From Actinomadura sp. KC345 (lineage in GTDB: Bacteria; Actinomycetota; Actinomycetes; Streptosporangiales; Streptosporangiaceae), in assembly GCF_004348515.1 (NCBI RefSeq), contig NZ_SMKH01000006.1:1-64000 (forward strand): a stretch of 64,000 nt of DNA. Direction: 5' to 3'. The stretch's first letter is position 1. Every line of letters begins with the position of its first letter. The notes below the pieces were generated by a model. That model saw nothing but the letters and a program-made list of their open reading frames with translations. It did no database searches and was not told the origin of the DNA. This document shows positions 1-64,000 of this stretch, piece after piece. Position numbers and translations under genes: made by a program.

Positions 1-28
1 GGGGGACGACCCCCCACACCCCCCGGAA
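1..28. repeat. Third copy of the GGGGGACGACCCCCC palindromic repeat
   Basis: The first 28 bases carry a GGGGGACGACCCCCC core followed by a second C-run. The same pattern occurs at 4036-4056 and 4088-4110 inside pepA. The two pepA copies continue into a GGCGCTTCGCGGGTCA tail that is not present here. It reads in a different phase through the RseB-like gene than through pepA. Confidence 0.55.
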
Positions 29-314
29 CCGCCCAGTAGCGGATGCCGTCACCCGGCGCGTGCGCCACGATGACCCGGGAGGTGGCGGCGCGGCTGCGGC
101 CCGATGTCGTGAGGAACCGCCTGCCCTGGTACGGGACGCGGCTCGCGGCGTCGGCGGCGGCGCGCAGCAGCGCCACCGCGGCCGGGTCGCTGCGGACGCG
201 CCGGGCGGCCGCCGGATCGGCGGCGAGGGCCGCGGCCAGGGCCAGCGCGCCGGCGAGCCCGCAGGCGAGGACGGAACGGACCCGTCCCCGGCCGGTCGCG
301 GTCTTCGCGATCAC
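1..314 (-). CDS. RseB-like sigma-E regulatory protein, partial (runs off the window)
   Basis: A GTG start at 314 overlaps the anti-sigma TGA as GTGA, and the frame stays open to the window edge (about 104 codons). The product starts with a short basic stretch and an Ala/Leu-rich signal-anchor (residues about 12-32). It continues with [20 protein letters not shown] and a beta-strand-like TSRVIVAHAP segment. That is how the actinobacterial RseB/MucB-like secreted proteins begin, which follow sigE and its anti-sigma gene. The usual role is to hold or tune the anti-sigma factor outside the membrane. The last visible codons run into a G-rich repeat (positions 1-28), so the gene may be interrupted there. 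The family call rests on N-terminal pattern and position only. Confidence 0.55.
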   Translation of the reverse strand, partial: MIAKTATGRGRVRSVLACGLAGALALAAALAADPAAARRVRSDPAAVALLRAAADAASRVPYQGRRFLTTSGRSRAATSRVIVAHAPGDGIRYWAVPGGVGGRP

Positions 315-934
315 GGCCCCGCGGAGGCCGCCGGTACCGGGACCCGGCTGAGCGGGTCCGTCAGCGGATCGGTCAGCGGGGCGTCGCCGGAGGTCAGCGC
401 GTGCTCGATGGCGAAACGGTCGAAGTCAGGCGTGACGCTCGGCGCCTCCTGGCGCCCGCCCACGGCGTAGGAGGCGGTGCCGAGTCCGAGGAACAGCGTG
501 GCGGCGCCCACGACCAGGTAGCGGCGCCGCGGCTGGGCCTTCAGGACGCCCGCGTGCCCGGCCGGGCGGTTGTCGCGCGGACGGGCGGGCGGCGGCGTCC
601 TGGCGGGGCGGGCCGATGATCGGAGCGGACGCGCGGAGTGCCGGGCGGGGGTCCCCGCGTGCGGGCCCGGCGGGACGCCGTCGGAGGCGGGCGGACCGGC
701 GGACGCGGGCAGCGAGCGCAGCCGGGTCAGGAAGTCGTCGGACGGGAGGTCGCCCACCTCGTCCGCGACCGGAGAGTCGGACAGGTCCCGCAGCCGGCCC
801 TTGAGCCTGCGCAGCGCGGCGACCTCGTCCCTGCACTGGGCGCAGCCGGCGAGATGGGCGTGGGCGCGGTCGCGCTCCTCATGCCCCAGCTCACCGTCGA
901 CCAGAGCGGTCAGACGCTCCCCCAGACAACTCAC
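311..934 (-). CDS. Anti-sigma factor with zinc-finger (ZAS/zf-HC2) domain
   Basis: This 207-residue protein has an N-terminal zinc anti-sigma domain: HLAGCAQC gives the H-x3-C-x2-C pair at about residues 27-34. A Pro/Ala/Arg-rich linker follows, then one membrane span (YLVVGAATLFLGLGTASYAV, about residues 139-158) and a short extracytoplasmic tail. It should hold SigE inactive at the membrane until envelope stress. The GTG start at 934 follows GGAGG with 6-base spacing and lies 63 bases after the sigE stop. Its own stop overlaps the RseB-like start. It corresponds in position to mycobacterial rseA. The linker is longer than in the mycobacterial protein. Confidence 0.88.
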   Translation of the reverse strand: MSCLGERLTALVDGELGHEERDRAHAHLAGCAQCRDEVAALRRLKGRLRDLSDSPVADEVGDLPSDDFLTRLRSLPASAGPPASDGVPPGPHAGTPARHSARPLRSSARPARTPPPARPRDNRPAGHAGVLKAQPRRRYLVVGAATLFLGLGTASYAVGGRQEAPSVTPDFDRFAIEHALTSGDAPLTDPLTDPLSRVPVPAASAGP

Positions 935-997
935 GCCGCCTCCGTCGTTCCGTTCGATCAGGCGCGCGGAACACGCCCGCGCGCGGTAAGCACAGCT

Positions 998-1726
998 TTA
1001 CACGCCCTCCGGCTGCGGCTGGACACCGCCCGCCGCGTGGATGCCGCCCGGCTCCCCGTCCGCGGCGGCCTCCGCCGCGTGCAGGGGCAGGTACTCGTTC
1101 CTGGTCCCCGGCCGGCGACGGGTCGGGGCGCGGTGCTCCAGCGCCGCGCGCAACTGCGCCCGTCCCCGGTGGATGCGGCTGCGCACGGTTCCGAGCTTGA
1201 CGCCGAGCGTCGCGGAGATCTCCTCGTAGGAGAGCCCCTCGATGTCGCACAGCACGACGGCCGCGCGGTACTCGGGCGCCAGCGCGTCGAGCGCGGCCTG
1301 CACGTCGGCGTCGAAGTTGGTGTCGTCGAACACCTGCGCCGGGGTCGGCTCGCGGCCCTGGAGGCGTTCGGCGGCGTCGTCGGCGAGCCCCTCGAAGCGG
1401 ATGCGCTGGCGGCGCCTGGCCATGTCGAGGAACAGGTTCGTGGTGATCCGGTGCAGCCAGCCCTCGAACGTGCCCGGCGTGTAGTTCGACAGTGAACGGA
1501 ACACGCGGACGAAGACCTCCTGCGTGAGGTCCTCCGCGTCGTGCTGGTTGCCGGTCAGCCTGTAGGCGAGCCGGTAGACGCGAGCGGAGTGCTCGCGGAC
1601 GACCTCGTCCCAGGACGGCGGCGCCCACTCGGCCTCGGGGGCGTTCTCGCGTGTGCGCGCACCGCCCACGGCCTGCCTGGGGCCGACCCCCACAGCGCTT
1701 CTGAAACTGAGTGCTGCGACTCCCAT
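998..1726 (-). CDS. sigE: ECF RNA polymerase sigma factor, SigE type
   Basis: This 242-residue ECF sigma factor has an N-terminal extension of about 35 residues. Region 2 follows ([20 protein letters not shown], residues about 50-70, then [20 protein letters not shown]). Region 4 is [20 protein letters not shown] with the helix-turn-helix [20 protein letters not shown]. The order sigE - anti-sigma - RseB-like, divergent from an O-methyltransferase, matches the mycobacterial sigE locus (Rv1220c-Rv1222), which supports SigE over other ECF types. A GGGAAC/CGTT promoter 139 bases upstream suggests autoregulation. The ATG at 1726 is the longest reading and has no strong Shine-Dalgarno sequence. 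Confidence 0.9.
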
Positions 1727-1864
1727 GGTGCCGGGCTGTTCCTCTCTCGTGAGCCAAGGTCTCGGCCTTGGAACGGCACGGTCTCGCCTGGGCTGGGGCG
1801 CTTCTGGACCGACTCGGTTCTCGCGGACTCGACCCGCTCATGAGCGGGTACCTTCCGTGGTTAC

Positions 1865-1891
1865 AACGCGCTGAAACTCCAGTTCGTTCCC
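1865..1891 (-). promoter_or_regulatory. Predicted SigE-type (ECF) promoter of sigE
   Basis: On the minus strand GGGAAC (1891-1886) is followed, 17 bases after GGAAC, by CGTT (1868-1865). This is the -35/-10 pattern recognised by SigE-like ECF factors. It points into sigE and leaves a leader of about 135 bases. The leader contains a CCAAGG/CCTTGG inverted repeat at 1754-1771. Confidence 0.55.
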
Positions 1892-1979
1892 GGTCAGCGA
1901 TATGGTCTTTCCAGCATGAGCCAGGCGGGGGTCCCGCGAGGAGGCAGCCATCGACGCCGTTCAGGCCACCCGGGCCTAT

Positions 1980-2582
1980 GTGGAGGACTACCTCCCGGAA
2001 GACGAGCCGCTCCTGAACGCCAGGCGCCGCGGCGAGGAGATCGGCGCGGCGCCGATCGGCGCGGCCGGCGGGGCGGCGCTGCGCTTCCTCGCGACGCTCA
2101 TCGGCGCGCGGACGGTCGTGGAGGTCGGCTCCGGCTGCGGCGTGTCCGGTATCTGGCTGATGCGCGGCATGCCCAAGGACGCGGTGCTGACGAGCGTGGA
2201 CATCGACCCCGAGCACCAGCGCATCGCCAAGCAGGCGTACGTGGAGGCGGGCCTCGGGTCCTTCCGCACCCGGATGATCAGCGGGCCGGCGCTGGACGTG
2301 CTGCCGCGGCTCACCGACGGCGCCTACGACATGGTCTTCTGCGACGCGCAGAAGCGCGAGTACCCCGAGTACCTGGCCGACGCGCTGCGGCTGCTGCGGC
2401 CGGGCGGCGTGGTCGCGTTCGACAACGCGCTGTGGCACGACCGGGTCGCCGACTCCAGCCGGCGCGACCCCGACACCGAGGCGATCCGCGAGGTGCACCG
2501 GATCGTCCGCGAGGACGAGCGGCTCGTGCCGCTGCTGGTCCCGGTGGGCGACGGCCTGCTGTGCGCGGTGAAGTGCGAGTAG
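1980..2582 (+). CDS. SAM-dependent O-methyltransferase (Rv1220c-like)
   Basis: A class I methyltransferase of the O-methyltransferase_3 family. Motif I is VVEVGSGCGVSGIWLM (about residues 43-58), the acidic SAM ribose residue is in TSVDIDPEHQ, and there is a YDMVFCDA strand. It ends in VGDGLLCAVKCE, as its relatives do. The methyl acceptor is unknown. It is divergent from sigE, as in mycobacteria. GTG 1980 is the first standard start but has no ribosome-binding site. The frame is open back to 1920, and family members carry extra N-terminal residues that match the upstream codons QATRAY. A GAGGAGG at 1938-1944 is correctly spaced for an ATC codon at 1950, so the true start may be there. Confidence 0.85.
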   Translation: MEDYLPEDEPLLNARRRGEEIGAAPIGAAGGAALRFLATLIGARTVVEVGSGCGVSGIWLMRGMPKDAVLTSVDIDPEHQRIAKQAYVEAGLGSFRTRMISGPALDVLPRLTDGAYDMVFCDAQKREYPEYLADALRLLRPGGVVAFDNALWHDRVADSSRRDPDTEAIREVHRIVREDERLVPLLVPVGDGLLCAVKCE

Positions 2583-2586
2583 CCCG

Positions 2587-3255
2587 ATGGACACCGACGC
2601 CGGCGAGACCGGAACCGAGACCGCGACCGACGCGGAGGGCGAAGCCGGGAACGAGGCCGCCGAGGCGGGCTCGTCGTTCGCCGTGCGCGTCCGGTGGACG
2701 TGGCGGGGCGTCTGGCAGCTGACCGCGCACCTGATCCTGTTCGCGGCGTCGGCCGGGTTCGTCGCGGGCGGCGTGATGGGCGGCGCCGGGATCGGCGGCG
2801 TCATGTTCACGGTCCTCGGGTTCGCCGGACTCGTGCTGTTCGGGATCGGGCTGGTCATGTCGGCCGGGGGGATGGTGGCGCGCCGTCCCGTGCTGGAACT
2901 GGACGCGGACGGGGTGCGCCGCCCGGCGCGCTGGCCGCTGCCGCGCAAGGCCGGGCGGACGCTGCCCTGGGCGGAGGTGGCGGCGATCGCGGCGCTGCGG
3001 CGCGGCGTCGGCGGCACCCGCAAGGGCGAGATGGACTACCTCGTGTTCCTGCCGACGAAGGAGCTGGCCGAGCTGGCCCGCACCTCGGAGCGGCCGGGGC
3101 TCGTGGCGCTGACGATGCGGGACGTCCCGGCCACGGCGGCGGCCGTCCCGTGGTGCTTCGCGGTGGAGCAGGGCTGGGACGCGGCGCTCCCGCGGATCGT
3201 CAAGGAGGCCAGGGCGCGGCGCCGCGTCCCGGTGATCGACCGCCGGACGAAGTGA
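2587..3255 (+). CDS. Two-span membrane protein with C-terminal PH-like domain
   Basis: A 222-residue protein. The N-terminus is acidic and Thr/Glu-rich (about 33 residues). Two adjacent membrane spans follow (about 46-70 and 75-97, both Gly/Ala/Val-rich). The cytoplasmic domain of about 115 residues begins RRPVLELDADGVRRPARWPL and contains LPWAEVAAIAAL. This resembles the bacterial membrane-anchored PH-like (STM3941-type) proteins, whose function is not known. It lies 4 bases downstream of the O-methyltransferase, so the two are likely co-transcribed. The fold assignment is by pattern only. Confidence 0.7.
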   Translation: MDTDAGETGTETATDAEGEAGNEAAEAGSSFAVRVRWTWRGVWQLTAHLILFAASAGFVAGGVMGGAGIGGVMFTVLGFAGLVLFGIGLVMSAGGMVARRPVLELDADGVRRPARWPLPRKAGRTLPWAEVAAIAALRRGVGGTRKGEMDYLVFLPTKELAELARTSERPGLVALTMRDVPATAAAVPWCFAVEQGWDAALPRIVKEARARRRVPVIDRRTK

Positions 3256-3276
3256 CCGGCCGGCGGGCCGGACGGG

Positions 3277-4854
3277 TCAGCCCGCCAGCCAGCGGAGCAG
3301 CAGCCGGGTGCCGAAGCCGGTCGCGCCGCGGGTGGTCTCGGCGTCGTCGGAGGCGGCCCGGCCGGGCCCGGCGATGTCGAGGTGCGCCCAGGCCCGGTCG
3401 CCGGCGAACTCGCGCAGGAACAGCGCCGCCGTGATCGAGCCGCCGCCGTAACCGCCGCGGCCGATGTTGTTGATGTCGGCGACATCGGAGTCGATCGCGG
3501 CGCGGTAGTCGTCGACCAGCGGGAGCCGCCACACCGGGTCGCCGGCGGCCGTCCCGGCGCCGGTGAGCGCCGCGGCGAGGTCGTCGTCGGTGGAGAACAG
3601 CGCGCCGTGCCGCAGGCCCAGCGCGACCTTGGCCGCGCCGGTCAGCGTCGCGACGTCCACCAGCACGTCGGGATCGAGCTCGGCGTCGGCGTAGGCGAGG
3701 GCGTCGGCCAGGACGAGGCGGCCCTCGGCGTCGGTGTTCAGGACCTCCGACGTCTTCCCGCCGTAGTGGGCGATCACGTCCCCGGGACGCATGGCCGACC
3801 CGGACGGCATGTTCTCCGCCGCGGCGACCAGCCCGGTGACGCGGGCGCGCACGCCGAGGTCGCGCAGCGCGCTCATCACGGCGATGACCGCCCCACCGCC
3901 CGCCATGTCGGTCTTCATCGCCTTCATGCCCTCGTTGGGCTTGAGCGACAGGCCGCCGCTGTCGAACGTGATGCCCTTGCCGACCAGCACGACATGCCGC
4001 TCGGGCTCGCCCTCCGGGCCCTGTTCTCTCTGGGGGGACGACCCCCCAGGCCCCCCGGCGCTTCGCGGGTCACCCTGTTTTCTCTGAGGGGACGACCCCC
4101 CAGACCCCCCGGCGCTTCGCGGGTCATAGGACAGCTCGATGAGGCGGGGCGGGCGCGACGAGCCGGCGCCGACGGCCACCAGGCCGCCGAACCCCTCCTC
4201 GACCAGCTCCTTCTCGCCGCGCACGCGGACGGTGAGGCCGGAGTCGGCGGCGACCTGCTCGGCCTGCCCGGCGAGCCACGCCGGGTCCTTCTCGCGGGAC
4301 GGTGTGTTGGCGAGGTCGCGGGCCAGCGCGGTCGCCCGCGCGCGGACGGTGCCCAGCTCGATCGCCGCGGCGTCCGCCTCGGGCCCGGCCTCGGTCAGCA
4401 CGGCGATGGTGCCGGGCGCCCTCTTGGCCGGCGCCTTGCCGATCTTGAACTCGTAGCAGGCGAGCAGCACGCCCTCCACGAAGGCGGCCAGCGCGTCGGG
4501 GGTGTCGCCGGTGGGGACGCCCGCGACCAGGGCCGTCCTGCCCTTGCCGCGGCGGGCGAGCGCGGCGCCGGCCTTGCGCAGGTCGGCCGGGGCCGCGTCG
4601 CCCACCCCGTACAGCAGGAGTTCCCGCACCCGGTCGCCGACGCGGACCTGCGCGGAGGTGATCTCGCCCGGCTCGCCCTTGGCGTTGTGGAGCGCCAGCA
4701 GCTCGTCCAGCGTGAACGGCAGCGAGCCGGCCACCTCGGCGGCCGGGGCCACCGGCCCCTGCCGGACGGGCACCGCCACCACCTCGGCCCCGAGGTCGAC
4801 CGCCGTCTCCGACACGGTGCCGCCGACACCGTGGATGCGGGTCTCGATGGGCAT
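3277..4854 (-). CDS. pepA: Leucyl aminopeptidase, M17 family, with a 36-residue repeat insertion
   Basis: A cytosolic two-metal aminopeptidase that removes N-terminal residues from peptides. The N-terminal macro-like domain (about 1-180) is followed by the catalytic domain. The metal and catalytic motifs are VGKGITFDSGGLSLKP (Lys and Asp ligands), KTDMAGGGAVIAVM and NTDAEGRLVLADALAY. The 525 residues are longer than the usual length of about 500. The extra length is two 18-residue repeats (DPRSAGGSGGSSPQRKQG and a near copy, about residues 243-279). They are encoded by tandem palindromic DNA repeats and sit in the loop before strand VVLVGKG. The active-site residues are intact, so the enzyme is probably functional. 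Confidence 0.95.
   Translation of the reverse strand: MPIETRIHGVGGTVSETAVDLGAEVVAVPVRQGPVAPAAEVAGSLPFTLDELLALHNAKGEPGEITSAQVRVGDRVRELLLYGVGDAAPADLRKAGAALARRGKGRTALVAGVPTGDTPDALAAFVEGVLLACYEFKIGKAPAKRAPGTIAVLTEAGPEADAAAIELGTVRARATALARDLANTPSREKDPAWLAGQAEQVAADSGLTVRVRGEKELVEEGFGGLVAVGAGSSRPPRLIELSYDPRSAGGSGGSSPQRKQGDPRSAGGPGGSSPQREQGPEGEPERHVVLVGKGITFDSGGLSLKPNEGMKAMKTDMAGGGAVIAVMSALRDLGVRARVTGLVAAAENMPSGSAMRPGDVIAHYGGKTSEVLNTDAEGRLVLADALAYADAELDPDVLVDVATLTGAAKVALGLRHGALFSTDDDLAAALTGAGTAAGDPVWRLPLVDDYRAAIDSDVADINNIGRGGYGGGSITAALFLREFAGDRAWAHLDIAGPGRAASDDAETTRGATGFGTRLLLRWLAG
4019..4126. repeat. Tandem 54-bp GC-rich palindromic repeat, two copies inside pepA
   Basis: Two 54-bp units share GGGGACGACCCCCC, a second C-run and GGCGCTTCGCGGGTCA. 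The tails begin at 4057 and 4111. The unit length is a multiple of three, so the pepA frame is kept. Each copy can fold through GGGG/CCCC and would read as low-complexity Gly/Ser/Pro. A related core lies at 1-28. Confidence 0.8.
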
Positions 4855-4938
4855 GGCGGCGGTTCCCCCTGTAGGTCGTGGCTGCGTTACGGACTGGCCT
4901 GCTTACGGAAGCGGCCTGCTTACGGGAACGGCAAGGGC

Positions 4939-4956
4939 CCCGGCGGTGCCGCCGGG
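4939..4956 (-). terminator. Hairpin downstream of the DUF3117 gene
   Basis: CCCGGCGG-TG-CCGCCGGG lies 34 bases past the DUF3117 stop on the minus strand, before the pepA start. There is no U-tract, as is common in actinobacteria. Two copies of CCTGCTTACGG lie close by at about 4901-4927. Confidence 0.4.
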
Positions 4957-4989
4957 ACCGTCACCAGCAAGCCGGGATCGGCGGAGCGG

Positions 4990-5157
4990 TCAGCCCACGA
5001 CCTCTTTGAGGGCCTCGCCGAGTTCCTTGGCCTCGTCGGCGGAGAGCTCGACCACGAGACGGCCGCCGCCTTCGAGAGGGACCCGCATGACGATTCCGCG
5101 TCCCTCCTTGGTCACTTCGAGCGGACCGTCTCCCGTCCGCGGCTTCATCGCCGCCAT
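4990..5157 (-). CDS. DUF3117 family small conserved protein
   Basis: This 55-residue protein begins MAAMKPRTGDGPLEVTKEGR and continues through GIVMRVPLEGGGRLVVELS to end ALKEVVG. That is the near-invariant pattern of actinobacterial DUF3117 (the Rv1211 type). It has two short beta-hairpins and a C-terminal helix; the function is unknown. In mycobacteria it lies next to tag, which is also in this window at 9852. It reads away from the enoyl-CoA hydratase across a 261-base gap with no other gene in it. Confidence 0.92.
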   Translation of the reverse strand: MAAMKPRTGDGPLEVTKEGRGIVMRVPLEGGGRLVVELSADEAKELGEALKEVVG

Positions 5158-5418
5158 GCGTGAATCCCCTTCCTGCGTAGGGCCGCGGCCTCGCGCACCG
5201 TTGGCCGCGTGGCCGCGTGTCGCATCCGCGTCATCAGTAGTGGTCCATTATCTCGTCTTCCGGGCGCGAAGTGGTAACGATCAGCCTCCAGATCCGCCAC
5301 CTGGGGGGATGCGGCCGCCGGCGCGGCTCCCGGGCGGTGGCGCGGCAGGCCCCTTGCCCCCCGCGTCCGGGTTCGCCGATGGTTGCCTGGGAAGATCTAC
5401 CGAAAGCCTGGAGGACGC

Positions 5419-6204
5419 ATGTCTGAGACCGTGCTGTACGACGTGACCGACGGTGTGGGCACTATCACACTGAACCGGCCGGACGGGATGAACTCGCTGA
5501 CGGGCGAGATGAAGGACCTGCTGCGCGCGACCGTGGTGCGCGCCGCCGCGGACCCGGCCGCCCGCGCGGTGATCCTCACCGGTGCCGGGCGGGCCTTCTG
5601 CGCCGGGCAGGACCTGCGTGAGCACGGGGACAACCTCGCCGCGGGCAGGGGCCTGGACGACACCGTCCGCAAGCAGTACAACCCGATCGTGCTGGCGATC
5701 GCGGGGATGCGCAAACCGGTCGTCGCGGTGGTGAACGGCGTCGCGGCGGGCGCGGGCGCGTCGCTGGCGTTCGCGTGCGACCTGATCATCGCGTCCGACA
5801 AGGCGCGGTTCGCGACCGCGTTCACCGGGATCGGCCTCGCCCCGGACAGTGGCATGTCGTGGACGCTGCAGCGCCTCGTCGGCCGCGCCAAGGCCGCCGA
5901 GCTGCTGCTGCTGGGCGAGCCGGTCAAGGCGCCGGAGGCCCTGGAGCTGGGCCTGGTGAACCGGGTCGTCCCGGCCGATGAGCTGGCCCCGGCGTCGGTG
6001 GAGCTCGCCCGCCGGCTCGCCGGAGGCCCGACGGTCGCCTACGGCGCGGTGAAGGCGGCGCTCGACCACGCGGCGACGCACGAGCTGGCGTCCGCGCTGG
6101 AGCGGGAGGCCGAGCTCCAGGACGAGTGCGAGAAGACCAGCGATCACCGTGGCGCGACCGAGGCGTTCCTGAAGAAGGAGCAGCCGGTGTTCGAGGGCCG
6201 GTAG
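5419..6204 (+). CDS. Enoyl-CoA hydratase/isomerase family protein, PaaG-like
   Basis: A 261-residue crotonase-fold protein. The oxyanion-hole segment is GRAFCAGQDLREHG (about residues 63-76) and the second active-site segment is GIGLAPDSGMSWTLQRLVG. In that segment an Asp sits where PaaG-type isomerases have their catalytic Asp and classical hydratases have Glu. A ring-opening or isomerase role on an acyl-CoA is therefore more likely than plain hydration, but no other paa gene is nearby. The ATG at 5419 follows GGAGG with 4-base spacing; the longer reading from 5383 lacks such a site. A hairpin at 6216-6237 probably terminates it. Confidence 0.87.
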   Translation: MSETVLYDVTDGVGTITLNRPDGMNSLTGEMKDLLRATVVRAAADPAARAVILTGAGRAFCAGQDLREHGDNLAAGRGLDDTVRKQYNPIVLAIAGMRKPVVAVVNGVAAGAGASLAFACDLIIASDKARFATAFTGIGLAPDSGMSWTLQRLVGRAKAAELLLLGEPVKAPEALELGLVNRVVPADELAPASVELARRLAGGPTVAYGAVKAALDHAATHELASALEREAELQDECEKTSDHRGATEAFLKKEQPVFEGR

Positions 6205-6215
6205 CCCGCAGCGGA

Positions 6216-6237
6216 CCGGTGGGGCTGTCCCCACCGG
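6216..6237 (+). terminator. Hairpin after the enoyl-CoA hydratase gene
   Basis: CCGGTGGGG-CTGT-CCCCACCGG is a 9-bp perfect stem with a 4-base loop, 11 bases past the stop. There is no U-run. Confidence 0.6.
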
Positions 6238-6294
6238 CCGCTGGGGAGTATGCGCCACTGTGGCGGCGGGGTCCCCGGCGCTTTGCTTGACGGC

Positions 6295-6366
6295 ATGTTC
6301 CAGACAACTGCCGTACCGCCTGTCGAGCACGTCCACGATTCCGCCCTGCGGCGCGGGGAGGGCTGA
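6295..6366 (+). pseudogene. 23-codon ghost of an ABC ATPase gene (leader ORF of the permease)
   Basis: ATG 6295 to TGA 6366 encodes MFQTTAVPPVEHVHD followed by SALRRGEG. The first 15 residues match the start of the ATPase at 9076 (MTQTTAIPPVQHVHD). The last 8 match its very end (AAMRRLEAE). The 80 or so bases before the ATG also align with those before 9076, including TTTGCTTG. This looks like a duplicated ATPase gene reduced to its two ends by an in-frame deletion at a short GTCCACG/GTGCACG match. GGAGGG at its 3' end serves as the ribosome-binding site for the permease at 6372, so it may still act as a coupled leader ORF. Confidence 0.7.
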
Positions 6367-6371
6367 GCGGC

Positions 6372-8960
6372 ATGTGGCTCATCGCGCGCCGCTCGTTCAC
6401 CGAGGGCTGGATGCGGCTCGTCGCCACGCTGATGGCGGCGGTCTTCTCGATCGGGTTGATCGCGGGCTCGGTGCAGTTCACGATGCGTGCGCAGGAGGCG
6501 GTGTCGGGCAGCGACGCCAGCGAGTACGCGAAGACGGACGTCCTGGTCCTCGGCGGTACGACCGACCCCGACGACGTTTACGGGGCCCCGGACGGGCAGG
6601 TGGCGCTGGACGAGGTCGCGGGGCGGCCCGGCGTGGCGGCGGTCGCGGGGGACGCGCTGGTCCCGGTGACCGCGAGCGGCCCGGACGGCGAGATGATCGT
6701 CCCGCCCGCGGGGGCCGGGACGACGCTGCGGCCGTGGACGGCGGAGGCCGGTCTCAACCCGTACCACCTGGAGTCGGGGCGTGCGCCCACCGCGGACGGC
6801 GAGGTCGTGGTCACCTGGCACGTGGCGCGGGCGGGAGAAGTGGAGGCCGGTGACCCGCTCCGGGTGGTGCTGCCGAAGCGGAGCCGCGAGATGAAGGTCG
6901 TCGGGATCGCCACCGTGGAGGGCCGCGGTTCCGTTGCCCGGGGCGATCTGATCCTCGCTCCGCCGGAGACCGTCCGGAAGGCGGCCGGGCTCCCGGCCGG
7001 GACATGGCAGGGCGTGTGGGTGAAGGCCGCGCCCGGGGTGGAGGCGTCGCGGCTCAGCAGGGACCTGGCCCGCGACCTGCGCGGCGCGGACGTCACCGTG
7101 CGGACGGCGGCCGGCGTGCGCGAGGCCCACTCGGCGAGCCTCCGGGCCGACGGAACGTCGATCGGCGGCGCCATCGGCATGCTCGCGTCGGTCGCGGTGT
7201 TCGTCGGCCTGTTCGTCGTGGCCAACACGTTCGGCACGCTCGTCCGGCAGCGGACCCGGCGGCTCGCGCTGCTCGGCGCGATCGGCGCGACGCCCCGCCA
7301 GATCAAGCGGCTGATCAAGCTGGAGGCCCTGGCGCTCGGCGTCGTCGCCTCGATCGGCGGCGTGCTGCTCGGCTACCCGGTGTCGGGACTGCTGACCAGC
7401 CTGTTCGCGCAGGACGGCTTCGACATCACCGCCGCCGACGCCCAGTACGGCTGGGTCGCGCTCATCATCCCGGCCGTGACCGGAGTCCTGGTCACCCAGC
7501 TGGCGGCGTGGCGGGCGGCGCGGAAGGCCGCGCGGATCTCGCCGATGCAGGCGCTCCGCGCCGCGAGCACCGAACCCGCCGGGCGGCGCCGGCCCCGGCT
7601 GCTCGGCGCGCTCGCCGTGTTCGCCTTCGCCTGCATGTTCTTCGGCCTGGTCTCCGCGATCAGGGCCGACGAGCCCCCCGGCCCCGACCGCACCATCGGC
7701 GTCTGCGTGCTGATCCTCATGGGCTCCATGACGACCGTCGCGGCGCTCGCCGTCCTCGCGCCGTTCTTCGTCGGCCCGCTCGGCGGCCTGGTCGGACGCG
7801 TCGGGACCATGGTCAGCGGGGAGGCCGGGCGGCTGGCCCGCGCCACCATCACCCGCAGCCCGCGCCGCGTGTCGTCGGCCGCGTCGTCGCTGATGCTCGG
7901 CGTGGCGCTGGTCGGCGCCACCGCGCTGATCGTCCTGTCGGTGAACGCGCGGTTCGCCGAGGCCGGGGAGGAGGTGATGCGGGCCGACCACGCGATCGCC
8001 GCGACGGGCACGACCTCGTCCGGCCAGGCGCCGCTCCCCCGCGACGTGGCGGACCGGGCCGCCGCAGCGCCGGGCGTGTCCCGGGCGACGCCGCTCACCG
8101 GCACCGAGGCCAAGCTGGTCTCCCCGCGTCCGAAGAGCCCCTACGGCGACGAGGATCCCGCGCCGCTGTACCTGATGGTGTCGGGTGCCGACCAGACCGC
8201 GCTGCCGTCCGTCCTCGACCTCGGCGGCGACCTGCGGCCGCTCCGCACCGGGGAGATCGGGCTCACGTCCACGATCATGAAGGCGCAGAAGCTGGAGAAG
8301 GGGCAGCGGATCGTCGTCCGCGGCGGCGCGGGCCGGGTGGCGCTGACGGTCGCGGGCGCCTACCACGACCCGTCCCACGTGTTCGCCGACCAGGCGCTCG
8401 TGTCACCGGCGACCATGGACCGGCTGGACCCGGACGCCGCCACGCAGGCGGTCCTCGTCAAGGGAGGCACGAAGGACGGCCTGACCCGCGCGGTCGCGGA
8501 CGTGCCGGGCGTCGAGGTGCTCGACAGGTCCGCCTACGTCCAGGCGGCGGCCGACTCGCTGACGAGCGGCATGCGCGTCATCTACGGCTTCATCGGCATG
8601 TCGCTCGTCCTCGCCCTGTTCGGGATGGCGACGACCGTGTCGATGAGCGTCGGCGAGCGGACCCGCGAGTTCGGGCTGCTCGGCGCGGTCGGCGCGACGG
8701 CGGCTCAGATCCGGTCGATCGTGCGGTGGGAGGCCGCCACGGTCGTCCTGCTCGGGAGCCTCCTCGGCCTCGGCACCGCGCTCGGCACCGTGTTCCTGAT
8801 GCACGTGGGCACGGGCAGCTCGTTCCTGAGCCCGGACCCGCCCTGGTGGCTGTTCGCCGTGGTGGTCGTCGGGGCCGCCGGCGTCACGCTCGCGACGTCC
8901 GCGCTCCCCGCCCGCCGCGCCGCGGCCGTCCCCGTCCTGGAGGCCGCGAAGTCCGAGTGA
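6372..8960 (+). CDS. ABC transporter permease, FtsX/MacB type
   Basis: An 862-residue permease with a single span near residues 15-35. A large extracytoplasmic domain follows, then an FtsX core with three spans (about 275-400, including RTRRLALLGAIGATPRQIKR). Two middle spans (about 410-475), a second extracytoplasmic domain and a second FtsX core (about 730-855, RTREFGLLGAVGATAAQIRS) complete it. Proteins of this layout export lipids, peptides or toxins, or act mechanically. The substrate is unknown. The partner ATPase is the gene at 9076. The ATG at 6372 follows GGAGGG in the ghost ORF. Confidence 0.88.
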   Translation: MWLIARRSFTEGWMRLVATLMAAVFSIGLIAGSVQFTMRAQEAVSGSDASEYAKTDVLVLGGTTDPDDVYGAPDGQVALDEVAGRPGVAAVAGDALVPVTASGPDGEMIVPPAGAGTTLRPWTAEAGLNPYHLESGRAPTADGEVVVTWHVARAGEVEAGDPLRVVLPKRSREMKVVGIATVEGRGSVARGDLILAPPETVRKAAGLPAGTWQGVWVKAAPGVEASRLSRDLARDLRGADVTVRTAAGVREAHSASLRADGTSIGGAIGMLASVAVFVGLFVVANTFGTLVRQRTRRLALLGAIGATPRQIKRLIKLEALALGVVASIGGVLLGYPVSGLLTSLFAQDGFDITAADAQYGWVALIIPAVTGVLVTQLAAWRAARKAARISPMQALRAASTEPAGRRRPRLLGALAVFAFACMFFGLVSAIRADEPPGPDRTIGVCVLILMGSMTTVAALAVLAPFFVGPLGGLVGRVGTMVSGEAGRLARATITRSPRRVSSAASSLMLGVALVGATALIVLSVNARFAEAGEEVMRADHAIAATGTTSSGQAPLPRDVADRAAAAPGVSRATPLTGTEAKLVSPRPKSPYGDEDPAPLYLMVSGADQTALPSVLDLGGDLRPLRTGEIGLTSTIMKAQKLEKGQRIVVRGGAGRVALTVAGAYHDPSHVFADQALVSPATMDRLDPDAATQAVLVKGGTKDGLTRAVADVPGVEVLDRSAYVQAAADSLTSGMRVIYGFIGMSLVLALFGMATTVSMSVGERTREFGLLGAVGATAAQIRSIVRWEAATVVLLGSLLGLGTALGTVFLMHVGTGSSFLSPDPPWWLFAVVVVGAAGVTLATSALPARRAAAVPVLEAAKSE

Positions 8961-8975
8961 GCCGAGCCGGGTGTC

Positions 8976-9017
8976 GGGTGGGGCTGTCCTGAGCGGAAGC
9001 TGGGGACAGCCCCACCC
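8976..9017 (+). terminator. Hairpin between the FtsX permease and its ATPase
   Basis: GGGTGGGGCTGTCC pairs perfectly with GGACAGCCCCACCC (14 bp, 14-base loop), 15 bases past the permease stop. It suggests that the ATPase has its own promoter in 9018-9075. That stretch resembles the one before the ghost ORF. Confidence 0.55.
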
Positions 9018-9075
9018 GTTTCTGGGGAGCGGGCGCCAATGCGGCGAACGGCCCCCTGGCGGTTTGCTTGGACGT

Positions 9076-9843
9076 ATGACGCAGACAACCGCCATACCCC
9101 CGGTCCAGCACGTCCACGATCACGTCGCCGTCGCGCGCGACGTGGTCAAGGCGTACGGGACGGGCGACAGCGCCGTGTCCGCGCTGCGCGGTGTCTCGGC
9201 GGCGTTCGCGCGCGGCCGGTTCACCGCGATCATGGGGCCGTCCGGCTCCGGGAAGTCGACGTTCCTGCACTGCATGGCCGGACTGGACGGGGTGTCGTCC
9301 GGGTCGGTGCTGATCGGCGGCGTGGAGATCACGAAACTGTCGCGGACCCGGCTGACGAAGCTGCGCCGCGACCGGCTCGGGTTCGTGTTCCAGTCGTTCA
9401 ACCTGCTGCCGATGCTGACGGCGGAGGAGAACATCAGGCTCACCGGCCGGCTCGGGAACCGGCCCGCCGACCGGCAGTGGTTCGACACCATCGTGGGCGC
9501 GCTGGGCCTGCGGGAACGGCTGGCGCACCGCCCGAGCGAACTGTCGGGCGGGCAGCAGCAGCGGGTCGCGGTGGCGCGGGCGCTGCTCACCCGGCCCGAG
9601 GTGCTGTTCGCCGACGAGCCGACCGGCAACCTCGACTCGAAGTCGGGCGCCGAGGTGCTCGGGTTCCTGCGCAGCGCCGTGGACGCCTACCACCAGACGG
9701 TGATCATGGTGACGCACGACCCGGCCGCCGCCGCGCACGCCGACCGGGTGCTGTTCCTCGCCGACGGAATGATCGTCGACGATCTGGAGGCTCCGTCCAT
9801 CGACCGCGTGCACGCCGCGATGCGGCGGCTGGAAGCCGAGTGA
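9076..9843 (+). CDS. ABC transporter ATP-binding protein (MacB/LolD type)
   Basis: A 255-residue ATPase: Walker A GPSGSGKST (about 55-63), Q-loop VFQSFNLLP, signature LSGGQQQRVAVARAL, Walker B VLFADEPTGNLD and the H-loop in MVTHD. The LFADEPTGNLDS form is typical of ATPases paired with FtsX/MacB permeases. This supports the neighbouring 6372 gene as its partner. The start chosen is ATG 9076; the frame opens further upstream but the ghost copy aligns from this ATG. Confidence 0.92.
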   Translation: MTQTTAIPPVQHVHDHVAVARDVVKAYGTGDSAVSALRGVSAAFARGRFTAIMGPSGSGKSTFLHCMAGLDGVSSGSVLIGGVEITKLSRTRLTKLRRDRLGFVFQSFNLLPMLTAEENIRLTGRLGNRPADRQWFDTIVGALGLRERLAHRPSELSGGQQQRVAVARALLTRPEVLFADEPTGNLDSKSGAEVLGFLRSAVDAYHQTVIMVTHDPAAAAHADRVLFLADGMIVDDLEAPSIDRVHAAMRRLEAE

Positions 9844-9851
9844 GCGGGCTC

Positions 9852-10427
9852 TCAGCGGTAGGCGCCGCGGCGGTGGCAGCCGGTGAGGTGGTCGTCGACC
9901 AGGCCGCACGCCTGCATCAGGGCGTAGGCCGTGGTGGGGCCGACGAAGCGGAAGCCGTGCTTCTTCAGCTCCTTGGCCAGGGCCTTCGAGCCGTCGGTGT
10001 ACGCGGGCACGTCCGCCAGGTCCGCGTGCGGCGGCGCGGCGGGGTCGGCGTGGCGCCAGGCGGTCTCGGCGAGGCCGCCGGGTAGGTCGAGCGCGGCGCG
10101 GGCGTTCCCGATCGCCGCCTCGATCTTGGCGCGGTTGCGGACGATCGCGGCGTCGCCCATCAGCCGCTCGACGTCGTCCGGGCCGAAGGCGGCGACCTTC
10201 TCCAGGTCGAACCCGTGGAACGCGGCGCGGAAACCCTCGCGCTTGCGCAGGATCGTCAGCCACGACAGGCCGGACTGGAACGCCTCAAGGCAGAGGCGCT
10301 CGTAAAGGCCCTGGTCGTCGCGGATGGGACGGCCCCACTCGTCATCGTGGTAGGCGATGTAGTCGGGGGCCGACAGCCCCCACGGGCAGCGGGCCAGCCC
10401 GTCCTCGCCCCGGATCGCGGTGCTCAC
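9852..10427 (-). CDS. tag: DNA-3-methyladenine glycosylase I
   Basis: This 191-residue base-excision repair enzyme removes 3-methyladenine. The Tag zinc ligands are present: Cys in RCPWG (about 14), His in YHDDEWGRP (about 27), and His/Cys in DDHLTGCHRR near the C-terminus. FQSGLSWLTILRKREGFR and GFRFVGPTTAYALMQA form the base-binding pocket. It ends 8 bases from the convergent ATPase stop. The SRPBCC gene lies 9 bases upstream of its start, so the two are probably one transcript. Confidence 0.95.
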   Translation of the reverse strand: MSTAIRGEDGLARCPWGLSAPDYIAYHDDEWGRPIRDDQGLYERLCLEAFQSGLSWLTILRKREGFRAAFHGFDLEKVAAFGPDDVERLMGDAAIVRNRAKIEAAIGNARAALDLPGGLAETAWRHADPAAPPHADLADVPAYTDGSKALAKELKKHGFRFVGPTTAYALMQACGLVDDHLTGCHRRGAYR

Positions 10428-10436
10428 CCGCCCGTT

Positions 10437-10886
10437 CTACCTCACGCCTGTGACAGATCCGCCCCGCGCCAGGGCCGCGAGGCGCCGGAGGCCGAGGGTC
10501 ATGAACGCCTTCACGACCGGGCCGGCGACGATCCATCCGGCGCGTCCGAGGGGTCCGAGCGGGAGGTCGACGCGCTCGGCCCACACGACGCGGCTGCCGG
10601 AGCCCTCCGGGACGACCTTGAACCACGCCTCGCCGCGCACCACCCGGCCGGTGTGCCGGACCGCGACGCGGCGGCCGTCCCGCCAGTCGGTGATGACCAT
10701 CGTGTCGAGGAATCCGACCGGCCCCACGCCCGTCCAGCCCCGGATCTCGTCGCCGACCCTGTCGCCGCCCTCGGCGCTGGTGAACGGCATCCACTCGCGA
10801 TGCCTCGGCCAGTCGGTCAGGACCTCGAAGACGCGTTCGGCGGGGGCGTCCGAAACCGCCTCGGCGTGGACGGCGACCGCGCTCAC
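10437..10886 (-). CDS. SRPBCC (START-like) family protein
   Basis: A 149-residue helix-grip protein. It begins with VHAEAVSDAPAERVFEVLTD, the usual first strand and helix of polyketide cyclase/dehydrase-like SRPBCC proteins. Beta strands such as VAVRHTGRVVRGEAWFKVV follow, then a long C-terminal helix (VVKAFMTLGLRRLAALAR). The ligand is unknown. Its start overlaps the stop of the upstream 10883 gene by 4 bases (GTGA). Confidence 0.8.
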   Translation of the reverse strand: MSAVAVHAEAVSDAPAERVFEVLTDWPRHREWMPFTSAEGGDRVGDEIRGWTGVGPVGFLDTMVITDWRDGRRVAVRHTGRVVRGEAWFKVVPEGSGSRVVWAERVDLPLGPLGRAGWIVAGPVVKAFMTLGLRRLAALARGGSVTGVR

Positions 10887-11341
10887 GGGCTGTCCTCCTT
10901 CGCGAGGCCGTCGTCGACCGGTTCCTCGGTCAGGGTCTCCTTGCGCAGGAGAGGCGGCGTGCCGTTCACGGCGGGCTCTTCCAGACCGTGCAGGGCACCG
11001 ACCGGTTCGGCCTCGTCCGAGCGGTGGCGGAGGTCCATGAGCTGCTCCTCGAGCGCCGCCACCCGGGCGTCACGCTCGTGAAGGGCGTCGGCGAGGCGGT
11101 GCAGGGCCTCGTCCGTCAGCTGCGGCTGGTAGCCCCAGAAGGTGCGGGGCAGGCGCACGTAGGCGGCGTCGTCCCCGGTCACGGGACCGCCGTCCTCGCC
11201 GAGCGGAAGCTGCGGATAGTCGGGATGGGTCTCGGCCAGCTCGCCGCCCCTGCCCATGGCGAGGACGACGACGGCGCCCAGCACGGCCAAGCCGGCCAGG
11301 ACGAAGACCACGACCACGATCACGCTCCGTTCTGCTCGCAC
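10883..11341 (-). CDS. Single-span membrane protein with DivIVA-like segment
   Basis: A 152-residue protein with an N-terminal span (about 6-29, VIVVVVFVLAGLAVLGAVVV). It then has RTFWGYQPQLTDEALHRLAD followed by a short coiled coil with VAALEEQL. The segment resembles the DivIVA-like region of actinobacterial proteins encoded beside tag, but it is short and diverged. The acidic tail is disordered. It is the first gene of the run 10883 - SRPBCC - tag. Confidence 0.65.
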   Translation of the reverse strand: MRAERSVIVVVVFVLAGLAVLGAVVVLAMGRGGELAETHPDYPQLPLGEDGGPVTGDDAAYVRLPRTFWGYQPQLTDEALHRLADALHERDARVAALEEQLMDLRHRSDEAEPVGALHGLEEPAVNGTPPLLRKETLTEEPVDDGLAKEDSP

Positions 11342-11390
11342 TCACTTGGAGAGACGTTCCCCAGTCCCCGATCGTGCCACGCTTGGAGAC

Positions 11391-11708
11391 ATGGGGATGC
11401 TAGAGCAGAGGGTCCTGCCACCGGACGCGCCCGTCCCGGACGGGGTCGCCGACGCGGGAACGGCGCCGCCGGCGAGCCGCGTCGAGCGGCTCACGGCCGG
11501 TGGCGCCGTGGTCATGGTCACGCTGGAGACGGACGCGCGGGAGCCTGATCCCGGGCTGCTCGCCGCGGCGTCCGTCTACGCGTGGCTGGGCGCGACGCTG
11601 TTCCGCGTGCCCGATCCGCAGGCGGACGGAGTGCGCCAGGTGCTGGACATGGTGGCGTCCATCCAGGGCACCCGCCCCCCTGCGGCCACTCGCCGCGGCC
11701 TCGCCTGA
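11391..11708 (+). CDS. Small protein resembling the C-terminal end of a dihydropteroate-synthase barrel
   Basis: A 105-residue protein starting at ATG 11391. Residues 60-105 (LAAASVYAWLGATLFRVPDP, then DGVRQVLDMVASI) resemble the last strand-helix units of DHPS-like TIM barrels, in which a GA-x-hydrophobic-RV strand precedes a helix. It is far too short to be an enzyme. I treat it as a conserved hypothetical protein. It is divergent from 10883 and followed at once by the palindrome at 11718. Confidence 0.55.
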   Translation: MGMLEQRVLPPDAPVPDGVADAGTAPPASRVERLTAGGAVVMVTLETDAREPDPGLLAAASVYAWLGATLFRVPDPQADGVRQVLDMVASIQGTRPPAATRRGLA

Positions 11709-11717
11709 TTCGTCGAG

Positions 11718-11767
11718 TTGCGGCGTGTTGTTGTTATGGAGCGCTCCATAACAGCAACACGCCGCAA
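11718..11767. terminator. Bidirectional terminator: 50-bp loopless palindrome
   Basis: Two 25-base arms meet at GCGC (centre 11742/11743). They pair throughout except for one T/C position, which is a G-U pair in RNA. It lies exactly between convergent genes ending at 11708 and 11782. Confidence 0.75.
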
Positions 11768-11781
11768 GTCAACGGGAGGGG

Positions 11782-13155
11782 CTAGCCGCGGAGGCGGTGC
11801 CAGGGGCCCTTGACCGCGAACGTCGCGCCCGGGCCGGACTGGCGGCTGAAGAACAGGACGCGGCCGTCCGGGGAGAACGTGACGCCGGTGAACTCGCTGC
11901 CGTTGAGGGCGTTGCGCGCCATCGCGAACGGCTCGTCCCTGCGCGTGGTGCCGACGAGGTACTGCTCGCCGTCGCCGTCCTCGGCCAGGATCACGCCGCC
12001 GCCGTACGGGGAGACGGTGATGTTGTCAGGGCCGTCGAAACGGCCGCCCGGCTTGAAGATGAGCTGGAGCTCGACCTCGTTGCGGCGCGGGTCGTAGGTC
12101 CAGACCTGGCCCGCGTGGTCGCCGGCGGCGCCGGACGACGTGTTCGAGAAGCTCGCGACGAAGTACGCCTTGCCGTGCCCCCACCAGGCGCCTTCGAGCT
12201 TCTGGCTCCGGGTGACGTCGCCGTCCTCGAACTGCTTGCGGACGGACGTCTGCTTGGCCAGCGGGTCCGGGACGTCCACCCACCCGGCGCGCAGCCGGGT
12301 CCCGGGCTCGGTGACGAGCGACAGGTCCGGGACGCCCCGGACCTTCAGCGCCTCCAGCTTCCCGCCCGCCATGTAGGAGTGGTAGCGGCCGCGGTGCGAC
12401 CGGGGACGGAACCGGTAGAACAGGCCGAACGGGCCGGACGCGTCCTCGGTCAGGTAGGCGATGTTCGTGTGCGGGTCGACGGCGACGGCCTCGTGGGCGA
12501 AGCGGCCCAGCGCGGTCAGCGGCTCGGGCTTGGTGTCCCTGCCGTACGGGTCGACCTCGAAGACCCAGCCGTGGCTCTTGCTCTCGCCGCCGACGCCCTC
12601 GGTCTCCTCGCACGTCAGCCAGGTGCCCCAGGGGGTGCGGCCGCCGGCGCAGTTCACGGCCGTCCCGGCGAGGCTGACGTACTGCGACAGCAGGTCCCCG
12701 TCGCGGTCGACCTCCAGGGTGGTGGTGCCGCCGTTGACCGCCGGGTCGTAGGTCAGCTCGGGGGTCCCGACGGCGCGCGTGCCGTTGGTGCCCTGCTCGT
12801 GGTTGAGCACCAGCAGAGTGTTGCCGGGGCGGCCGCCGCCTCCCCTGCCTCGGCCTCGGTCACCGTGACCGTTGCCGTTGCGGCGTACGGGGAACGAGGC
12901 CATCCCGTCCTGGTGGCCGGGGACGACGACGCCGTCGGAGATGGGGTCGCCCTCCGTCGAGAGGACCTTGTACGAGAAGCCCTTGGGCAGGTCCAGGACG
13001 CCCTTGGGGTCGGGGATCAGCGGGCCGTAGCCGAACGCCTCACCGGTGTCGGCACCCGCGGAGGTCTGGAAGATTCCGTCCAGGCTTCCGGCGAGGGCGA
13101 TGGACAGCGCGCCGGCCGCGCCGCCCTTGACGACTCCGCGACGGGTCACGGACAT
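11782..13155 (-). CDS. PhoX family (DUF839) secreted phosphatase-like protein
   Basis: This protein of about 457 residues has a twin-arginine signal (VTRRGVVKGGAAGALSIALA). PhoX-type beta-propeller segments follow, including LLVLNHEQGTNG, NCAGGRTPWGTWLTCEET, DPHTNIAYLTEDASGPFGLF and FDGPDNITVSPYGGGVILAE. PhoX enzymes are Ca/Fe-dependent alkaline phosphatases. The conserved NCAGG and DGPDN segments suggest the metal site is kept. The start is MSVTRR at 13155, after GGAGT; a longer reading from 13212 has no support. Confidence 0.85.
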   Translation of the reverse strand: MSVTRRGVVKGGAAGALSIALAGSLDGIFQTSAGADTGEAFGYGPLIPDPKGVLDLPKGFSYKVLSTEGDPISDGVVVPGHQDGMASFPVRRNGNGHGDRGRGRGGGGRPGNTLLVLNHEQGTNGTRAVGTPELTYDPAVNGGTTTLEVDRDGDLLSQYVSLAGTAVNCAGGRTPWGTWLTCEETEGVGGESKSHGWVFEVDPYGRDTKPEPLTALGRFAHEAVAVDPHTNIAYLTEDASGPFGLFYRFRPRSHRGRYHSYMAGGKLEALKVRGVPDLSLVTEPGTRLRAGWVDVPDPLAKQTSVRKQFEDGDVTRSQKLEGAWWGHGKAYFVASFSNTSSGAAGDHAGQVWTYDPRRNEVELQLIFKPGGRFDGPDNITVSPYGGGVILAEDGDGEQYLVGTTRRDEPFAMARNALNGSEFTGVTFSPDGRVLFFSRQSGPGATFAVKGPWHRLRG

Positions 13156-13222
13156 GGGCACTCCTTCACGTGAGGGGATCACGCGGGAGCCTGGTCGCCG
13201 CCCCTGAACCACCGGTTAACGA

Positions 13223-14107
13223 TCACCGGACGGACGGAAAACCCCCAGGACAATCTTGTGCCGTGAGGCCGGCGGCCTCCGCGATGGCGGAGCCCGCGAG
13301 GTCGAAACCGCCGACGCACGCGAGGTATCCGGGGGCGTCCCAGTCGTCCCCGCCGGGCTTGCCGCCGAGCGGCAGGTACGTCCCGCCCGCCTGCCGGACG
13401 AGCAGCAGCCCCGCCGCGATGTCGTAGGCGTTGATGGACGAGTCGTAGGCGACGTCCGTCCAGCCCGCCGCGACGTGCGCGAGGGTGAGCGCCGCGCTGC
13501 CGGGCCGGCGCAGGGTGGCGAACGCGTCGACGAGCAGCCCGTAGCGCCGCAGCGTCTCCGCCCGGTCGCCGGTGGCCAGGTCCCGCGCGCTCGGGTAGGA
13601 GGCGGCGAGCACGGCGGTCCGGTCGCCCGCCGCGCCCTCGCTGCGGATCGGCTCGCCGTTGCAGGTCGCGCCGTCGAGGGACGCGGTGAACATGTCGTCG
13701 CGGACCGGGTCGTACACCACGCCCGCCACCAGCTCGCCGCCCGCGACGGCCGCGATGGAGGTGCAGAAGAACGGCAGGCCGACGGCGAAGTTGGCCGTCC
13801 CGTCGATCGGGTCCACGTACCAGCGGACGTCGGCGCCGCGGCCCCGTCCCCGACCACCGTGCTCGCCGCCGCCCTGCACGCCGCCCTCCTCCCCCACGAC
13901 GACGCTGCCCGGGGTCTGCTCGGCGAGCACCTCCCGGATGGTCTCCTCCGCCGCGCGGTCGTGCTCGGTGACCGGGTCGTGGAAGTCCGCCTTCACGTCG
14001 ACCTCGGGACGGGAGCGGAACGCCGTCCGCAGCCGGTCGCCGGTCGTCCGAGCGGCGAGTTCGGCGATCGCGGCCAGTTCCCGCGAGGTGGGCACGTCGG
14101 CGCTCAT
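13223..14107 (-). CDS. Inositol monophosphatase family protein
   Basis: A 294-residue Mg-dependent sugar phosphatase: VVGEEGG (metal-binding Glu), WYVDPIDGTANFAVGLPFF (DPIDGT motif) and a C-terminal INAYDIAAGLLLVRQAGG. The last is the second metal site, with Tyr where WD is more usual. A Gly/Arg-rich loop after VVGEEGG is longer than usual. The substrate could be inositol-1-phosphate, histidinol phosphate or another sugar phosphate. The ATG at 14107 follows AAGGAG with correct spacing. The 14108-14370 gap to the divergent ThDP gene shows nothing recognisable. Confidence 0.87.
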   Translation of the reverse strand: MSADVPTSRELAAIAELAARTTGDRLRTAFRSRPEVDVKADFHDPVTEHDRAAEETIREVLAEQTPGSVVVGEEGGVQGGGEHGGRGRGRGADVRWYVDPIDGTANFAVGLPFFCTSIAAVAGGELVAGVVYDPVRDDMFTASLDGATCNGEPIRSEGAAGDRTAVLAASYPSARDLATGDRAETLRRYGLLVDAFATLRRPGSAALTLAHVAAGWTDVAYDSSINAYDIAAGLLLVRQAGGTYLPLGGKPGGDDWDAPGYLACVGGFDLAGSAIAEAAGLTAQDCPGGFPSVR

Positions 14108-14370
14108 TCGTCTCCTTCGTCGGCCGTGGGCGGGCACGCACAGTCCCGACGGTATCCGAGGATCCCCTGGCCACGCCCGCCTGGGACAGGGCCGGCCGGC
14201 ACGGGGCCGTTACAGACCCCCCGGCACGGGCAGTGGGTTCCTGTGCCGGATCAGCGCTGCCGTGGGGGGCGAGATGAAGGGCGCCGCGGTGGGCGCGGCG
14301 CGCCTCCTGCGGCACCGAACCCGGGCGGCGCGGCGCGGGCGCCCCGCCATCACGACGAGAGGAGCGATCA

Positions 14371-16173
14371 ATGGCACGGGAAGTGTCCGACTACGTCCTC
14401 CAGCGGCTGACCGAATGGGGCGTCGAGCGGGTCTTCGGCTACCCGGGCGACGGGATCAACGGGCTGCTCGGCGCCTTCGACCGGGCCGAGGGGAAGCCGG
14501 AGTTCATCCAGTCGCGGCATGAGGAGATGTCCGCGTTCATGGCCTGCGGGCACGCCAAGTTCACCGGCGAGGTCGGCTGCTGCGCGGCGACGTCCGGGCC
14601 GGGGGCGATCCACCTGCTGAACGGCCTGTACGACGCCAAGCTCGACCACCAGCCCGTCGTCGCGATCGTCGGGCAGCAGAAGCGGCTCGCGCAGGGCACG
14701 CACTACCAGCAGGAGGTGAACCTGGAGAACCTGTTCTCCGACGTCTCCGAGTACTGCCAGATCGTCATGCACCCCGGGCAGATGCGGCATGTGATCGACC
14801 GTGCGTTCAAGACGGCGCTGACCACGCGGAGCGTCGCGACGATCATCATTCCCGAGGACGTCCAGGAGGCGGAGGCGGTGCCCTCGCCGCCGAAGGAGCA
14901 CGGCTCGGTGTACTCCAGCGTCGGGTGGAGCCGGCCGCGCGTGCTGCCCGACCCCGATGAGCTGCGCAAGGCCGCCGACATCCTCAACCAGGGCGAGAAG
15001 GTCGCCATGCTGGTCGGGCAGGGCGCCGCGAACGCGCAGGCCGAGGTCGTCGAGGCGGCCGAGCTGCTCGGCGCGGGCATCGCCAAGGCGCTGCTCGGGC
15101 GCGAGGTCGTCCCCGACGACCTGCCGTTCGTGACCGGGCCGATCGGCCTGCTCGGCTCCAAGGCCAGCGATGAGATGATCATGAACTGCGACACCCTGTT
15201 CATGATCGGCTCCAGCTTCCCCTACGCCGAGTGGCTGCCGGACGAGGGCAGCTGCCGCGGCGTCGAGATCGACATCGACGGCCGCATGATCGGCATCCGG
15301 TACCCGATGGACGCCCATGTCGTGGGCGACGCCAAGGAGACGCTCAAGGAGCTGATCCCGCTCCTGCGGCGCAAGGAGGACCGGTCCTGGCGGGAGCGGA
15401 TCGAGGAGGACGTCCGCTCCTGGAACACCGTCATGGAGAAGCGGGCCGGGCAGAGCTTCGGGGGGAAGATCAACCCGCAGGCCGTCGCGCACGAGCTGTC
15501 CCCGCTGCTGCCGGACGGCGCGATCCTCACCGCGGACTCCGGCTCGGCGACCAACTGGTGGGCCCGCCACATCAAGCTCCGCGACGGGATGAGGGCGTCG
15601 CTGTCGGGGACCCTCGCCACGATGGGACCCGGCGTCCCCTACGCGATCGCCGCCCGGTTCGCCTACCCGGACCGTCCGGTGATCTGCTTCGTCGGCGACG
15701 GCGCCTTCCAGATGAACGGCATGAACGAGATGCTCACGGTCAAGCGCTACGCCGACCGGATGGCCGGCTCACCGCCGCTGATCTTCGCCGTGTTCAACAA
15801 CCAGGATCTCAACCAGGTCACCTGGGAGCAGCGCGCGATGGGCGGCGACCCCAAGTTCGAGGGCTCGCAGTCCCTGCCCGACTTCCCGTACTCCAAGTAC
15901 GCGGAGATGTGCGGGCTGAAGGGCGTCTACTGCGACAAGCCGAAGAAGGTCACCAGCGCCTGGGAGGAGGCCCTTGCCGGCGACCGTCCCGTGGTGCTGG
16001 AGTTCGTCGTGGACAACGAGATCGCGCCGATCCCGCCGCACATCATGAAGGAGCAGGCCAAGAAGACCGTCAAGGCGGGGGTCCAGGACCCGCAGAAGAT
16101 CGGCATCGCGGCGCGCGGGTTCCGGCAGAAGCTCACCGAGATGTACGAGAACATGCCCGGCCGCAAGCACTGA
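14371..16173 (+). CDS. Thiamine-diphosphate-dependent enzyme, pyruvate oxidase/dehydrogenase (PoxB-like)
   Basis: A 600-residue three-domain ThDP enzyme. The PYR domain carries the catalytic Glu in SRHEEMSAFMACGHAKF. A central Rossmann-like domain follows (about 195-330). The PP domain has CFVGDGAFQMNGMNEML and VFNNQDLNQVTWEQ, the Mg/ThDP motif. VFGYPGDGINGLLGAF is typical of the PoxB-like branch rather than acetolactate synthase. The likely reaction is oxidative decarboxylation of pyruvate to acetate, but a different 2-oxo acid is possible. It has the start GAGAGGAGCGATCA-ATG. It is convergent with the LOG gene 15 bases away. Confidence 0.85.
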   Translation: MAREVSDYVLQRLTEWGVERVFGYPGDGINGLLGAFDRAEGKPEFIQSRHEEMSAFMACGHAKFTGEVGCCAATSGPGAIHLLNGLYDAKLDHQPVVAIVGQQKRLAQGTHYQQEVNLENLFSDVSEYCQIVMHPGQMRHVIDRAFKTALTTRSVATIIIPEDVQEAEAVPSPPKEHGSVYSSVGWSRPRVLPDPDELRKAADILNQGEKVAMLVGQGAANAQAEVVEAAELLGAGIAKALLGREVVPDDLPFVTGPIGLLGSKASDEMIMNCDTLFMIGSSFPYAEWLPDEGSCRGVEIDIDGRMIGIRYPMDAHVVGDAKETLKELIPLLRRKEDRSWRERIEEDVRSWNTVMEKRAGQSFGGKINPQAVAHELSPLLPDGAILTADSGSATNWWARHIKLRDGMRASLSGTLATMGPGVPYAIAARFAYPDRPVICFVGDGAFQMNGMNEMLTVKRYADRMAGSPPLIFAVFNNQDLNQVTWEQRAMGGDPKFEGSQSLPDFPYSKYAEMCGLKGVYCDKPKKVTSAWEEALAGDRPVVLEFVVDNEIAPIPPHIMKEQAKKTVKAGVQDPQKIGIAARGFRQKLTEMYENMPGRKH

Positions 16174-16188
16174 CTCCTCGCGGGAGGG

Positions 16189-16800
16189 CTAGAGCTGGGT
16201 CTCCGCGTAGTCCCCGGGCGAGAACTCGATGCGGGGCTGCGAGCGCTCCAGGAGGTCGAACGCCTCGGGGACGGAGGACGTCCAGCCGATGGCGTCCCAG
16301 ATCCGGTGGCGGGCGAAGCCCTGCTCGGTGAGCCCCTCCATCAGCTCGCGCAGCGGGTCGTACACGCCGGTCGGGTCGAGGATCACGACGGGCTTCTCGT
16401 GCATGGCGAGGACCTTGGCCGTCCACACCTCGAACAGCTCCTCCAGCGTGCCGATGCCGCCGGGCAGGATGAGGAACGCGTCGCTGCGGCGGTCCATCTC
16501 GCCCTTGCGGGACCGCATGTCCTCGGTGACGATCAGCTCGTCGTTGTCCTCGTCGGAGATCTCGACGCTGACCAGTCCCTCGGGGATCACGCCGACGCTG
16601 CGGGCGCCGCCCGCCCGCGCGGCGCGGGCGACGGCGCCCATGCACGACACCTGGGCGCCGCCGCTGACCAGGCTGTGGCCGCGGCGGGCCAGCTCGGCGC
16701 CGGCCTCGGCGGCGAGATCGACGTAGCGGCGGTCGATCCTGCCGCTGGACGAGCAGAACACGCAGACGGCGAGGGGCTTCGTGGAGGTCACCGGACCCAT
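16189..16800 (-). CDS. LOG family protein (TIGR00730), first copy
   Basis: A 203-residue Rossmann-fold protein with SGGAQVSCMGAVARAA and the hallmark PGGIGTLEELFEVWT. Proteins of this family are cytokinin riboside 5'-monophosphate phosphoribohydrolases or related nucleotide-releasing enzymes. It lies 8 bases after the ABC permease stop, so it is probably the last gene of the tetR-ABC operon. A second, different LOG gene is at 29898. The start could be ATG 16800 or GTG 16791. Confidence 0.88.
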   Translation of the reverse strand: MGPVTSTKPLAVCVFCSSSGRIDRRYVDLAAEAGAELARRGHSLVSGGAQVSCMGAVARAARAGGARSVGVIPEGLVSVEISDEDNDELIVTEDMRSRKGEMDRRSDAFLILPGGIGTLEELFEVWTAKVLAMHEKPVVILDPTGVYDPLRELMEGLTEQGFARHRIWDAIGWTSSVPEAFDLLERSQPRIEFSPGDYAETQL

Positions 16801-16808
16801 CCTAGGGG

Positions 16809-18413
16809 TCAGTGCGCGGCGAGGTCCCTGCGCCGGAACCCGATCAGCCCGAGGACGGACAGGGCGGCGGTCAGCGCCAGCAGCCAGACGAAGGGCGCGG
16901 CGGTGAGCGGGCCGCCGGGCAGCTTCGGGAGGTGGCTGAACGGCGAGAGGTTCATGATCCGCTGGTCGAGGTCCATCCCGGCCCCGAACATCGTGACCAC
17001 GGCGAAGAGCCCGACCGCGGCCCAGGCCGCGCCGGCGAACCGGGGCGCGAGGCCGAACAGGGCGAGGGCGATCGCCGCGGCCGGCCAGACGGCGGGCAGC
17101 TGCGCCAGCGACGCACCGAGGACGCGGGGCAGTTCCCGGCCGACGTCGCCCACGTTCAGGCCGTGCGCCAGCCCGGCGGCGGTGCCGGCGGCCGCCATCG
17201 CGACCGCGGGCCCCAGCAGGGCGAACGCCAGGTGGCTCGCCGCCCACCGCAGCCGGGCGGTCGCGGTGGCGAGCAGCGGCTCGGCGTGGCCGCCGCTCTC
17301 CTCGGAGCGCAGCCGCAGCGTGGCGGACACCGCGTAGGCGGCCGCGATCAGCCCGAGGATGTTCAGCACCGAGGTGAAGTAGGCGTCGACGATGCCGGAC
17401 TGCCCGCCGAGCCTGGTGAAGATGTCCTTCAGGCCGGGGTTGTCCTCCATCATGTCCTTGATCCCGCCCGTGATGGCGCCGTACACCACGCCCAGGGCCA
17501 CGAAACCGGTGAGCCAGCCGTACAGGGGACGGCTCTGCAGCCGCCAGCCGAGTCCGAACGGGCCTGACAGCCTCGGCGAGGCGTCGGCGGGCCCCTGCTT
17601 GGGCGGCAGGATCCCCGCACCCAGGTCGCGCCGCGCCGACAGCGCCGTGGCCGCCGCGACCAGGACCGCGACGAGCGCGACGAGCATCGCCAGCGTCCAC
17701 CAGCGTTCCCCGCCGTAGGGACGCATCCGCTGGGCCCAGCCGAGCGGGGACAGCCAGCCGAGCCACGACAGCGCGTTGCCCGCGCCGCCGACATCCGCGG
17801 CCATCCGGATCACGAACGCGCCGCCGAGCGTCCCGACGGCCGCTCCCCTGGCCGCCCCTGCGCTCTCGCTGAGCTGGGCGGTGACGCCCGCGACCGCCGC
17901 GAACACGCAGCCGGCCGCGGCGAGCTGGAGGCCGAAGGCCAGCGAGCCGGGGAACGCAAGGCCCTGCGCCACCATCCCGGCGGTGACCAGAACGGCGATC
18001 ACGAGGTTCGCCGCCATGGTGACGGTGAGCGCCGCCGCGAGTCCCGCGCCGCGCCCGATGACCGTGGCGCCGAGCAGCTCGCGGCGTCCGGCCTCCTCCT
18101 CGGTCCGGGTGTGCCGGATGACCGTGAGGGCGCTGATCAGCCCGATCACCACGGGCAGGAAGCCGGAGCGCTGCACCAGGATGCCGGCGATGTCGCTGCT
18201 GTAGAGCGGCCCGTACAGCGCCAGGAAGGTGGGATTCGTCGCCGTGGTCTCGACGTAGTCGAGCTGGTCGGCGGTCGTCGGGAGCAGCCCCTTCGTGGCC
18301 GCGACGAAGTTGATCGGGATGAGCCCGGCCACCAGGACCCAGGCGGGAAGCAGGAACCTGTCGCGCCGCAGGGCCAGCCGGATCAGGCCGCCGGTGCCCG
18401 CCGGCACGCTCAT
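16809..18413 (-). CDS. ABC-2 type transporter permease
   Basis: A 534-residue protein with about 12 hydrophobic segments in two halves of six (about 20-250 and 305-530). The pattern matches actinobacterial ABC exporter permeases with fused halves, encoded behind a DrrA-like ATPase. Its ATG at 18413 overlaps the ATPase stop as ATGA. The substrate is probably a hydrophobic compound, given the TetR regulator, but there is no direct evidence. Confidence 0.85.
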
Positions 18414-19327
18414 CGTACGGCCTCGTCGACGTCGGCGAGCTCGTCCTGGTAGTGCCGCAGGAACAGCTCCTCCAGCGTCGGGGGCCGGCTGGTCAGGCTG
18501 CGGACTCCGACCTCGGTGAGCTGCCGCAGCGCCTCGTCGAGCCGCGGGGTGTCCACCTCGAACCTGATGCTGGTGCCGTCGATGTGGACGTCGTGGGCGG
18601 CGGGCAGCGGGAGTCCGTCCGGCGGGGACGCCAGCTCGGCGCTGATCGACGTGCGGGTGAGGTGCCGCAGCTCGTCCAGGGTGCCGGACTCGACGGCCGC
18701 TCCCCTGCGGATGATCGTCACCTGGTCGCACAGCGCCTCGACCTCGGACAGGATGTGGCTGGACAGCAGGACGGTCCGCCCCTCGTCGCGCGCCTCGCGG
18801 ACGCACTGCTGGAACGTCTCCTCCATCAGGGGGTCCAGACCGGAGGTGGGCTCGTCGAGGAGCAGGAGCTCGGCGTCCGAGGCGAGCGCGGCGACCAGGC
18901 CGACCTTCTGCCGGTTGCCCTTGGAGTAGGCGCGGCCCTTCTTGCGCGGATCGAGCTCGAACCGCTCCAGCAGCTCGGCCTTGCGCCGCGCGTTCGCCCC
19001 GCCGCGCATCCGGCCGAGCAGGTCGATCACCTCGCCGCCGGACAGGTTCGGCCACAGCGTCACGTCGCCGGGGACGTAGGCGAGCCTGCGGTGCAGGGCG
19101 GTCGCGTCGCTCCAGGGGTCGCCCCCGAGCAGCCGGGCCGTGCCCGCGTCCGCGCGCAGCAGGCCGAGCAGGATCCTGATCGTGGTCGACTTCCCGGAGC
19201 CGTTCGGGCCGAGGAAGCCGTGCACCTCGCCTTGCCGGACGGTCAGGTCCAGGCCGTCCAGCGCGCGGGTACGGCCGTAGCTCTTGACCAGGCCGGAGAT
19301 CTCTACGGGGGGTGTTCTCGTGGTCAC
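18410..19327 (-). CDS. ABC transporter ATP-binding protein (DrrA-like)
   Basis: A 305-residue ATPase: Walker [11 protein letters not shown] (about 38-47), signature [15 protein letters not shown], Walker [15 protein letters not shown] and H-loop LLSSHILSE. The signature is YSKGNRQK in place of LSGGQ, as in several actinobacterial DrrA-like exporters. A C-terminal domain of about 80 residues follows. GTG 19327 overlaps the tetR stop (GTGA) and the stop overlaps the permease start, so the three genes are translationally coupled. Confidence 0.9.
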
Positions 19328-19992
19328 GGGTTCTCCTCTGGTGAGGACTGCGCGCCGTCGGCGAGCAGGGACTTGAGCGCGGTGCGCGACTGCTCGATCA
19401 GCTCGGGCGACATGATCCTGTCGTCGTAGATGTCCAGCATCGCGAGGGCCATCCGGGGATATCCGTCGCCCACCAGGACGTCGGCGCCCAGGGCGCGTGA
19501 GAGGTGTTCGTGCAGGACCATCAGGCCCACGTTCATCGCGGTCAGGACGGCCGCGTAGGCGTGCAGGTCATCGGTCCGCGGCTCCGACACCCCCGCCATC
19601 CCGCGTCCCATGACCTCCTTGCTGAACTCCACGGAGTCGTCGAACAGCTTGCGGGCGGCCTCGGAGCCGTCGGTCATCGCGCGGGCCACGTACCGCTGGA
19701 TGGGCAGGGCCGTCCGCATGGCGACCGCCAGGAAGCCGGGATTGGCCATCCCTCCGCTGAGCGCCTCCTGCTTGACCTCGCGGATGACCTCGATGACGTG
19801 CTCGTCGCACGCCCGGCGCAACTCCTCCTTGGTCCCGTAGTGGTGCTGCACCAGGGCGGGCGAGACTCCCGCGGCCTTCGCGATGCCGCGGATCGTCGCG
19901 CCCTTCACGCCCAGCCTCGCGAACTCCAGCAGCGCCGCGTCCCTGATCCGGGCGCGTCCGGTCAGGTCCTCGGGTCGCTCGCGCCCCGCCAT
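19324..19992 (-). CDS. TetR family transcriptional regulator
   Basis: A 222-residue regulator. The N-terminal helix-turn-helix is [20 protein letters not shown] followed by [10 protein letters not shown] (about residues 25-57), and the C-terminal domain is all-helical. It is the first gene of the tetR-ATPase-permease(-LOG) operon and should repress it from the CTGTAC repeats just upstream. The chosen ATG 19992 keeps those repeats outside the gene. A longer reading from 20019 would run through them. Confidence 0.9.
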
Positions 19993-20000
19993 GCCACCAC

Positions 20001-20049
20001 CTGTACATGAGATCAGCAACCTGTACGTCTGTACACTGTACCTCTGTAC
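20001..20049. promoter_or_regulatory. Operator region with five CTGTAC repeats
   Basis: CTGTAC occurs at 20001, 20021, 20029, 20036 and 20044. The outer CCTGTAC (20020-20026) and GTACAGG (20046-20052) form an inverted pair. The cluster sits 9 bases before the tetR start and close to the end of the HtrA-like gene. It is the likely binding site of the TetR protein. Confidence 0.65.
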
Positions 20050-20072
20050 AGGCGGGGTGCGTCAAGGCCGGG

Positions 20073-21140
20073 TCAGCCGTTTCCCGGAAGCTCGCCGAGC
20101 GTCACCTTGACCTGCTTCTTCGAGCCGTCGGGCTTCTGGGTCTCGACCGTCACGACATCGCCGGGCTTCATGGTCGCGAGCACCGAGGACAGCGCCGTCT
20201 GGTCGGGTGTCGCGGTGCCGTTGACCGAGAGGATCAGGTCGCCCGCCTCGATGCCCGCCTTGGCCGCGCCGCCGCCCCTCGTGACCTCCACGACGGCGAC
20301 CGCGGACCGCTGCCCGCTCTGCGGATCGACGATCGTGCGCACCACCACGCCGAGCGCCGCCCGGCCGGAGTCGGAGACCTCACCGGTGCGGATGAGCTGC
20401 GGGACGATCCGCTTGACCGTGTTGCTCGGCGTCGCGAACCCGATCCCGGGCGCCGCGCCGCCGGCCCCGGGGTCCGAGGCCGCCGCGGTCGGGACGCCGA
20501 TCACCTTCCCGTCCAGCGTGACCAGGGCGCCGCCGCTGTTGCCCGGGTTGATCGGCGCGCTCGTCTGGATCGCGTCGGCGATCGTCGAGCCCTGGAAGTC
20601 GCCCTCTCCCTGCGTCGACACCGTCCGGTGCAGCGCCGACACGATGCCGTTGGTCACGCTGCCGGACAGCCCCAGCGGGTTGCCCATGGCCATGACCATC
20701 TGCCCGACCTCGGCCTTGCTGGAGTCGCCCCACACGGCGGGTTTCAGCGACCCGCCGCCGACCTTGACCACGGCCAGGTCGTCGGGCGCGAAGGCGCCGA
20801 CGAGCCGCGCGTCGAGCGCCGAGCCGCCACTGGCCGCCGTGACCCGGATCTGCCGCGCCCCCGCGACCACGTGCGCGTTGGTCACGATGTGGCCCTGGTC
20901 GTCGTAGACGACCCCCGACCCCTCGGCCTGGCCCGTCTCGATCTTCACCACCGAGGGCAGCACCGCGTCGACGACCTGCTCGAACTGCCGCTGCACCTGG
21001 GCCGCGGCCCCCGACGCCGGAGCCGGGGTACGCGCGCCCGCCCCCGTCCTCTCCGCGTCCTCGCCGCCACCGCTGCATCCGGCGACCAGGAGGAACCCCA
21101 TCGCCGCCGCGCCCGCCTTGACCTTCACGTTGCCGCTCAC
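20073..21140 (-). CDS. HtrA/DegP-like serine protease lipoprotein with PDZ domain
   Basis: A 355-residue protein with a lipoprotein signal (MGFLLVAGCSGGG, Cys about residue 23). A chymotrypsin-fold domain carries the triad His (VTNAHVV), Asp (DDLAVVKV) and Ser (NPGNSGGALV), followed by a PDZ domain (AKAGIEAGDLILSVNG). It should degrade or hold misfolded proteins outside the membrane. The GTG start at 21140 follows GGAGGTGGAGC. It lies 59 bases after kdpE on the same strand, so read-through from the kdp operon is possible. Confidence 0.9.
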   Translation of the reverse strand: MSGNVKVKAGAAAMGFLLVAGCSGGGEDAERTGAGARTPAPASGAAAQVQRQFEQVVDAVLPSVVKIETGQAEGSGVVYDDQGHIVTNAHVVAGARQIRVTAASGGSALDARLVGAFAPDDLAVVKVGGGSLKPAVWGDSSKAEVGQMVMAMGNPLGLSGSVTNGIVSALHRTVSTQGEGDFQGSTIADAIQTSAPINPGNSGGALVTLDGKVIGVPTAAASDPGAGGAAPGIGFATPSNTVKRIVPQLIRTGEVSDSGRAALGVVVRTIVDPQSGQRSAVAVVEVTRGGGAAKAGIEAGDLILSVNGTATPDQTALSSVLATMKPGDVVTVETQKPDGSKKQVKVTLGELPGNG

Positions 21141-21199
21141 GCTCCACCTCCACCACGTCTCCTTCCCCCCCTTCGGGGAACAGACATGGAACCTGCCAC

Positions 21200-21865
21200 C
21201 TAAGGCTGGAAGCGGTAGCCCATCCCGGGTTCGGTCAGGAGGTGCCGGGGGTGCGCAGGATCGATCTCCAGCTTGCGGCGGAGCTGGGCCATGTACTGGC
21301 GCAGGTAGTGGGTCTCGCGCTGGTAGGCGGGACCCCAGACCGCGGTGAGGAGCTGCCGCTGGCTGATGAGCTTGCCGGGGTTGCGGAGCAGGATCTCCAG
21401 CAGGTGCCACTCGGTGGGGGTCAGATGGACGCCGCCGGACACCGTTTTGCCCGCCAGGTCGACGGTGCGCCCGCCGACGTCCACCCGCGCGACCTCGCCG
21501 GTCGCCGAGACGCGGCGGGTCACCGCGCGGATGCGGGCGACCAGCTCCTGGATGTCGAACGGCTTGGTGACGTAGTCGTCGGCGCCCGCCTCCAGCGCCT
21601 CCACCTTGTCCTGGCTGCCCGTCCGGCCGGACAGGACGATGATCGGCACCCGCGTCCAACCCCGGAGGCCGTGGATGACGTCGACGCCCGGGACGTCGGG
21701 CAGGCCGAGGTCCAGGACGACCAGGTCGGGTGGCGATTCGCCGGCGCGGCGGAGCGCCGTCGTGCCGTCGGCGGCGACCTCCACCTCGTAGTCGCGGGCG
21801 CGCAGGTTGATCCGCAGGGCGCGCAGCAGCTGAGGGTCGTCGTCGACGACGAGGACGCGCGTCAT
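21200..21865 (-). CDS. kdpE: KDP operon response regulator KdpE
   Basis: A 221-residue OmpR-type regulator. The receiver domain has VVDDDP and phospho-acceptor Asp in LVVLDLGLPD (about 53), with Lys in YVTKPFD. A winged helix follows with HLTPTEWHLLEILLRN and GPAYQRETHYLRQYMAQLRR, which is characteristic of KdpE. The start overlaps the kdpD stop (ATGA at 21862-21865). It activates kdp transcription under K+ limitation. Confidence 0.93.
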   Translation of the reverse strand: MTRVLVVDDDPQLLRALRINLRARDYEVEVAADGTTALRRAGESPPDLVVLDLGLPDVPGVDVIHGLRGWTRVPIIVLSGRTGSQDKVEALEAGADDYVTKPFDIQELVARIRAVTRRVSATGEVARVDVGGRTVDLAGKTVSGGVHLTPTEWHLLEILLRNPGKLISQRQLLTAVWGPAYQRETHYLRQYMAQLRRKLEIDPAHPRHLLTEPGMGYRFQP

Positions 21866-24414
21866 GACGCCGGCTCCGTCCGGTGGACGGGCAGCGCGAC
21901 GATCATCGTCAGGCCGCCGCCGGGGGTGTCCTCGGGGACGAGTTCGCCGTCCATCGCCTCGGTGAGCCCGCGCGCCAGCGCGAGGCCGAGACCGACACCG
22001 GTGTGGTTGTCCCGGTCGCCCAGCCGCTGGAAGGGAAGGAAGATCCGCTCGCGGTCGCCGGGCGGGACGCCGGGGCCGCGGTCGGCGATCCGCACCTCGA
22101 CGCGGTCGTGGATGGCCCCGGCGGTCACCAGGACGGCCTCGCCGGGCAGGCTGTGCCGCCGCGCGTTGGCGACGAGGTTGACCAGGACGCGTTCCAGCAA
22201 CGCCGGGTCGGCGGTCACCTCGGGCAGATCCGGGTCGAGCCGGACGGTGACGCGGCCTCCGTCATCGCCGCCGAGGTCGTCCAGAACGCGCGGCATGATC
22301 TCGTCCAGGGCGACCGGCTGCGCGGCGATGCCGAGCACACCGGCCTCCAGGCGGCTCATGTCGAGCAGGTTGGCGACCAGCCGGTCGAGGCGGTCCAGGG
22401 ACTGGGCGGCGGTGTCGAGCAGCTCGGCGCGCTCCTCCGGCGTCCAGTCGACCGAGGTGGTGCCGAGGCTGTCCACGGCGGCCTTCGCCGAGGCCAGCGG
22501 CGTGCGCAGGTCGTGGCTGACCGCGTTGAGCAGCGCGGTGCGCATCCGGTCCGCCGCCTCCAGCGGCCGGGCCCGCTCCGCCTCCGCCTCCAGCCGCTGC
22601 CGGCGCAGCGCCGCCGCGGCCTGGCCGGCGAACGCCTCCAGCACGCGCCGGTCGCCCGCCGGAAGCGGATGGCCGCGGATCGCCAGGGTGAGGCCGTCGC
22701 CGGCCGGGATCTCGGTGTCGCCCTCGCCGGGCGAGGTGCAGGGGCGGCCGCCGACGGCCGCGACGATGCCCCAGTCGGCCGGGTCGTCGCGGCTGTCGGG
22801 CGTGGCCGGGACGGGACGCTCCAGCAGCGTCACCGACGTCAGCCCGAACGTCTCGCGCAGCCGCCCGAGCAGCGTGTCCAGCGCGTGCTCGCCGCGCAGG
22901 ACGTTACCGGCGAGGGCGGACAGCAGCGCCGCCTCGGCCCCGAGCTTGGCCGCCTCCCGCGACCGCCGCGCGGCGCGGTCCACCACGAGGCTGACACCGA
23001 CGCCGACCAGCAGGAACACCGTGAGCGCGATGATGTTCTCCTGCCCGGCGATGGTGAACCTGTACAGCGGCGGGGTGAAGAACCAGTCGAGCAGCAGGAA
23101 CCCGGCGACCGCGGCGAACAGCGCGGGCCACATGCCGCCGACCAGCGCGATCCCGACGACGGCCGCCAGGAAGAACAGGATGTCGGCGGGCAGCGACATG
23201 GGCGGGCGCGCCTGCGTCAGCACGAACGTCAGCACGGGCAGCCCGAGGACGGCGAGCAGGAACCCGGCGGCGCGGCGGCCCGCCGGCAGCCCCTGGTCGC
23301 GCACCCGGCGGCCGACGCCGCGCCGGGCCTGGTCGTGGGTGACCATGTGGACGTCGATCGTGCCGGACAGCGCGGTCGTCGTCACCCCGATCCCCGGCCG
23401 CAGCAGCTGCGCGAACCGGCCCCGCCGGGACACCCCGAGCACCAGTTGCGTCGCGTTCACGGCACCCGCGAAGTCCAGCAGCGCACGCGGGATGTCCTCC
23501 CCCACGACCTGGTGGAACGTGCCACCCAGCCCTTCCACGATCTCCCGCTGCCGCACCAGGTCACGGGGCCTCGTCCCGCGCAGCGCGTCGCCGCGGGTCA
23601 CATGGACGGCGAGCAGGTCGGCGCCCTTGGAGCGGTCGGCGATCCGGGTCGCGCGGCGCAGCAGCGTCTCGCCCTCCGGCCCGCCGGTGAGCGCCACGAC
23701 GATCCGCTCCCGCGCCTCCCAGGTGCCGCCGATCCCGTGGTCGGCGCGGTACCGGCCGAGCTGCTCGTCCACCTCGCCCGCGAGCCACAGCAGCGCCAGC
23801 TCGCGCAGCGCCGTCAGGTTGCCGACGCGGAAGTAGTTGGACAGGGCGGCGTCGACCCGCTCGGGCGGGTAGATGTTGCCGTGCGCCATCCGGCGGCGCA
23901 GCGCCTCGGGCGCCATGTCGACCAGCTCGACCTGCCCGGCGGCGCGGACCACCTCGTCCGGGACCGTCTCCCGCTGCGGGACGCCGGTGATCTTCTCCAC
24001 GACGTCGTTGACCGACTCCAGGTGCTGGATGTTGACCGTGGAGATGACGCCGATCCCGGCGTCGAGGATCTCCTCGACGTCCCGCCAGCGCTTGCCGTGC
24101 CGGCCGCCCGGCACGTTCGTGTGCGCCAGCTCGTCCACCAGGACCACGTCGGGGGCGCGGCGCAGGACGGCGTCCACGTCGAGCTCGGTGAACTCCGCGC
24201 CGCGGTGCGTCGTCCGCACCCGCGGGAGGACCTCCATGCCCTCCAGGAGCGCGGCGGTGCGCGGGCGGCCGTGCGTCTCGACGAAGCCGACGACCACGTC
24301 GGTGCCGCGTTCCGCCCGCCGCCGCCCCTCCGCGAGCATCGCGTAGGTCTTCCCCACGCCTGGGGCGGCCCCCAGGTAGATGCGGAGCTGCCCCCTGGCC
24401 ATGGCGCCCATCAT
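21862..24414 (-). CDS. kdpD: Osmosensitive K+ channel histidine kinase KdpD
   Basis: An 850-residue kinase. The N-terminal KdpD domain has Walker A GAAPGVGKTYAMLAEGRRRA and VLVDELAHTNVPGGRHGKRW. A USP-like domain (about 240-365) and four membrane spans (about 385-495) follow. Then come a GAF-like region, the H-box NAVSHDLRTPLASAKA and the ATPase N/G boxes (NLVANARRHS, ADRGPGVPPGD, GVGLGLALARGL). It starts 1 base after the kdpC stop. ATG 24414, 24411 or 24402 are all possible starts. Confidence 0.94.
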   Translation of the reverse strand: MMGAMARGQLRIYLGAAPGVGKTYAMLAEGRRRAERGTDVVVGFVETHGRPRTAALLEGMEVLPRVRTTHRGAEFTELDVDAVLRRAPDVVLVDELAHTNVPGGRHGKRWRDVEEILDAGIGVISTVNIQHLESVNDVVEKITGVPQRETVPDEVVRAAGQVELVDMAPEALRRRMAHGNIYPPERVDAALSNYFRVGNLTALRELALLWLAGEVDEQLGRYRADHGIGGTWEARERIVVALTGGPEGETLLRRATRIADRSKGADLLAVHVTRGDALRGTRPRDLVRQREIVEGLGGTFHQVVGEDIPRALLDFAGAVNATQLVLGVSRRGRFAQLLRPGIGVTTTALSGTIDVHMVTHDQARRGVGRRVRDQGLPAGRRAAGFLLAVLGLPVLTFVLTQARPPMSLPADILFFLAAVVGIALVGGMWPALFAAVAGFLLLDWFFTPPLYRFTIAGQENIIALTVFLLVGVGVSLVVDRAARRSREAAKLGAEAALLSALAGNVLRGEHALDTLLGRLRETFGLTSVTLLERPVPATPDSRDDPADWGIVAAVGGRPCTSPGEGDTEIPAGDGLTLAIRGHPLPAGDRRVLEAFAGQAAAALRRQRLEAEAERARPLEAADRMRTALLNAVSHDLRTPLASAKAAVDSLGTTSVDWTPEERAELLDTAAQSLDRLDRLVANLLDMSRLEAGVLGIAAQPVALDEIMPRVLDDLGGDDGGRVTVRLDPDLPEVTADPALLERVLVNLVANARRHSLPGEAVLVTAGAIHDRVEVRIADRGPGVPPGDRERIFLPFQRLGDRDNHTGVGLGLALARGLTEAMDGELVPEDTPGGGLTMIVALPVHRTEPAS

Positions 24415-24415
24415 C

Positions 24416-25285
24416 TCAGCCCCGGTAGGGGGCGGCCTTGTCCAGGGCGATGTTCAGCTTGAGCACGTTCACCGCGGGCTCGCCCATGAAGCCGAGTGCC
24501 CGGCCCGTGGTCTCGCCGTCGATCAGCTTCCGCACGGTTCCGGCCGGGATTCCGCGCACCTCCGCGATCCGCCCGGCCTGGAGGTCGGCGTAGGCGGTGG
24601 AGATGTGCGGGTCGAGGCCGGAACCGCTCGACGTGACCGCGTCGGCGGGGACGGCGGGCTTCCCGGGGGCCTCCCCCCGGATCGGCACGATCCGCCCGGC
24701 CCGCGGGTCCTGGCCGCCGGCGCACTCCACCTCGACGCCCCGGTACCCGGTGCGGAACGGCACGGCCGGGCACGGCTCGTTGACGCTGATCACCCTGGTC
24801 GGGCGGGTGACGGCGCCGGAGGCGTCCCGGGGCCCGAGGACGGACAGGACCGCGCCGACCCCGCCCTCGGTGCAGTACGGGCGGGAACCGTCCACGCCTT
24901 CCAGCTCCCCGACGGCCTTGCTGGTCGCGCAGACCGTGGTGAGCAGGCTCTCCCGGTCGCCGGTGTCGACGACGTCCTCGGGGCCGAGGTTGCTCGCGGA
25001 CGTGGCGGTCGGGTCGTAGCCGTCCCCCGCCGCCGAGGGCCGGCTCTGGAAGTACTGCTTGAGCGGCTTGCCGTCCGCGCCGGTGAACGACTGGCCGATC
25101 AGCGCGCTGCCGACCCGCTCGCCGTCGGCGCTGACGTACGACCCGGCGGCGCGGTCCTTCAAGCCGGGCAACTGGGCGACGCCCGTGACGGCCAGCGGGT
25201 AGGCGACGCCGAGGACGGCGGTGAACACGAGCACCGCGCGCAGCGCCGCGAGGTGCCGGCGAATGACGGAAGGAAGCATGTTCAT
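24416..25285 (-). CDS. kdpC: K+-transporting ATPase subunit KdpC, long form with Cys-containing insertion
   Basis: A 289-residue protein against about 190-200 for typical KdpC. One N-terminal span (about 10-32) is followed by the usual LIGQSFTGADGKPLKQYFQS and RPSAAGDGYDPTATSASNLG. The C-terminus is also standard (GSGLDPHISTAYADLQAGRI and GFMGEPAVNVLKLNIALD). Between them (about 110-200) lies an insertion with four Cys, in TTVCATS, RPYCTEG, NEPCPAV and VECAGG, on the extracytoplasmic side. Two disulfides are possible. The start overlaps the kdpB stop (TGATG). Confidence 0.92.
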   Translation of the reverse strand: MNMLPSVIRRHLAALRAVLVFTAVLGVAYPLAVTGVAQLPGLKDRAAGSYVSADGERVGSALIGQSFTGADGKPLKQYFQSRPSAAGDGYDPTATSASNLGPEDVVDTGDRESLLTTVCATSKAVGELEGVDGSRPYCTEGGVGAVLSVLGPRDASGAVTRPTRVISVNEPCPAVPFRTGYRGVEVECAGGQDPRAGRIVPIRGEAPGKPAVPADAVTSSGSGLDPHISTAYADLQAGRIAEVRGIPAGTVRKLIDGETTGRALGFMGEPAVNVLKLNIALDKAAPYRG

Positions 25286-27426
25286 CAGGCGATTCCCGGG
25301 ACGAACTGGATGAGAAGGTCGATGATCTTGATTCCGGCGAACGGCGCGACGACGCCGCCGAGCCCGTAGACCAGCAGGTTGCGGTTCAGCAGCCGGGACG
25401 CCGGACCCGGCCGGTAGCGGACGCCGCGCAGCGCGAGCGGGATCAGCGCGACGATGACCAGCGCGTTGAACACGACGGCCGACAGGATCGCCGACTGGGG
25501 ACTGGCCAGCCGCATCACGTTGAGCGCGTCCAGGCCCGGGAACAGCGCCACGAACAGCGCCGGGATGATGGCGAAGTACTTGGCGATGTCGTTGGCGATC
25601 GAGAAGGTCGTCAGCGCGCCCCGGGTGATGAGCAGCTGCTTGCCGATCTCGACGATCTGGATGAGCTTGGTCGGATCGGAGTCGAGGTCGACCATGTTGC
25701 CCGCCTCCTTGGCGGCGGACGTGCCGGTGTTCATGGCGACGCCGACATCGGCCTGCGCGAGGGCGGGCGCGTCGTTGGTGCCGTCCCCGGTCATCGCGAC
25801 GAGCCGGCCGCCCTCCTGCTCGGCCTTGATGAAGGCCAGCTTGTCCTCGGGCGTCGCCTCGGCGATGAAGTCGTCCACCCCGGCCTCGTCCGCGATGGCC
25901 TTCGCGGTCAGCCGGTTGTCGCCGGTCACCATGATCGTTCTGATGCCCATGGCGCGCATCCGGTCGAACCGCTCGCGCATGCCCGGCTTGACCACGTCCT
26001 TCAGATGGACGGCGCCGAGCACACGCGCCCGGCCGTCGTGCGCCTCGGCGACGACCAGCGGGGTGCCGCCGGACGCGGAGACCCCGTCGACGACGCCGGC
26101 GAGTTCCGGCGGCACCGTGCCGCCCTGCTCGCGCACCCACGCGGTGACGGCACCGGCGGCGCCCTTGCGGAGCCGGCGGCCGGCCACGTCGACGCCGGAC
26201 ATCCTGCTCTGCGCCGTGAACGGGACCCATTCGGCGTGCGCCAGTTCCCCGGTGTGCCGTTCACACAGCCCGTGCGCCCGATTGGCGTGGACCACGATCG
26301 AGCGTCCCTCGGGCGTCTCGTCGGCCAGGGAGGAGAGCTGCGCGGCGTCCGCCAGCTCCCCGGTGGCCGTGCCGCCGACCGGGACGAACTCCGACGCCTG
26401 CCGGTCGCCGAGCGTGATCGTGCCGGTCTTGTCCAAGAGCAGGGTGCCGACGTCCCCGGCGGCCTCGACGGCGCGTCCCGACATGGCCAGCACGTTGCGC
26501 TGGACGAGCCGGTCCATGCCCGCGATGCCGATGGCGGACAGCAGCGCCCCGATCGTCGTCGGGATCAGGCACACCACCAGCGAGACCAGGACGATCCCGG
26601 TGACCCCGTCGGCGTCGAGGACGTCGCCGCCCGAGACACCGGGGTCGTTGGCCATGGAGTAGACCGCCAGCGGCTGCATGCTCGCGATCGCGACCAGGAA
26701 GATGATCGTCAGCGCGGCCAGCAGGATGTTCAGCGCGATCTCGTTCGGGGTCTTCTGCCGGGACGAGCCCTCCACCAGCGCGATCATCCGGTCGACGAAC
26801 GACTCGCCGGGCCGCTGCGTGATCCGCACGACGATCCGGTCCGACAGGACCCGCGTCCCGCCGGTCACGGCGCTGCGGTCGCCGCCGGACTCGCGGATCA
26901 CCGGCGCCGACTCGCCGGTGATCGCGGACTCGTCGACGCTGGCGATGCCCTCGATGACGTCTCCGTCGCCCGGGATGACCTGCCCGGCCCCGACCACCAC
27001 GATGTCGCCCCGCCGCAGCTCGGCCGCCGCCACGGCCTCCTCCCGTCCGGGCACGCCGGGACCGCGGCCGGTCAGCCGGCGCGCCGTCGTCTCCTTCCGG
27101 GTCCGGCGGAGGGTGGCGGCCTGCGCCTTGCCCCGTCCCTCGGCGACGGCCTCGGAGAGGTTGGCGAAGACCACGGTGAGCCACAGCCAGACCGCGATCA
27201 GCACGGAGAACGCCGTGAGGTCCAGGACGGCGAGGACGCTCGTCCACACCGCGCCGATCTCGACGACCAGCATCACCGGGTTGCGCCACATGACCCGGGG
27301 GTCCAGCTTGCGCAGCGCGATGGGCAGCGAGCGCAGCAGCATGCCCGCGTCCAGCAGGCCGCCGCCGACCCGGTCCGGGGCCTGCTCCCCGGTCGTGGCC
27401 GGGGGCTCCTGGGTCTGGACGGACAT
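25285..27426 (-). CDS. kdpB: K+-transporting P-type ATPase subunit KdpB
   Basis: A 713-residue catalytic subunit. The actuator loop is [20 protein letters not shown] (about 165-185), the phosphorylation site [16 protein letters not shown] (about 330) and the nucleotide-binding region around 380-480. The hinge motif is [20 protein letters not shown] (about 550). There are seven membrane spans in the KdpB arrangement. It forms KdpFABC with its neighbours for high-affinity K+ uptake. It overlaps kdpA by one base (TGATG-type) and kdpC likewise. Confidence 0.97.
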
Positions 27427-29087
27427 CAGTGGATCCCTTCTGCGAGCGGCCCGAGGGCCAGCGCGGGGAGGAACGTCAGCGCGACGAGGACGAGGGTGAC
27501 GCCGGCGACCATGCCGGCGAACTGCGGGCGGTGGGTCGGCAGCGTGCCCGCCGACGCCGGGACGGGCGTCTGCCGGGCCAGCGACCCGGCCAGCGCCAGG
27601 ACCAGCACCATCGGCAGGAAACGCCCGAAGGCCATGGCCAGGCCGAGCGCGACGTCGTAGAACGGGGTCCCGGCGGACAGGCCCGCGAACGCCGAGCCGT
27701 TGTTGTTCGCCGCCGAGGTGAACGCGTAGAGCACCTCGGACAGGCCGTGCGGCCCGGAGTTCAGCATGCTCTCGCGCGGCGTCTCGAACGCCATCGCGAT
27801 CCCGGTTCCCACCAGGACGATCATCGGGGTGACCAGGAAGTACAGCGAGGCGAGCTTGATCTCGCGGGCGCCGATCCGCTTGCCGAGGTACTCGGGCGTG
27901 CGGCCGACCATCAGCCCGGCCGCGAACACCGTGATGATCGCCAGGACCAGCATCCCGTACAGCCCCGACCCGACGCCGCCGGGCGCGACCTCCCCGACCA
28001 TCATGTTGAGCAGGAGAACCGCGCCGCCCACGCTGGTGTAGGAGTCGTGGAACGAGTCGACGGCCCCGGTCGAGGTCAGCGTCGTCGACGCGGCGAACGT
28101 CGCGGAGTTGGATATGCCGAACCGCGTCTCGGTGCCCTCGGCGGAGGCGCCCACCGATCCGGGGACCGTCCCCGGATAGGTGAGCTGCGCCGCGTTCACC
28201 GCGACGACGCTCAGGATCGCGAACGTGGCCATCGTCGCGAGGATCGCGAGGCCCTGCCGCCGGTCGCCGACCATCCGGCCGAACGTCCGCGGCAGCGCGA
28301 ACGGGATCAGCAGGATCAGGAAGATCTCGATCCAGTTCGTCCAGCTCGTCGGGTTCTCGAACGGATGCGCCGAGTTGGCGTTGTAGAACCCGCCGCCGTT
28401 GGTGCCGAGTTCCTTGATGGCCTCCTGGGACGCGACCGGCCCCCCGATGATCGTCTGCTGCCCGCCGGTCAGCGTGGAGACGGTGTGCGGGTCGGCGAGG
28501 TTCTGGATCGCTCCGCCCGCGACCAGCACGACGGCGGCGACCGCCGCGATCGGGAGCAGCAGGCGCAGCACGGCCCGGGTGAGGTCCACCCAGAAGTTGC
28601 CGAGTTCACCGGTCCTCCGCCGGGCGAGGCCGCGGACGAACGCCATCGCGACGGCGATGCCGACGGCGGCCGACACGAAGTTCTGCACCGCCAGCCCGGC
28701 CATCTGCACCAGGTGCCCCATGGTGCTCTCACCGGAGTAGGCCTGCCAGTTGGTGTTGGTGACGAAGCTGATCGCGGTGTTCCACGCGATGTCGGGCTGG
28801 ACGCCGTCGAACCCCAGGCTGAGCATGAGGTGGCTCTGGAGCCGCTGGAGCCCGTAGAGGGCCAGGACGGACACGAGCGAGAAGGCGAGCACGCTCCTGG
28901 CGTAGACGCTCCACTTCTGCTCGGCGTCCGCGTCGACTCCGACGATCTTGTAGACCGCCCGCTCTGCCTTCCCGTGCCTCCGGGTGGTGAAGATCCGGTA
29001 CATGTGGTCGCCCAGCGGCACGTGCACGACGGCGAGGGCGAGGATCAGCGATCCGATGAACAGGATCCCGGCCGCCGTCGTCCCCAT
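27426..29087 (-). CDS. kdpA: K+-transporting ATPase channel subunit KdpA
   Basis: A 553-residue subunit with about ten membrane spans and four selectivity-filter-like loops typical of Kdp[36 protein letters not shown], a [12 protein letters not shown] segment and [20 protein letters not shown]. It is the K+ channel-like part of KdpFABC. ATG 29087 overlaps the kdpF stop (TGATG). Confidence 0.97.
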
Positions 29088-29176
29088 CAGAACCTCTCCG
29101 GGAGGAGAAGCGCCACCACGAGGAAGACGATCAGCCCGGCGGCGAGCACGAGCCCGACCGCGTTCTCGGGACTCAC
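29087..29176 (-). CDS. kdpF: K+-transporting ATPase small subunit KdpF
   Basis: A 29-residue single-span peptide: a short acidic N-terminus (SPEN), then [20 protein letters not shown] and the KdpF-typical end PERF. GTG 29176 overlaps the stop of the upstream 27-codon ORF and its own stop overlaps the kdpA ATG. It stabilises the KdpFABC complex. Confidence 0.9.
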
Positions 29177-29256
29177 AGCCGCCCCGCCCCCTTGACCACG
29201 AGGCCGAGCACCGCGAAGACCGCGAGCGTCAGCGCGAGAAGCATCAAATCTGCCAT
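29173..29256 (-). CDS. 27-residue single-span peptide at the head of the kdp operon
   Basis: ATG 29256 to TGA 29173 encodes [20 protein letters not shown] followed by VKGAGRL. It is one membrane span with a basic end. It overlaps the kdpF GTG by GTGA, so all seven genes from here to kdpE are coupled or nearly so. It is distinct from KdpF, which follows. Tiny ORFs of this type occur before kdpF in other bacteria, but I know of no assigned role. An accessory subunit or an assembly peptide is the obvious guess. Confidence 0.75.
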
Positions 29257-29299
29257 GCCCGAAGAAAACACCCAGTTCAGGCGCTTATGGCGCATCTTG

Positions 29300-29347
29300 A
29301 CGCGTTCCCTACGCGCCTGCCCGCGTTCTTCACGCGTTTTCTACGCC
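29300..29347. promoter_or_regulatory. Candidate KdpE operator region
   Basis: Two 16-base direct repeats, ACGCGTTCCCTACGCG (29300-29315) and ACGCGTTTTCTACGCC (29332-29347), start 32 bases apart, about three helical turns. They lie 44-91 bases before the first kdp start. There is an intermediate CGCGTTCTTC at 29322. Binding by KdpE is inferred from position. Confidence 0.4.
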
Positions 29348-29425
29348 CCCGGCGGGACGCCGACGCGTTCCGGCTCGGCGCATGTTTCCCGGCCCAGAGG
29401 GCAGGCGGTCCCCCAGGAGGTGGCC

Positions 29426-29947
29426 ATGGGGTCGGACATGCCGGCGAGGAACGCGGGCACGGTCGTCCGGGCCGGGGCGCGCGGGCTCGTGGCCGCCATG
29501 GCGATGACCGGGGTCCGGACCGTGACCGCCGCCGTCGGACCGCACGAGGAGACCCCGCCCGAGGCGTTCGTGAAGGAACACCTGCCGTTCCTCGGGAAGC
29601 TGCCCCCCAGGCACCAGGAGGCCCTCACCGAGCTGTTCCACTGGACGTACGGTGCGGCGGGCGGCGTGGCGTACGGGCTGCTGCCGCGCGGAATCCGCGG
29701 CAGCACCCTCAGCGGCCCGCTCTACGGCCTGGCGATCTGGCTCGGCTTCGAAGCCGGCATCGCCCCGATGCTGGGCGTCCGGCACGTGCACGAGCACGGC
29801 TTCCAATGGCGCGCCGCGGTCGCCCTCGACCACGTCCTGTACGGCGTCGTGGTCGGAGGCCGCCTGGCCCCGGAGCCCGCGGGCTCCGGGGGACGGGTCA
29901 CTCGGAGGCGGCTTCCTCCGCTTCGGCCTGGGCGCGGGCCTCGATGA
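29426..29947 (+). CDS. Predicted membrane protein, DUF1440-like layout
   Basis: A 173-residue protein starting at ATG 29426 after CAGGAGG. Hydrophobic segments are AGARGLVAAMAMTGVRTVTA (about 15-35), TYGAAGGVAYGLLP (about 75-90), LYGLAIWLGFEAGIAPMLGV (about 100-120) and ALDHVLYGVVVGG (about 130-145). The arrangement resembles YagU/DUF1440-type inner-membrane proteins, function unknown. Its last 50 bases overlap the 3' end of the convergent LOG gene, so the Arg-rich tail (RRRLPPLRPGRG) is probably an accident of that overlap. Confidence 0.6.
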   Translation: MGSDMPARNAGTVVRAGARGLVAAMAMTGVRTVTAAVGPHEETPPEAFVKEHLPFLGKLPPRHQEALTELFHWTYGAAGGVAYGLLPRGIRGSTLSGPLYGLAIWLGFEAGIAPMLGVRHVHEHGFQWRAAVALDHVLYGVVVGGRLAPEPAGSGGRVTRRRLPPLRPGRGPR

Positions 29948-30698
29948 TCTCCTGTTCGGCGCGGGTGTGGCCCTCGACGATGATGCGGACGGCCTCGTCC
30001 GGGTCGTCGGTGAGGTGGATCAGGTCGAGGTCGTGGGGGGAGATCTTGCCGGACGGCAGCATGGTCGAGCGGATCCACTCGATCAGCCCGCCCCAGAACT
30101 CGGTGCCGACGAGCACGATCGGGAAGCGGGTGATCTTCCTGGTCTGGACGAGGGTGATCGCCTCGAACAGCTCGTCCAGCGTCCCGAAACCGCCGGGCAG
30201 CACCACGAACGCCTGCGAGTACTTGACGAACATCGTCTTGCGGACGAAGAAGTAGCGGAACTCCAGCCCGATGTCGACGTGGTCGTTCATCCCCTGCTCG
30301 AACGGCAGCTCGATCCCGAGGCCGACCGAAAGGCCGCCGTTCTCGTCGCAGCCCTTGTTGGCCGCCTCCATGATCCCCGGGCCGCCGCCGGTGATCACGG
30401 CGTAGCCGGCGTCCTTCAGCAGGGCGCCGATCTGCACGCCGAGCTTGTACTCGCCGGTGTCCGGCTTGGTGCGGGCGCTGCCGAACACGCTGACCGCCTT
30501 CGGCAGCTCCGCCAGCAGGCCGAACCCCTCGACGAACTCCGCCTGGATCCGCAGGACCCGCCACGGGTCGGCGTGCACCCAGTCGACCGGGCCGCGGCTC
30601 TCCAGGAGCCGCTGGTCGGTCGTGGTCTTCGGAACGGCCTTCCCCCGCAGCATCGCGGGCCCCTGCCGTCGCGAGGGGGAGTGCGGATTCAAAGTCAT
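29898..30698 (-). CDS. LOG family protein (TIGR00730), second copy
   Basis: A 266-residue Rossmann-like protein with VSVFGSARTKPDTGEYKLGV, AVITGGGPGIMEAANKGCDE and VLPGGFGTLDELFEAITLVQ (PGGxGTxxE motif). It is longer than the 16189 copy and belongs to the other LOG subgroup, which carries a TTDQRLLESRGPVDWVHADP N-terminal segment. ATG 30698 overlaps the dapE stop (ATGA), so it is coupled to dapE. It may act on a purine nucleoside monophosphate. Confidence 0.9.
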   Translation of the reverse strand: MTLNPHSPSRRQGPAMLRGKAVPKTTTDQRLLESRGPVDWVHADPWRVLRIQAEFVEGFGLLAELPKAVSVFGSARTKPDTGEYKLGVQIGALLKDAGYAVITGGGPGIMEAANKGCDENGGLSVGLGIELPFEQGMNDHVDIGLEFRYFFVRKTMFVKYSQAFVVLPGGFGTLDELFEAITLVQTRKITRFPIVLVGTEFWGGLIEWIRSTMLPSGKISPHDLDLIHLTDDPDEAVRIIVEGHTRAEQEIIEARAQAEAEEAASE

Positions 30699-31771
30699 GG
30701 GGCCACGGTAGTAGGCCCCTCCAACCACGTGCGCATACGTTGTTCGCACGCCGCTATCAGGTGAACCTCGACGAATTCGTCCTTGGTGTGGGCGAGGGTG
30801 GGTTCGCCGGGGCCGTAGTTGACGGCCGGCACGCCGAGTTCGGAGAAGCGGGCCACGTCCGTCCAGCCGAGTTTGGCGCGGACACCGGCGCCGCTGGACG
30901 CGACGAACGCGGCGGCGGCCGGATGCGTCAGCCCGGGACGCGCGCCCGGCGCACTGTCGGTGATCGTCACCGCGAACTCACGGAAGGTTTCCCGAAGGTA
31001 CGTCTCGGCGTCGGCGGGCGACTTGTCGGGCGCGAACCGGTAGTTCACCGTGACGACGCACGCGTCGGGGATGACGTTGCCCGCGACGCCTCCGCTGATG
31101 AACACGGCGTTCAGGCCCTCGTGGTACTCCAGGCCGTCCACGACCGGGCGGGCCGGCTCGTAGGCGCGCAGGACGTCCAGGATCCGCCCGGCGGTGTGGA
31201 TCGCGTTGGAGCCCATCCACGCCCGCGCGCTGTGCGCCCGCTCCCCCGCCGCCGCGACCTCGGCGCGCATCGTGCCCTGGCAGCCGCCCTCGATCAGGCC
31301 GCCGGTCGGCTCCAGCAGCACCGCGAAGTCGCCGGCGAGCAGCTCGGGGCCGGTCGCCGCCAGCCGCCGCAGCCCGTTGCGCTCCGCCTCGACCTCCTCG
31401 CAGTCGTAGAAGACCCAGGTGATGTCGCGCGTCGGCTCGGTGACGGTCGCGGCGAGGCGGAGCGCGACCGCGACGCCGCTCTTCATGTCCGTCGTCCCGC
31501 AGCCGTAGAGGCGGTCGCCCTCCACGCGGGACGGGAGGTTGCCGTTCAGCGGGACGGTGTCGAGATGCCCGGCCAGGACGACGCGTTCGGCGCGTCCGAG
31601 ATCGGTCCGGGCGACCACGTTGTTGCCGACGCGTTCCACGGCCAGATGCGGGAGCGCCCGCAGCGCCTCCTCGACCGCGTCGGCCAGCGGCCCTTCCGCG
31701 CCGCTGACCGATTCGACGTCGACGATCGCCGCCGTCAGGTCGGCGACGTCCGACAAGAGATCCAGCCCCAT
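30695..31771 (-). CDS. dapE: Succinyl-diaminopimelate desuccinylase
   Basis: A 358-residue M20-type di-zinc hydrolase: VVLAGHLDTVPLNGNLP (His and catalytic Asp), YGCGTTDMKSGVAVAL (bridging Asp), DCEEVEAERNG (catalytic Glu pair), the dimerisation-domain His in GERAHSARAWMGSNAIHTAG, and a final His in TLAHTKDEFV. It forms LL-diaminopimelate for lysine and peptidoglycan. dapD lies about 700 bases away on the same strand with a PPTase between them. Confidence 0.92.
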   Translation of the reverse strand: MGLDLLSDVADLTAAIVDVESVSGAEGPLADAVEEALRALPHLAVERVGNNVVARTDLGRAERVVLAGHLDTVPLNGNLPSRVEGDRLYGCGTTDMKSGVAVALRLAATVTEPTRDITWVFYDCEEVEAERNGLRRLAATGPELLAGDFAVLLEPTGGLIEGGCQGTMRAEVAAAGERAHSARAWMGSNAIHTAGRILDVLRAYEPARPVVDGLEYHEGLNAVFISGGVAGNVIPDACVVTVNYRFAPDKSPADAETYLRETFREFAVTITDSAPGARPGLTHPAAAAFVASSGAGVRAKLGWTDVARFSELGVPAVNYGPGEPTLAHTKDEFVEVHLIAACEQRMRTWLEGPTTVAP

Positions 31772-31801
31772 GGTCCAAGTCCTATCATCGCGGTCGTGGA
31801 G

Positions 31802-32479
31802 ATGCCTGTGCTTGAGTGCGCCGTTCACTGGGCGGCCCCCGCCGACGAACCCGGGATGCGCGCCCTCCTGGACGACGGGGAACGCGACCGCTACGAACGG
31901 TTCCTCCGCGCGGAGGACAAGGCCCGTTTCGTCACCGGCCGGTTCCTCGCGCGGACGGCCCTCGCCGAGGTCACGGGCCTGGACCCGGGAGCCATCCGGT
32001 TCACCACCGACTGCCCCCACTGCGGCGGCACCCACGGCAAGCCCCGCCTCCCGGGCGCCGGGGTCGACTTCTCGCTCTCCCATTCCGGCGACCGCGTCGT
32101 CCTCGTCCTCGCCGAGGGCGCCGAGGTCGGCGTGGACGTGGAGCGGGAGAGCGACCGCGACATCGACCGCCTCGCCGAGATGGTCCTCACCGCCCCCGAG
32201 CGCGCGACCCTCGCGGCCATGGCCGACCGGAAACGCGGCTTCCATCGCTACTGGAGCCGCAAGGAGGCCCTGCTCAAGGCGACGGGCCACGGACTGGCCG
32301 CCCCCATGACGGCCATCCGCGTGTCCGGCCCCGACGAGCCCGCCGAGGTCCTGGCGTGGGACGGCGAGGCGGCGGTCTCCCCCGTCCGCCTGGCCGACCT
32401 CACCCCGGGCTCCGGCTACGCCGCCGCGGCGGCCGTCCTGACGGGGCGCCCCCTCAAGATCACAGAGGTCACGTGTTGA
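31802..32479 (+). CDS. 4'-phosphopantetheinyl transferase, Sfp type
   Basis: A 225-residue protein. The Sfp motifs are GRFLARTALAEVTGLDP, KPRLPGAGVDFSLSHSGDRV (P2), VGVDVERESDRD (P3, the Mg-binding Asp/Glu pair) and FHRYWSRKEALLKATGHGL (the KEA motif). It activates carrier proteins of polyketide, peptide or siderophore synthesis. None of those synthases is in this window. It starts at ATG 31802 or GTG 31796. Its last 11 bases overlap the end of dapD. Confidence 0.9.
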   Translation: MPVLECAVHWAAPADEPGMRALLDDGERDRYERFLRAEDKARFVTGRFLARTALAEVTGLDPGAIRFTTDCPHCGGTHGKPRLPGAGVDFSLSHSGDRVVLVLAEGAEVGVDVERESDRDIDRLAEMVLTAPERATLAAMADRKRGFHRYWSRKEALLKATGHGLAAPMTAIRVSGPDEPAEVLAWDGEAAVSPVRLADLTPGSGYAAAAAVLTGRPLKITEVTC

Positions 32480-33305
32480 TGCCGTGGTCGCGGAGGATGT
32501 CGTTCAGGGACGCCTTGTCGTGCCGCCGGCCCTCTTCGAGGCGCTTCAGGATGAGCACCGCCGGGAGCCCGAACGTCCCGCCCTTGAACTCCTTGTAGCG
32601 GGTGCCGCCGACGGCGACGCACCAGTCCGGGATGCGGCCGCGGCTGATCTCCTCGCCCGTCTCCACGTCGATGACCGGCATGGACGCCGACAGGTTCGTC
32701 CCGGACCCGACGACCGCGCCCCTGCCGACCCGCGCCCCCTCGACGATCATCGAGCGGCTGCCGATCATCGCCTCGTCCTCGATGACCACCGGCTTGGCGT
32801 TCGGCGGCTCCAGGACGCCGCCGATGCCGACGCCGCCGGACAGGTGGACGTTCTTGCCGACCTGGGCGCACGAGCCCACGGTCGCCCACGTGTCGACCAT
32901 CGTGCCGGAGTCGACGTAGGCGCCGATGTTGGTGAACGACGGCATCAGCACCACGCCGGGCGCCAGGTAGGAGCCCCAGCGGGCGATCGCGCCCGGGACG
33001 ACGCGAACGCCGTCCAGGCGGCTCTTCAGCGGGATGCGGTCGTGGTACCGGAAGTCGCCGACCTGGGAGCGCACCATGCCGAGGACCTTGAAGCTCAGCA
33101 GGATCGCCCGCTTGGCCCGCTCGTCGACGACCACCTCGCCGGACGCGGGGTCGATGCGGGCGACGCGGGCCTCGCCGGCGTCGATCTGGTCGACGGCGGC
33201 CACGATGGCGGCCTTCGCGTCGGCGTCGTCCGGGCCGAGGTCGGCGCGCCGCTCCCACAACTCGTCGATGCCGCTGGTGATCGGGCTGGTGAACGTTTCG
33301 GTCAT
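32469..33305 (-). CDS. dapD: Tetrahydrodipicolinate N-succinyltransferase
   Basis: A 278-residue acyltransferase. The N-terminal helical domain is followed by DYHDRIPLKS-like FRYHDRIPLKSRLDGVRVVP and a left-handed beta-helix (GAYVDSGTMVDTWATVGSCA, then QVGKNVHLSGGVGIGGVLEP and GSRSMIVEGARVGRGAVVGS). The C-terminus carries KEFKGGTFGLPAVLILKR. It performs the succinylation step upstream of DapE. The start ATG 33305 is divergent from the 33350 gene. Confidence 0.93.
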   Translation of the reverse strand: MTETFTSPITSGIDELWERRADLGPDDADAKAAIVAAVDQIDAGEARVARIDPASGEVVVDERAKRAILLSFKVLGMVRSQVGDFRYHDRIPLKSRLDGVRVVPGAIARWGSYLAPGVVLMPSFTNIGAYVDSGTMVDTWATVGSCAQVGKNVHLSGGVGIGGVLEPPNAKPVVIEDEAMIGSRSMIVEGARVGRGAVVGSGTNLSASMPVIDVETGEEISRGRIPDWCVAVGGTRYKEFKGGTFGLPAVLILKRLEEGRRHDKASLNDILRDHGINT

Positions 33306-33349
33306 GCCTCCTGAGCTTACTGGTGGCCATCTCCCGGTACCTTCTTCGC

Positions 33350-34276
33350 GTGGCAGTTTGGGCGAAGAAGGCGCGCTCCGAGAAGGAGCCCGAGGACGGC
33401 GGCGGTGGGCGCCGCCGTCGCGGCGGCCTGGGCTGGGCAGCGGGCCTGTCGGTCATCATCGTGCTGCTGGCCGTCGGCGGGTACGCGCTGTTCCAGGGGG
33501 CCCGCCCCTACCTGCACGGTTCCGGATGCGAGGTGACGGCGAGCGCGGGCAAGATGCCGCTCGACCTGGAGCAGGCCGCCAACGCGGCCACGATCGCCGC
33601 CGTCGCGTTCCGCAAGCGGCTGCCCGAGCGCGCCGTGGTGATCGCCTACGCGACCGCCATCCAGGAGTCGCACATCCGCAACCTGGAGGGCGGCGACCGC
33701 GACTCGGTCGGCATGTTCCAGCAGCGCCCGTCCCAGGGATGGGGCACCCCGGACAAGCTCCGCGACCCGGTCATCTCCACCAGCAAGTTCTTCGACGCGC
33801 TCGTCCAGGTGCAGGGTTACGTCGACCACGACCTGCACATCGCGGCGCAGGAGGTGCAGAAGAGCGCCGACGGCGAGGCCTACGCCCAGCACGAGGACGA
33901 GGGCACGCTGCTCGCGGCGGCGTTCACCGGCCGCGAGCCCGGCACGGCGCGCTGCTGGTACCCGCCCGACGAGCAGACCGGCTCGCGCCGCCCGGAGGCG
34001 CTCCGGGAGATGCGCCGCGCGTTCGGCAGCAGGCTCCAGGTGGGCGGCCCCGGCCCCCTCACGGCCGGTGCCCCGTCCCGCCCGGACTCCTGGAACTCGG
34101 TGAAGGCGGCCAGCACCCGCGAAGGCTGGGCCGTCGCCGCCTGGGCGATGGCGCACGCCCAGGTCTACGGCCTCACCGAGGTCCGCTACGCCGGCAAGCA
34201 CTGGCAGTCCGAAGCCGGCCACGACGGCTGGACCACCGACCCCGACGCCCCCAAGGACACCGTCATCATCAAGTGA
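33350..34276 (+). CDS. Membrane-anchored protein with lysozyme-like pattern
   Basis: A protein of about 308 residues. A Lys/Glu/Gly/Arg-rich cytoplasmic start is followed by one span (about 28-50, LGWAAGLSVIIVLLAVGGYA). The extracytoplasmic domain has IAYATAIQESHIRNLEGGDR and DSVGMFQQRPSQGWGTPDKL. The Glu in QESHIRNL and the GMFQQRPSQGWG stretch resemble transglycosylase-like proteins often misnamed heavy-metal transporters in actinobacteria. Peptidoglycan action is an inference. GTG 33350 is preferred; the frame also opens at GTG 33323. Confidence 0.7.
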   Translation: MAVWAKKARSEKEPEDGGGGRRRRGGLGWAAGLSVIIVLLAVGGYALFQGARPYLHGSGCEVTASAGKMPLDLEQAANAATIAAVAFRKRLPERAVVIAYATAIQESHIRNLEGGDRDSVGMFQQRPSQGWGTPDKLRDPVISTSKFFDALVQVQGYVDHDLHIAAQEVQKSADGEAYAQHEDEGTLLAAAFTGREPGTARCWYPPDEQTGSRRPEALREMRRAFGSRLQVGGPGPLTAGAPSRPDSWNSVKAASTREGWAVAAWAMAHAQVYGLTEVRYAGKHWQSEAGHDGWTTDPDAPKDTVIIK

Positions 34277-34296
34277 CCGCCACCGCCCGGCGGGAT

Positions 34297-34431
34297 TCAG
34301 ACGGGCAGGACGCCCTTGAAATGCCAGGGCGTCACGTCGGGATGGGTGGTGGCCAACCAGCCGTCCGTGACGCCGTCCGCGGCGACTTCTCCCAGGTGGC
34401 GAAAGAACGGCGGCCGGACTCGGCCCCATGA
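34297..34431 (-). pseudogene. Possible truncated gene tail at the left edge of the defence island
   Basis: The minus strand reads FFRHLGEVAADGVTDGWLAT and THPDVTPWHFKGVLPV then stop at 34297. Upstream it runs without a start into hsdR. The composition looks coding and the segment ends cleanly, so it may be the stump of a chromosomal gene cut by island insertion. I cannot name the family. Confidence 0.3.
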
Positions 34432-34452
34432 GAGGGTGCGAGTGCCCGGTTC

Positions 34453-36924
34453 GTGTCGGAGGCGTCGAGTAGAAATAAGGACGTGACGTCCAGATTCCAG
34501 GACCCCCTTGAGGACGAGACCTGCCGCCGCTTCGTCCTTCCCGCCCTGGAGGGTGCCGGTTGGCGGGAAGACCAGATCCGTGCCCAGTACCCGATCAACC
34601 TCGGCCGCATCCGCGCGACCGCCCGCCGCCATCTGCAGGAAAGGCCGCTGAAGGCCGACTATGTGCTGTCGTACTCCGACGGGTTGCCCATCGCCGTCAT
34701 CGAGGCCAAGCGCACCCGCCGAGACCCGGAGGACGGTTACGAGCAGGTCAAGCGGTACGCCCGCCTGCTGGACGTTCCCTTCGCCTACACGACGAACGGG
34801 CACCGCATCCTGGAATACGACGCCCGGACCGGCCGCCTGGCGGAGATTCAGGAGTTCCCCTCCCCCCAGGAGCTGTGGTCCCGGTTCCGGCGGGAACGAG
34901 AACTCACCGACGACCATCAGGCAGGGCTGGCCTCGGCGCCGCTCAATTCGACGCTCCGCAACTGGGACGGCACACCGAAGGAACCGCGGTACTACCAGCG
35001 CATAGCGATCAATCGGACGGTCCAGGCCATCGCTTCCGGCAGGTCGCGGATGCTGCTCGTCCTGGCCACCGGCACGGGAAAGACTCTCGTCGCCTCACAG
35101 ATCGTCGCCAAGTTGTGGAACGCGAATTGGCCGGGCGGCCGCAGGCCCCGCGTCCTCTACCTGGCCGACCGCAGCATCCTGATCGACCAGCCCAAGGACG
35201 ACTACTTCGTGCCGATGTTCGGCGAAGCGGTGCACAAACTCGGCGGCGGTGACGCCAAGACGGGCAGGAACATCTATCTGGCGCTCTACCAGTCACTGGA
35301 CAGCAGCGGCGATGAGGAGAGTCTGTACAAGCAGTTCCCCGCGGACCACTTCGATCTCATCATCGTCGACGAATGCCACCGGGGCAGCGCGGCTGAGAAC
35401 TCGAGATGGCGGGCGATCCTGGAGTACTACTCTCCCGCCGTGCAGATCGGCCTGACCGCGACCCCGGTCCTCGGGAAGGACACCGACACCTACGGCTACT
35501 TCGGGGAGCCGCTGTACGAGTACACGCTCGCGCAGGGCATCGAGGACGGGTTTCTGGCCCCCTACCGGGTCCGGAAGGTGCGGCTGAACGTCGACATGAC
35601 GGGCTGGCGTCCCGATCCCGGGCAGAAGGACCTTCTCGGCCGGGAGATTCCGGACAAACTCTACGGTCCGAGAGAGTACGAGCGTGTTCTCGCCATCATC
35701 GAGCGGACCGAGGAGGCCGCCCGCTATCTGACCGACTTCCTGCACCGCACCGACCGGATGGGGAAGACGATCGTGTTCTGCGCCAGCACCGAGCACGCCT
35801 TCCGGATGATGAAAGCCCTGAACAACGCCAACGCCGACCTGGCGCGCCGGTACGACGGCAAGTACGCGTGCCGTATCACCGCGGCGGACGGCGATCCCGG
35901 CCGGGAATTGCTGGACGAGTTCCGCGAGGAGGCCACCGACGTCCCGGTGATCGCGGTCACGTCCCGGCTGCTGTCGACCGGCGTGGACATCCCGACGCTG
36001 CGCAACATCGTGCTCTTCCGCGTGATCAGGTCGATGCCGGAGTTCAAGCAGATCATCGGGCGCGGCACCCGCTTGTTCCCGGAGGCCGGCAAGTTCTCCT
36101 TCGACATCATCGATTTCGTCGACGCGACACGCCTGTTCAACGACCCCGACTTCGACGGCCCGCCGATGCGCGTGGTGCGGGACGAGACCGACGCCGACGG
36201 CAACATCACCGACTCCGTCAACGAGGACGTCCCCGGCGATGAGGAGATGGTCGCAGAGCCCGGAGCCGAGTACGAGGAGCAGGACGGCGGCACCCTGCCC
36301 CCGTTCGTCACCGACCCGGACGAGGTGGAGGAGATCCTCGCCAGCCCGAACAGGTTCTACGTCGACGGCGTCCAGGTAACGCAATGGGGCAGCGCGTTCT
36401 ACGTGTCGGACACCGATGCCGCGGGAGGGCTGCGGCTGATCGAGTACGAGCAGTTCGTCCGGGGACAGGTCATCAGGCTCAACCTGGAACCGCACCAACT
36501 CCTTGGGCAGTGGGCGCATGCGAAGAGCAGGCAGGAACTGCGCAAGCTGCTGGACGAGAGCCATATCGTCCCGGAGGATCTCGCCGAATGGGCGGGACGC
36601 CCGGACGCGGACACGATCGACCTGTTGCTCTACCTGGCGTGGGAGATTCCGCTCCTGTCCCGGTCGGAGCGGGCGCGCCGGGTGGCTGTCCGGCACCGGG
36701 AGTTCCTCGACTCGTTCGCTCCCCAGGCCCGCGAGGTGCTCGATAGGGTTCTGGACCAGTACGCCGCACGGGGGTCCGAGGAGTTGGAGATCCGGGCGCT
36801 GCGTTCGGACGCCTACAGCTCGGACTTCGGCAACGTCCTGGAGATCGGTGAACGCTTCGGCGGCGGCGACCGGTTGCGCGAGGCGCTCGACGAGTTGAAC
36901 AGCCTGGTCTACACCGCATCCTGA
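34453..36924 (+). CDS. hsdR: Type I restriction enzyme R subunit
   Basis: An 823-residue motor-nuclease. The N-terminal PD-(D/E)xK nuclease has Asp in KADYVLSY and IAVIEAKRTRRD (about residues 72-95). The SF2 translocase has LVLATGTGKTLVASQI (Walker A, about 198), IIVDECHRGSA (DECH, about 305), GLTATPVLG, and helicase C motifs TIVFCASTEHAFRM and QIIGRGTRLFPEAGKFSFDI. A C-terminal domain of about 200 residues contacts the methylase core. GTG 34453 has no clear ribosome-binding site; GTG 34483 (MTSRFQDP) is an alternative. Its partners HsdM/HsdS are separated from it by the AbiE genes. Confidence 0.92.
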   Translation: MSEASSRNKDVTSRFQDPLEDETCRRFVLPALEGAGWREDQIRAQYPINLGRIRATARRHLQERPLKADYVLSYSDGLPIAVIEAKRTRRDPEDGYEQVKRYARLLDVPFAYTTNGHRILEYDARTGRLAEIQEFPSPQELWSRFRRERELTDDHQAGLASAPLNSTLRNWDGTPKEPRYYQRIAINRTVQAIASGRSRMLLVLATGTGKTLVASQIVAKLWNANWPGGRRPRVLYLADRSILIDQPKDDYFVPMFGEAVHKLGGGDAKTGRNIYLALYQSLDSSGDEESLYKQFPADHFDLIIVDECHRGSAAENSRWRAILEYYSPAVQIGLTATPVLGKDTDTYGYFGEPLYEYTLAQGIEDGFLAPYRVRKVRLNVDMTGWRPDPGQKDLLGREIPDKLYGPREYERVLAIIERTEEAARYLTDFLHRTDRMGKTIVFCASTEHAFRMMKALNNANADLARRYDGKYACRITAADGDPGRELLDEFREEATDVPVIAVTSRLLSTGVDIPTLRNIVLFRVIRSMPEFKQIIGRGTRLFPEAGKFSFDIIDFVDATRLFNDPDFDGPPMRVVRDETDADGNITDSVNEDVPGDEEMVAEPGAEYEEQDGGTLPPFVTDPDEVEEILASPNRFYVDGVQVTQWGSAFYVSDTDAAGGLRLIEYEQFVRGQVIRLNLEPHQLLGQWAHAKSRQELRKLLDESHIVPEDLAEWAGRPDADTIDLLLYLAWEIPLLSRSERARRVAVRHREFLDSFAPQAREVLDRVLDQYAARGSEELEIRALRSDAYSSDFGNVLEIGERFGGGDRLREALDELNSLVYTAS

Positions 36925-36986
36925 CCTTCAAGTCTCTTTTAGTTGCAAGTGGACATCCTGCACCAAACTAAAAGTGACTTGAAGGT
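36924..36986. promoter_or_regulatory. Inverted-repeat operator before abiEi
   Basis: Arms of 21 bases at 36924-36944 and 36966-36986, beginning ACCTTCAAGTC and ending GACTTGAAGGT, match at all but one position around a 21-base spacer. The first base of the left arm is the last base of the hsdR stop, and the right arm ends 22 bases before abiEi. AbiEi antitoxins repress their own promoters through inverted repeats, so this is the expected site. The spacer and arms are much more AT-rich than the surroundings. Confidence 0.75.
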
Positions 36987-37008
36987 GTATTCGCGATAGA
37001 GTCGCCGG

Positions 37009-37611
37009 ATGCGGCAGCGAGACGACGAGCCTCGCGCCCGGCTGTGGCGCCGGGCGGCACGTCAGCGCGGCTACTTCACCGCAGCCCAGGCCCTTGAGGA
37101 CGGCTACTCCTACCAGTCGCAGTACTTCCATGCGCAGCGCGGCAACTGGACGCGCGTCGATCGCGGGGTCTACCGCTTCCGCGAGTTCGCCGACCTGCCG
37201 ACCGGCGAGAACGATCATCTCGTCCGCTGGACGCTCTGGAGCCGGGACCTGGCGGTGGTGTCGCACAGCACCGCTCTCGGCGTTCACGACCTGGGCATCG
37301 CGAACCCCGCCGAGATCCACCTGACGGTCCCCCCGGGTTTCCGGCAGCGGGACGCGGCGGTCGTCGTCCACCGCGCCGAATTGTCCCCGGAGGAGATCGA
37401 AGAGCATGAAGGGTTCCGGGTGACCACACCCGTACGCGCCATCGCAGAGTCAGCCGCCGACCGGCTCGACCAGGACGCGATCGACTCCGCCGTTGCCGAG
37501 CTGCTCGCCCGCGGAGCCGCCACCAAGGGGCAGATCCTCCGGGCCGCGCAGCACCTGGGCGCACGCGCGGAACTCGCCGTCGAGCGGGCCTTCGGAGCGG
37601 AACGCGCATGA
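37009..37611 (+). CDS. abiEi: AbiEi antitoxin, type IV toxin-antitoxin
   Basis: A 200-residue protein with the AbiEi layout. The N-terminal winged helix is RGYFTAAQALEDGYSYQSQY with WTRVDRGVYRFREF (about 20-60). The following domain contains VVSHSTALGVHDLG and IHLTVPPGF, as in AbiEi_4-type antitoxins, and a helical C-terminus. It should repress the operon and counter AbiEii without direct protein inhibition. The ATG at 37009 starts the co-directional set abiEi-abiEii-hsdM-hsdS, with GTGA/ATGA overlaps or 6-base spacing throughout. Confidence 0.88.
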   Translation: MRQRDDEPRARLWRRAARQRGYFTAAQALEDGYSYQSQYFHAQRGNWTRVDRGVYRFREFADLPTGENDHLVRWTLWSRDLAVVSHSTALGVHDLGIANPAEIHLTVPPGFRQRDAAVVVHRAELSPEEIEEHEGFRVTTPVRAIAESAADRLDQDAIDSAVAELLARGAATKGQILRAAQHLGARAELAVERAFGAERA

Positions 37612-38474
37612 GCCGCTACGCGAACGCGGTCGATCTTCGACGCGCGCTTGAGGCCCGGCTCAAGCAGCGTGCGGACGAGACCGGCACGGACCTCAGCCGC
37701 CTGCGCCGCGTCGCGGTGTTCGACCGGATCGGCGCCCGGCTGTCCGCCGCCGAACGGGGATGGGTGCTCAAGGGAGGCGCGTCCCTTGAGTTCCGCCTGG
37801 GTGTCCGCGCCCGCGCGACGAAGGACATCGACCTGGCGCTGCCGGACGGGCCGTGCGATGGCGAGTCTCTACGCGAGGAACTCATCGAAGCACTTTCGGT
37901 GGACGTCGACGGCGACCGCTTCGTGTTCACCGTCAAGCCTCCCGTGGGACTGGAACCCGATGCGGCGGGACGCCCCGGCTGGCGCTTCTCCATTGACGCC
38001 ATGCTCGCAGGAAAGTCGTTCGCCTCCATCAGGTTGGACGTCGTCCTGCGCGGCGAGGAACTCGCGGCGACGGAACGTATCGCTCTGCCGGGCGTCCTGG
38101 CCTTCGCGGACGTGCCACCGCGCACGATCGAGTCGGTGGACCGCCGCCAGCACTTCGCGGAGAAGCTCCACGCCTTCACACGTGACTACGGCACCCGCCC
38201 GAACACGCGGGTGAAGGACCTCGTGGACATGGTCCTGCTCATCGAGGACGGTCTCCCCTCGGAGAGGTCTCTGCTGGACGTGGTGAGCCACGTGTTCGCC
38301 GCCCGCGAGGCCCAGCCGGTTCCGCAGGCCCTTCCCGACCCGCCGCCCGTCTGGGCGAAGGAGTATCCGAAGCTCGCCGAGGACCGGACGCTCACTGAGC
38401 CGGACCTCGCCGTAGCGCTCGATCTGGTCCGCAAGTTCTGGGCGCAAGCCCTCACCACGGAAACGGAAGTCTGA
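37608..38474 (+). CDS. abiEii: AbiEii nucleotidyltransferase toxin
   Basis: A 288-residue DUF1814-family nucleotidyltransferase. The GS-x-DxD core is WVLKGGASLEFRLGVRARAT followed by KDIDLAL (about 45-72, metal-binding Asp pair). RLDVVLRGEE gives the third acidic position. The Lys-containing motif is RRQHFAEKLHAFTRD, and VKDLVDMVLLIEDG completes the family signature. The catalytic residues are intact. It overlaps abiEi by 4 bases (ATGA) and ends 6 bases before hsdM. Confidence 0.92.
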   Translation: MSRYANAVDLRRALEARLKQRADETGTDLSRLRRVAVFDRIGARLSAAERGWVLKGGASLEFRLGVRARATKDIDLALPDGPCDGESLREELIEALSVDVDGDRFVFTVKPPVGLEPDAAGRPGWRFSIDAMLAGKSFASIRLDVVLRGEELAATERIALPGVLAFADVPPRTIESVDRRQHFAEKLHAFTRDYGTRPNTRVKDLVDMVLLIEDGLPSERSLLDVVSHVFAAREAQPVPQALPDPPPVWAKEYPKLAEDRTLTEPDLAVALDLVRKFWAQALTTETEV

Positions 38475-38480
38475 CCCGTC

Positions 38481-39971
38481 ATGGCTCCAGCCAAGAAGAA
38501 GACCGAGGACACCAGTTCCCGCGCAAGGCTCGGTTCAGTGATCAAGTCGGCCCGCGACATCATGCGCAAGGACGCCGGCCTGAACGGCGACCTAGATCGG
38601 CTCCCCCTGCTGTCCTGGCTGTTGTTCCTCCGCGCCTTCGACGCTTTGGAGAAGCAACGCGAGGCATATGAGGACGATTTCCGGCCTGCCATTGACCCCG
38701 AGTTTCAGTGGAGCACCTGGGCCAATGACGAGAACATCACCGGAGATGAACTACTCGAGTTCGTCAATGGCGAGTTGCTCCCTTACCTGAGCGACCTCAA
38801 GAGTAGCGACCCGGGCGACCCGCGCAACGTCCTCGGCCAGGTATTCCAGGGTGTCCAGAATCGTATCGCCTCCGGCTACCTGCTCCGCGACCTCCTCAAC
38901 CAGATCAAGAAGATCGACTTCACGTCCAGCGACGACATTCATACAATGGCGTACCTGTACGAGTCGCTGCTGAAAGAGGTCCGGGACGCAGCCGGCGACT
39001 CCGGCGAATTCTACACCCCGCGCGCCGTCATCCGCTTCATGGTCGAGCAGACGTTCCTGGAACTCGACGAAAAGATTCTCGACCCTGCCTGCGGGACCGG
39101 AGGCTTCCTGGTTGAGGCATACACGGAGCTGACCAACGGCCGGAAACTTGGAATTCTCCAGCAGGAGAAGCTTTGGCGCGATCTGCGCGGCATCGAAAAG
39201 AAGCCGCTCCCGTACCTGCTATGCATGATGAACCTGATCCTGCATGGCATCACCGAACCCAAGATCCTGCACACCAACGCGCTGAGGCACATGCTGAACG
39301 AGTCCGGGCCGAGTGACCGCGTGGACGTGATCCTCACCAACCCGCCCTTCGGCGGGGAAGAAGAGGACTCGATCGCCAAGGCTTTCCCGAAGGGCTACCA
39401 GACCCGTGAGACAGCCTGGCTGTTCCTTCACGAGGTCATCAAGAAACTCAAGCCGGACGGCCGATGCGCGATCGTCCTCCCGAATGGGGCACTCTTCGGC
39501 GAGGGCATCGGCGCAAAGATCAAGAAGAAGCTGATGGACGAGTGCAACCTGCACACCATCGTCCGACTCCCCCAAGGCGTCTTCGCGCCCTACACCCAGA
39601 TCCCCGCGAACCTGCTCTTCTTCGACAAGACCGGAACCACGAAGGAGACCTGGTTCTACCAGATCGACCCACCCGAAGGCCGCAAGGGCTACGCCAAAAC
39701 CAGGCCCATGCGCTACGAGGAATTCGCCGAATGTGCCGAATGGTGGGGCGGCAAGGAGCGAGCGAACCGCGAGAAGACCCAGCGCGCCTGGTGCGTCCCC
39801 ATCGCAGACATCATCGCCAACGACTACAACCTCAACCTCACCAACCCTGCCGACGAGGACGACCTAGCCCACCACCCGCCTGCCGAATTGCTAGCAGACC
39901 TCATCGCAACCGAGAACGAGATCCTCTCTATCCTCAGGGAGCTTAAAGATGACCTGGAGGCCCACGGATGA
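38481..39971 (+). CDS. hsdM: Type I restriction-modification N6-adenine methylase subunit
   Basis: A 496-residue methylase. The N-terminal helical HsdM_N domain (about 15-135) has LSWLLFLRAFDALE. The catalytic domain has GEFYTPRAVIRFMVEQTF, SAM motif I LDPACGTGGFLVEAY (about 200) and motif IV VDVILTNPPFGGEEED (NPPF, about 285). ATG 38481 follows abiEii closely. The stop overlaps the hsdS start (ATGA). It should methylate adenines in both half-sites with HsdS. Confidence 0.95.
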   Translation: MAPAKKKTEDTSSRARLGSVIKSARDIMRKDAGLNGDLDRLPLLSWLLFLRAFDALEKQREAYEDDFRPAIDPEFQWSTWANDENITGDELLEFVNGELLPYLSDLKSSDPGDPRNVLGQVFQGVQNRIASGYLLRDLLNQIKKIDFTSSDDIHTMAYLYESLLKEVRDAAGDSGEFYTPRAVIRFMVEQTFLELDEKILDPACGTGGFLVEAYTELTNGRKLGILQQEKLWRDLRGIEKKPLPYLLCMMNLILHGITEPKILHTNALRHMLNESGPSDRVDVILTNPPFGGEEEDSIAKAFPKGYQTRETAWLFLHEVIKKLKPDGRCAIVLPNGALFGEGIGAKIKKKLMDECNLHTIVRLPQGVFAPYTQIPANLLFFDKTGTTKETWFYQIDPPEGRKGYAKTRPMRYEEFAECAEWWGGKERANREKTQRAWCVPIADIIANDYNLNLTNPADEDDLAHHPPAELLADLIATENEILSILRELKDDLEAHG

Positions 39972-41113
39972 CGGCTCAGCCCGTTCGCCTTGGCGACGAA
40001 CTACAGCTTGAGCGATTCCCTGTCGCGGTTTCAACTGACACCGAGTACACCCAGATCGGCATCCGCTCGTTCGGTAGAGGGATATTTCACCGCGACAAGA
40101 TGCCCGGCAACGAACTAAGCAAACTGCGCTACTTCGAAGTCACTCCTGAGCGCCTGATCGTGAGCAACATCATGGCCTGGGAGGGCGCAATTGCTGTGTC
40201 AACTGATCGGGATCGTGACTGCATCGCATCAAATCGATTCCTCAGCTACGCGCCGTCAACCAACGTAGACGTACGATACCTAAACTACTACTTCCAGAGC
40301 GCCCCTGGCATGAGGGCAATTCGAGGCACATCCACTGGGACGGTTCTTCGGAACCAGACACTGTCCATCAAGGACTTTGAGAATCTAGTAGTACCGCTGC
40401 CAGACGTGAAGGAGCAGCGCCGCATCGCCGCCCGTCTGGACGCCGCGCTAGCGAAACTCGCGCACGTGAAAGGGCTTAGAGAACATCGCGCCCGACTGTG
40501 CGCTGCTCTAGCCGAGTCCATGATAGGCAGCGCCATCGAGTCACCGCAATCCGTCGGGCTGATCGGCGATATCATGACCCTCACCCGGCGTCCTGTCGCA
40601 CCGGAGCCCGGCAAGACTTACCGGGAAATTGGCATACGCTCCTTCGGCAGAGGCGTCTTCCATAAAGAGCCCGTCACAAGCGAAGATCTTGGAAACAAGA
40701 GAGTATTCGCCATCAGGCCGGGCGACCTGCTCTTCAGCAACGTCTTCGCATGGGAGGGAGCGGTTGCCTTGGCCAGCGAGACCGAAGCCGGTTTTATCGG
40801 TAGCCACCGGTTCATGACCTATCAGGTCAACGAGAACCGCGCGGACTCTTCTTATCTGCGCCATTATTTTACCTGCAAACCCGGGCTTGAAACCATCCGC
40901 CGCACTTCCCCTGGGTCCGCCGGACGTAACAAAACACTCGGCATCAAGAACTTCGAGGCGCAACCCATCCCACTGCCATCACTGAGCGAGCAGCACAAAG
41001 TCGGCCGCATTCTCGACGCAATCTCAAAGGGCATCAGCGCTAACGACAGTGCTGAAATAGTTGCCGCTTTCAAGCCGTCATTGCTAAACAAGGCGTTCAG
41101 TGGCCAACTTTAA
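39968..41113 (+). CDS. hsdS: Type I restriction specificity subunit with two similar target-recognition domains
   Basis: A 381-residue protein with two target-recognition domains, each followed by a helical spacer (VPLPDVKEQRRIAARLDAAL and IPLPSLSEQHKVGRILDAIS). The domains are clearly related to each other: IGIRSFGRGIFHRDKM (about 29) and IGIRSFGRGVFHKEPV (about 220), then SNIMAWEGAIAVS and SNVFAWEGAVALA. That predicts similar half-sites on both sides of the target. The gene is visibly more AT-rich than its surroundings, as is common for hsdS exchanged by transfer. Confidence 0.93.
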   Translation: MTAQPVRLGDELQLERFPVAVSTDTEYTQIGIRSFGRGIFHRDKMPGNELSKLRYFEVTPERLIVSNIMAWEGAIAVSTDRDRDCIASNRFLSYAPSTNVDVRYLNYYFQSAPGMRAIRGTSTGTVLRNQTLSIKDFENLVVPLPDVKEQRRIAARLDAALAKLAHVKGLREHRARLCAALAESMIGSAIESPQSVGLIGDIMTLTRRPVAPEPGKTYREIGIRSFGRGVFHKEPVTSEDLGNKRVFAIRPGDLLFSNVFAWEGAVALASETEAGFIGSHRFMTYQVNENRADSSYLRHYFTCKPGLETIRRTSPGSAGRNKTLGIKNFEAQPIPLPSLSEQHKVGRILDAISKGISANDSAEIVAAFKPSLLNKAFSGQL

Positions 41114-41162
41114 GGCCGGAGTGGCAGCCCAGGCCAGGCCAAGGCTGCCACTGTCGACCGCT

Positions 41163-41366
41163 TTACTGCGGTGCGGCAGCTTGTAGGTGGTCAAGCAGGT
41201 GGTGTGCCGCCACAGAAGGTAGCTCGAGAGTTGGGCCGTCTGGGTCTTTGGAGTCCCGGATCAGGAGCCCCTCTGGGACGGCCGCAATCTCTACGCACTC
41301 GCCGCCCGTACCGCCACTGTAGCTGCTCTTATGCCACAGCCGCGTTGTCTTCCCGGGTTGCTTCAT
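41163..41366 (-). CDS. DUF397 domain protein, second of a pair
   Basis: A 67-residue protein with WHKSSYSGGTGGECVEIAAV and LLIRDSKDPDGPTLELPS, the full DUF397 pattern. Its ATG overlaps the end of the upstream DUF397 gene by 38 bases in another frame. In actinobacteria DUF397 proteins are partners of HTH/DUF5753 regulators, where they behave like antitoxin-type or developmental switches. Confidence 0.88.
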   Translation of the reverse strand: MKQPGKTTRLWHKSSYSGGTGGECVEIAAVPEGLLIRDSKDPDGPTLELPSVAAHHLLDHLQAAAPQ

Positions 41367-41553
41367 CTAATGCTCGGCTGATCAGAGCACGGGCCGCCGC
41401 CGGGGTCAGGCCAATGGTAGGGCCATTCGGGTCCTTCGAGTCGCGAACAAGTACGCAACCGGGAATGACCGCGACCTCAACGCACTCACCACCCAAGCCG
41501 TTGCTGTAGCTACTCTTGCGCCACCGGGTAACCGCTGTGATCGGAGGGGTCAT
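41329..41553 (-). CDS. DUF397 domain protein, first of a pair
   Basis: A 74-residue protein with WRKSSYSNGLGGECVEVAVI, VLVRDSKDPNGPT and a helical end. ATG 41553 follows AGGAGACGTATC, a good ribosome-binding site, and lies 44 bases inside the 3' end of the HTH/DUF5753 gene. A recent tandem duplication with the next gene is likely, as both share CVE(I/V)A and DSKDP(D/N)GPT. Confidence 0.88.
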   Translation of the reverse strand: MTPPITAVTRWRKSSYSNGLGGECVEVAVIPGCVLVRDSKDPNGPTIGLTPAAARALISRALDEATREDNAAVA

Positions 41554-42409
41554 GATACGTCTCCTGGATTCGGCGCATAAACTCGTTCGATTCGGTCTGA
41601 CTCAGGACCTCGCCCATCGTCCTGTTGAAATATACCTCTGTCATGAACACATCGTCCCTTGTCATGAACACATCGTCCCTGTTGTCGATCACATAGCCGA
41701 TGTTCCCTGACTCGATGTACACAAGGTCTGGCTCCTTCTCGAAGCTGAGCAGGATCATGTCCCCAGCCAGCGCTTCTGTGGTGATCCGCTCGAACGGCAT
41801 GATCAAGACTTGAACGAAGGGCGACCTCGCCGCATTGATGAGGTGATCGATCTGCCTCGCCATGGTCTGAGGGCCCCCAACCGGCCGCCGGAGCGTGGAC
41901 TCGTCCAAGACGCACGTCATCATGACGGGCTTGTCACGGGAGAAGATCGCTTGTCGTTCCATACGGCTGGCAACTCGCGCGTCCAGGGTCTCCTCAGGTT
42001 CGCTGCGGTCCATGATGCCCCGCGCGTAGTCCTCGATCTGAAGCAGGCCCGGCACGATCTGGGCAGCGAAGCAGCGAACGCCTATGGCTCTGGTTTCTTG
42101 CTCCAGATAGGTCTTGAAGCCCGGCCGCAGGACGCGGCTGCGGCCGGCGCGGCGGATGGCCTGGTGGATGCGGTGGAAGTGGCCGTCGTCCTGGTCCCAG
42201 CCCTCCGTCTTGAAGTAGGTGTCCAGGTCGAGGGCCGTCTGCTCGGAGACCGTCTTGTCGGCCTTCTCGAGCTGGCATATCCACTGAGGGGTGCAGCCGA
42301 GCGCCTTGGCCAGTTCGTTCTGAGACAGCTTCGCGCGTGCGCGCGTGCGGCGTAGTTCCAGGCCGAAGTGGACGCGCAGGGCGTCAGGGTCTTGCTGATC
42401 GCTGGCCCT
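41510..42409 (-). CDS. HTH (XRE-like) regulator with DUF5753 domain; start codon apparently lost
   Basis: The frame is open from 42463 to the stop at 41510. The N-terminal helix-turn-helix is KLSQNELAKALGCTPQWICQ. A linker and DUF5753 (FAAQIVPGLLQIEDYARGIM to the end) follow. These proteins regulate with DUF397 partners, two of which follow. No ATG, GTG or TTG exists in frame before the HTH. An AGGAGG at 42424-42419 sits 9 bases before an AGG codon (42409) where ATG is expected, so the start looks mutated. A 21-base tandem duplication encodes RDDVFMT twice near the C-terminus (41641-41682). The gene may be inactive or may start at CTG. Confidence 0.75.
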   Translation of the reverse strand, partial: RASDQQDPDALRVHFGLELRRTRARAKLSQNELAKALGCTPQWICQLEKADKTVSEQTALDLDTYFKTEGWDQDDGHFHRIHQAIRRAGRSRVLRPGFKTYLEQETRAIGVRCFAAQIVPGLLQIEDYARGIMDRSEPEETLDARVASRMERQAIFSRDKPVMMTCVLDESTLRRPVGGPQTMARQIDHLINAARSPFVQVLIMPFERITTEALAGDMILLSFEKEPDLVYIESGNIGYVIDNRDDVFMTRDDVFMTEVYFNRTMGEVLSQTESNEFMRRIQETYHDPSDHSGYPVAQE

Positions 42410-42562
42410 GTCGGGGGGCCTCCTGCACTCGGTGAACCGGGGGTGGCGACGGTGGACGTGCAGTTAATCCAGATTCGTAGCCGAGAGTAATCGAGAGAAA
42501 GCAGTCTGTCCCGCGAATCGAAGAGGGCCGATCAGATCGGCCACGGCAGGGACAGGAAGCCG

Positions 42563-42759
42563 ATGAAGAACACGAGAACGGCAGCGATCGAACAGGACTT
42601 CCCGGCGTGGATGGTGTGGCTGTCACAGCGGGGCGTGTACTGGGGCGCGGTCCGGCGGGAACCGAAGCCCGGCCTTCCCCCACGGTCATCGCTGACTCCG
42701 AGGACGAATTGCGGGCGGCGCTCGCCGTCCAGCCATGCGGCGGGGACCTGTCCCAGTGA
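42563..42759 (+). pseudogene. Small hypothetical protein gene with a poly-C frameshift
   Basis: The first frame gives MKNTRTAAIEQDFPAWMVWL and GVYWGAVRREPKPGLP. After the C5 run at 42677-42681 the coding pattern moves to another frame: TVIADSEDELRAALAVQ, then stop at 42757. Adding one C restores a 65-residue protein typical of short actinobacterial proteins encoded beside HTH/DUF397 modules. It is divergent from the HTH gene. Confidence 0.6.
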
Positions 42760-42921
42760 ATCCCACCGCGGGGCTGAGGTGCTGGATTCCCGGCCTACAG
42801 GTCTGGTACGGGATCTACACGAAGTCATAGTGGGCGTTCGTGCCGGGCCGCCCTGACCTTCTGTTCGAGGCGCCGTCTCCCGAGGTGCTCGTGCGGAAGC
42901 TCACCCCGTATGCCGGCCGGG

Positions 42922-43574
42922 TCACGGCACGCGGGCCCAGGCGGTTTCGGTGACGATGACGTGATCGAGGAAGCGCAGGCCGACCGTCTCGGCGGCATCG
43001 CGCAGAGTCTCCGTCGCCGGACGTCGGGGGTGCTCGGCTCCAGGCATCCGCTGGGGTGGTTGTGCGCGACACCGAACGCGGTGCCGCCGGCAGCGAGCAC
43101 AGCGCTCAGCACGTCCCTTACCGGGATCAGGCTGCGGTCGGCGGCACCCTCCGTCAACGGGACGACGCGGATCACGCCTCTGTTGCCCCCGCATACGACC
43201 ACGACGACGCGTTCGAACCGCAGTCCGCGTAGGAACGGCGCCGCCACGGCGGCCAGGTCAGCGGAACCACGGATTCTGCGCGGGTCCGGTGCCCCGGTCG
43301 CGCGGCGCGCCAACTCGAACGCCGCCGCGATCCTCGCCGCCCTGGCCGGGCCGACACCGGGCAACCGCTTCAGCGCGTGCGAGTCGGCCAGGGCCAGGGC
43401 GGCCAGTCCACCTCGTTCATCGATCAGGCGGGCCGCGAGTTCGATCGCGTCGCATCCTGGCAGTCCCGCGCCCAGGACGAGCGCGAGCAGTTCACGGTCG
43501 GACAGCGCCCGCGGCCCCTGCCTCAGCAGCCGCTCGCGGGGTCTGTCCGACTCGGGCAAGTCCGTGACCCGCAT
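42922..43574 (-). pseudogene. radC: RadC family protein (JAB/MPN domain), frameshifted
   Basis: The N-terminus MRVTDLPESDRPRERLLRQG, the helix-hairpin-helix HALKRLPGVGPARAARIAAA and the metal motif VAHNHPSGCLEPSTPDVR are read in one frame. The rest, TETLRDAAETVGLRFLDHVI and VTETAWARVP, is in another. One base near 43018 appears to be missing; restoring it gives 217 residues, the normal RadC length. The HxHx(n)D metal site spans the break. RadC-type proteins are common in mobile islands; their function is unsettled. The start is ATG 43574. Confidence 0.75.
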
Positions 43575-43628
43575 CCCCGATACCTCCGCGCCCAGGAGAG
43601 CAGGCGGCACCGACAGAACGCAGCGGTC

Positions 43629-45329
43629 TCAGTCGTCGGTATCGGTGTCCAGGACCTCGACCTTCTCCGCGTGCCTGACCACCTCGGGATCGGACTCCCT
43701 GGCGCGCGAGTTGACGACCGGGGCGCCGCTCACGAGTTCAAGGCCCCAGCCGAGGAGCGTTTCCCCGCGAGCCGCCAAAAAGCTTCGGTAGTCGCCGTTC
43801 ATCGCGGCCTCGAAGGCTCGGGGCGAGACGAGAAGGCTGTCGAGCCTGTCACGTATCTCGTTATCGCCGCTGAAGTCGATCTCGGCCTGGAGGTAGGCGG
43901 CGGGCGCCTGGTCGGCCACGAACTGGTTGCTGATCGCCGTCAGCATGACGATGTTGACCAGCGTGTTGGCCTCCTCGTAGGAGAGCCCCTCACGCATGAG
44001 CCACGCCTTGGGGAAAAAGTGGTGGTACTGCATCTCGTTGGACATGGCGAGCGCACGCCCGACGTCGATGCGCTGTCCCGTGCGCAGGTCTCGCGGATCG
44101 GCCGCGGCCAGCATCAATGCGTACGCCTTCGTCCTGCCGCTATCGCGCCGGTACTGGTGTCCCCACCATCGTTTGACGCCCAGCGGCGCGGTCTCGACAT
44201 CGATGACCCTGGTCTCGCGCTGGGCGAAACGGGTGACGGCGGCGAGGTCGTCCGCCATCTTCCGGGCGTTCCAGCCTTCGTAGTACCCGCTGAGCGCGGT
44301 TTTCCAGAACCAGCCGCGGATCGCGGCGAACTGGTGCGCGTCCGGCTTCGGAAGCCGCCGGAAGATCTCGATCACCACCGCGAGCTGGTTCGGGTAGGGC
44401 AGTGCCTCGGCGGTGGGGGTCCCGATCTCCGTCGTCAGGAAGTCGACGGCCCGCCGGGCGGCCTCCTCGGTCTCGGAGATGGCCGTGGGCAGGGAAGCCG
44501 GCGGGATGGTGGGGAGTCGTTCGATGTCCTTGGTGGCGAAGCCGAGACCGGCGGCCGCGGCGATGGACCGGAGCAGCAGCCTCCGGTCGATCTGGCCGTA
44601 GTGCTTGTCCGCGAGGACCTCGCGAACCCGATCGATCGCGTCCAGCAGGTCGAAGTCGCTCGTCCAGGTGGCCGCCCGGACGAACTCCACGGTGGTGAGC
44701 GGAGTGGCCCGCGTGTTCACCCGCTCGAAGATGCGGCCCACCTCGGTGAATTCGGTCGCTTCGAGGGTCACCACCGCGACCTCGTACTTGGTGAACCGGG
44801 TGAACAGGACCTTCGCTCGCTCTCGTTGTTCCATGGGCAGGTCCATGACCCGCGGGAAGAAGTCCGAAGGCTCGCTCAGAAAGCGCAGAGGCACCTGGTG
44901 GGCCGGTGGGTCATCGAGATCCTCACGGTGCAGGAACCGCTCGTCCCGCAGATCGTAGACGAGGTTCCAGAAGCTGCGAGGGTCACCGTCCGGTTCCGGT
45001 TCCCAGTGCAGCGCGCCGCAGATCGTCGACAGCCGTTGACAACCGTCGAGGAGATAGGTCCTGCCATCGCTCGGCTCGGTTGCGCTGATCTCGAGATCGG
45101 CGATGCTGCGCTCGCTGGCTAGGTCGAGCCGGCTTCGCCACAGCAGGAGGCTTCCGATCGGGTAGTTCCGCGCTATCGAGTCCAGCAGGTCAAGGACCTG
45201 CGTCCGCGACCAGACGAACTCACGCTGGAACTTGGGCAGCAGTATCCGCCCCTCGAGGACGCGCGTCGCCAGTCCAGTGATCTGCTCCGGCAGCGGCCTG
45301 TGCTCTCGTTCCTGGGAGTTCTTCGGCAC
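43629..45329 (-). CDS. DUF262 / GmrSD-like protein with C-terminal HNH-type motif
   Basis: A 566-residue protein. The N-terminal DUF262 (ParB/Srx-like fold) has ILLPKFQREFVWSRTQVLDL, NYPIGSLLLWR and YLLDGCQRLSTICGAL. The usual motif is DGQQR, so one Gln is Cys here. The C-terminal part has MQYHHFFPKAWLMREGLSYE and a following Asn-rich segment (NTLVNIVMLTAISNQFVADQ), like the His/Asn nuclease motif of DUF1524/HNH. This is the layout of GmrSD-type modification-dependent restriction or related phage-defence proteins. Its position beside a type I system fits defence. Confidence 0.8.
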   Translation of the reverse strand: MPKNSQEREHRPLPEQITGLATRVLEGRILLPKFQREFVWSRTQVLDLLDSIARNYPIGSLLLWRSRLDLASERSIADLEISATEPSDGRTYLLDGCQRLSTICGALHWEPEPDGDPRSFWNLVYDLRDERFLHREDLDDPPAHQVPLRFLSEPSDFFPRVMDLPMEQRERAKVLFTRFTKYEVAVVTLEATEFTEVGRIFERVNTRATPLTTVEFVRAATWTSDFDLLDAIDRVREVLADKHYGQIDRRLLLRSIAAAAGLGFATKDIERLPTIPPASLPTAISETEEAARRAVDFLTTEIGTPTAEALPYPNQLAVVIEIFRRLPKPDAHQFAAIRGWFWKTALSGYYEGWNARKMADDLAAVTRFAQRETRVIDVETAPLGVKRWWGHQYRRDSGRTKAYALMLAAADPRDLRTGQRIDVGRALAMSNEMQYHHFFPKAWLMREGLSYEEANTLVNIVMLTAISNQFVADQAPAAYLQAEIDFSGDNEIRDRLDSLLVSPRAFEAAMNGDYRSFLAARGETLLGWGLELVSGAPVVNSRARESDPEVVRHAEKVEVLDTDTDD

Positions 45330-45359
45330 TTGGCTCCCACATCGGTCAACATCTGCTCT

Positions 45360-45640
45360 TTACCTCATCCTGACACGCTCCGCTGTCGGCTTTGCGGCCT
45401 TTCCGAACGCGGCCGATGAAGGACAGCGGGCGTGAGCCACCGCGACCTCCAGCCGTCCCGGGTTCAAGGGCGGAAGGGCCGTTGGAGGCCGCGACGAAAG
45501 AGTCTTGCCATGGTCGAGGGCCAGACTGTGGATCATGTCCCCGAACTGGTGGGTGGCCACGGCACCGGCGCTGACCGGGCCCAGATATGCAGGACGCCGT
45601 CCTCGCCGCCGAGGACGAGGGAGTCGCGGCTCGGAGAAGG
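45360..45640 (-). pseudogene. Possible WD40-repeat gene remnant
   Basis: Within the 378-base gap between DUF262 and the methyltransferase, the minus strand reads DSLVLGGEDGVLHIWARS in one frame. A neighbouring frame reads GPVSAGAVATHQFGDMIHSL and ALDHGKTL. Together these resemble one beta-propeller blade with a frameshift. There is no intact ORF. This is a weak call from pattern only. Confidence 0.3.
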
Positions 45641-45707
45641 GAGACGCGGGCGGGTCGCGGAGACCCGCCCGCGGTGCTTCACCGGGCCCGTGGAAAGGCC
45701 CGGTGGT

Positions 45708-46499
45708 TCAGGCTTCCGGCATCTTCGCCACGGCGATGATGTTCTGCCCGAAGGGCAGGCGCAGGTGGTCGAGGAGCCGGCTCACCGGCACCACCGTCCG
45801 GTCGTAGATGCGGACGGCCCGAGGGTCGCCGACGTCGCTCATCCGGCGGACCACGAACCAGTTGAAGATCGCGCCCAGCGCGTTGATCGGGCGGCAGACC
45901 TCGGTCTCCAGGCCGGCGGCCTCGAGCTTCCCGGTCAGATCCTTGCGCGTGTAGCGGCGCAGCCGCCCGGCCTTCTCCCGGTCGAACCCGCTGTAGAGCG
46001 CCGGGCACCCGGCCTCCCAGATGACGAGGCGTCCACCGGGGCGGATGGCCTCGACGAGCGAGCGGAGTGCGCCCTCCTCGTCCTCGATGAACCCGAGGAC
46101 GTTGACGGCGAGCACCGTGTCGACCTCGGCTCGCACCTTCGCGGGAAGGTTCAGGTAGATGAGCTTCTCGTCCGGAAACGCTCGTTCCAGATGGAGCAGC
46201 CAGTCCGTGCTCCGGTCGCTCAGGACCAGCTCGTCGATCTTCGCGCGCCGGGACGCGAGAAGCAGGCGGCTCAGCTCTCCCGTCTTCGCGCCGACGTCCA
46301 GAACGGACCCCTTCACGTAGCGGGCGAGCCGCGCGACCTGGTACCCGCGGTAACGCCGAGCGTCACCGGTGGACTTCCAGCCCAGGATCCGCTCGGGTTC
46401 ACCGTCGCAGTCGCCGCTGGTGGGCCAGACGGCCTCCCGGCTCTGGCAGTGCATCGCGAGAGACTCTCGGATGCCGCGCCACGCCGATTTATTCGTCAT
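45708..46499 (-). CDS. Class I SAM-dependent methyltransferase
   Basis: A 263-residue protein. YVKGSVLDVGAKTGELSRLL is motif I (about 62-80), DELVLSDRSTDW the acidic strand, and VDTVLAVNVLGFIEDEEGAL the motif IV region. IRPGGRLVIWEAGCPALYSG resembles methyltransferase_11-type enzymes that end near membranes or lipids (ALGAIFNWFVVRR). The substrate is unknown. The ATG at 46499 follows AAAGGAC. The 5' flank is strikingly AT-rich and the gene stands alone behind a terminator, which suggests acquisition. Confidence 0.8.
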   Translation of the reverse strand: MTNKSAWRGIRESLAMHCQSREAVWPTSGDCDGEPERILGWKSTGDARRYRGYQVARLARYVKGSVLDVGAKTGELSRLLLASRRAKIDELVLSDRSTDWLLHLERAFPDEKLIYLNLPAKVRAEVDTVLAVNVLGFIEDEEGALRSLVEAIRPGGRLVIWEAGCPALYSGFDREKAGRLRRYTRKDLTGKLEAAGLETEVCRPINALGAIFNWFVVRRMSDVGDPRAVRIYDRTVVPVSRLLDHLRLPFGQNIIAVAKMPEA

Positions 46500-46580
46500 T
46501 GTCTTGTTTGTCCTTTCAGGTTTTGTTTGATCGCGATGACCGGCGTTCATGCCGGCCGACCGCTCGATGCCCTTGACAGT

Positions 46581-46621
46581 CCAGGCCCGGTCACCCGCCG
46601 CAAGCGGGTGACCGGGCCTGG
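46581..46621 (-). terminator. Perfect 18-bp hairpin terminator
   Basis: CCAGGCCCGGTCACCCGC pairs perfectly with the bases at 46604-46621 around a 5-base loop CGCAA. It lies about 95 bases downstream of the CMD gene on the minus strand and before the methyltransferase start. Confidence 0.7.
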
Positions 46622-46714
46622 ACCGGACGCCGACCGGGCGAAGGCGGCGGCCGCGATCCAACCGGGCGGTGCTCCTGGGAGGTTCGCCGCCCGGCACCGG
46701 GAAGGACGGGCGGG

Positions 46715-47194
46715 TCAGGGCTTGGGGAGGACGCACATGGCGTCGAGGCCCAGGACGTGGTTGAGGCGGCCGAAGGCGAGCCAGGAGCCGATGCACATGC
46801 TGAGTTCGACGATCTCGCGCTGGGTGTAGTGCGCGGTCATGCGCTCCCAGAACTCGTCGTCCAGGTTGTGGTGGTCGACGGCGTAGCGGTCGGCGTATTC
46901 GGCGGCCAGGCGGGTGCGGGTGTCGAAGGCGTCGGTGGTGCGCCAATCGGTGACCGCGTCGGCGAAGCCGTCCTCGACCTTCTCGCCGTCGCGTTCGGTG
47001 CGCCAGTCGAGGCAGAACAGGCATCCGTTGATCTGCGCTATGCGGAGCCGGGCGGCCTCGAACTCGCGGAGGCCCAGGGTGGTGTGCTCGTAGACCGCCA
47101 GGGAGAGGTTCGCGGCGGCGGGGCCGATGCCGGGGACCATCTCGCCCCACGCGTACTGGATCGGGTCCTTGCCGTCGGGGATGTCGAGGTTCAT
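46715..47194 (-). CDS. Carboxymuconolactone decarboxylase (AhpD-like) family protein
   Basis: A 159-residue all-helical protein with the CxxC motif in QINGCLFCLDWRTERD (about 55-58) and downstream EIVELSMCIGSWLAFGRLNH. That is the AhpD-like redox or decarboxylase pattern, with the catalytic His of AhpD not obvious next to the CxxC. It overlaps the upstream reductase stop (ATGA), so the two are one operon. Confidence 0.87.
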   Translation of the reverse strand: MNLDIPDGKDPIQYAWGEMVPGIGPAAANLSLAVYEHTTLGLREFEAARLRIAQINGCLFCLDWRTERDGEKVEDGFADAVTDWRTTDAFDTRTRLAAEYADRYAVDHHNLDDEFWERMTAHYTQREIVELSMCIGSWLAFGRLNHVLGLDAMCVLPKP

Positions 47195-48270
47195 GGGCGG
47201 GTGCCTCCGAGCTTGCCGACTGCGGGGCGCAGGGGGACGTCGAGCGCATCGTAGAGGCCGGGGGCCGCGTCCACGAGCCAGTCGATGGCGCCGACCAGGC
47301 GGCCGACCGCCGTGGCGTTGCCGCCCGCGGCGCGGTTGCCCTCCTGATCGGTGGCCTCGACCGTGACCCCGATGCGCGGGTCGCCCTCGATGACGACGCG
47401 GTGCGCGCCGTCGCCGTCCCGCGGCTTCGGCCAGTCGGGGGCGCACGACGGGTGGATGCGGGTCACGTGCTCGATGACGATGCGCGGCTCGCCTTCGACG
47501 ATGCCCTGCACCTCGAACCGGACCGCGCCCTGGGTGCCCTTCTCGAAGTCGCCCATGGACTGCGTGGTCACGGTGTCGTCCAGGGGGAGGCGGTCCACGG
47601 TCTCGCGGATCTCGTCCAGGTCGACGCCTAGGGCGCGAGCCATCAGGCGGATCTGCCCGCCCCACACCATGGTCGGGACGGTCGCGGCGAGCATGGGCGG
47701 CTCGTAGTCCATCGGCTGCCCCATGCCGACGAGGTACCGGACGGAGTCGGGCTGGTCGTAGGTGGTGTAGTCGAAGATCTCCTGGCAGCGGATCACGTCG
47801 ATGGTGCCGCCGACCCCGCTGATCAGCAGCGGCAGGACGTCGTTGCCCCAGCCGGGGTCGACGCCGGAGACGAACAGGGAGCCGCCGCCCTCGGCGACGG
47901 CGTCCAGGACCGCCTCCCGCATCTCGGGCGGGGCGTTGCTCTGGTCGTAGAGCGCGTACAGGGCGGGCGTGACGACGACGGCGCCCGCGCGGATCGCGCG
48001 GACGATGTCGGCGAGGGCCTCGTCGGGGCGGATGTCGCCGGACGCCGCGTACACGACGGCCTGGGGGCCCGTGGCGAGGACGGCGCCGATGTCGGTGGTC
48101 GCGGTGACGCCGAGGTCGCGGCCGAGCCCGGCGAGGTCGCCCGCGTCCCTTCCGGCCTTGGCGGGATCGTGGACGATCACGCCCGCGAGTTCTAGCGCCG
48201 GATGCGCCTCGACGGCGCGGATCGACAGCCGGCCGACGTTGCCCGTACCCCAGACGATCGCGGAGATCAT
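47191..48270 (-). CDS. DapB-fold NAD(P)-binding reductase/dehydrogenase (mycobacterial type)
   Basis: A 359-residue protein with an N-terminal Rossmann motif IVWGTGNVGRLSIRAVEAHP and VVYAASGDIRPDEALADIVR. A central domain contains SGVDPGWGNDVLPLLISGVG. This matches the dihydrodipicolinate-reductase-like family also typed as 2,4-diaminopentanoate dehydrogenase-like, which in mycolic actinobacteria is frequent beside lipid and steroid genes. It is not the biosynthetic DapB. It is divergent from the cholesterol oxidase with palindromic sites between, and overlaps the CMD gene. Confidence 0.8.
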   Translation of the reverse strand: MISAIVWGTGNVGRLSIRAVEAHPALELAGVIVHDPAKAGRDAGDLAGLGRDLGVTATTDIGAVLATGPQAVVYAASGDIRPDEALADIVRAIRAGAVVVTPALYALYDQSNAPPEMREAVLDAVAEGGGSLFVSGVDPGWGNDVLPLLISGVGGTIDVIRCQEIFDYTTYDQPDSVRYLVGMGQPMDYEPPMLAATVPTMVWGGQIRLMARALGVDLDEIRETVDRLPLDDTVTTQSMGDFEKGTQGAVRFEVQGIVEGEPRIVIEHVTRIHPSCAPDWPKPRDGDGAHRVVIEGDPRIGVTVEATDQEGNRAAGGNATAVGRLVGAIDWLVDAAPGLYDALDVPLRPAVGKLGGTRP

Positions 48271-48302
48271 GCGCGGAATGTAACAGGAGAACCCACGCGA
48301 AG

Positions 48303-48318
48303 CCAAGCAAGTGCTTGG
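48303..48318. promoter_or_regulatory. TetR-type palindrome upstream of the reductase operon
   Basis: CCAAGCA-AG-TGCTTGG, 33 bases before the 48270 start. The shape (AAGCA-N2-TGCTT) is typical of TetR-family operators in lipid-degrading actinobacteria. The cognate regulator is not in this window. Confidence 0.55.
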
Positions 48319-48379
48319 TAGCCGGATGTGGACATGAGTTACTTTCACGTAGCCCCGTGACGCGCCTCACATCTCGATG

Positions 48380-50044
<1,665 letters not shown>

Positions 50045-50141
50045 CCGCTTCTTTGCCGAGGCGTTGACGACGGTCCGGCCACGGGCGCGCGTGGCCGGAC
50101 ACCCGGTGAATGCCCTGCCCCTCCCGGGGAAACGGGTGGGC

Positions 50142-51347
50142 ATGGACATTCCCCGGACTCTCGTGATGACCGGGCACTTCCCGCCGGAGCCGGGCGGCAT
50201 CCAGACGTTCACCTGGGAGCTGGTGCGCAGGCTTCCCGCCGACCGGCTGCTCGTCGTCGCGGCCGCATGGCCCGGCGCCGCCGAGTTCGACGCCGGGCTG
50301 GACTTCCCCGTCGTCCGCCGGCACGGCTACCTGCTCTTCCGCGGGCTGCGCCGGCTCGTCGCCGAGCACCGCGTCCACGCCGGATGGATCCCCGCCGCCG
50401 CGCCGTTCGCCATATACGCCCCGCTGGTGAAGGCGGCCGGGGTGAAACGGCTGATCGCCTCCACGCACGGCCAGGAGTTCGGCTGGTTCCGGGCCGCGCC
50501 CACCCGCGCCGCGCTGCGCGGCGCCGCACGGACCTTCGACGCGCTCACCTACCTCACCGAACCGGGCCGCGCGGAGATCGCCGACGCCCTCGGCGACCGG
50601 ACGCGGCTGGTCCAGCTCGCCGGTGCCGTCGACACGCGCCGGTTCCACCCCGGGCTGGACGGCGCGGCGGTGCGCCGGCGGCACGGGCTCGGGAACGGGC
50701 CGGTGGTCGTCAGCGTCTCCCGCCTCGTCCGCCGCAAGGGCCACGACAGGCTGCTGGACGCCTGGCCGGAGATCGTCCGGCGGCATCCGGACGCGCGGCT
50801 CGTCATCGTCGGCGACGGCCCGATGCGGCGCCGGCTCACCGACCAGGCGGCGCGGGCGGCCCCCGGCACCGTCACGCTGACCGGACCGGTCACCGCCGCC
50901 GACCTGCCGCTCTACTACGCCGCCGCGGACGCGTTCGTCCTGCCGTGCCGCGACAACCGCCGCGGACTCCAGGTCGAGGGCCTCGGGCTGTCGGTGCTGG
51001 AGGCGTCGGCGGCCGGGCTTCCGGTCGTGGTGGGCCGCTCCGGCGGCAGCCCCGAATCCGTGGTCGACGGCGGCACCGGAACCGTGGTCGACGCGGCCGA
51101 CCCCAGCGCGCTCGCGCGCACGCTCAACGGCCTGCTGGACGACCCGCGCGGCGCCCGCCTCATGGGCGAGGCGGGCCGCCGGTGGGTGTGCGACGCCTGG
51201 AGCTGGGACCAGGCGGCGTCCCGGCTCGCCTCCCTCCTCCGCGGCTCCCCCACCGGGGCGGCGACGCCCTCCGGACGGGCGGTCCGCCTGGAGCTGCAGG
51301 ACGCGGCACGGAGGGTGAGCCCCACGTGGGACTCCGGGAGCTGCTGA
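50142..51347 (+). CDS. GT4 family glycosyltransferase, PimB-like
   Basis: A 401-residue GT-B enzyme. The acceptor domain starts TLVMTGHFPPEPGGIQTFTW. The donor domain has VVVSVSRLVRRKGHDRLLDA and LQVEGLGLSVLEASAAGLPV (the E-x7-E sugar-nucleotide motif). The best family match by pattern is the phosphatidyl-myo-inositol mannosyltransferase PimB', which adds the second mannose from GDP-mannose. However, no other pim gene is adjacent. The start chosen is ATG 50142 after GGGTGGG. It overlaps the MFS gene by 22 bases. Confidence 0.8.
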   Translation: MDIPRTLVMTGHFPPEPGGIQTFTWELVRRLPADRLLVVAAAWPGAAEFDAGLDFPVVRRHGYLLFRGLRRLVAEHRVHAGWIPAAAPFAIYAPLVKAAGVKRLIASTHGQEFGWFRAAPTRAALRGAARTFDALTYLTEPGRAEIADALGDRTRLVQLAGAVDTRRFHPGLDGAAVRRRHGLGNGPVVVSVSRLVRRKGHDRLLDAWPEIVRRHPDARLVIVGDGPMRRRLTDQAARAAPGTVTLTGPVTAADLPLYYAAADAFVLPCRDNRRGLQVEGLGLSVLEASAAGLPVVVGRSGGSPESVVDGGTGTVVDAADPSALARTLNGLLDDPRGARLMGEAGRRWVCDAWSWDQAASRLASLLRGSPTGAATPSGRAVRLELQDAARRVSPTWDSGSC

Positions 51348-52609
51348 GCCACCGCGACTTCCGGCGGCTCATGGTCGGGCAGCTCGTCTCGTCCCTGGGC
51401 GACTGGATGGGCACGCTCGCGCTGATGTACTTCGTCCTGGAGCTGAGCGGGTCCACGACGGCGGTCGGCGGCGTGCTGGTGCTGCGCCTGCTCCCCTACG
51501 CGCTGGGCGCGCCGGTCGCGGCGCGGATCGTCACCCGGTGGCGGCGGCGCAGCGTCATGATGAACTCGGACCTGGTGCGCGTGGGCATGGCGCTGGCGCT
51601 GCCGGTCGTGCCGTGGCTGTGGTGGGTGTACTTCTGGGCGTTCGTCATCGAGGTCGTCGGCCTGGTGTTCCTGCCCGCCCGGGACGCCGCGATCCCCTAC
51701 CTCGTCGAGGACGACGAGAGGCACACGCGGGACGGGCAGGAGCACGACACCGGCACGCTGGAGGTCGCCAACGGCATCACGATGGCCACCTCCTACGGCA
51801 TGATCCCGGTGGGCGCGGGCGTGTTCGGTCTGGTGCTGTGGTTCTCGAACAGCGTCGGCTGGGAGGGCCACTGGCGCTACGTCCTGGTGTTCTGGCTGAA
51901 CGCGGCGACCTACCTCGTGTCCTACTTCGTGATCCGGTCCATCCCGGACCTCGGCCCGGCCGCCGGGGAGCCGCGCACCGCCGCCCCGGAGAAGCGGGAG
52001 GGGCGGTTCATCGACGGGCTCCGGCTCGACGTGGTGCGCGGGGTCCTGCCGGGTGTCGCGGTCGTCGCGCTCGGGCTCGGGGCGCTGTTCTCGCTCGGCG
52101 TGGTGTTCGTCCGGAACGTCCTGGACGCGGGCCCGGTGGGGTTCGGGACGCTGGTGGCGCTGTTCGGGCTCGGCGCGCTGACGGGCCTGATGATCGTCCG
52201 CCGCGGGTCGTGGAACCTGGTGACGCAGATCCGGACGGCGACCGCGACGCAGGGCGTCGTGATCGCCTCGATGGGCCTGATCGCGTCGACGGCCTGGGCG
52301 TTCCTGGGCGCCGTGCTGTTCGGCGCCGCCGCCACGGCCGCGCTGGTCGGCGGCATCACCTACATGCAGGAGAGCCTGGAGGGCTACCGGCGCAACCTGG
52401 CCCTCACCGCGTTCCACGCCGTGCTGCGGTTCGGCCTGGCCCTCGCCGCGTTGGTGGCCGGGGCCGCGGCCGACCTGCTCGGACGGTGGGGCTTCGACCC
52501 GCTCGGCCTGGCGCCGGCGCAGCTCGTGCTGGCCCTGTCCGGCCTGGTCGTCCTCACCGGCACGTTCCTCATCCGGACCCCGCCGTCCCGCGCGGCCCGG
52601 CCCGGCTGA
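51326..52609 (+). CDS. MFS transporter (enterobactin-exporter-like)
   Basis: A 427-residue protein with about 12 spans. It starts GLRELLSHRDFRRLMVGQLV then SSLGDWMGTLALMYFVLELS, the pattern of MFS_3/EntS-type exporters. The loop FVIRSIPDLGPAAGEPRTA lies between the halves. The substrate is unknown. Siderophore export is conceivable because the iron-uptake operon is 1.8 kb away, but the two are not linked in transcription. GTG 51326 lies inside the end of the glycosyltransferase gene. Confidence 0.85.
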   Translation: MGLRELLSHRDFRRLMVGQLVSSLGDWMGTLALMYFVLELSGSTTAVGGVLVLRLLPYALGAPVAARIVTRWRRRSVMMNSDLVRVGMALALPVVPWLWWVYFWAFVIEVVGLVFLPARDAAIPYLVEDDERHTRDGQEHDTGTLEVANGITMATSYGMIPVGAGVFGLVLWFSNSVGWEGHWRYVLVFWLNAATYLVSYFVIRSIPDLGPAAGEPRTAAPEKREGRFIDGLRLDVVRGVLPGVAVVALGLGALFSLGVVFVRNVLDAGPVGFGTLVALFGLGALTGLMIVRRGSWNLVTQIRTATATQGVVIASMGLIASTAWAFLGAVLFGAAATAALVGGITYMQESLEGYRRNLALTAFHAVLRFGLALAALVAGAAADLLGRWGFDPLGLAPAQLVLALSGLVVLTGTFLIRTPPSRAARPG

Positions 52610-52616
52610 CCGGCGG

Positions 52617-53993
52617 TCAGGGGCAGGCCGGGAACAGCCGCCGGGTGCCCGCACCGGCGTCGTAGGCGGCCCGGTCGCTGAAGCGGCACCCGTAGTCGGG
52701 ACGCTTCACCACTCCCGGCTTCGTCACCACGTCACCGGCCGGACGCCTGCCCCTGTCGACCCAGCGGGCCAGGTCGTCCCAGGCCGTTCCGGCTTCGGCG
52801 GCGGAGAACTCGCAGTGCTCGACGGCACGGATCGCCCGCTGCACGAGGAACCGCGACCGGTGCTGCCGCGCCACCTCGGAGGCGTAGACCTGCTCCATCG
52901 AGAACGGCACGAACATGTCCCCGAGATTGTGCAGGCTCAGCACCGGGATTCCCGGCCGTCCGTTGATGCGCGGAACCTGGGAAAGCCGGTTCGACAACCG
53001 CGCCGGAAGGTTCCGGGCGCGCACCCTTTGCACGCTCGCGTTGACGTTGACCGGCCTGTTCGGCGTGTACCAGGTGAACAGGTTGGTGGAGAGCTGATCC
53101 GGCTCCTCGGCAAGGGTCGCGCCGGGGACGGGCGGGGCCGCCAGCGTGAACGGGAACGCCTTCCAGTACGCGAACGACTCCTCGTCGCCTGGACGCTCCC
53201 CGCCCGTCCGGTTGACGGCGATGGACCGGAACTGCTTCCCGCGCTCGTTCGCCGTGTCCGGCCCTCCCGGCGTCAGTCCGGTGAGCCCGAGGTTCTCCAT
53301 GATCTTGGGGACGGTCACGGTCGCGTACTCGTCCGTCACCGGGTATTCGCGGACGCCGGCCAGATCCTGCGCGACGAGGTTGTAGTCGAGCAGGTAGTCG
53401 AAGAGCTCGTGGTCGCCGAGCACCCCGCACATGGGCAGCGCACCGTCGTAGTAGCGGGGGAACTGCTCGATCGAGCGCCCGATGACGTGACCGCCCATCG
53501 ACACGCCGACGATGAGCCGCTGCTTCGGCCGCCCGACCTCGTCGGCGAACAACTCGGCGAGGTCCCGCGTGCTCAGCACGCCCGCGCGGACGTCGTACCC
53601 GTTGCGGTAGTACGACGACGCCGCCCACGCGTACCCCTGGTCGAGCAGCCGCTGCCGCAGCCCGAACGGCGGCGGCTCGACCGTCAGCACGAACCCCTGC
53701 CCCCGATACCCGTGCGCGTAAAGGGCCAGCTTGCCGTTCCACTTGGGCGGCACCTCGATGATGTAGCCCGAATGGTTGTGCACACCCTGCTTCACCAGGG
53801 ACGGCTTCCCGCCCACCTGAGCAGGCGGAAGCGGCGGATTCTGGATCGTGTACCCCGGAAGCGGCTGATCCCCCGGTGTTCGGCTGACAGGTGTTGGATC
53901 GGCGGGCGTCCGGTCGGCATGCGCGGCCCCCGCAAGCGGGACGGCCAATGCGAGGACGGTGGCGGCGAGTGCGAAGAGAGCCCGTACGCGCAT
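52617..53993 (-). CDS. Secreted alpha/beta hydrolase-like protein
   Basis: A 458-residue protein with a signal peptide (FALAATVLALAVPLAGAAHA, cleaved after AHA). The alpha/beta hydrolase parts are LALYAHGYRGQG (oxyanion region), LIVGVSMGGHVIGRS (GxSxG nucleophile elbow), IPVLSLHNLGDMFVPFSMEQ (likely Asp strand) and VEHCEFSAAE (catalytic His). The substrate is not evident. An esterase or amidase acting outside the cell is the reasonable reading. ATG 53993 follows AGAGGAGC. Confidence 0.75.
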   Translation of the reverse strand: MRVRALFALAATVLALAVPLAGAAHADRTPADPTPVSRTPGDQPLPGYTIQNPPLPPAQVGGKPSLVKQGVHNHSGYIIEVPPKWNGKLALYAHGYRGQGFVLTVEPPPFGLRQRLLDQGYAWAASSYYRNGYDVRAGVLSTRDLAELFADEVGRPKQRLIVGVSMGGHVIGRSIEQFPRYYDGALPMCGVLGDHELFDYLLDYNLVAQDLAGVREYPVTDEYATVTVPKIMENLGLTGLTPGGPDTANERGKQFRSIAVNRTGGERPGDEESFAYWKAFPFTLAAPPVPGATLAEEPDQLSTNLFTWYTPNRPVNVNASVQRVRARNLPARLSNRLSQVPRINGRPGIPVLSLHNLGDMFVPFSMEQVYASEVARQHRSRFLVQRAIRAVEHCEFSAAEAGTAWDDLARWVDRGRRPAGDVVTKPGVVKRPDYGCRFSDRAAYDAGAGTRRLFPACP

Positions 53994-54028
53994 GATGCTC
54001 CTCTGGCGGCGATCACCCCGCATCACAT

Positions 54029-54042
54029 ACCGTCCAGTCGGT
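54029..54042. promoter_or_regulatory. Weak palindrome upstream of the secreted hydrolase
   Basis: ACCG-TCCAGT-CGGT, 36 bases before the hydrolase start, has the form of a TetR-family site. The rest of the intergenic stretch up to the iron box (54043-54368) shows only GC-rich sequence with no gene I can support. Confidence 0.3.
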
Positions 54043-54368
54043 TTGTGCAATACGCGAGTCCACATCCGGCCCTGGCCCGCCTCCGACTTTTCGGGCGGGT
54101 GACTGGTCGGTATCGGTCGGCGGCGGGTGTGGAACCGACCACATCGCCGACCGGCCGTCCGGCCGGTCCGGCCGGGCAGGGGCAGACCGCCGCATCGCCC
54201 TGAGCGCGGTACCGCACGGGTCGGAGCGCCTCTGACGGCGGGGGGATGCCTGCTCCCGCCGTCCGTCGTTCCGTCTCGGCGGTGACCGGGCGACCGCCGG
54301 ATCGTGCTGCTCGGCCGACACTGCGGCATTTGTTCGTCGGGTGATCATCCTCTACGATTCCGCCTGAC

Positions 54369-54387
54369 TTAGGTATGCCTTACCTAT
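54369..54387. promoter_or_regulatory. Iron box (DmdR/IdeR-type operator)
   Basis: TTAGGTATGCCTTACCTAT fits the 19-base actinobacterial iron box consensus TTAGGTTAGGCTAACCTAA at most arm positions. It lies 29 bases before the first gene of the siderophore-uptake operon. Confidence 0.8.
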
Positions 54388-54415
54388 ATCTGCGGGAAGG
54401 TCCCGGTTCATCGAC

Positions 54416-55435
54416 GTGAAGGTGGCGGCAGTGCCCATGACGCGCGGTCGTCGCTGTGCCGTGGTGGCCGGGTGCGGGGCGCTCCTGGCGGCGTCGGCGC
54501 TGGCCAGCCTCGCCGCGGGCAGCCGCGGCATAGCCCCCGGGCAGGTCCTGGACGTCCTGCTGCGCCCCGACGGCACCGAGGAGAGCGAGATCGTGCGGTC
54601 GATGCGGGTGCCGCGCACCGTCACCGGGCTCGCGGTCGGCGCCGGGCTGGCGCTGGCGGGGGTGCTGATGCAGGCGCTGACCCGCAATCCCCTCGCCGAG
54701 CCCCGGCTGATGGGCGTCACCTCCGGCGCGTCCCTCGGCGTCGTCGTCGCGATCAGCGTGTTCGGGCTGACGACGCTGCCCGCCTACGTGTGGTTCGGCA
54801 TCGCCGGCGCCGCCGTGGCCGGGGCGTTCGTCTACGTCGTGGCGGCGCGGGCGCGCACCGGCTCGTCCCCGGTCACGCTGATCCTGGCCGGCGCCGCCCT
54901 GGACGCCTCGCTGACCGGCGTGGTCATCGGCGTGCTCACCGTCGACGCGCAGACCTTCGACGCCTACCGGTTCTGGGCCGTCGGGTCGCTGGCCGGGCGC
55001 CCCGCCGAGGTCGCGCTGTGGCTGCTGCCGTTCCTGCTCGCCGGGACGGTCCTGGCGTTCGGCGCGGCCCGCGGGCTGGACGCCCTCGCCCTCGGCGACG
55101 ACATGGCCCGCGGGCTGGGACGCAACGTCGGCCGGACCCGGCTGGCCGCCGCCGTCGCCGCCGTCCTGCTCACCGGGGCCGCGGTCGCCGCCGCCGGGCC
55201 GATCGGCTTCGTCGGGCTGGCCGTGCCGCACCTGGCGCGCGGCCTGGTCGGCGGCGCCCACGGCTGGGTGCTGACCGTCTCGCTGCTGCTCGGGCCCACG
55301 CTCCTGCTCACCGCCGACGTGCTCGGCCGCCTGGTCCTGCCGCCCGCCGAGATCCGCGCCGGGGTGGTCACCGCGCTGCTCGGGGCCCCGTTCCTGATCC
55401 TGCTGGTCAACCGCCGGCGGACGGTCACGGCATGA
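54416..55435 (+). CDS. Iron-siderophore ABC permease, FecCD type (first)
   Basis: A 339-residue, about ten-span permease of the FecCD/BtuC family. It has the conserved [40 protein letters not shown] and [17 protein letters not shown] segments. The last is the loop that contacts the ATPase. GTG 54416 is the start used; ATG 54437 is an alternative. It overlaps the second permease (ATGA). Confidence 0.9.
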
Positions 55436-56493
55436 GCGGGGTGAGCGGCCGCAAGGGCCTGATCACCGCGCATCCGGCGGCGGGCAGCATGGTCGTGGGC
55501 CACGGCCCCGTCACGTTCGTCGTGCGGCGCCGCCCGGCCGTCGTCGGTGCCGTGCTGGCGCTGCTGACCGGCGCCGCCGCCGTCGTCTCGCTCGGGGTGG
55601 GCAGCTCGTTCGTCCCACCCGTCGATGTCGTGCGCGCCCTGGCGGGTCAGGGAACGTCCACCGTCATCATCCAGGACCTGCGGCTGCCGAGGATCACGGT
55701 CGGGCTGGCCGTCGGCGCGCTGCTCGGCCTGTCCGGCGCGCTGTTGCAGTCGATCAGCCGCAACCCCCTGGCCAGCCCGGACGTGGTGGGCATCACCTCC
55801 GGCGCCGGACTCACCGCCACCATCGCGATGAGCGCGGGGCTGGGCACGCTCTGGCTGGGGCCGTCCGCGCTGCTCGGCGGCCTGGCGGCGGCGGCCGCGG
55901 TGTTCGCCCTGTCATGGCGGTACGGGCTGGCCGCGCACCGCTTCGTGCTGAGCGGGATGGCCGTGGCGCTGGCGTTGCGCGCCCTCACCGAGGTCCTCAT
56001 CGTCGACGCCGACCCGATCGAGGGCCAGCGGGCGCGGATCTGGCTGGCGGGCAGCCTGAACGGCCTCGGCCACCCCGAGGCCCGCACGCTGCTGATCCCG
56101 CTCCTGCTGCTCCTGCCGGTGCTGCTGTGGGCGGGACGGGCCATGGACACCGCCGCCCTCGACGACGAGACGGCCCGCAGCCTCGGCGTCCGCGTCGTGC
56201 CGCGCCGCGTCGCGCTCGGCGCCGTCGCGGTGGTGCTGGCCGCGCTGACCACCTCCCAGGCGGGCGCCGTGGACTTCGTCGCGCTCGCGGCGCCCCAGCT
56301 CGCCCGACGCCTGGTCCGCGCGGAACGTCCCCCGCTGGCATGTGCGGCCCTGACCGGCGCCCTGCTGACGGTCGTGGCCGACCTGATCGCCCGCACCGCG
56401 TTCGCGCCGACCCAGCTGCCGGTGGGCGTGCTCACCGCGGCGCTGGGCGGCCCGTACCTGCTGTGGCTGCTCGTACGGAGGAGAACCGCATGA
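55432..56493 (+). CDS. Iron-siderophore ABC permease, FecCD type (second)
   Basis: A 353-residue paralogue with an N-terminal extension of about 30 residues. [40 protein letters not shown] and [17 protein letters not shown] are the FecCD hallmarks. It pairs with the first permease as a heterodimer. It overlaps both neighbours by ATGA. Confidence 0.9.
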
Positions 56494-57299
56494 CCCCCGA
56501 GGACAAGGCGCGTCCGCCGGTGCGGATCGCCGCCCGCGGCCTCAGCGTCGGCTACGGCGGCCACCTCGTCATCGAAGACCTGGACCTGGACCTGCCCGGC
56601 GGCGCGTTCACCGTGATCGTCGGCCCGAACGCCTGCGGGAAGTCGACGCTGCTGCGCACCCTGGCCCGCCTGCTGGCCCCGCGCGGCGGCGCCGCCCTCA
56701 TCGACGGCGCCGACGTCCACGACCTGCCCACCCGCGAATTGGCCCGCCGCTTGGGCGTCCTGCCGCAGAGCCCCGTCACCCCGGAGGGGCTGAGCGTGGC
56801 AGATCTGGTCGCCCGCGGCCGTCAGCCCCACCAACGGTGGTTCCGGCAGTGGAGCGCGGCCGACACCGCCGCCGTCGAGCACGCGCTGGCGCTGACCGGC
56901 GTCGGCGATCTGCGCGACCGGCCGGTCGACGCGCTGTCGGGCGGCCAGCGGCAGCGCGTGTGGATCGCCATGACGCTCGCCCAGGACACCGACGCTCTCC
57001 TGCTCGACGAACCGACCACGTTCCTGGACCTCGCCCACCAGGTGGAGGTCCTCGACCTGCTGCGGCGCCTCAACCGTGACGGCGGCCGCACGGTCGCGGC
57101 GGTGCTGCACGACCTCAACCAGGCGTGCCGCTACGCCGATCACCTCGTGGTGATGAAGGCGGGCCGGGTCGTCGCGCAGGGCCCGCCCGGCGACGTCATC
57201 GACGCCGACCGCCTCGCCGAGGTGTTCGGGCTCGGCGGGGTCGTGGTGCCGTGCCCGGTGACGGGAGCCCCGATGGTCGTGCCGGACGCCCCGGCCTGA
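56490..57299 (+). CDS. Iron-siderophore ABC ATP-binding protein (FepC-like)
   Basis: A 269-residue ATPase: Walker [17 protein letters not shown] (Ala-Cys in place of Gly-Ser), signature [20 protein letters not shown], Walker [21 protein letters not shown] and the H-loop [26 protein letters not shown] is characteristic of siderophore importers. ATG 56490 follows GGAGGAG within the permease end. Confidence 0.93.
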
Positions 57300-57324
57300 C
57301 CCGAACAGAAGGTAGGTAGCTCAC

Positions 57325-58287
57325 GTGAAGATCCACGGACTCGGCCTGCGGCTCGGCGGTCTGGTCGCCGGCCTCATGGCCGCCGGCCTCGCCCTGACCG
57401 CCTGCGGAGGCGGCGACGCCGAGCCGTCCGGCGCCACCCGCACCGTCAAGCACGCCATGGGCACGACCCAGGTGCCCGAGAAGCCCGAGCGCATCGTCGT
57501 CCTCGACACCGACAAGTACGACAGCCTCGCCACCCTCGGCCTGACACCGGTGGGCGTCGCGCTCGCCGACCAGGCGTCCGGCGTGCCCAAGTACCTCGGG
57601 GACGAGTTCGCCGAGGTCGAGACCGTGGGAACGCTCCAGGAACCGGACATCGAGGCGATCGCCGAGCTCAAGCCCGACCTGATCCTCGGCTCGAAGTTCC
57701 GGCAGGAGAAGTTCTACGCCGAGCTGTCGAAGGTCGCCCCCACCGTGTTCACGGACAAGGTCGGCATCACGTGGAAGGAGAACTTCCTCCTGGACGTCGA
57801 GGCCGTCGGCAAGAAGGCCGAGGGGCAGCAGAAGCTGGACGGCTACGAGAAGCGCGCCAAGGACCTCGGCGCATCCCTCGGCGACCCGGGCGCGCTCAAG
57901 GTGAGCGTCATCCGGTTCATGCCCGACGAGATCCGCCAGTACGGCCCGGACTCGTTCTCAGGGATCGTGTTGCGGGACGTCGGGGTCGGCCGTCCCGAGC
58001 CCCAACTGCTGGAGGGCAAGGACGACAAGCGGATGGGCCCGCTGAGCCCGGAACGCATCGCCGAAGCCGACGGCGACATCATCTTCGTGGCCGCATACGG
58101 GGAGAAGGCCGCCCAGGAGCAGGGCAAGGTCACGGCCGGATCGCTGTGGCAGAAGCTCAGCGCCGTCAAGGCCGGCAACGCCCACGTGGTCCTGGACGAG
58201 ACCTGGATGACCGGTATCGGCGTCATCGCCGCCGGCAAGATCCTCGACGACCTCGACAAGTACCTCAAGCCCCTGGCCGAGAAGTAA
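57325..58287 (+). CDS. Iron-siderophore substrate-binding lipoprotein
   Basis: A 320-residue lipoprotein (AAGLALTACGGG lipobox) of the periplasmic-binding fold class III. It has EKPERIVVLDTDKYDSLATL, DIEAIAELKPDLILGSKFRQ and a C-terminal lobe ending GKILDDLDKYLKPLAEK. It captures a ferric siderophore for the 54416/55432/56490 transporter. It starts 25 bases after the ATPase stop. Its last 110 bases are duplicated at 59690-59799. Confidence 0.92.
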   Translation: MKIHGLGLRLGGLVAGLMAAGLALTACGGGDAEPSGATRTVKHAMGTTQVPEKPERIVVLDTDKYDSLATLGLTPVGVALADQASGVPKYLGDEFAEVETVGTLQEPDIEAIAELKPDLILGSKFRQEKFYAELSKVAPTVFTDKVGITWKENFLLDVEAVGKKAEGQQKLDGYEKRAKDLGASLGDPGALKVSVIRFMPDEIRQYGPDSFSGIVLRDVGVGRPEPQLLEGKDDKRMGPLSPERIAEADGDIIFVAAYGEKAAQEQGKVTAGSLWQKLSAVKAGNAHVVLDETWMTGIGVIAAGKILDDLDKYLKPLAEK

Positions 58288-58337
58288 CAACACCCACGCG
58301 AGCGGCGGCCGACGCCACCGCTCGGCGCCACGATGAT

Positions 58338-58372
58338 GACCGTCCCTCCAGGATCTGGAGGGACGGTCTTTT
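58338..58372 (+). terminator. Intrinsic terminator of the siderophore operon
   Basis: GACCGTCCCTCCAG-GAT-CTGGAGGGACGGTC is a 14-bp perfect stem with a 3-base loop, followed by TTTT. It is followed by a stretch (CAGATCGCTC) that recurs after the related hairpin at 61018. Confidence 0.9.
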
Positions 58373-58436
58373 CGCACAGATCCAGATCGCTCAACCGTTC
58401 ACGTTCCCGTCAATCCGCCGGCTCCGGGTCGGACGT

Positions 58437-58680
58437 TCAGACCGGACCACGGAACCGGCGGCATTCCGAGGCGAACAGCGCGGGGGCCGCCTTCACCAAG
58501 GACGCGGCGTACTCCTTCGAGTCCCGAACGGCCACGACTGCGGACACCTCCGCCACCTCGACGCGGTCTCCTCCAGAGGAGTCGCTCTGAGAGCTCTTGC
58601 GCCAACGTGCGCAGGACAAGTCCAGTGTGTTCGCGTGCTCTCCATGATCGTACGGATCAGGTCTTCTGAGTCTTCCGCCG
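58437..58680 (-). pseudogene. Decayed DUF397 gene with the tail of an HTH/DUF5753 gene
   Basis: The minus strand reads LDLSCARWRKSSQSDSSGGD and VEVAEVSAVVAVRDSK, a DUF397 start. It then loses the family pattern and stops at 58437. Upstream it reads EDSEDLIRTIMES, the end of a DUF5753 protein. The intact pair at 61284/61487 shows what it was. The GTG start there corresponds to GCG here. The HTH part is gone. Confidence 0.65.
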
Positions 58681-58682
58681 GG

Positions 58683-59044
58683 TCACCTCGCGCTTGCCGG
58701 TGGCGGACGGCGGCGGCGTCGCGTCATCCAAGGTGTGCCTGATCGAGTCGTGACCGGTCGGCTGGTCGAGATTGTGTGACCCGTTTTCAGGCGGTCGAGG
58801 GCGCACCCAGTGGCCCTGCCAGAGGTCGCTTTGACGCCAGGGCGGGCGGCGGACCGGAAGGCGCGCTTGGCCGCGGTCATCTTGGCGGCGCCGGCGCCGT
58901 TCAGGGTGCCGTCGCGGGCGAGTAGGCCCACTAAGATCACTTCCGCGCTAGCCTGGGAGATAGAGATACCCTCGATTTTTCGGGGTTCAAGCTGAAGCGG
59001 CCCCCATGGTCGGGAGCCGCTTCTAAGTTGGGAGCAGTCTGCTC
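58683..59044. other. Intergenic stretch without a supported gene
   Basis: Open frames occur on both strands but none has a recognisable pattern or a convincing start. A near-perfect hairpin, GAAGCGGCCCCC with GGGAGCCGCTTC around ATGGTC (58994-59023, one mismatch), lies 22 bases past the stop of the 59045 gene on the minus strand and may terminate it. Confidence 0.5.
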
Positions 59045-59227
59045 CTATCGGCGCCCACGCCACGCACCGGCCCAGAGGCCGAGGCAGGCAGCGTTGATCC
59101 CGACACCCCAGTAGAGTGCCCCGGTGGCATCGGGTTGGCTGATGCCCCAAAACATCAACAGGGTCCCACACATGAGGCCCAGGACATACAGCCAGGCCTC
59201 CACGTTGAGCGGCTTGTCACGGTTCAT
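59045..59227 (-). CDS. Small two-span membrane protein
   Basis: A 60-residue protein starting at ATG 59227 after AAAGGAG. It begins MNRDKPLNVEAWLYVLGLMC, has two hydrophobic segments (about 12-30 and 38-54) and ends WAGAWRGRR. I do not recognise the family. The longer reading from 59302 lacks a ribosome-binding site. It has its own hairpin downstream and is not part of an obvious operon. Confidence 0.6.
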   Translation of the reverse strand: MNRDKPLNVEAWLYVLGLMCGTLLMFWGISQPDATGALYWGVGINAACLGLWAGAWRGRR

Positions 59228-59413
59228 GTACTCTCCTTTGTAAGTGATCGGCTGTGCCTTGCAGTTCACCGTCCAGGAAAGCCCAACGTTGGCAAGAGGC
59301 AATCAGTCGGGAACGAGGTCGCCGGTCGCTGGGTCGCCTAATACGCCAACCGCATTTGGTGATCGACGATGCGTCGTTGTTGTCGGTAATGGCTGCGGCT
59401 CGCCGACGCCGGC

Positions 59414-59512
59414 GACGTGGGCGAACACCGCTGATCTCCCGGAGCGGCCGCCGCGCAAGCCGCCTGCGCTTCCCCCAGTGATAAGCAGGCCGCCCAATGC
59501 CCCCTTGGGCCA
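59414..59512. repeat. About 100-bp dispersed repeat, copy 1 (partner at 62753-62868)
   Basis: Shares GCCGACGCCGG, then GATCTCCCGGAGCGGCCGCC and GCGCAAGCCGCCTGCGCTTC, and ends GCAGGCCGCCCAAT with CCCCTTGGG. The left part encodes LADAGDVGEHR-stop, the counterpart of the end of the small protein at 62666 (IADAGYVGKHR). Copy 1 is thus a gene-end remnant plus its downstream sequence. GCGCAAGCCGCCTGCGC and its neighbours can form a hairpin. Confidence 0.75.
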
Positions 59513-59682
59513 GCGGCTGACTTAGAAATATCTCACGTGGTGTGAAGGTCTACTAACGACGGGCCCTCCCCAAGAACCGGCGTCCGGCGAAGGTCGCCCT
59601 GGCCATGAAGGTCAACCGGCAGATGCCCTGGCGTCCGGCATGCTTTCCGAACGCGCAGATCGCCCCAGGCTCAGCCGTCGAG

Positions 59683-59799
59683 ACCGGCAACGCCCACGCG
59701 GTCCTGGACGAGACCTGGATGACCGGCATCGGCGTCATCGCCGCCGGCAAGATCCTCGACGACCTCGACAAGTACCTCAAGCCCCTGGCCGAGAAGTAG
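59683..59799 (+). pseudogene. Duplicated 3' end of the siderophore-binding lipoprotein gene
   Basis: GNAHAVLDETWMTGIGVIAA then GKILDDLDKYLKPLAEK-stop repeats the end of the gene at 57325 with only a couple of base changes. The first part of the open frame (from 59605, MKVNRQMPWRPACF) is unrelated. A truncated copy without signal peptide or binding lobe, so not functional as a binding protein. Confidence 0.85.
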
Positions 59800-59810
59800 C
59801 ACCGACGCGA

Positions 59811-59846
59811 GGCGCTGAGCGGCCGCCAACGGTGCCGCTCAGCGCC
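59811..59846 (+). terminator. Hairpin after the duplicated lipoprotein tail
   Basis: GGCGCTGAGCGGC pairs perfectly with GCCGCTCAGCGCC (13 bp, 10-base loop), 12 bases past the stop. The sequence resembles the weaker hairpin just after the parent gene at 58300-58330. The copy therefore kept its terminator. Confidence 0.6.
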
Positions 59847-60115
59847 CGTCGTCCAGGAAGCGGGTCAGGCGGGCGACGTAGGCGTCGAGTTCGGCCGGCA
59901 TCGCCGCCGCGCCGTCCGTCCGGTACCGTCCCGGCCCGAGCGCGTCCGCCCGCAGCGGCGTCACCACCATCCCCCTGGCCCGCCCGCCGATGCGCGCGGC
60001 GCGGTGTGCGACCGGAAACGGTCCACGATGATCTTCGCGCGGAGCGCGGTGGACGCCTCGGACCAGAGCGCCTGCCGGACGACCTGCGCCTTGTACCCGC
60101 GTCACGGTGAGCCGC
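59839..60115 (-). pseudogene. Remnant of a type I restriction R-subunit gene
   Basis: One minus frame gives [20 protein letters not shown] and [13 protein letters not shown]. The next frame continues IGGRARGMVVTPLRADALGP and ends ARLTRFLDDGR-stop. The run (A)K-I-IV-x-x-FR...IGGRA(R)-MVVT matches the post-helicase segment of many HsdR proteins, usually read as IGG-A-AMVVT-SR. There is a frameshift near 60000 and no start, so it is dead. It is not a copy of the hsdR at 34453, which lacks this segment. Confidence 0.45.
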
Positions 60116-60242
60116 TTTCGCGTTGTAGTCGTCCAGGGCGCCGGCGGCCAGAGTGTGCGCGGGCTTGAAGTAGGGCCTTCCGGTTTCATCGCGACGCACC
60201 CCAGTCGCCCCTTGCGTTGCTCTATTCCCTGCGGACAGTCGT

Positions 60243-60263
60243 CCGTGTGGATCATCCACACGG
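60243..60263. promoter_or_regulatory. Perfect 10-bp inverted repeat before the Nudix gene
   Basis: CCGTGTGGAT-C-ATCCACACGG lies 45 bases before the ATG at 60308. It could be an operator or a leader hairpin. Confidence 0.45.
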
Positions 60264-60307
60264 GTCGCCTGCCTGGCGAACCCAATCAACCAAAAGAGGC
60301 GTTCGAG

Positions 60308-60994
60308 ATGAACGAAGAAGTTGCCGGTACGCCCCGGACCTATACGCACCCGGACGTACTGGCCAGCGGTGTCCGGGACGGCTGGGCCGACCCGATCACC
60401 GACCCGACCGAGATCGACTGGGCTCCACGGCAGGCCGCGGCGGCGATCCCCTTCAGGGTCATCAACGGCCGGCCCGTCAACCCCTGTGAGCGGACGAGCG
60501 TCCGCTACGGCCGCAACGAACTGGGACACTGGGCCGAGGCGCTGGCCGCCGACGCGCTCGTCTCGGCGATTCGCAGGCGGTACCGCTGGCTCGGTCGGTG
60601 GGACCGCTGGATCCTCATGATCGAGCGCGGTGACGGCCACGGCTGGGCATTGCCCGGCGGGCACGTCGACCCGGGAGAGCAGCCCATGGACGCGGCCGTC
60701 CGCGAGCTCGACGAAGAGACCGGCCTGCGCCTGCCGAACGCGGTGTGGCGGTCGACGCCGCCGCGCTACGTGCCGGACCCGCGCGCCTCGGACGAGGCGT
60801 GGATGGTCACGGTGCTGTGCACCGCCGACCTGGGCCGCGTGCGCCGCTTCCCGAAGGTGACCGGCGACGACGACGCCGCACGAGCAGCTTGGGTTCGGGC
60901 GAACTCCTACGAGGACCTGGTCACCTACCTGGAGATCAACTTCCAGGGCAAGGTCTTCCCGGCCCACGCCGACATGCTGGCGCGATCCCTCTAG
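60308..60994 (+). CDS. NUDT9-like ADP-ribose pyrophosphatase (Nudix hydrolase)
   Basis: A 228-residue protein. The Nudix box is complete: [15 protein letters not shown] then RELDEETGL (G-x5-E-x7-REUxEExGU, about 117-140). The rest matches the NUDT9 branch: an N-terminal [33 protein letters not shown], a [13 protein letters not shown] segment and [16 protein letters not shown]9 enzymes split ADP-ribose to AMP and ribose 5-phosphate. It stands alone, ends before the hairpin at 61018 and lies in the duplicated accessory zone. The start could vary slightly. Confidence 0.85.
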
Positions 60995-61017
60995 GTCGCG
61001 ACCCGCAACGATCAAGA

Positions 61018-61044
61018 CCGCCCCTCCAGAATCCGGAGGGGCGG
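61018..61044 (+). terminator. Hairpin after the Nudix gene, related to the siderophore-operon terminator
   Basis: CCGCCCCTCC-AGAATCC-GGAGGGGCGG, 10-bp stem. The core and the following CAGATCGCTC stretch resemble 58338-58400, part of a larger duplication. Confidence 0.7.
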
Positions 61045-61283
61045 CTACTTCACGCAGGCCCAGATCGCTCGACCGGTCACGTACCCATGTCGAGACGAAC
61101 CGGCCGTAGCAATTGACGTAGCTCCCAGAACAGCGGGAGTAGGGCATGCGACCGCCCGCTCCGCCTGCTCGCCGGTCGGCGGCTCAGCCCGGCCTCGCCG
61201 GTAGTACTTGCTCGGGAGGCGGGACCACAGGAGCCTCACGCCGAACGCCGGCGCGAGGCCCCGAAAACGGATCGCACTCCGGG

Positions 61284-61490
61284 CTACCCGTCGTAGCGTC
61301 CAGCGCGGATGTCACGCGCCAGCGCACCGAACGCCGCCCGCCCGAACGCCAACTTCGCCCCCTCCGGATCCTTCGAGTCCCTCACAGCCACGACCGAGGC
61401 AAGTCCAGCAACCTCGACGCAGTTACCGCCTTCGGAGCCACTGTGAGAACTCTTGCGCCAACGGACTGGTGACAGATCCAGTGTGCTCAC
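61284..61490 (-). CDS. DUF397 domain protein
   Basis: A 68-residue protein: LDLSPVRWRKSSHSGSEGGN with CVEVAGLASVVAVRDSKDPE and ARDIRAGRYDG. GTG 61490 lies after GGAGGACAC and overlaps the end of the HTH/DUF5753 gene (GTGA), the usual coupling. It is an intact counterpart of the decayed copy at 58437. Confidence 0.9.
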   Translation of the reverse strand: MSTLDLSPVRWRKSSHSGSEGGNCVEVAGLASVVAVRDSKDPEGAKLAFGRAAFGALARDIRAGRYDG

Positions 61491-62300
61491 GTGTCCTCCA
61501 TGATCGTTCGAATCAGGTCCTTGGAGTCTGCGCTTGCCAGCGCGGCAGACCTGATCACGTTGAAGAGTAGGGTAAGTCGGCGGACGTCGTGTAGATCCGA
61601 GAGCATCTGACCGTAACCTCCCGCGCCGTCCACGTACGCGACGTCAGGCGCATGTTTGTAACTGAGCACTTGGAAGCCGCTTTCGTGGAAGACCCTCGCA
61701 TGCGCTGGGATGACCTGGATGGAGACATAGAGTTCTTCCATCAACTCCAGTAGCCGCTTGCACTGCCCGAGCCGTACTTCTGGATGAAGATCACGGATTA
61801 CCGCTTCACGAATCATGAGGAAGACCCACGGCGGATTGTCCTGCGTGAGCAGCGCTTGGCGGTCCATTCGGATCGCCGTCAGCTCATCAGCCTTGTCTGG
61901 ACGTTAGCCCGGCGCTGAGCACCAAGCGCGCGTACTCCTCGGTCTGGAACAGGCCAGGGATCAACAAGGGCTCATAGGTGCTCATCTCCAGCGTCCCCTT
62001 CTCGGCCTCGATCAGGGGACGGAAGCCGGTCGGGATCAATCCCTGCTTCCGCGCCATGACGTGCTTCGCCCACATGCGGTCGAAGGTGCCACTCGTCTTG
62101 AAGTAGGTGTCCAGGTCGTCCGCGAGCCCCTCTGACGGGGGCTTTTCGAAGGTCTCGACCTTGGCGATCCACTGCGGGGTGCAGTCCAGCGCCGCCGCGA
62201 GCTTGTTCCGGGACAGGCCGGACGCCTCACGCCGCGCCCGCAGTTCGCTGACGAACATGTCCTGGTAGGCGGAGGGGTTGGTGTCACGCGAGGGTGCCAT
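61487..62300 (-). pseudogene. HTH regulator with DUF5753 domain, split by one extra base
   Basis: The first part (from ATG 62300) has the helix-turn-helix SGLSRNKLAAALDCTPQWIA and the start of DUF5753 (LLIPGLFQTEEYARLVLSAG), then a premature stop at 61887. The second part (IRMDRQALLTQDNPPWVFLM to DLIRTIMEDT) follows in another frame. Removing one A at 61906 (plus strand) restores SAGQRPDKADELTAIRMDRQ and a 270-residue protein, the normal family length. It could be a true knock-out or a sequencing error. Confidence 0.8.
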
Positions 62301-62453
62301 CGGGTGTCTCCCGGGTGTCGGCCCACCTGTTCGGGGGTGTCGCCTGCCTGATTCGGGTGCTCGTCGGGGGGTGAGCGGTTCGTAGCTCACAGTAACTCTC
62401 CCCTGCCAAGGTCGTCCTTGGAAAAGCCGACCCGATCCGCAGGGACCCCGCCC

Positions 62454-62669
62454 GTGAACGATCAAGAACGCGAACGACTCCAGGATCAGTACCCGAGCTG
62501 GCACATTCGCCGGCCACCGACGATGGAATGCCTCATAGCCACCCGCCTGGGCCGTCCTCTCACACAACGGGAGATCTATTACGGCCTCTGCGCGACCATC
62601 GTCGAGGACGACTACGTTCTGCTCGGCGATGCCCTCGCCAACCAGCGCAAGATCGAGGAGTCCCTGTGA
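62454..62669 (+). CDS. Small hypothetical protein
   Basis: A 71-residue protein from GTG 62454: MNDQERERLQDQYPSWHIRR, MECLIATRLGRPLTQREIYY and a final helix DALANQRKIEESL. Such proteins lie beside HTH/DUF397 modules in actinobacteria; no function is known. It overlaps the next gene by 4 bases (GTGA) and is divergent from the split regulator. Confidence 0.65.
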   Translation: MNDQERERLQDQYPSWHIRRPPTMECLIATRLGRPLTQREIYYGLCATIVEDDYVLLGDALANQRKIEESL

Positions 62670-62785
62670 TCTTCGCGCTGGCGATCACGGGCGCTTCGGT
62701 CGTGGCGATCCTCGCCGCCTGGACGCTGATCCTGTTCATCGGCATGGCCATTGCCGACGCCGGCTACGTGGGCAAACACCGCTAA
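62666..62785 (+). CDS. 39-residue single-span membrane peptide
   Basis: GTG 62666 to TAA 62785: IFALAITGASVVAILAAWTL then ILFIGMAIADAGYVGKHR. One span with a short polar end. Coupled to 62454. The 3' end lies in the dispersed repeat whose other copy is at 59414. Confidence 0.6.
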   Translation: MIFALAITGASVVAILAAWTLILFIGMAIADAGYVGKHR

Positions 62786-62868
62786 TCTCCCGGAGCGGCC
62801 GCCGCGCAAGCCGCCTGCGCTTCCCCCCCAGCGATACGCAGGCCGCCCAATCCCCCTTGGGTCGGTGG
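62753..62868. repeat. About 100-bp dispersed repeat, copy 2
   Basis: Partner of 59414-59512. It starts within the 62666 coding region and ends near CCCCTTGGGTCGG. The rest of 62786-63016 contains no other gene I can support. Confidence 0.75.
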
Positions 62869-63016
62869 CCGCTCCGGGTCCCCCGGGACCTGACAAACAT
62901 AAGTTGCCGCCGTTGGTCACCCGAGCTGGCACTTGACAAGGAGCAGCAAGATCGGAAAGTTCCATATCGACCCGTCCGCTAGAGACGGTCGGCGCAACCA
63001 AACGGAGGATGCCGAC

Positions 63017-63145
63017 ATGGCCAAACAGAACCCGAACCCGGACGACGATCCGGTGCCCTCGGGCCTGGTGAACCACATCATCGAGGCTTTAGACAAGCAG
63101 CGAGAGGCGGACGAACAGCAACAGCCGGACGAAGCCCAGCAATAG
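63017..63145 (+). CDS. 42-residue acidic/Gln-rich hypothetical protein
   Basis: ATG 63017 after ACGGAGG with 9-base spacing, so likely translated: MAKQNPNPDDDPVPSGLVNH then IIEALDKQREADEQQQPDEAQQ. One helix (about 16-30) and a disordered tail. No family recognised. A hairpin at 63168-63201 follows. Confidence 0.5.
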   Translation: MAKQNPNPDDDPVPSGLVNHIIEALDKQREADEQQQPDEAQQ

Positions 63146-63167
63146 AAGTCGTTGTCGTTCGGATTAA

Positions 63168-63201
63168 GGCTGGCCTTTACCTTTCACGGGCGGGACCAGC
63201 C
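63168..63201 (+). terminator. Weak hairpin with T-rich tail
   Basis: GGCTGG and CCAGCC (6 bp) separated by 22 bases, followed by CCTTTTCGCTTTTGC. Possible terminator of the 63017 gene. The remainder of 63202-63385 holds nothing I recognise. Confidence 0.3.
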
Positions 63202-63385
63202 CCTTTTCGCTTTTGCTGTATCGGACGTTTAACTCCCTGCTTCGGGACCCGACCTCAGCCCCCAACACGGCCTCACAACCTCCCGTGCCAGGCTGAGGCA
63301 ACCCGCGCCACTGGGAGCCACAGGCTCACCGACCAAGCACCCAATGAATCTGGCTGTACTCCCCGCTCAAAAGGTCCGCGACCGA

Positions 63386-63664
63386 TCAGATGAACGCGGA
63401 CAAATTCTTGTCAACGCTCACTCGTCGTCCTCTTTTCTTGGGTGCAGGTGGTTCAACTGTCCCGCTGGTGAGGCCGTCATGGGCCAGATCCACGGCACGG
63501 CGTCCGATCTTGGCCGCCTCTTCGAGGTGCCGCACGAGAACCTCCAACTCCCTGGACGTCGTCCCGTACGTCCGCTGGCTTTCCGGGTCCATCGGGAGGA
63601 CGCGCGCCCCGCGAGGGTCGGCGCGGTGGGCGCCGGTGCTGGACGTGTTACGGCGGGTGTTCAC
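63386..63664 (-). CDS. Hypothetical protein
   Basis: A 92-residue reading from GTG 63664 (or 68 residues from ATG 63592). It has a helical middle (ELEVLVRHLEEAAKIGRRAV) and a basic end KKRGRRVSVDKNLSAFI. No family or operon partner. Neither start has a clear ribosome-binding site. Confidence 0.45.
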   Translation of the reverse strand: MNTRRNTSSTGAHRADPRGARVLPMDPESQRTYGTTSRELEVLVRHLEEAAKIGRRAVDLAHDGLTSGTVEPPAPKKRGRRVSVDKNLSAFI

Positions 63665-63710
63665 CGCTACTCACGGCGTCTGTCTCACGGGGCGCCGCTA
63701 AGGTCACCAT

Positions 63711-64000
63711 GTGGGCGAGATCGTGGTGGTACGCGATGGCTCCGGGCCGGAGGTCCTGCTCGTGCATGGCGGTGCCGGCCCGCGGACGACCTGGCGCGCT
63801 CTCGCGCCGCTGACCGATCGGTGGACTCTGGCGTACGTCCACCGACGCGGCTATCCACCGAGTCCACCACCGCAGAAGCATCAGGACTTCGAGGTGGATG
63901 CCCTGGACCTGGCGCCGCTGCTCGTCGGCCGCCCGCACGTCGTCGCCCATTCTTGCGGCGCCCTCGGGACGTTGATCGCGGCCGCTGCCATGCCGGACGG
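63711..64000 (+). CDS. Alpha/beta hydrolase, partial (runs off the window)
   Basis: GTG 63711 opens a frame to the window end (96 codons visible). It shows VLLVHGGAGPRTTWRALAPL (HGG oxyanion loop), LAYVHRRGYPPSP (the Asp/Arg-Gly turn usual at this position) and VVAHSCGALGTLIAAA with the nucleophile Ser in AHSCG. The acid and His residues lie beyond the window. It is divergent from 63386. The substrate is unknown. Confidence 0.7.
   Translation, partial: MGEIVVVRDGSGPEVLLVHGGAGPRTTWRALAPLTDRWTLAYVHRRGYPPSPPPQKHQDFEVDALDLAPLLVGRPHVVAHSCGALGTLIAAAAMPD

Follow-up and report, generated by a model that had tools for sequence, protein, structure and literature searches.

In a window of 64,000 nucleotides of Actinomadura sp. 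KC345 (the whole stretch of DNA that was analysed), a type I restriction-modification (RM) locus and an AbiE toxin-antitoxin pair appear to be combined in one composite locus of two transcription units, a reading that we regard as reasonably probable. A leaderless promoter repressed by the antitoxin AbiEi would read abiEi-abiEii-hsdM-hsdS, and hsdR would be transcribed separately. The genes hsdR, abiEi, abiEii, hsdM, and hsdS are consecutive and all on the + strand, and the locus has the following features.

34453..34475, + strand: hsdR promoter-like element GTGTCGGAG-N8-TAGAAA, similar to the DNA-damage promoter of the PafBC (LexA-independent) type, tTGTCRgtg-8nt-TannnT
34483..36924, + strand: hsdR, type I restriction subunit of the EcoAI/FtnUII family, with the GTG at 34483 as its probable leaderless start
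36924..36944, + strand: left arm of the putative operator, an AbiEi-type inverted repeat, overlapping the hsdR stop
36966..36986, + strand: right arm of the putative operator, holding a -35-like GTGACT (36974-36979) assigned by eye
36997..37002, + strand: -10-like TAGAGT, 6 nt upstream of the abiEi start, probably giving a leaderless abiEi mRNA
37009..37611, + strand: abiEi, antitoxin of 200 aa that would repress the operon (PADLOC, AlphaFold model)
37608..38474, + strand: abiEii, nucleotidyltransferase toxin, 288 aa (Pfam AbiEii 1.4e-28, model)
38481..39971, + strand: hsdM, type I DNA adenine methylase (N6_Mtase)
39968..41113, + strand: hsdS, specificity subunit (Methylase_S), its divergence following that of the other four only loosely
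41120..41152, + strand: hairpin-forming inverted repeat right after hsdS (16-nt arms, 88% complementary, 1-nt loop), possible operon end

Gene content of the locus

A preliminary description of this DNA had placed the five genes in this order and on this strand, with 4-base overlaps at abiEi/abiEii and hsdM/hsdS and a 6-base gap between abiEii and hsdM; the places of the genes were borne out, and the overlaps and the gap proved exact. The source organism is a soil-type bacterium. HsdR matched the EcoAI/FtnUII equivalog of NCBIfam (848 bits, cut-off 550), HsdM matched Pfam N6_Mtase (228 bits) as well as HsdM_N, and HsdS held two Methylase_S stretches (Pfam, 56 bits). The motor, methylase, and target-recognition domains of a type I RM system are encoded together, and methylation and cleavage at a bipartite site are predicted.

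AbiEi was recognized by PADLOC (E 1.6e-63). Its score against Pfam AbiEi_4 was 21.2 bits, under the 25-bit cut-off, NCBIfam gave no name to AbiEi or AbiEii, and the AbiEi sequence profile had no match in the PDB at E<=0.01. The AlphaFold model of AbiEi (pLDDT 91.7) best matched S. agalactiae AbiEi in the PDB (6y8q, E 1.1e-7, TM 0.63) and has the N-terminal winged helix and C-terminal antitoxin domain of AbiE antitoxins, with neutralization and self-repression predicted. AbiEii scored 100.9 bits in Pfam (cut-off 22.5) as a DUF1814 nucleotidyltransferase with conserved motif residues, K55, G56, R63, T71, D73, D75, R197, and D204 being kept in 28 of 28 loci and K186 in 27. Its model (pLDDT 91.9) was closest to MenT3/TglT Rv1045 (TM 0.78-0.81). 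No Rfam family reached its gathering score in 33000-42500.

Distribution and joint divergence

A search for the same gene order in other genomes, suggested as a check in the preliminary description, found it in Actinomycetota, Nitrospirota, and Planctomycetota, and this conservation across phyla supports by comparison the earlier claim that four genes form one unit. Among 85 HsdM loci, abiEi-abiEii-hsdM-hsdS was present in 33, with hsdR found upstream in 30, while 6 further loci retained abiEi or a remnant without the toxin and 46 had no abiE beside hsdM; these frequencies are not population estimates, because only the best 80 of 274 confirmed loci were named. Leaving aside a few outliers, abiEii and hsdM were separated by -16 to +49, and in some loci the stop and start codons overlapped. 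Plasmid-borne relatives of AbiEi were found in 21 records, all below 60% identity.

Distance correlations over 28 loci (Mantel, ignoring host kinship) were 0.95 for R-M, 0.91-0.95 for AbiEi-AbiEii, 0.77-0.87 for R or M versus AbiEi or AbiEii, and 0.28-0.53 for any gene versus S. By these distances R, M, AbiEi, and AbiEii have diverged jointly and HsdS has been swapped. Since the same arrangement is found in distant bacteria, a genuine composite defence system seems more likely than genes that are neighbours by chance.

Putative operator and promoter of abiEi

The 21-bp inverted repeat that had been described as overlapping the hsdR stop just before abiEi was found at 36924-36944 and 36966-36986, with 20 of 21 positions paired (95% complementary) and the 21-bp arms 21 nt apart. 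Its core, CTTTTA-N27-TAAAAG, equals in half-site and spacing the experimentally proven AbiEi operator of S. agalactiae, which has the -35 box in one repeat (PMC3985639). With <=3 mismatches the core occurred once in the window, compared with 0 in 100 shuffles, and the genome sequence (8.27 Mb in 600 contigs, 97% complete) had it at a single place, so that no second operator of an AbiEi regulon was found at this tolerance; a stricter pattern, TTTAGTTT..AAACTAAA, failed to detect even the window's own site. As in AbiE systems, an inverted repeat lies in the abiE promoter, and AbiEi is predicted to bind it.

Spacing and -10 counts cover 47 abiEi loci, 35 embedded and 12 other. When spacing was left free, the best half-site pair was 26-28 nt apart in 36 of 47 loci versus 118 of 1880 shuffles (25/35 embedded, 11/12 other; exactly 27 nt in 23 of 47), and the 11 loci without such a pair were from Nitrospirota, Planctomycetota, and some deep or toxin-less actinobacterial loci. 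The palindrome before abiEi outscored every one of 30 shuffles in all 12 other loci and in 18 of the 35 embedded ones, the remaining 17 embedded loci falling short of this; the script miscalled some start codons (e.g., in L043 and L078), which cost matches. Comparison supports the repeat as an AbiEi-type operator overlapping the abiEi promoter.

TANNNT stood 6 or 7 nt upstream of the abiEi start in 37 of the 47 loci, and in 19 of the 28 full loci the distance was exactly 6 nt, against an average of 0.67 per position. A Shine-Dalgarno-like sequence preceded abiEi in 2 of 28 loci, abiEii in 24, and hsdM in 18. In the 150 nt upstream of hsdM, -10-like boxes did not cluster at any position (9 hits in all for 28 loci and 150 positions), a comparison weakened by the GC-rich coding DNA of that stretch, and in the 110 nt upstream of hsdM no palindrome exceeded shuffles in any of 35 loci. 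Having neither a recurrent -10-like position nor such a palindrome, a separate hsdM promoter was rejected. A sigma-70 scan of 34000-41600 gave one promoter-like site, inside hsdM (shuffles mean 1.0), and a pattern scan of the same region gave no + strand terminator-like site; read-through from hsdR into abiEi is possible. The hairpin at 41120..41152 was likewise absent from the terminator-scan output, and its role would be that of an operon end. A probable leaderless promoter precedes abiEi, with its -35 inside the putative operator, and nothing comparable was seen before hsdM; the antitoxin probably switches abiEi, abiEii, hsdM, and hsdS on and off together.

A candidate promoter of hsdR

The start of hsdR, earlier placed at 34453, was corrected to a probable start at 34483, because the intervening 30 bases resemble a promoter for it and because of where homologue alignments begin, several homologues aligning only from codon 11 or 20. 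The spacing of this GTG to the -10-like box fits a leaderless start. The window's match is weak (9 of 12, equalled by 3% of its own shuffles, and ending in A, not T), and it was mostly the constant position in relatives that spoke for the element. TGTCRG was at the matching position in 16 of 75 hsdR loci, near copies L086, L090, L091, and L096 counted, compared with 0-2 per 10-base bin elsewhere. In L068, L070, L047, L071, and L093 at least a quarter of shuffles score equally, many other loci had no PafBC-like element at the hsdR position, and the exact PafBC consensus, found twice in the genome, does not occur at hsdR. From the sequence, hsdR seems to be read from a promoter of its own that is similar to PafBC DNA-damage promoters, and the signals that govern R and M may therefore differ; comparison makes the earlier claim that HsdR is expressed from elsewhere probable.

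Loss of the toxin and alternative readings

The toxin is gone, with R, M, and S kept, in L046/L070, L047, L049/L071, L050, L058/L072, and L093. Trees were built by a quick method (HsdM rows L094 and L119 left out), and changes on them alone cannot tell gain from loss; they hint at repeated abiE loss, with the toxin lost about three times. Decayed forms of AbiEi occur in L050 and L058/L072 and other loci have none at all, with hsdM intact, and therefore hsdMS does not need AbiEi. In one toxin-less clade the truncated AbiEi is under strong purifying selection, with a dN/dS of 0.065-0.107 (Fisher 7e-9 to 7e-14), and the left operator half is lost and one half kept, the right half-site block being 29/30 identical versus 35/61 for the rest (Fisher 6e-5). 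Two of its three genomes are without detectable AbiEii, and the third, G044, has a remote AbiEii-like gene (28%) at another place; an AbiEii search at E<=0.01 found none in G159, G173, G280, and G247. Because AbiEi is conserved, together with an operator half, after toxin loss, these sequences suggest that it may also serve the methylase operon. Repression in S. agalactiae needs full-length AbiEi (PMC3985639), and with the left half lost the truncated AbiEi might therefore not repress.

The same losses weigh on a reading that is compatible with the main one and that we hold to be possible but rather unlikely, in which AbiEii is a back-up released when a phage blocks restriction, as with PrrC in EcoprrI, and the operon only ensures co-production. 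The position of abiEii inside a type I locus and its MenT3-like toxin fold parallel PrrC, and the toxin is under purifying selection (dN/dS 0.06-0.25); however, the RM locus was kept each of the roughly three times that the toxin was lost and AbiEi is conserved without it, so that AbiEi would need a second role.

It is a little less probable that the hsdR-hsdM junction is an insertion hotspot at which abiE is one cargo among many. In that case read-through from hsdR or a weak internal promoter would supply most of the hsdMS expression, and the shared operator would mean nothing for methylation. Relatives free of abiE indeed hold other genes at the junction, namely a ThsB-like TIR (L145), Fic (L146), an AAA ATPase (L104), HNH (L103, below the cut-off), PLD (L132), and 23S_rRNA_IVP (L119), in 19 of 46 abiE-free loci the distance from hsdR to hsdM is -10 to +28 bases, and the repeated abiE loss suggested by the tree would agree. 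Yet three phyla share the order with near-identical spacing, the divergence of abiE tracks that of R and M better than that of S, AbiEi is kept after toxin loss, and hsdM has no promoter signal upstream.

That the toxin-antitoxin pair stabilizes the RM locus against loss seems doubtful. The pair does sit in the middle of the locus, and AbiE helps to stabilize an integrative element in Streptococcus suis (PMC11062541), but loss runs the opposite way in the toxin-less loci listed above, and abiE remains beside a decayed hsdR in L033 and L041. Finally, the repeat begins at the hsdR stop codon and could be merely an hsdR transcription terminator, a most improbable reading that we rejected, as no T run follows, the terminator scan did not report it, a like repeat precedes abiEi where no hsdR was found (L034, L036-L039, L042), and half-site and spacing are shared with a proven operator.

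Proposed regulation

Under the preferred reading of two units, hsdR would form the first, read from its own promoter of PafBC DNA-damage-like type, and abiEi-abiEii-hsdM-hsdS the second, read from one leaderless promoter as a single transcript. AbiEi would bind CTTTTA-N27-TAAAAG and repress the promoter of the second unit, so that its negative feedback sets the levels of toxin and DNA methylase together. In a new host cell a burst of methylase would be made before the promoter closes, since AbiEi is absent on entry. A drop in AbiEi, for example by phage host shut-off, would raise toxin and methylase, and AbiEii, a MenT3-like nucleotidyltransferase presumably acting on tRNA, would then arrest the cell. 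What is read directly from the sequence here is the gene order, spacing, operator and promoter geometry, conservation across phyla, co-divergence, and purifying selection on AbiEi after toxin loss.

More tentatively, and with less than even confidence, AbiEi might be an antitoxin put to new use as an RM controller, devoted to the transcription of the type I methylase and outliving its toxin, with a DNA-damage promoter driving hsdR and an AbiEi-closed promoter driving hsdMS; the toxin-less Nonomuraea/Herbidospora AbiEi with its single half-site would be a pure RM regulator. Methylase would therefore come first in a naive cell, and the restriction-to-methylation ratio would shift upon DNA damage. 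The locus offers a specific, conserved, and testable circuit, in which the antitoxin would set methylase dosage and restriction would follow another signal. This suggests why a toxin-antitoxin pair would stay inside the RM locus across phyla, and toxin-less natural variants separate the regulatory role of the antitoxin from its antitoxic one.

Comparison with known systems

No description of hsdR-abiEi-abiEii-hsdM-hsdS was found in the literature searched, which left most subscription journals and preprints outside; a prior mention is possible in the work of Payne et al. 2024 on embedded defences. Toxin-antitoxin or toxin genes within type I RM loci are already known (RptR/DarTG2, PrrC), and the antitoxin as RM repressor would be a different variant, its coupling to the methylase being inferred.

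One of the closest cases dates from 2025, when RptR of enteropathogenic E. coli was shown to repress a promoter that a type I RM locus has in common with the DarTG2 pair embedded in it (PMC12255303). There too a toxin-antitoxin pair lies within a type I RM locus and a small repressor heads the unit, with one promoter for hsdM and the pair. The claim that coupling by a shared operator is new thus falls as far as the shared promoter goes, and stands in that the putative repressor here is the antitoxin itself, whereas RptR is a separate 9-kDa protein acting at three direct repeats. The DarTG2 pair is placed between hsdS and hsdR, and that hsdR is part of the same island, whereas hsdR here probably has its own promoter. 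Fold and repeat also set the locus apart, the first gene having the AbiEi fold and not the small lambda-repressor-like HTH of C proteins (PMC12255303), and the repeat being CTTTTA-N27-TAAAAG and not TAGCTA-type.

With AbiE of S. agalactiae the locus shares the AbiEi fold, the AbiEii nucleotidyltransferase family, the CTTTTA-N27-TAAAAG repeat, and a -35 in one repeat; that operon is bicistronic (PMC3985639), whereas the unit described here continues into hsdM and hsdS and has an apparently leaderless promoter. The AbiEii model resembles MenT3/TglT (Rv1045; PDB 7c46, 6j7r, 6y5u) at a TM of about 0.8 and 22-24% identity. PrrC of EcoprrI is likewise a tRNA-targeting toxin encoded in a type I RM locus, but it is an anticodon nuclease activated when the RM enzyme is inhibited and no toxin-antitoxin pair with its own repressor (PMC12707154). 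For EcoKI the cited section mentions no embedded genes or repressor of the hsdMS promoter, and it places promoters before hsdR and between hsdR and hsdMS, the second of which appears to be replaced here by the abiE promoter (PMC12707154).

Occurrence and organization of the AbiE cassette

Re-examination of the window upheld the arrangement given in the preliminary description, namely hsdR, abiEi (antitoxin), abiEii (toxin), hsdM (methylase) and hsdS (specificity), with an inverted repeat (36924-36944 / 36966-36986) between hsdR and abiEi. The structure model of AbiEi matched S. agalactiae AbiEi (6y8q, E 1.1e-7) and that of AbiEii matched MenT3/TglT (TM about 0.8). The nucleotidyltransferase-type motif residues K55 G56, T71-D73-D75, K186 and D204 of AbiEii were conserved in 27/28 or 28/28 relatives. 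Three further genes lie beyond the locus:

41510-42055, minus strand, DUF5753 protein, matching a Sco1979-family regulator from model position 116 on, below the cut-off
42825-43610, RadC-like gene
43629-45329, minus strand, GmrSD_N protein (PADLOC PDC-M55C, E 1.7e-80)

The first is possibly a truncated regulator, and the other two may mark a wider defence island.

The order abiEi-abiEii-hsdM-hsdS recurred in other genomes. Within the host's taxonomic order, 15 of 345 genomes contained a close HsdM; 6 had abiEi-abiEii between hsdR and hsdM, 5 had abiEi or a remnant without toxin, and 4 had neither. Among 84,980 species genomes, 274 HsdM loci were confirmed; the best 80 of these, with the window and four further loci, formed an 85-locus set: 33 carried both AbiE genes, 6 abiEi or a remnant alone, and 46 none. 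Three of the 33 (L088, L102, L111) had no hsdR on the contig piece examined. Carriers included Streptomyces, Amycolatopsis, Salinispora, Micromonospora, Parafrankia, Sphaerisporangium and Microbispora, as well as uncultured actinobacteria, five Nitrospirota and two Planctomycetota. Even draws from the class and phylum added 17 loci, 7 with both genes; three of the 17 (L148, L152, L158) appear to repeat L099, L127 and L103.

abiEi and abiEii usually overlapped by 4 bases (1 or 11 in others), the abiEii-hsdM distance ranged from -16 to +49, with a few outliers from start calls or frameshifts, and -4 was the commonest hsdM-hsdS distance. In two Planomonospora loci (L067, L077), hsdM and a half-length hsdS were fused in a single open frame of 696 aa. 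At the hsdR-hsdM junction of abiE-free loci L104, L145, L146, L103, L132 and L119, we observed an AAA ATPase, ThsB-like TIR, Fic, HNH, PLD and 23S_rRNA_IVP gene, respectively; this junction is a hotspot for embedded genes and could yield new defence genes.

Conserved putative operator upstream of abiEi

The core of the window repeat, CTTTTA-N27-TAAAAG, has the half-site and spacing of the S. agalactiae AbiEi operator, which was demonstrated by gel shift and has its -35 box inside one repeat (PMC3985639). Promoter-like elements of the window abiEi are as follows:

right arm of the repeat, GTGACT, best -35 candidate (by eye), 17 nt upstream of TAGAGT
6 nt upstream of the abiEi start, TAGAGT, -10-like

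For 47 loci, of which 35 have abiEi between hsdR and hsdM (embedded) and 12 do not, we searched the 110 nt upstream of abiEi for half-site pairs at any distance. The best pair lay at 26-28 nt in 36/47 loci (25/35 embedded, 11/12 other; exactly 27 in 23/47), compared to 118/1880 shuffles. The 11 loci in which such a pair was not the best were four Nitrospirota, one Planctomycetota, L100, L048, and four members of the toxin-less group (L046, L047, L049, L058). Three Nitrospirota loci (L107, L108, L122) had a different repeat, TTACATTAAATGTAA, in the same position. The palindrome upstream of abiEi exceeded all 30 shuffles in 18/35 embedded and 12/12 other loci, five of the latter having no recognised abiEii beside abiEi, and in the 110 nt upstream of hsdM this was so in 0/35 loci. 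Since a TANNNT box stood 6 or 7 nt upstream of abiEi in 37/47 loci, and a Shine-Dalgarno-like sequence preceded abiEi in just 2/28 loci, compared to 24/28 for abiEii, abiEi mRNA is probably leaderless.

Probable loss, exchange and toxin-less derivatives

A quick-method tree of 83 HsdM rows placed 38 loci in the main actinobacterial clade: 26 with both genes, 6 with abiEi alone and 6 with none, the latter two groups nesting among carriers. The tree required 7 changes in AbiE presence and 3 in the abiEi-only state; within this clade we read these changes as losses, although the tree alone is no proof. By eye, scars were seen in several loci: the AbiEi-type operator without abiE in L066 (hsdR-hsdM gap) and L094, a Nitrospira-like repeat similar to TTACATTAAATGTAA, again without abiE, in the hsdR-hsdM gap of L110 (Nitrospinota), and a remnant like the abiEi end in L087. 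L094 is decaying, since its hsdM lacks the beginning. The L066 genome had no AbiEii at E<=0.01, nor a close AbiEi, the best match (30%, E 3.9e-7) lying on the same contig.

Across 28 loci, pairwise distances correlated at 0.77-0.95 among R, M, AbiEi and AbiEii, compared to 0.28-0.53 for HsdS against each of them, and thus the four travel together while specificity is swapped. Because free-standing loci are interspersed with embedded ones on the AbiEi tree, and two of them (L033, L041) adjoin a decayed hsdR, abiE modules also move out of RM loci.

L046 (Nonomuraea jabiensis), L047 and L049 (Herbidospora yilanensis) lack both the toxin and roughly the C-terminal quarter of AbiEi; the 157-residue AbiEi that is left ends 5 bases before hsdM and has a dN/dS of 0.065-0.107 (Fisher 7e-9 to 7e-14). 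No AbiEii was found at E<=0.01 in the L046 and L047 genomes, and the L049 genome had a distant AbiEii (28%) at another location. The left half of the operator is absent, but across all three loci the block around the right half was identical at 29/30 positions, compared to 35/61 in the remaining gap (Fisher 6e-5). In S. agalactiae, repression persisted after one repeat in the promoter was replaced, although full-length AbiEi was required (PMC3985639). Given that precedent and the retained half-site, a one-site repressor is plausible for the truncated AbiEi. AbiEi of L050 is cut at about residue 113 with the half-site still recognisable, and in L058 AbiEi is just a remnant and the half-site has drifted as well.

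Putative hsdR promoter

TGTCRG occurred at a fixed position upstream of hsdR in 16/75 loci (0-2 in other 10-base bins), in most cases with a TA box after a further 8 nt. The arrangement is similar to tTGTCRgtg-8nt-TannnT, the LexA-independent damage promoter linked to PafBC (PMC5656591). The window has the following element:

34453-34475 (within 34453-34482), GTGTCGGAG-N8-TAGAAA, promoter-like

Since this element occupies 34453-34475, hsdR likely starts at 34483 and is probably leaderless. The window element does not fit exactly, with A as the sixth base of the box; shuffles score equally in several loci, many loci have no element, and the two exact PafBC-type sites in the window genome are not at hsdR. 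We give even chances to a PafBC DNA-damage type promoter.

Proposed regulation and comparison with known systems

If AbiEi represses the abiE promoter, methylase and toxin would fall under one feedback loop, with hsdR under a separate signal. In a new host this would give methylase first and steady methylase later, and loss of AbiEi would release the toxin. A role of AbiEii as a PrrC-like guard would also be compatible. In the classic case of EcoKI, promoters precede hsdR and hsdMS (PMC12707154), and the abiE promoter stands where the EcoKI hsdMS promoter stands.

Coupling by a shared operator was at first considered novel. RptR/DarTG2 of E. coli already provides a case of one repressor shared by type I RM and a toxin-antitoxin pair embedded in it (PMC12255303), and PrrC one of a toxin gene embedded in an RM locus; the part that stands is the antitoxin itself as the likely repressor of hsdMS. 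As far as the searched literature shows, this likely role is new, as are the cassette across phyla and its toxin-less derivatives.
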